From assembly GCA_009786045.1 (NCBI GenBank), contig WQTY01000041.1:1-10174 (forward strand): DNA of 10,174 nucleotides. The letters are read 5' to 3'. This stretch comes from Pseudomonadota bacterium (lineage in GTDB: Bacteria > Myxococcota_A > Bradymonadia > UBA4248). Position 1 is the stretch's first letter; the number at the start of each line of letters is the position of its first letter. This document shows, in pieces, positions 1-10,174 of the stretch. The notes under the pieces were generated by a model, which ran no database searches, was not told the DNA's origin, and saw only the letters and a program-made list of their open reading frames with translations. Both the position numbers and the translations under genes were made by a program.

Positions 1-20
1 CTCAATCGCCGGCCCCGCAA

Positions 21-37
21 CGCCCCGCTTTGGGGCG
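21..37. repeat. GC-rich hairpin downstream of the PHP-like gene
   Basis: CGCCCC (21-26) and GGGGCG (32-37) form a perfect 6-bp stem around a 5-base loop. It lies about 50 bases past the stop of the minus-strand PHP-like gene. No T-tract follows on either strand, so it is not a standard intrinsic terminator. It may belong to the same repeat cluster as the palindrome at 54-73. Confidence 0.5.
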
Positions 38-53
38 GGGGATAACTCTGTAC

Positions 54-73
54 GGGCGTAGCACGCTACGCCC
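54..73. repeat. Perfect 9-bp palindrome, REP/MITE-like hairpin
   Basis: GGGCGTAGC (54-62) and GCTACGCCC (65-73) are perfect inverted copies separated by 2 bases. The stem is 14 bases past the stop codon of the minus-strand PHP-like gene and has no T-run after it. Short, GC-rich palindromes of this kind at gene ends are typical of dispersed repeat families (inference). It may also stabilise or end the mRNA. Confidence 0.6.
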
Positions 74-78
74 CTGCC

Positions 79-99
79 GGTCATTGGTCACTGGTCACT
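79..99. repeat. Three tandem heptamers GGTCAYT overlapping a stop codon
   Basis: GGTCATT (79-85), GGTCACT (86-92) and GGTCACT (93-99) are three contiguous 7-base units, the first with one change. The minus-strand PHP-like gene ends inside this array: its last codons (Ser-Asp-Gln-stop) are read from the repeat. This suggests the repeat supplied the present C-terminus. Confidence 0.65.
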
Positions 100-2895
100 A
101 TCTACACACGGCCTGTAATGCTTCTCAAGCCACTCAACAAACGGTTCGTGTGAATTCCCGATGAAGTCCGTCAAAATCGTCAGATTCTCGGCAGGATAAT
201 ACTCCAGGATGACGTACGTCAGGTTCTCAAGCGACCCTTCCGTCTTGAAGCCGCAGGCAACAAGCGAGTTTGCGCGATGGATGCTGGCAACTTCCGTGTC
301 GGATAGACGCCTGGTGCCGGATTTTGGCATGGCCATGAACTTTTGCATCGCCTTTCTTCCCTGCTGGTACTTCGCCCAGAAAAACAACACATCAATTCGG
401 GCAATGAGAGCCTCAAGGCCATGGGCCGATACTATCTGGCGATAGACCTCACTGAGCGCTTTGCGCGCCAGACGATGCTGGCGGATATTCTTAACGGTTC
501 CTTCGATCAGCCCTGCCACCACTTCACTCCAGATCTTGGCCTGAACGATATCGGGTACGCCAAGCGGCGTCAGGCCATAGGATCCCAGCGTTGCAAGCGG
601 CCACGACAAAACCGTTCTGAAGAAGTTTCCCCTGATCGCAGCCTTGTCAAAACCTCGAAGCGTGTTGTGTGTCGCCAGATACAAACCATTGGCAAAAGCA
701 ATGCACCAGAATTTGACGAACGTAAAAAGCAAACCATCAAGCTCCCAAAACATCCCCCACGTCTGGTCAAACCCCCATTTGACAAGGGTCAGGATCGGCA
801 CCGAAAATCCCGTAAAAAACAGCGAAGTACACAGATTGACCCGATCCACATTGCCAAGCCGCCAGGAACGGGGCGTCAGACCCGAAGCCGCAATGAGATC
901 GACAATCGCATTGCGAAACGCTGTAATGCCAAGCCAAAACAAAGCAAATGGCAGCCCAAGGAAATAGAAGGCCGGGATGAAGCCAATCCCCATCATGATG
1001 ATGTTTTTCAGATGATCATTGGCATAGCGCCACACCCGAAGCGGTGTCATCCGCTTCACATCCGGCTCATCCCCTACGAGATTGGGCACATTGAGCTGAG
1101 TAGAAGCCAACAGATAAACAGCCTTGGTCTCGTTCGACTCTACATTGACGGCCTGATCCTGAAGCAGCGCCGCCACCGGCTGGGGCACAATCGCATGTTT
1201 GTTGCGCTTGAGCAGTTTTAGTGAATCTGCTGTCAGACAGGACTCATGCACAAACCCCATGCCGGGAACGTTCGACGACCACCCCACAGCATCCGAAGAG
1301 CAGCGCATGTAAAATGGCCGCTCTTTCAAAAGGGCCATAACGCGTTCGATCTCATCAAGAGGATACGAAGACAGGCGCCACTCCCGAAACAGCGTCTGGA
1401 CCTGCACCGCCGTCCCTCGATGCAGTGTCCACATCAGCGAGGCAAAACGGCGGATCTCACCAGAATTGCGCTGCATCGCATCGACAAGATTAAAAACCTC
1501 CACATCCGTGATGGATGCACAATGGCGGAAAATAATCTCTACCCCCTTGCCAAATCCCTGAGAAAGCGGGTGCATAAACACGATATATCCACCGCATGAT
1601 GCCAAAAGCGGCAAAACCTCCAATTCATCCGAAAATGCAGAATCATAGTCTATCTGCATCTGAGGTGCGATGTAGGTTTCGTCGACTTTATCAGGCGTCA
1701 GCGTCTCATAAGCCCGGCGTGCTTCCTCATAGCGCTTGCGGCAACGCGCCGCTTCCCAGGCCGACGAAGCATCACGCGCCGCACGGCGCCGAAGCGAACG
1801 GTATTCATTTTTAAGATACAACACGCGCTTCAGTGCCACCGGCTTCATCGCCTGATACACCGCCCGTCCAAGGTGTATCCGGTTTGCATGGCCGTGCGCT
1901 GCCACTTGTGCGATAGTCTCCTCCGATAAAGGCGACATCTGAAGAATGGGCAAATCCGCGTACTGTTCGTTAAATGAATCCAGCCCCATGTCGTTGAACG
2001 TCGCCAGGAGCGACGAAATGGTCTCAGATCGCTTGCGTGCATTCTCACGAAGGCCGGCCCAAAATGGCTCCAGGCGCTCACTGTTATCATCCAGAAAACG
2101 GCTCAGAGTCTCATGCTGATCATTCTGTTTCGGTATGTAGAGATAGTGAAGACGTTCGTGCGCTCGCCCCACGCTGAACTCAATCCCAACCTGAATCCTG
2201 ATCCCCAGAATGCTGCCCGCAAGGAATACCTCTTCGTAGGTTTGACGCGATTCCAGGTCGTAATAGGCCACCGTGATGCGGGATATCCCCTTGATGAAGG
2301 CATCAAGCACCAGCTGGGTGGGCGATTTGCGGCCCTCCGTCATCGAATCGTGCACGTGATCATCCCACCCCAGACGCATCTCCGACAGCGTCGCCCCTGT
2401 CTCAGGAACCTCAATGAGATCAAGTTCCCTCAATAAACGGCGTATCACCGTCACCTGGCCATAGGATGCCTGCGTAAAATCACTCATCAGCTCAAGCTGA
2501 CGCCGCCGGTTTTCCCGATACTTCACCGCTGCCTTCATCAGGGCAATCTGCACGCGGGCTGTGTTGATGGGCATCGACAGATTCTTGGCATGCCAGACAT
2601 GGTGCATCAAAACCTGCAATGCTTCGATCCTGTCGACATAAGTCGGATGCTGGTTCAATGACACAAGCTTGATATAAGCTTCGGCAATCGTCAGACGACG
2701 TTTCGTGATGAGACGCGCAAACCCCGCAGGATGGGACATGGGCCGAAAAACGACATTCTCTGGCGCCGCAATTTCCGTATTCAGCATCTCGACAAGCGAT
2801 CGAACATTGCGGCTAAACGAAACCACATCAATAAAGCTGTCAAGAAAACTCGGCCGCCTTACCCTGAACTCACTGTCTTCTCTTCTTAATGACAT
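88..2895 (-). CDS. PHP-like (diverged metal hydrolase) protein with C-terminal membrane domain
   Basis: No named family recognised. Residues about 175-550 follow the order of PHP phosphoesterases such as TrpH/YciV: DDHVHD (178-183) then a T-E-G...SP turn, a diverged second motif VAYYD (209-213), GIEFS (237-241), H250, the R-x-H-x-x-R helix around H341, MHP (441-443) and SSDAVG (533-538). Thus H180, H182, E239, H250, H442 and D535 match expected metal ligands. The usual His of ITDHD is Tyr, and the final His after SD is Val, so metal binding may be partial. An Arg/Glu-rich, probably helical insert (about 355-400) splits the domain. Residues about 630-780 contain roughly four hydrophobic, probably membrane-spanning, segments; the last 150 residues are soluble. 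I chose the ATG at 2895 (935 aa) because GGGGGC lies just upstream; an ATG at 2937 would add 14 residues with no good ribosome site. Substrate unknown. Confidence 0.8.
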   Translation of the reverse strand: MSLRREDSEFRVRRPSFLDSFIDVVSFSRNVRSLVEMLNTEIAAPENVVFRPMSHPAGFARLITKRRLTIAEAYIKLVSLNQHPTYVDRIEALQVLMHHVWHAKNLSMPINTARVQIALMKAAVKYRENRRRQLELMSDFTQASYGQVTVIRRLLRELDLIEVPETGATLSEMRLGWDDHVHDSMTEGRKSPTQLVLDAFIKGISRITVAYYDLESRQTYEEVFLAGSILGIRIQVGIEFSVGRAHERLHYLYIPKQNDQHETLSRFLDDNSERLEPFWAGLRENARKRSETISSLLATFNDMGLDSFNEQYADLPILQMSPLSEETIAQVAAHGHANRIHLGRAVYQAMKPVALKRVLYLKNEYRSLRRRAARDASSAWEAARCRKRYEEARRAYETLTPDKVDETYIAPQMQIDYDSAFSDELEVLPLLASCGGYIVFMHPLSQGFGKGVEIIFRHCASITDVEVFNLVDAMQRNSGEIRRFASLMWTLHRGTAVQVQTLFREWRLSSYPLDEIERVMALLKERPFYMRCSSDAVGWSSNVPGMGFVHESCLTADSLKLLKRNKHAIVPQPVAALLQDQAVNVESNETKAVYLLASTQLNVPNLVGDEPDVKRMTPLRVWRYANDHLKNIIMMGIGFIPAFYFLGLPFALFWLGITAFRNAIVDLIAASGLTPRSWRLGNVDRVNLCTSLFFTGFSVPILTLVKWGFDQTWGMFWELDGLLFTFVKFWCIAFANGLYLATHNTLRGFDKAAIRGNFFRTVLSWPLATLGSYGLTPLGVPDIVQAKIWSEVVAGLIEGTVKNIRQHRLARKALSEVYRQIVSAHGLEALIARIDVLFFWAKYQQGRKAMQKFMAMPKSGTRRLSDTEVASIHRANSLVACGFKTEGSLENLTYVILEYYPAENLTILTDFIGNSHEPFVEWLEKHYRPCVDSDQ

Positions 2896-3090
2896 TGCCA
2901 GCCCCCAATGCGCGAAAAAAACCGAACAAACCACCATACCACGGCAAATCTAAAATGAAAGCCCCCTCCTCGAAGCACTTCCCAAGTACCGTCTTCATCC
3001 GAAACGCAAACGGTTTCTCCTTGACGCAAAAGAGGCAGACTGATACCGCGTTGGGCTGGTTGGATGTCGTTCACAGGCAGGCACAAGACG
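2896..3090. promoter_or_regulatory. Divergent control region between PHP-like gene and kinase
   Basis: About 195 bases separate two start codons pointing away from each other, so promoters for both genes should lie here. The only recognisable hexamer is TTGACG (3021-3026) on the plus strand, a good -35 match, but no convincing -10 sits 16-18 bases later. No promoter is assigned. A minus-strand reading frame crosses the gap (see findings). Confidence 0.35.
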
Positions 3091-5214
3091 ATGATAGGAA
3101 GAGTCATTGCGAACAGATATGCAATCGAGTCAGAAATAGGCCGCGGCGGCATGGCCGTGGTCTATCGCGCGACAGATCTGCGGCTCAAACGCGCTGTTGC
3201 CCTGAAAATTCTGCACCCTCACCTGGCCTCACAGCCAGACAGTGCCGAGCGTTTCCTGCGGGAATCTCAGGCCATCGCCAAACTGCATCATTCAAACATC
3301 ATCGAAATCTACGACTCCGCACAGGACATTGAAACCCAGTCCCAATTTATCGTCATGGAGCTCGTCGAGGGCACCACCCTGAGAGAATTCATCACGAATC
3401 ATCCCACGACGATCCCTGAAATGGGCATCGCCGTAGCGTGCTGCCTGTGCGACGCCCTCGAACATGCCCACCAGAGCGGCGTCATCCATCGAGATATCAA
3501 GCCAGAGAATATACTCATTTCTTCCGAGGGCGCTGTCAAACTCACAGACTTCGGCATAGCAAGGCTTCTCGATTCAGAACGCATGACTGCTTCCGGCAGT
3601 CTCCTGGGTTCTCCTGCACACATGCCCCCGGAAATCATCGAAGGCCAGGCTTACACCACGACCTGCGATATTTTCTCACTTGGCACCGTTCTCTACTACG
3701 CCATGACCAACGAGCTCCCCTTCAAAGGCAGCTCTCCCATGGCAGTTTTCAAAGCCATTCTCGACGTCAACTATCCGCCGCCAAGCCGGCTCAATATGAC
3801 CATCAGCCGACGCTGTGATCAAGTTGTGGCGCGCTGTCTGGCACGCCAGCCCGAGCAGCGCTTTTCCCAGGCCTCCGAACTGCGAGACGCCCTTGTAGAC
3901 TGTCTGCAGGAATCCGGACTCCAGGACTACGACACGCAACTGCGCGCATACTTCAAGGATCCTGAGGCCTATGCTGCACAAACCATTCCCATGCTCGTGC
4001 AGCGATACAACCAGGATGCCAGATTGCGCCTGCGCGAAAAACGCCTGCCGCTGGCCATCGAACTCCTCAACCGCATTCTGACTTACGATGCCGACAATCT
4101 CGACGCCAGAACCCTGCTGACGAGAATTCGAACTTCCCACCGCCGATGGCGCTTCGCCGTCTGCGCTGGAGGCATTGCTGCGGCGGCTTTGATCATTGGC
4201 CTCATCTTCGCTTTCAACGACGATCTCCCCAATATGCTGGCGCCTCCCTACGATGCCTCTGCTTCCACCACCATGGCACACGATGGCCTCTATCCTGCGG
4301 CACCTTCCAAAGACCACTCACAGGCTGCGCAGGCACTCAGTTCAGAACACACCGCAGAGACAAAAACGACCGCCACGGCAGAGAGTCCGCCCCTCCTTCT
4401 GGCAAATTTCCATGTGGCCCAGCCGTTATCCTGGTTTAACCTGCCGAGGGGCACTTCCGACAATGCTCCTGTCTCCCCTTCCGACACCGGCGACCAGGTT
4501 CCCGACCAGAAAAACATTCACGACGCCTCTGCTGCTACCGACCCGCCTGATACTTTGCACTCAGTTCCACCCAGACGACAAACTTCCAGGCGGTCTGAGT
4601 CTTCCAGACGGCCTGCCAGCGCCAGCGTTTCGCCATCCATTCCAGCCCCGGCCCAAGCCTCCATCCCCACCTACAACACGGCCAACGTCACGGCAGAACC
4701 CAAACCCGATCCGCTCATTCGAGTTGTTCAGCCCGTCTTCCCGCCGGATGCCTTTGCCATCGTTGCGGGCCAGCGCTTCGATGCCAGTCCATCGGGCAAC
4801 ATTCACCTATCCCTCCCGCCCGGCACACATCGCCTGACGCTCAATTGTCAGGATCGCTGTGTCAAACGCGTCATCTCCCTCGACGTCACGTCAAAACTCC
4901 ATGACACCACATTGGGCGTCATCTCTCTGGACTGGGCAGATGCAAACCTCATCCTCGTGCCTCCCGATGGCCGGGACCTCTATTTCGTCGCACGGCGCCT
5001 TGATGACAGAAACCACCGCATCTATCACCTTCTCGCGCGCTCCAATGCCATCGGTGGCTTCGGCACCTTCGGCAGGCCCATCCAAATCGAAATCTACGCC
5101 ATTCCCAAAAATAACGTTGTGACGAGTTATGATGCGGACGTCCTCGAACGCGCCAAATTCGCCTCAACGCGCGTTTACCTCTCTCCCGGGGAGACAAAAA
5201 CTATTCCGTTCTAG
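3091..5214 (+). CDS. Transmembrane Hanks-type Ser/Thr protein kinase
   Basis: Phosphorylates Ser/Thr on target proteins in the cytoplasm, probably in response to an outside signal. All core kinase motifs are present: glycine loop GRGGM (17-21), ATP lysine K39 (VALK), helix-C E58, catalytic loop HRDIKPEN (133-140; D135, N140), DFG (153-155), activation segment with T166, S168 and S174 leading to PPE (APE variant, 179-181), D193 and R257. Residues about 310-347 look like one TPR-type repeat. A single membrane helix (about 354-375) follows a basic HRRWR stretch, placing the C-terminal half outside the cytoplasm. That half is a Pro/Ser/Thr-rich linker (about 380-545), then beta-rich sequence with a PEGA-like pattern (about 548-605) and a final beta-rich stretch to 707. 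I chose the ATG at 3091 (AGGCAGG upstream, kinase fold starts at once); an ATG at 3064 would add 9 residues. Divergent from the PHP-like gene; a functional link is possible but unproven. Confidence 0.93.
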   Translation: MIGRVIANRYAIESEIGRGGMAVVYRATDLRLKRAVALKILHPHLASQPDSAERFLRESQAIAKLHHSNIIEIYDSAQDIETQSQFIVMELVEGTTLREFITNHPTTIPEMGIAVACCLCDALEHAHQSGVIHRDIKPENILISSEGAVKLTDFGIARLLDSERMTASGSLLGSPAHMPPEIIEGQAYTTTCDIFSLGTVLYYAMTNELPFKGSSPMAVFKAILDVNYPPPSRLNMTISRRCDQVVARCLARQPEQRFSQASELRDALVDCLQESGLQDYDTQLRAYFKDPEAYAAQTIPMLVQRYNQDARLRLREKRLPLAIELLNRILTYDADNLDARTLLTRIRTSHRRWRFAVCAGGIAAAALIIGLIFAFNDDLPNMLAPPYDASASTTMAHDGLYPAAPSKDHSQAAQALSSEHTAETKTTATAESPPLLLANFHVAQPLSWFNLPRGTSDNAPVSPSDTGDQVPDQKNIHDASAATDPPDTLHSVPPRRQTSRRSESSRRPASASVSPSIPAPAQASIPTYNTANVTAEPKPDPLIRVVQPVFPPDAFAIVAGQRFDASPSGNIHLSLPPGTHRLTLNCQDRCVKRVISLDVTSKLHDTTLGVISLDWADANLILVPPDGRDLYFVARRLDDRNHRIYHLLARSNAIGGFGTFGRPIQIEIYAIPKNNVVTSYDADVLERAKFASTRVYLSPGETKTIPF

Positions 5215-5280
5215 CACGCAACGGGCGGACACAATAGCGGCATGCGGACGCGCAATGCGCCCCCCTGCATTGTCCCCCGC

Positions 5281-5327
5281 AAAAAAATAAAAGGCGTGGC
5301 GTATCTGCCCAGGCAGATAGCCACGCC
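5281..5327 (-). terminator. Intrinsic terminator of the thymidine kinase-phosphatase gene
   Basis: Read on the minus strand, a long stem made of GGCGTGGC/GCCACGCC (8 bp; 5293-5300 with 5320-5327) and ATCTGCC/GGCAGAT (7 bp; 5303-5309 with 5312-5318), with a 2:1 internal bulge, is followed directly by TTTTATTTTTTT (5292 down to 5281). This is a textbook Rho-independent terminator about 60 bases past the stop of the minus-strand gene. On the plus strand no T-tract follows, so it would act less well for the kinase gene. Confidence 0.9.
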
Positions 5328-5335
5328 CGGCCGCG

Positions 5336-5360
5336 TATTGTTCGCCCAGGGCGAGCAATA
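5336..5360. repeat. 12-bp hairpin between convergent genes
   Basis: TATTGTTCGCCC (5336-5347) pairs with GGGCGAGCAATA (5349-5360), with one wobble position and a tight turn around A5348. It sits between the stop of the minus-strand gene and its T-tailed terminator, with no T-run of its own. It could protect the 3' end of the mRNA or help stop plus-strand transcription from the kinase gene. Confidence 0.55.
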
Positions 5361-5387
5361 GCGGACGAAACCATCGCATCAGCCGAT

Positions 5388-6500
5388 TCAGTCGATATGG
5401 CTGATAATTCGTTTGTGCGTCCAGTCAACCACCAGCACCGCACCGTTATTAATGAATCGGTCCTCACCAATGTGCCGTGAAATGGTTCGAATCACGCCGC
5501 CATGACAAACGACGAGGTGGCGGCCGGGTTTGAGAGATTCGAAAAAGCCCGTTACGCGCTTTGTCGTCTCTTCAACGCTTTCTCCGCCTGGCGCTTCAAA
5601 GGCGTTAAATTGATACAGCGATCTGACCCAATCCTGATCGACGTCTTCAATGCGTTTGCCCTCATAATCACCAAAGAAAATCTCACGCAAAGCCGGCGTA
5701 CGTTCGGGTTCACCACAGGCAAGACGCGCTGTCTCGACAGCTCTGTCAAGGTCAGAAGAATAGACCGAATCAAACTCGACATGTGCGAGTTTTTGACGAA
5801 GTGCCTTTGCCTGTTCAATGCCGACCGGCGTCATTTGTGCATTATGCCAGCCAGACAAAACGCCTGCCGCATTGGCATCTGTCTGTCCATGACGTACAAG
5901 CCAAAGCTCAACGGCCGGCAAACGCATGGGATTGCTGCGCGCTGTCCGTTCCTCATAGCACTGGCAGCACGAGGGCTGATAGAGCTCCTCCGAGCCAAGC
6001 TCGATCTCGTCCCCCGAAACACAGGCGCGGCCATTTCGAAGTTTGATGTTGAAAACCGCCTTTCGATTGCAAAACGCGCACGTCGTCTTGACCTCTTCGA
6101 TGCTGTCGGCAAGCTCCATCAGGCGCTTTGACCCCTCAAAGAGACGGGTCATAAAGTTCGTTCTGAGCCCGTAGCAAATGACCGGGATATTGAGTTCGAC
6201 GGTGATTCTTCGAAGCTGATGGATCACAAACTCACTCAAAAACTGGCACTCATCGACGAGCACGCAATCGATCCCCTTCATCCTGTCGATATCAATGACA
6301 GAATCCTCTGATACACACAAATCGGCCTCACGCTCAAGGCTCGCCCGGGATCGAATGGTCACCGCCCCAAAACGATCATCAAGACTTGGCTTAATGAGCA
6401 CCACGCGTTTGCCCTGTTGTTCGTAGTTATGGGCAACTGCCAGCAGATTGAGCGTCTTGGCGCTTCCGACGGCGCCGTAACGAAAATAGAGTTTTGCCAT
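5388..6500 (-). CDS. Fused type II thymidine kinase / histidine phosphatase
   Basis: Residues 1-186 are a near-complete type II thymidine kinase (thymidine + ATP to dTMP, salvage): P-loop GAVGSAKT (9-16), DECQF with base E84 (83-87), the YGLRTNF segment (110-116), zinc cysteines C141/C144 and C178/C181, and the substrate-loop Y174. Residues 197-370 are a branch-1 histidine phosphatase, resembling CobC/GpmB-type enzymes: LVRHG (201-205, phospho-His H204), SSDLDRA with R253, E273, and CHGG (332-335, H333). All catalytic residues of the second half are present. The linker is only about 10 residues; M192 may be the relic start of a once separate phosphatase, but no ribosome site precedes it. The P-loop has Ala14 where the Walker consensus has Gly. 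The start at 6500 is preceded by GGGTGA. The domains are confidently recognised; the phosphatase substrate is unknown. The kinase half alone would be called tdk. Confidence 0.92.
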   Translation of the reverse strand: MAKLYFRYGAVGSAKTLNLLAVAHNYEQQGKRVVLIKPSLDDRFGAVTIRSRASLEREADLCVSEDSVIDIDRMKGIDCVLVDECQFLSEFVIHQLRRITVELNIPVICYGLRTNFMTRLFEGSKRLMELADSIEEVKTTCAFCNRKAVFNIKLRNGRACVSGDEIELGSEELYQPSCCQCYEERTARSNPMRLPAVELWLVRHGQTDANAAGVLSGWHNAQMTPVGIEQAKALRQKLAHVEFDSVYSSDLDRAVETARLACGEPERTPALREIFFGDYEGKRIEDVDQDWVRSLYQFNAFEAPGGESVEETTKRVTGFFESLKPGRHLVVCHGGVIRTISRHIGEDRFINNGAVLVVDWTHKRIISHID

Positions 6501-6593
6501 GTGATTTCACCCATGCGGCATATGCGTTCTGTGCCATGCCATGCGTCCGAGGAAGTACGTGAATCAAAGAAAGCGTCACGCCAGCGAGAATTG

Positions 6594-6624
6594 CTTGTAT
6601 CATCCGTCATTGACGGAATACAAG
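6594..6624. promoter_or_regulatory. Large interrupted dyad in a divergent promoter region
   Basis: CTTGTAT (6594-6600) pairs with ATACAAG (6618-6624), and TCCGTCA (6603-6609) pairs with TGACGGA (6611-6617) around a single T; two extra bases on the left are the only flaw. This gives 14 matched pairs midway between the thymidine kinase fusion and the LysM gene. No T-tract follows, so an operator, or an RNA hairpin in the leader of the minus-strand gene, is more likely than a terminator. The regulator is unknown. Confidence 0.6.
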
Positions 6625-6662
6625 ATATTGGGCGAAGGGTGATCGGGAATGGGCAAAATGTA

Positions 6663-6691
6663 TTGTCAAAAGCGCTTGTTTTAGCTAGCAA
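6663..6691 (+). promoter_or_regulatory. Weak candidate promoter for the LysM gene
   Basis: TTGTCA (6663-6668) is a 5/6 match to a sigma70 -35 box, with TAGCAA (6686-6691) 17 bases later as a poor -10. On the opposite strand the same spot reads TTGACA (6669 to 6664), a perfect -35, but without a clear -10 for the thymidine kinase fusion. The position fits a divergent promoter, but the evidence is thin. Confidence 0.25.
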
Positions 6692-6738
6692 GGCGTTTGA
6701 GTGGCGCGGCATCGTGCCCGCTGGTTTTGGAGTTCAAA

Positions 6739-8313
6739 ATGTCAGGCAGGCGCGGGTCGCGCGATTTCTTCAGAAAGAAGCGAAACAAGTCATGGCGAGG
6801 TATCACAGCCCTGCTTGTGTTCGGTATTGCCTTTGTGGTTGCGGCCGTTGCGCTTTTCTCAAACAAGTCGGCTGGCATCGAAGAAGCTGCACCGCGGCGA
6901 ATCGCTGCGCATGCATCTTCCGGCATGGATCTTCCTGTCGATGCGCCAAATGACAAGTTACCTTCTGTCGAAAAACCCAAAGAAAATCCAGCGCCCCCGC
7001 CTGCCGTAAAGCGAGCTTCTCTCTCCGAACTCCCTCCCCAGCATGGCGCCATCGCACCAAAACTTGGCAGATTCTATGTTGTTGAACGGGATCTGGCATT
7101 CGATGCCAATGTGAGTTCGGAGGTCATCGCCGCGGCCAAAGCCAAGCCCTATGTCGTGGTCGCGGGAGATATCCTTGGCCGCATCGCGAAGCAGCACGGC
7201 TGCACCATTGAGCAAATCCAAAAAGCCAACCGCCTGACAGGCGATCAAATCAAAATTGGCCAAAAGCTCCTCATTCCCGATTGCCAATCCGGCGAGATTC
7301 AGCCTCTCGTCGAAGCCGCCCCGGCACCCAGTGCACAACGCGGGCGATGGTGGAAAGCTGCAGGTGTCGATACAACGACACTTCCGCGCCTCATGCGCGA
7401 GGAGTCCTTCAAGCCGCCGCAAAGGTTCATGGCGTTTGTCATTGAGTTCACCTTCGATGCTACCCGACAAGTCGTCATACGCGAGCGGGCTTTCGATTAT
7501 CAGGGAACTTCGAGCAAGAGTGAAGGCTGGAATCCGGCTTCTTCGGTAAAGCTTTTTGCGGCCATCACTGCCCTGCGCCGTATTGATGAACTTGGCTTTA
7601 CTTCGCGCGCCAAGGTTACCTTCCATGGCAAACGCCCCTACACCACCACCGTAGGCGCCCTCATCGAAGCCGCCATCATCCAAAGCGACAACATTGCCTA
7701 CAATCGCGTCGTTCAGCTCGCTTCCTTCGACAAACTGCACAGAGAAACCCTCACTTCGCGCTACGGCATCTCGCGCACTGCCCTCAATCGGGGCTACGAA
7801 CTGACACGTTGGAGGGAACTTGGCGAGGATCCTTCGCTGCGCGTCTCACCGGAGATAACCCTGAGCGAGGGTAAGAAAACGACCAAACTGCCTGCTGCCA
7901 AATCCAATGCCCCCGCTGCCTGCAGCGCATCTGCCTGCACGACCCTGCAGGATCTCGGTGAATCCATACGCCGTCTCATGTTGCAGGAGCAGCTCCCGGC
8001 CAGTGAAACTTTCAACCTCAAGCAACAGGATCTGCTCGTCCTGCGCCGTGCCATGCGAAGCGAAGACCGGCAGCGCGGCACGGAGATCGTCGACATTTTC
8101 GCCAAAATTTTTAAAGACTCCCGGGTCAAATTTTACGCAAAACCAGGTTTCTCCGAAGACTGGTTCACGGACAACATCTATATCTTCGACCCGCGCCACA
8201 ACCAGGCCTGGATCGTTGTCATGAGCGGCTACCCAGGACGCCGCTCCCTCGACGACGCCGCCAGAGTCATTGCCAAAATCATCAGCTCGGGCAAGCTCAG
8301 AAACGTCAGATAG
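6739..8313 (+). CDS. Membrane-anchored LysM protein with class A beta-lactamase-like domain
   Basis: Probably acts on or senses peptidoglycan outside the inner membrane. A basic N-terminus and a hydrophobic helix (about 21-40) form an uncleaved anchor, followed by a Pro-rich linker (about 60-105), one LysM peptidoglycan-binding motif (137-180, ending IKIGQKLLIP) and a serine-hydrolase domain of the beta-lactamase/PBP fold (about 225-520). Its active-site motifs are S268-x-x-K271, S316-D-N318 and K468-P-G470. The last replaces the usual KTG/KSG, and I see no clear equivalent of the class A deacylation Glu166. A variable stretch with two cysteines (C395, C400) enlarges the region between SDN and KPG. 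It may therefore be a DD-peptidase-like or purely binding protein rather than a resistance enzyme. I chose the ATG at 6739 (524 aa) because TTGGAG lies at the right spacing; a TTG at 6697 would add 14 residues with no such site. Confidence 0.85.
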   Translation: MSGRRGSRDFFRKKRNKSWRGITALLVFGIAFVVAAVALFSNKSAGIEEAAPRRIAAHASSGMDLPVDAPNDKLPSVEKPKENPAPPPAVKRASLSELPPQHGAIAPKLGRFYVVERDLAFDANVSSEVIAAAKAKPYVVVAGDILGRIAKQHGCTIEQIQKANRLTGDQIKIGQKLLIPDCQSGEIQPLVEAAPAPSAQRGRWWKAAGVDTTTLPRLMREESFKPPQRFMAFVIEFTFDATRQVVIRERAFDYQGTSSKSEGWNPASSVKLFAAITALRRIDELGFTSRAKVTFHGKRPYTTTVGALIEAAIIQSDNIAYNRVVQLASFDKLHRETLTSRYGISRTALNRGYELTRWRELGEDPSLRVSPEITLSEGKKTTKLPAAKSNAPAACSASACTTLQDLGESIRRLMLQEQLPASETFNLKQQDLLVLRRAMRSEDRQRGTEIVDIFAKIFKDSRVKFYAKPGFSEDWFTDNIYIFDPRHNQAWIVVMSGYPGRRSLDDAARVIAKIISSGKLRNVR

Positions 8314-8322
8314 TTTTTTCGT

Positions 8323-8362
8323 GGGAGCAATGCTTGTCGTGGAAATGAGAATGCATGCTCCC
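8323..8362 (+). terminator. Possible stem-loop ending the LysM gene
   Basis: GGGAGCAATGC (8323-8333) pairs with GCATGCTCCC (8353-8362) through 10 base pairs with one bulged A and a loop of about 19 bases. It begins 10 bases after the stop codon. The only T-run (8314-8319) precedes the stem instead of following it, so this is not a standard intrinsic terminator. Confidence 0.35.
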
Positions 8363-8509
8363 TTGCCCTGACAAAAGGTGTCATCCTCAATAGGCAAGTT
8401 CAAAAATTTTCCCTATAAAAACAAACAGCATTTTTGTATTAAGGAAGACAATCGCACCGGTTTGCATAGGCAGTCAGAAGCTGGCGAAGCGGTTTGCACC
8501 TAACACCAG

Positions 8510-8526
8510 GCAATGCTTCGCATTGC
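8510..8526. repeat. 7-bp hairpin in the convergent gap
   Basis: GCAATGC (8510-8516) and GCATTGC (8520-8526) are perfect inverted copies around TTC. Part of it can pair instead with GCGAAGC upstream (8484-8490 with GCTTCGC 8515-8521), giving two competing folds. It lies about 40 bases past the glutamate dehydrogenase stop on the minus strand. Confidence 0.5.
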
Positions 8527-8532
8527 AGGGGG

Positions 8533-8556
8533 TTCGGGGGAACTGGTTCCCCCGAA
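8533..8556 (-). terminator. Perfect 11-bp hairpin just past the glutamate dehydrogenase stop
   Basis: TTCGGGGGAAC (8533-8543) and GTTCCCCCGAA (8546-8556) form a perfect 11-bp stem with a 2-base turn, starting 8 bases past the dehydrogenase stop codon on the minus strand. No T-tract follows in either direction, so it may be a T-less terminator, an mRNA-stabilising end or a copy of a dispersed palindromic repeat. Confidence 0.5.
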
Positions 8557-8564
8557 AATAGGTT

Positions 8565-9845
8565 TTAGGTTGCCCAACTTCGGGCCAGGCAGGATTTCGC
8601 CACCACGCCGATGGCAATCATATAGGCAGCATCGCGCATATAGGCGTTCTTTGATGTGGCCAGGTCGTATACGTTGCGGAAGGCCGCAGCCATCTTCTCG
8701 TCGAGCTTTTCGAGGGCCTCACGTTTGCTCCAGAAGTAGTTCATGTTGCACTGAACCTGCTCAAAGTACGAGACCGTCACGCCGCCTGCGTTGCACAGAA
8801 AATCCGGGATGAGGAAAATACCGCGCGATTTGATGACTTCATCCGCTTCGGGAGTCGTCGGCCCATTCGCACCCTCGGCAATGATCCTGACCTTAGGATG
8901 AATGTGGGCCACTGTCTGCGCATTGATTTGGTTCTCAAGCGCTGCGGGAATCAGAATGTCGACTTCCTGCTCAATCCAGGCCTCGCCCGGCAGCACTTCA
9001 TAGCCAAGCTCAATGGCTTTTTTCTTGTCGATCGTGCTGAAGGCATCCGAAATATCGCGCAATTCCCTGATATTGACGCCCGACTGGCGCTTAAAGGCAT
9101 AGCTGCACTGGTCTTTGTTATCCCAACAGGAGACGCTGATAACCTTGCCGCCCAGCTTGCCATAGCGCTCGCACGCATAATACGCCACATTGCCAAAGCC
9201 CTGCACCGATGCCGTGGTATTGGCAATATCTATCTTCATCGCCTGAAGCGCGCTGCTAAGCGTGCAGATCACACCATAACCTGTCGCCTCGGTTCGTCCC
9301 AGCGACCCGCCGCTGCCCACGGGCTTGCCCGTAATTACGCCGGGATATTTGCCATGATAAATGGTCTCATATTCATCCAGCATCCATATCATGTGCTGCG
9401 CATTGGTCATGACATCCGGCGCCGGCACATCGCGAACCGGCCCGATATCCTGATGCAGCGCACGGATCCACGCGCGGCACAGACGCTCCTGCTCCGTCAG
9501 AGACAGCGTGCGGGGATCACAATCAATCCCACCCTTGCCGCCGCCCAAAGGGATATCCACCACCGCACACTTCCACGTCATCCACGTCGCCAGCGCCTTG
9601 ACCGTATCCAGCGTCTCGCCCGGGAAAAAACGAATCCCGCCCTTGCACGGACCGCGACTGTCGTTATGTTGAACGCGGAACCCACGAAAAATTCTCACAC
9701 TGCCATCGTCCATGCGAACGGGAAGGCTCACAGTGTATTCGCGCATCGGTTCACGTAAAAGCGAACGCAAACTCGCACTCAGATCAAGCTGTGCCGCTAC
9801 CTTATCGAACTGTTCCTGCGCCATTGTAAATGGATTAAACGCCAT
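8565..9845 (-). CDS. gdhA: Glutamate dehydrogenase (hexameric, Glu/Leu/Phe/Val dehydrogenase family)
   Basis: Interconverts glutamate and 2-oxoglutarate plus ammonia using NAD(P), in the cytoplasm. The 426-residue length is normal for the small hexameric class. Key residues line up with the well-studied Clostridium symbiosum enzyme at a constant offset of 21: K68 (GPCKGG), K92 (TWKCA), catalytic K104 (GGGKGG), D144 (PAPDV) and S359 (VTVSYFE). The lysine and serine pattern supports glutamate rather than leucine or phenylalanine. The nucleotide-binding turn is GFGNVA (216-221). The end of the next strand reads SCWDNKDQC (239-247), unlike the usual SDSxG, so NAD versus NADP preference cannot be read with confidence. 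The ATG at 9845 is preceded by GGGAG and starts the family's usual N-terminus; an in-frame ATG at 9923 would add 26 residues. It faces an AT-rich control region alone, outside any operon. The gene symbol is by family; gudB/rocG-type names would also fit. Confidence 0.96.
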   Translation of the reverse strand: MAFNPFTMAQEQFDKVAAQLDLSASLRSLLREPMREYTVSLPVRMDDGSVRIFRGFRVQHNDSRGPCKGGIRFFPGETLDTVKALATWMTWKCAVVDIPLGGGKGGIDCDPRTLSLTEQERLCRAWIRALHQDIGPVRDVPAPDVMTNAQHMIWMLDEYETIYHGKYPGVITGKPVGSGGSLGRTEATGYGVICTLSSALQAMKIDIANTTASVQGFGNVAYYACERYGKLGGKVISVSCWDNKDQCSYAFKRQSGVNIRELRDISDAFSTIDKKKAIELGYEVLPGEAWIEQEVDILIPAALENQINAQTVAHIHPKVRIIAEGANGPTTPEADEVIKSRGIFLIPDFLCNAGGVTVSYFEQVQCNMNYFWSKREALEKLDEKMAAAFRNVYDLATSKNAYMRDAAYMIAIGVVAKSCLARSWAT

Positions 9846-9909
9846 GAGCTGCTTCTCCCTCTGTCGATAAAAACTCCGGTAAAACGCAAAAAGCAACATG
9901 CCCCTGCGA

Positions 9910-9915
9910 ATCATA
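9910..9915 (-). promoter_or_regulatory. Candidate -10 box for glutamate dehydrogenase
   Basis: On the minus strand 9915-9910 reads TATGAT, a 5/6 match to the sigma70 -10 consensus. It would start transcription about 60 bases before the ATG at 9845. No good -35 lies 16-18 bases upstream, which would fit an activator-dependent promoter given the repeats further upstream. Confidence 0.3.
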
Positions 9916-9969
9916 CATACCACATGGCATTAACACGCCACTTTGCCGCGAGCAACATAAAACCGAAGA

Positions 9970-10012
9970 GTATTCACATATGCAGAACATTGTTGAATTG
10001 TATTCAAATGTG
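9970..10012 (-). promoter_or_regulatory. Paired 13-base direct repeats and a dyad, possible operator
   Basis: GTATTCACATATG (9970-9982) and GTATTCAAATGTG (10000-10012) match at 11 of 13 positions and start exactly 30 bases apart, about three helical turns. The second copy overlaps the perfect dyad TTGAAT-TGT-ATTCAA (9993-10007). ACATATGC also occurs twice (9976-9983 and 10015-10022). They lie 55-110 bases upstream of the candidate -10 box, where an activator of the dehydrogenase could bind. Confidence 0.45.
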
Positions 10013-10174
10013 CTACATATGCGAGAAATAACGTAAATGTGTGTGGATGTAGTCAACTTTGAGTCCAATTTTTTGTGGGGGCCGCGCCCCATAAGCGTTA
10101 ACTTAATGGTGAATATTTAAGTTTGATTTTTCAGAACACCAATAATTCCTTTGCTAATTCGTTAATTGATAGCA

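Follow-up and report, generated by a model that had tools for sequence, protein, structure and literature searches.

A single uninterrupted reading frame in the DNA analysed here (10,174 nucleotides, the window) encodes a type II thymidine kinase (TK) followed by a branch-1 histidine phosphatase (HP), and this fusion is kept in the host family, f1, which, judged by gene content, seems to be without de novo thymidylate synthesis. Tentatively, we propose that the protein is a bifunctional thymidine-salvage enzyme, in which the kinase makes dTMP and the phosphatase removes dUMP or another deoxynucleoside monophosphate. Both domains belong to known families, and fusions of other kinases with histidine phosphatases, or of other enzymes with CobC-type domains, have been reported; the pairing of TK with HP was not found described. 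A full-text search of the open-licence literature in PMC gave no such fusion, in line with the original remark, which knew of no described enzyme with this architecture.

Architecture and active sites

The gene starts with ATG, lies on the minus strand and has no internal stop (Table 1). All residues that had been predicted from the letters alone are present: the DECQF motif and both zinc cysteine pairs in the kinase, and R203-H204-G205, R253, E273 and a CHGG motif containing H333 in the phosphatase. The protein also passes the NCBIfam model for thymidine kinase (PRK04296.1-5 / NF003300; 200.9 bits, cut-off 195). The phosphatase part begins at residue 197 and combines a match to PF00300 (His_Phos_1) well above cut-off with the RHG, arginine, glutamate and second histidine of branch 1. 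In the best 120 of 4588 homologues, E84, R203, H204, R253, E273 and H333 are conserved throughout, as are the zinc ligands C141, C178 and C181; C144 is found in 118 of these 120. The usual P-loop carries GK[ST], and the fused kinase has Ala at the position of this Gly; since GSAKT is unchanged across 17 aligned fusions, the substitution is a trait of the lineage. A structure predicted from 17 close sequences is confident for HP (block means 80–93) and poor for the linker and the second half of TK.

Table 1. Coordinates of the fusion gene and its parts in the window, and of the genes found downstream of folA in five genomes of the host family (aa, amino acids)
Feature	Position	Strand	Basis or remark
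TK-HP fusion gene, 370 aa + stop	5388..6500	-	kept in host family f1
Type II thymidine kinase domain, aa 3–182	5955..6494	-	PF00265, 133.3 bits (cut-off 20.6); conserved residues
TK P-loop GAVGSAKT; DECQF base E84; zinc Cys pairs C141/C144 and C178/C181	E84: 6249-6251	-	
Inter-domain linker, aa 183–196, 14 residues	5913..5954	-	alignment; length and repeat counts
Branch-1 histidine phosphatase domain, Pfam aa 199–345	5466..5906	-	PF00300, 138.2 bits
HP catalytic residues: H204 (nucleophile); R253; E273; H333	5889-5891; 5742-5744; 5682-5684; 5502-5504	-	
Acidic 258–264-aa genes downstream of folA	L141:2166-2954, L142:2183-2956, L143:2475-3248, L144:3992-4768, L145:2348-3139		

Occurrence and genomic context

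An error of assembly, which the original prediction had named, together with separate genes in close relatives, as a possible refutation, was rejected. The fusion was found again in independent genomes; moreover, among 8000 candidates scored, 4588 had E values of 1e-20 or lower, and the best 120, which were examined for domains, all carry both. The one relative with two separate genes (in genome G004) has a phosphatase that nests within the fused clade (see below). Across 57 related genomes, a whole-length match is present in seven of the eight of the host family, the split G004 included, and the gene is an uninterrupted fusion in six; it spans three genera. The eighth genome of the family, G007 (89% complete), has neither a match to the fusion nor any TK. 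In the phylum, searched with up to five candidates scored per genome, seven of 377 genomes gave a full-length match, all of them from f1. Four loci among the best 80 of 577 relatives in the genome collection span both domains; they stem from MAGs of ruminant digestive tracts labelled only Proteobacteria (cattle colon, water buffalo rectum, goat omasum, roe deer omasum), and one cluster of homologues is named Bradymonadales. A phage or plasmid origin was rejected: matches were obtained in 1718 of 50,697 phage records and in 465 of 72,556 plasmid records, and not one of these reaches 80% coverage of the query.

The gene stands by itself. A convergent gene downstream encodes a Ser/Thr protein kinase, a divergent one upstream (6697-8313) a protein in which a LysM domain is followed by a serine beta-lactamase fold, and among the five proteins scanned in the window none other than TK-HP could be assigned to nucleotide metabolism. 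Six other loci of the family were compared: the LysM gene is again a neighbour of TK-HP in G004, where it is divergent, and in G005, where it follows on the same strand; the Ser/Thr kinase gene is a neighbour in G001, also on the same strand. The neighbours thus recur across f1 in changing order. The window also encodes a protein of 949 residues (88-2937) that has no match in Pfam or NCBIfam.

A few observations were made on relatives of the single domains. A MAG of the Clostridiales carries another fusion of this kinase, in which TK is followed by a GNAT acetyltransferase in one frame of 330 residues (L098:8001-8990). A MAG of the Chlamydiae has a stand-alone HP (L063:10340-10915; 33% identical) and, 1.8 kb away and on the other strand, a stand-alone TK; this proximity is probably due to chance. 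Two MAG contigs labelled Chlamydia trachomatis (L064, L066) carry this type of TK as well; the label looks doubtful.

Descent and divergence of the fused phosphatase

By homology and fold, the fused HP is of CobC-like descent. Its nearest solved structure is TTHB049 of Thermus, to which it is about 40% identical, with a TM of about 0.91 by target length, and its relatives in the Thermaceae (46–49% identity; on two Thermus plasmids and one Allomeiothermus plasmid) sit in cobalamin clusters, where all three adjoin cobT and two have cobU or cobS nearby. The CobC-like activity that had been suggested for the domain thus stands as a matter of resemblance; the corresponding role in the host is not supported, because cobS and cobT are each found in none of the eight f1 genomes, which makes alpha-ribazole phosphatase, the usual CobC role, unlikely there. 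Both genes are likewise absent from three genomes with stand-alone relatives of the HP (G053, G055 and G056), and each occurs in only one of the 57 genomes, G015. There, a different HP follows directly after cobT-cobS (contig C158), and the closer relative of the fused domain is encoded elsewhere (C12), after a MiaB-like gene. Fused HP also differs from TTHB049 and the Thermaceae proteins, which stand alone, in having a tyrosine at position 279 and a long stem of its own.

The 26 fused phosphatases sampled form one clade (100/100, 100% of bootstraps), separate from stand-alone relatives, in a tree that leaves out the CobC proteins of E. coli and G015. In a first tree with E. coli CobC, the latter, on a branch of 3.23, falls inside the fused clade and the fused rows are grouped in 8% of bootstraps; we read this position as long-branch attraction. 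The stem of the fused clade is 1.03 changes per site long, which suggests a functional change with or after fusion. In G004 (L007:1498-2724) a single TAG separates TK from HP, and a new ATG 9 nt on starts the phosphatase. This HP branches within the fused clade (grouped at 98/80 with five other fused rows, inside a group with 100/100), so the two genes arose by a later fission. A comparison of 21 fused with 26 stand-alone rows, one of the latter (G010) being in the wrong frame here and replaced for the trees, shows five positions that differ, none of which indicates a substrate. Y279 of the fused domain is Leu in 24 of the 26 stand-alone rows.

In G003 and G006, the single pair far from synonymous saturation, dN/dS is 0.090 for TK and 0.106 for HP, which shows purifying selection on both domains in this one pair. 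The phosphatase diverges faster: in nine fusions it is 47–64% identical to that of the window, as against 75–80% for the kinase. The linker varies in length: by one measure, that of the window protein has 14 residues, and among 119 proteins measured there are 45 in 55, 69 in 31 and 93 in one, so that 87 linkers are longer than that of the window by 31 to 79 residues. A repeat of 24 residues, NPLRDACVDNGIDDSL.GSDKTND, occurs in one to three copies in the linker of a common sub-lineage (P0031, P0038, P0050, P0069 and relatives), giving proteins of 414, 438 and 462 residues, and resembles a variable-number tandem repeat. Counted strictly, it is present in 0, 1, 2 and 3 copies in 47, 58, 14 and 1 of 120 proteins; a relaxed pattern of 20 residues gives 42, 54, 23 and 1.

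Thymidylate metabolism of the host family

Genes of thymidylate metabolism were searched for in 14 draft genomes, eight of the host family (82–99% complete) and six of other families. Neither known thymidylate synthase was found in f1: thyA (PF00303) is absent from all eight genomes, versus presence in five of the six others, and thyX (PF02511) is absent from all eight as well. In the outgroups, thyX has a strong match in G010, the sole one without thyA, and a weak match (32.6 bits) in G056. It is unlikely that the absence of two genes from eight drafts is due to gaps in the assemblies.

In five outgroups thyA lies just upstream of folA (dihydrofolate reductase, DHFR), with 13–65 nt between the domain matches; folA is retained in all eight f1 genomes, and at six of the f1 folA loci thyA is not among the neighbours scanned. 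Upstream of folA there is an AA_kinase gene in G002, G003 and G006 and an ABC transporter gene in G004; in G001 and G005 the upstream gene matches no Pfam family. The contig of G002 ends immediately after folA; in the other five (G001, G003–G006) an acidic protein of 258–264 residues is encoded downstream (Table 1). These proteins have no significant match in Pfam or NCBIfam, and one that was searched against the PDB had none there; in our judgement they are probably not hidden thymidylate synthases. The DHFR of all eight genomes could hint at an unrecognised thymidylate synthase; folate synthesis alone would explain it too. At the G003 locus, a gene of the PNP_UDP_1 nucleoside phosphorylase superfamily (L142:4825-5505) comes after the AA-kinase gene upstream of folA and is a further candidate for nucleoside salvage.

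In each of the seven f1 genomes that have a TK, the only one found is the fusion gene. A dUTPase is encoded in seven of the eight genomes, being absent only from the host's own, which is 83% complete, and in one of the six others (G008); a pyrimidine nucleoside phosphorylase (PYNP) is encoded in all eight and in five of the six others. The surroundings of the PYNP gene in G006 contain genes for NusA and a metallo-hydrolase, and no deo operon was seen there. The search for a dUMP phosphatase used the YjjG/YfnB model and gave no match above cut-off in any of the 14 genomes, including those with thyA. Weaker HAD matches are present in all eight f1 genomes (best 50.2 bits, cut-off 159.9), so another dUMP phosphatase may exist. 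Gene content, then, provides a setting that a YjjG-like role would fit: no thyA or thyX in eight genomes, dUTPase and TK in seven, PYNP in eight.

A possible role in thymidine salvage

YjjG of E. coli, according to the primary study by Weiss, is reportedly a dUMP phosphatase needed for the utilisation of thymine. It has the HAD fold, is unrelated to histidine phosphatases and is not fused to TK; what it would share with the fused HP is the physiological role proposed here. In thyA-deficient E. coli, dUTP is converted to dUMP, which YjjG turns into deoxyuridine and hence a source of deoxyribose-1-phosphate; thymidine kinase may convert deoxyuridine back to dUMP (PMC3258297). By its gene content, f1 seems to be in this condition for good, having retained dUTPase, the phosphorylase and TK with no recognised YjjG. 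Without ThyA, TK becomes essential, and Mollicutes devoid of thymidylate synthase salvage thymidine via TK, as f1 would; the relevant passages of that account make no mention of a fusion of TK with a phosphatase (PMC7226160).

Following this model, the TK domain of the fusion would phosphorylate thymidine and be the cell's source of dTMP, and the HP, a relative of CobC-type phosphatases of nucleoside 5′-phosphates, would have turned into a deoxynucleoside-5′-monophosphatase, most likely for dUMP. dUTPase would produce dUMP, and so would TK when it acts on deoxyuridine, with no thymidylate synthase to consume it; since thyA and thyX are missing from all eight genomes, it is dUMP, rather than dTMP, that would be most in need of a phosphatase. 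By removing it, the HP would prevent dUTP from entering DNA, and the deoxyuridine formed could be cleaved by the phosphorylase to deoxyribose-1-phosphate, with which thymine would be made into thymidine for the TK next door. Fused HP would in this way replace the YjjG-type step of thymine-requiring E. coli, and a dUMP phosphatase joined to TK would complete a route from thymine and at the same time limit uracil in DNA. Of the substrates originally considered for the phosphatase, "another nucleotide" therefore fits best with the loss of both synthases; that this nucleotide is dUMP, and that the tether brings a benefit, we infer from the genomic setting.

Several points temper this proposal. No feature discerned in the sequence marks dUMP, or any nucleotide, as substrate of the HP. 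Stand-alone relatives of the domain occur in genomes which have thyA (G015, G053, G055, G056), so the ancestral function did not need the loss of thyA. PYNP and dUTPase are found outside f1 as well and the YjjG model fails in all 14 genomes; these findings fit the removal of dUMP and are not specific to it. Further, thyA was lost and the fusion gained in the history of a single lineage, so the two count as one observation. It is conceivable, and on balance rather doubtful, that the tethered HP serves as an error-correcting phosphatase, which destroys dUMP from the kinase or from dUTPase while the kinase makes dTMP, and so keeps uracil from DNA; such an enzyme would be the counterpart, for the nucleotide pool, of editing tRNA synthetases. 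The one species that encodes TK and HP separately (G004) also tempers the proposal of a bifunctional salvage enzyme.

Alternative explanations

A serious alternative, and the strongest of those considered, is that the fusion was fixed by drift or convenience: both enzymes would be active with unrelated functions, HP being a general or some other small-molecule phosphatase that was joined to TK by chance. This is the outcome concluded for the CobC-type domain of the RNase H-CobC fusion MSMEG_4305, judged to have been fixed by drift (PMC7466739). That family (MSMEG_4305 / Rv2228c / SCO2299; NCBIfam NF005567) shares with TK-HP a C-terminal CobC-type HP, a linker of variable length, a restriction to one clade and a partner that is unrelated to the phosphatase and acts in nucleic-acid metabolism; it differs in its N-terminal RNase HI, its occurrence in Actinomycetales and its link to B12 synthesis (PMC7466739), as against f1, in which cobS and cobT are not found. 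The variable linker and the faster divergence of HP relative to TK, also described for MSMEG_4305 (PMC7466739), speak for drift, and so does the species that lives with separate domains; stand-alone relatives of the HP adjoin unrelated genes, for instance a MiaB-like gene in three f4 genomes. We nevertheless consider chance somewhat unlikely: the fusion has been kept across three genera of f1, and the best 120 of 4588 homologues have all retained E84 and the residues of the phosphatase; the fused clade sits on a long stem, which suggests that function changed with or after fusion; and the fusion marks a lineage without a recognised thymidylate synthase, in which TK is expected to be essential.

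Opposition of the two activities had been the first possibility raised for the fusion: in a self-limiting cycle, HP would dephosphorylate dTMP, the product of TK, and the balance of both would set the dTMP level. The model for this is 6-phosphofructo-2-kinase/fructose-2,6-bisphosphatase (PFKFB), a single chain in which a P-loop kinase and, after it, a branch-1 histidine phosphatase act in opposite directions on fructose-2,6-bisphosphate. PFKFB thus pairs the same classes of enzyme, chains of it are among the PDB matches of the fused HP, and control at the TK step might be useful where TK is the sole source of dTMP. The kinase of PFKFB, however, belongs to another family and has another substrate, and nothing indicates that the fused HP reverses the TK reaction. 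For a lineage dependent on salvage, such a cycle would mean wasting ATP on a precursor in short supply, dTTP already exerts feedback inhibition on bacterial type II TKs, and a Pfam scan of all 370 residues found no regulatory domain; a dTMP cycle is therefore improbable.

Product editing in cis is a stricter form of the explanation by dUMP removal. Here, TK would phosphorylate deoxyuridine besides thymidine, and the tethered HP would hydrolyse dUMP before its release and so confer selectivity for thymidine. The genomic evidence is the same as for dUMP removal in general, fusion would place the editing activity where the dUMP arises, and thymidine kinase has been named as one way in which deoxyuridine might become dUMP (PMC3258297). 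We regard product editing as quite improbable: the predicted model, poor as it is for the linker and the second half of TK, gives no evidence of a path between the sites, the 87 of 119 linkers that exceed the window's 14 residues argue against channelling, and the split species has no tether.

Least probable is that the HP acts as a CobC-type alpha-ribazole-5′-phosphate phosphatase in the assembly of the cobalamin nucleotide loop, to which the nearest structure, the clusters of the Thermaceae and a match to TIGR03162 (alpha-ribazole phosphatase) would point; this match, at 113.9 bits, stays below the cut-off of 162.9, cobS and cobT are missing from f1, and the sole genome of the 57 that has them keeps a different HP beside them.

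Implications

The fusion ties a pairing of TK and HP to the metabolic state of a lineage of animal-gut bacteria that have apparently lost both of the known thymidylate synthases. Should the phosphatase be unrelated in function to the kinase, TK-HP would join RNase H-CobC as another example of an enzyme that carries a CobC-type domain along with it. If, as we tentatively propose, it acts on dUMP, the fusion would explain how these bacteria cope with a nucleotide for which they have no use and how they make DNA from free thymine, and there would be a testable reason for having both activities in one chain.
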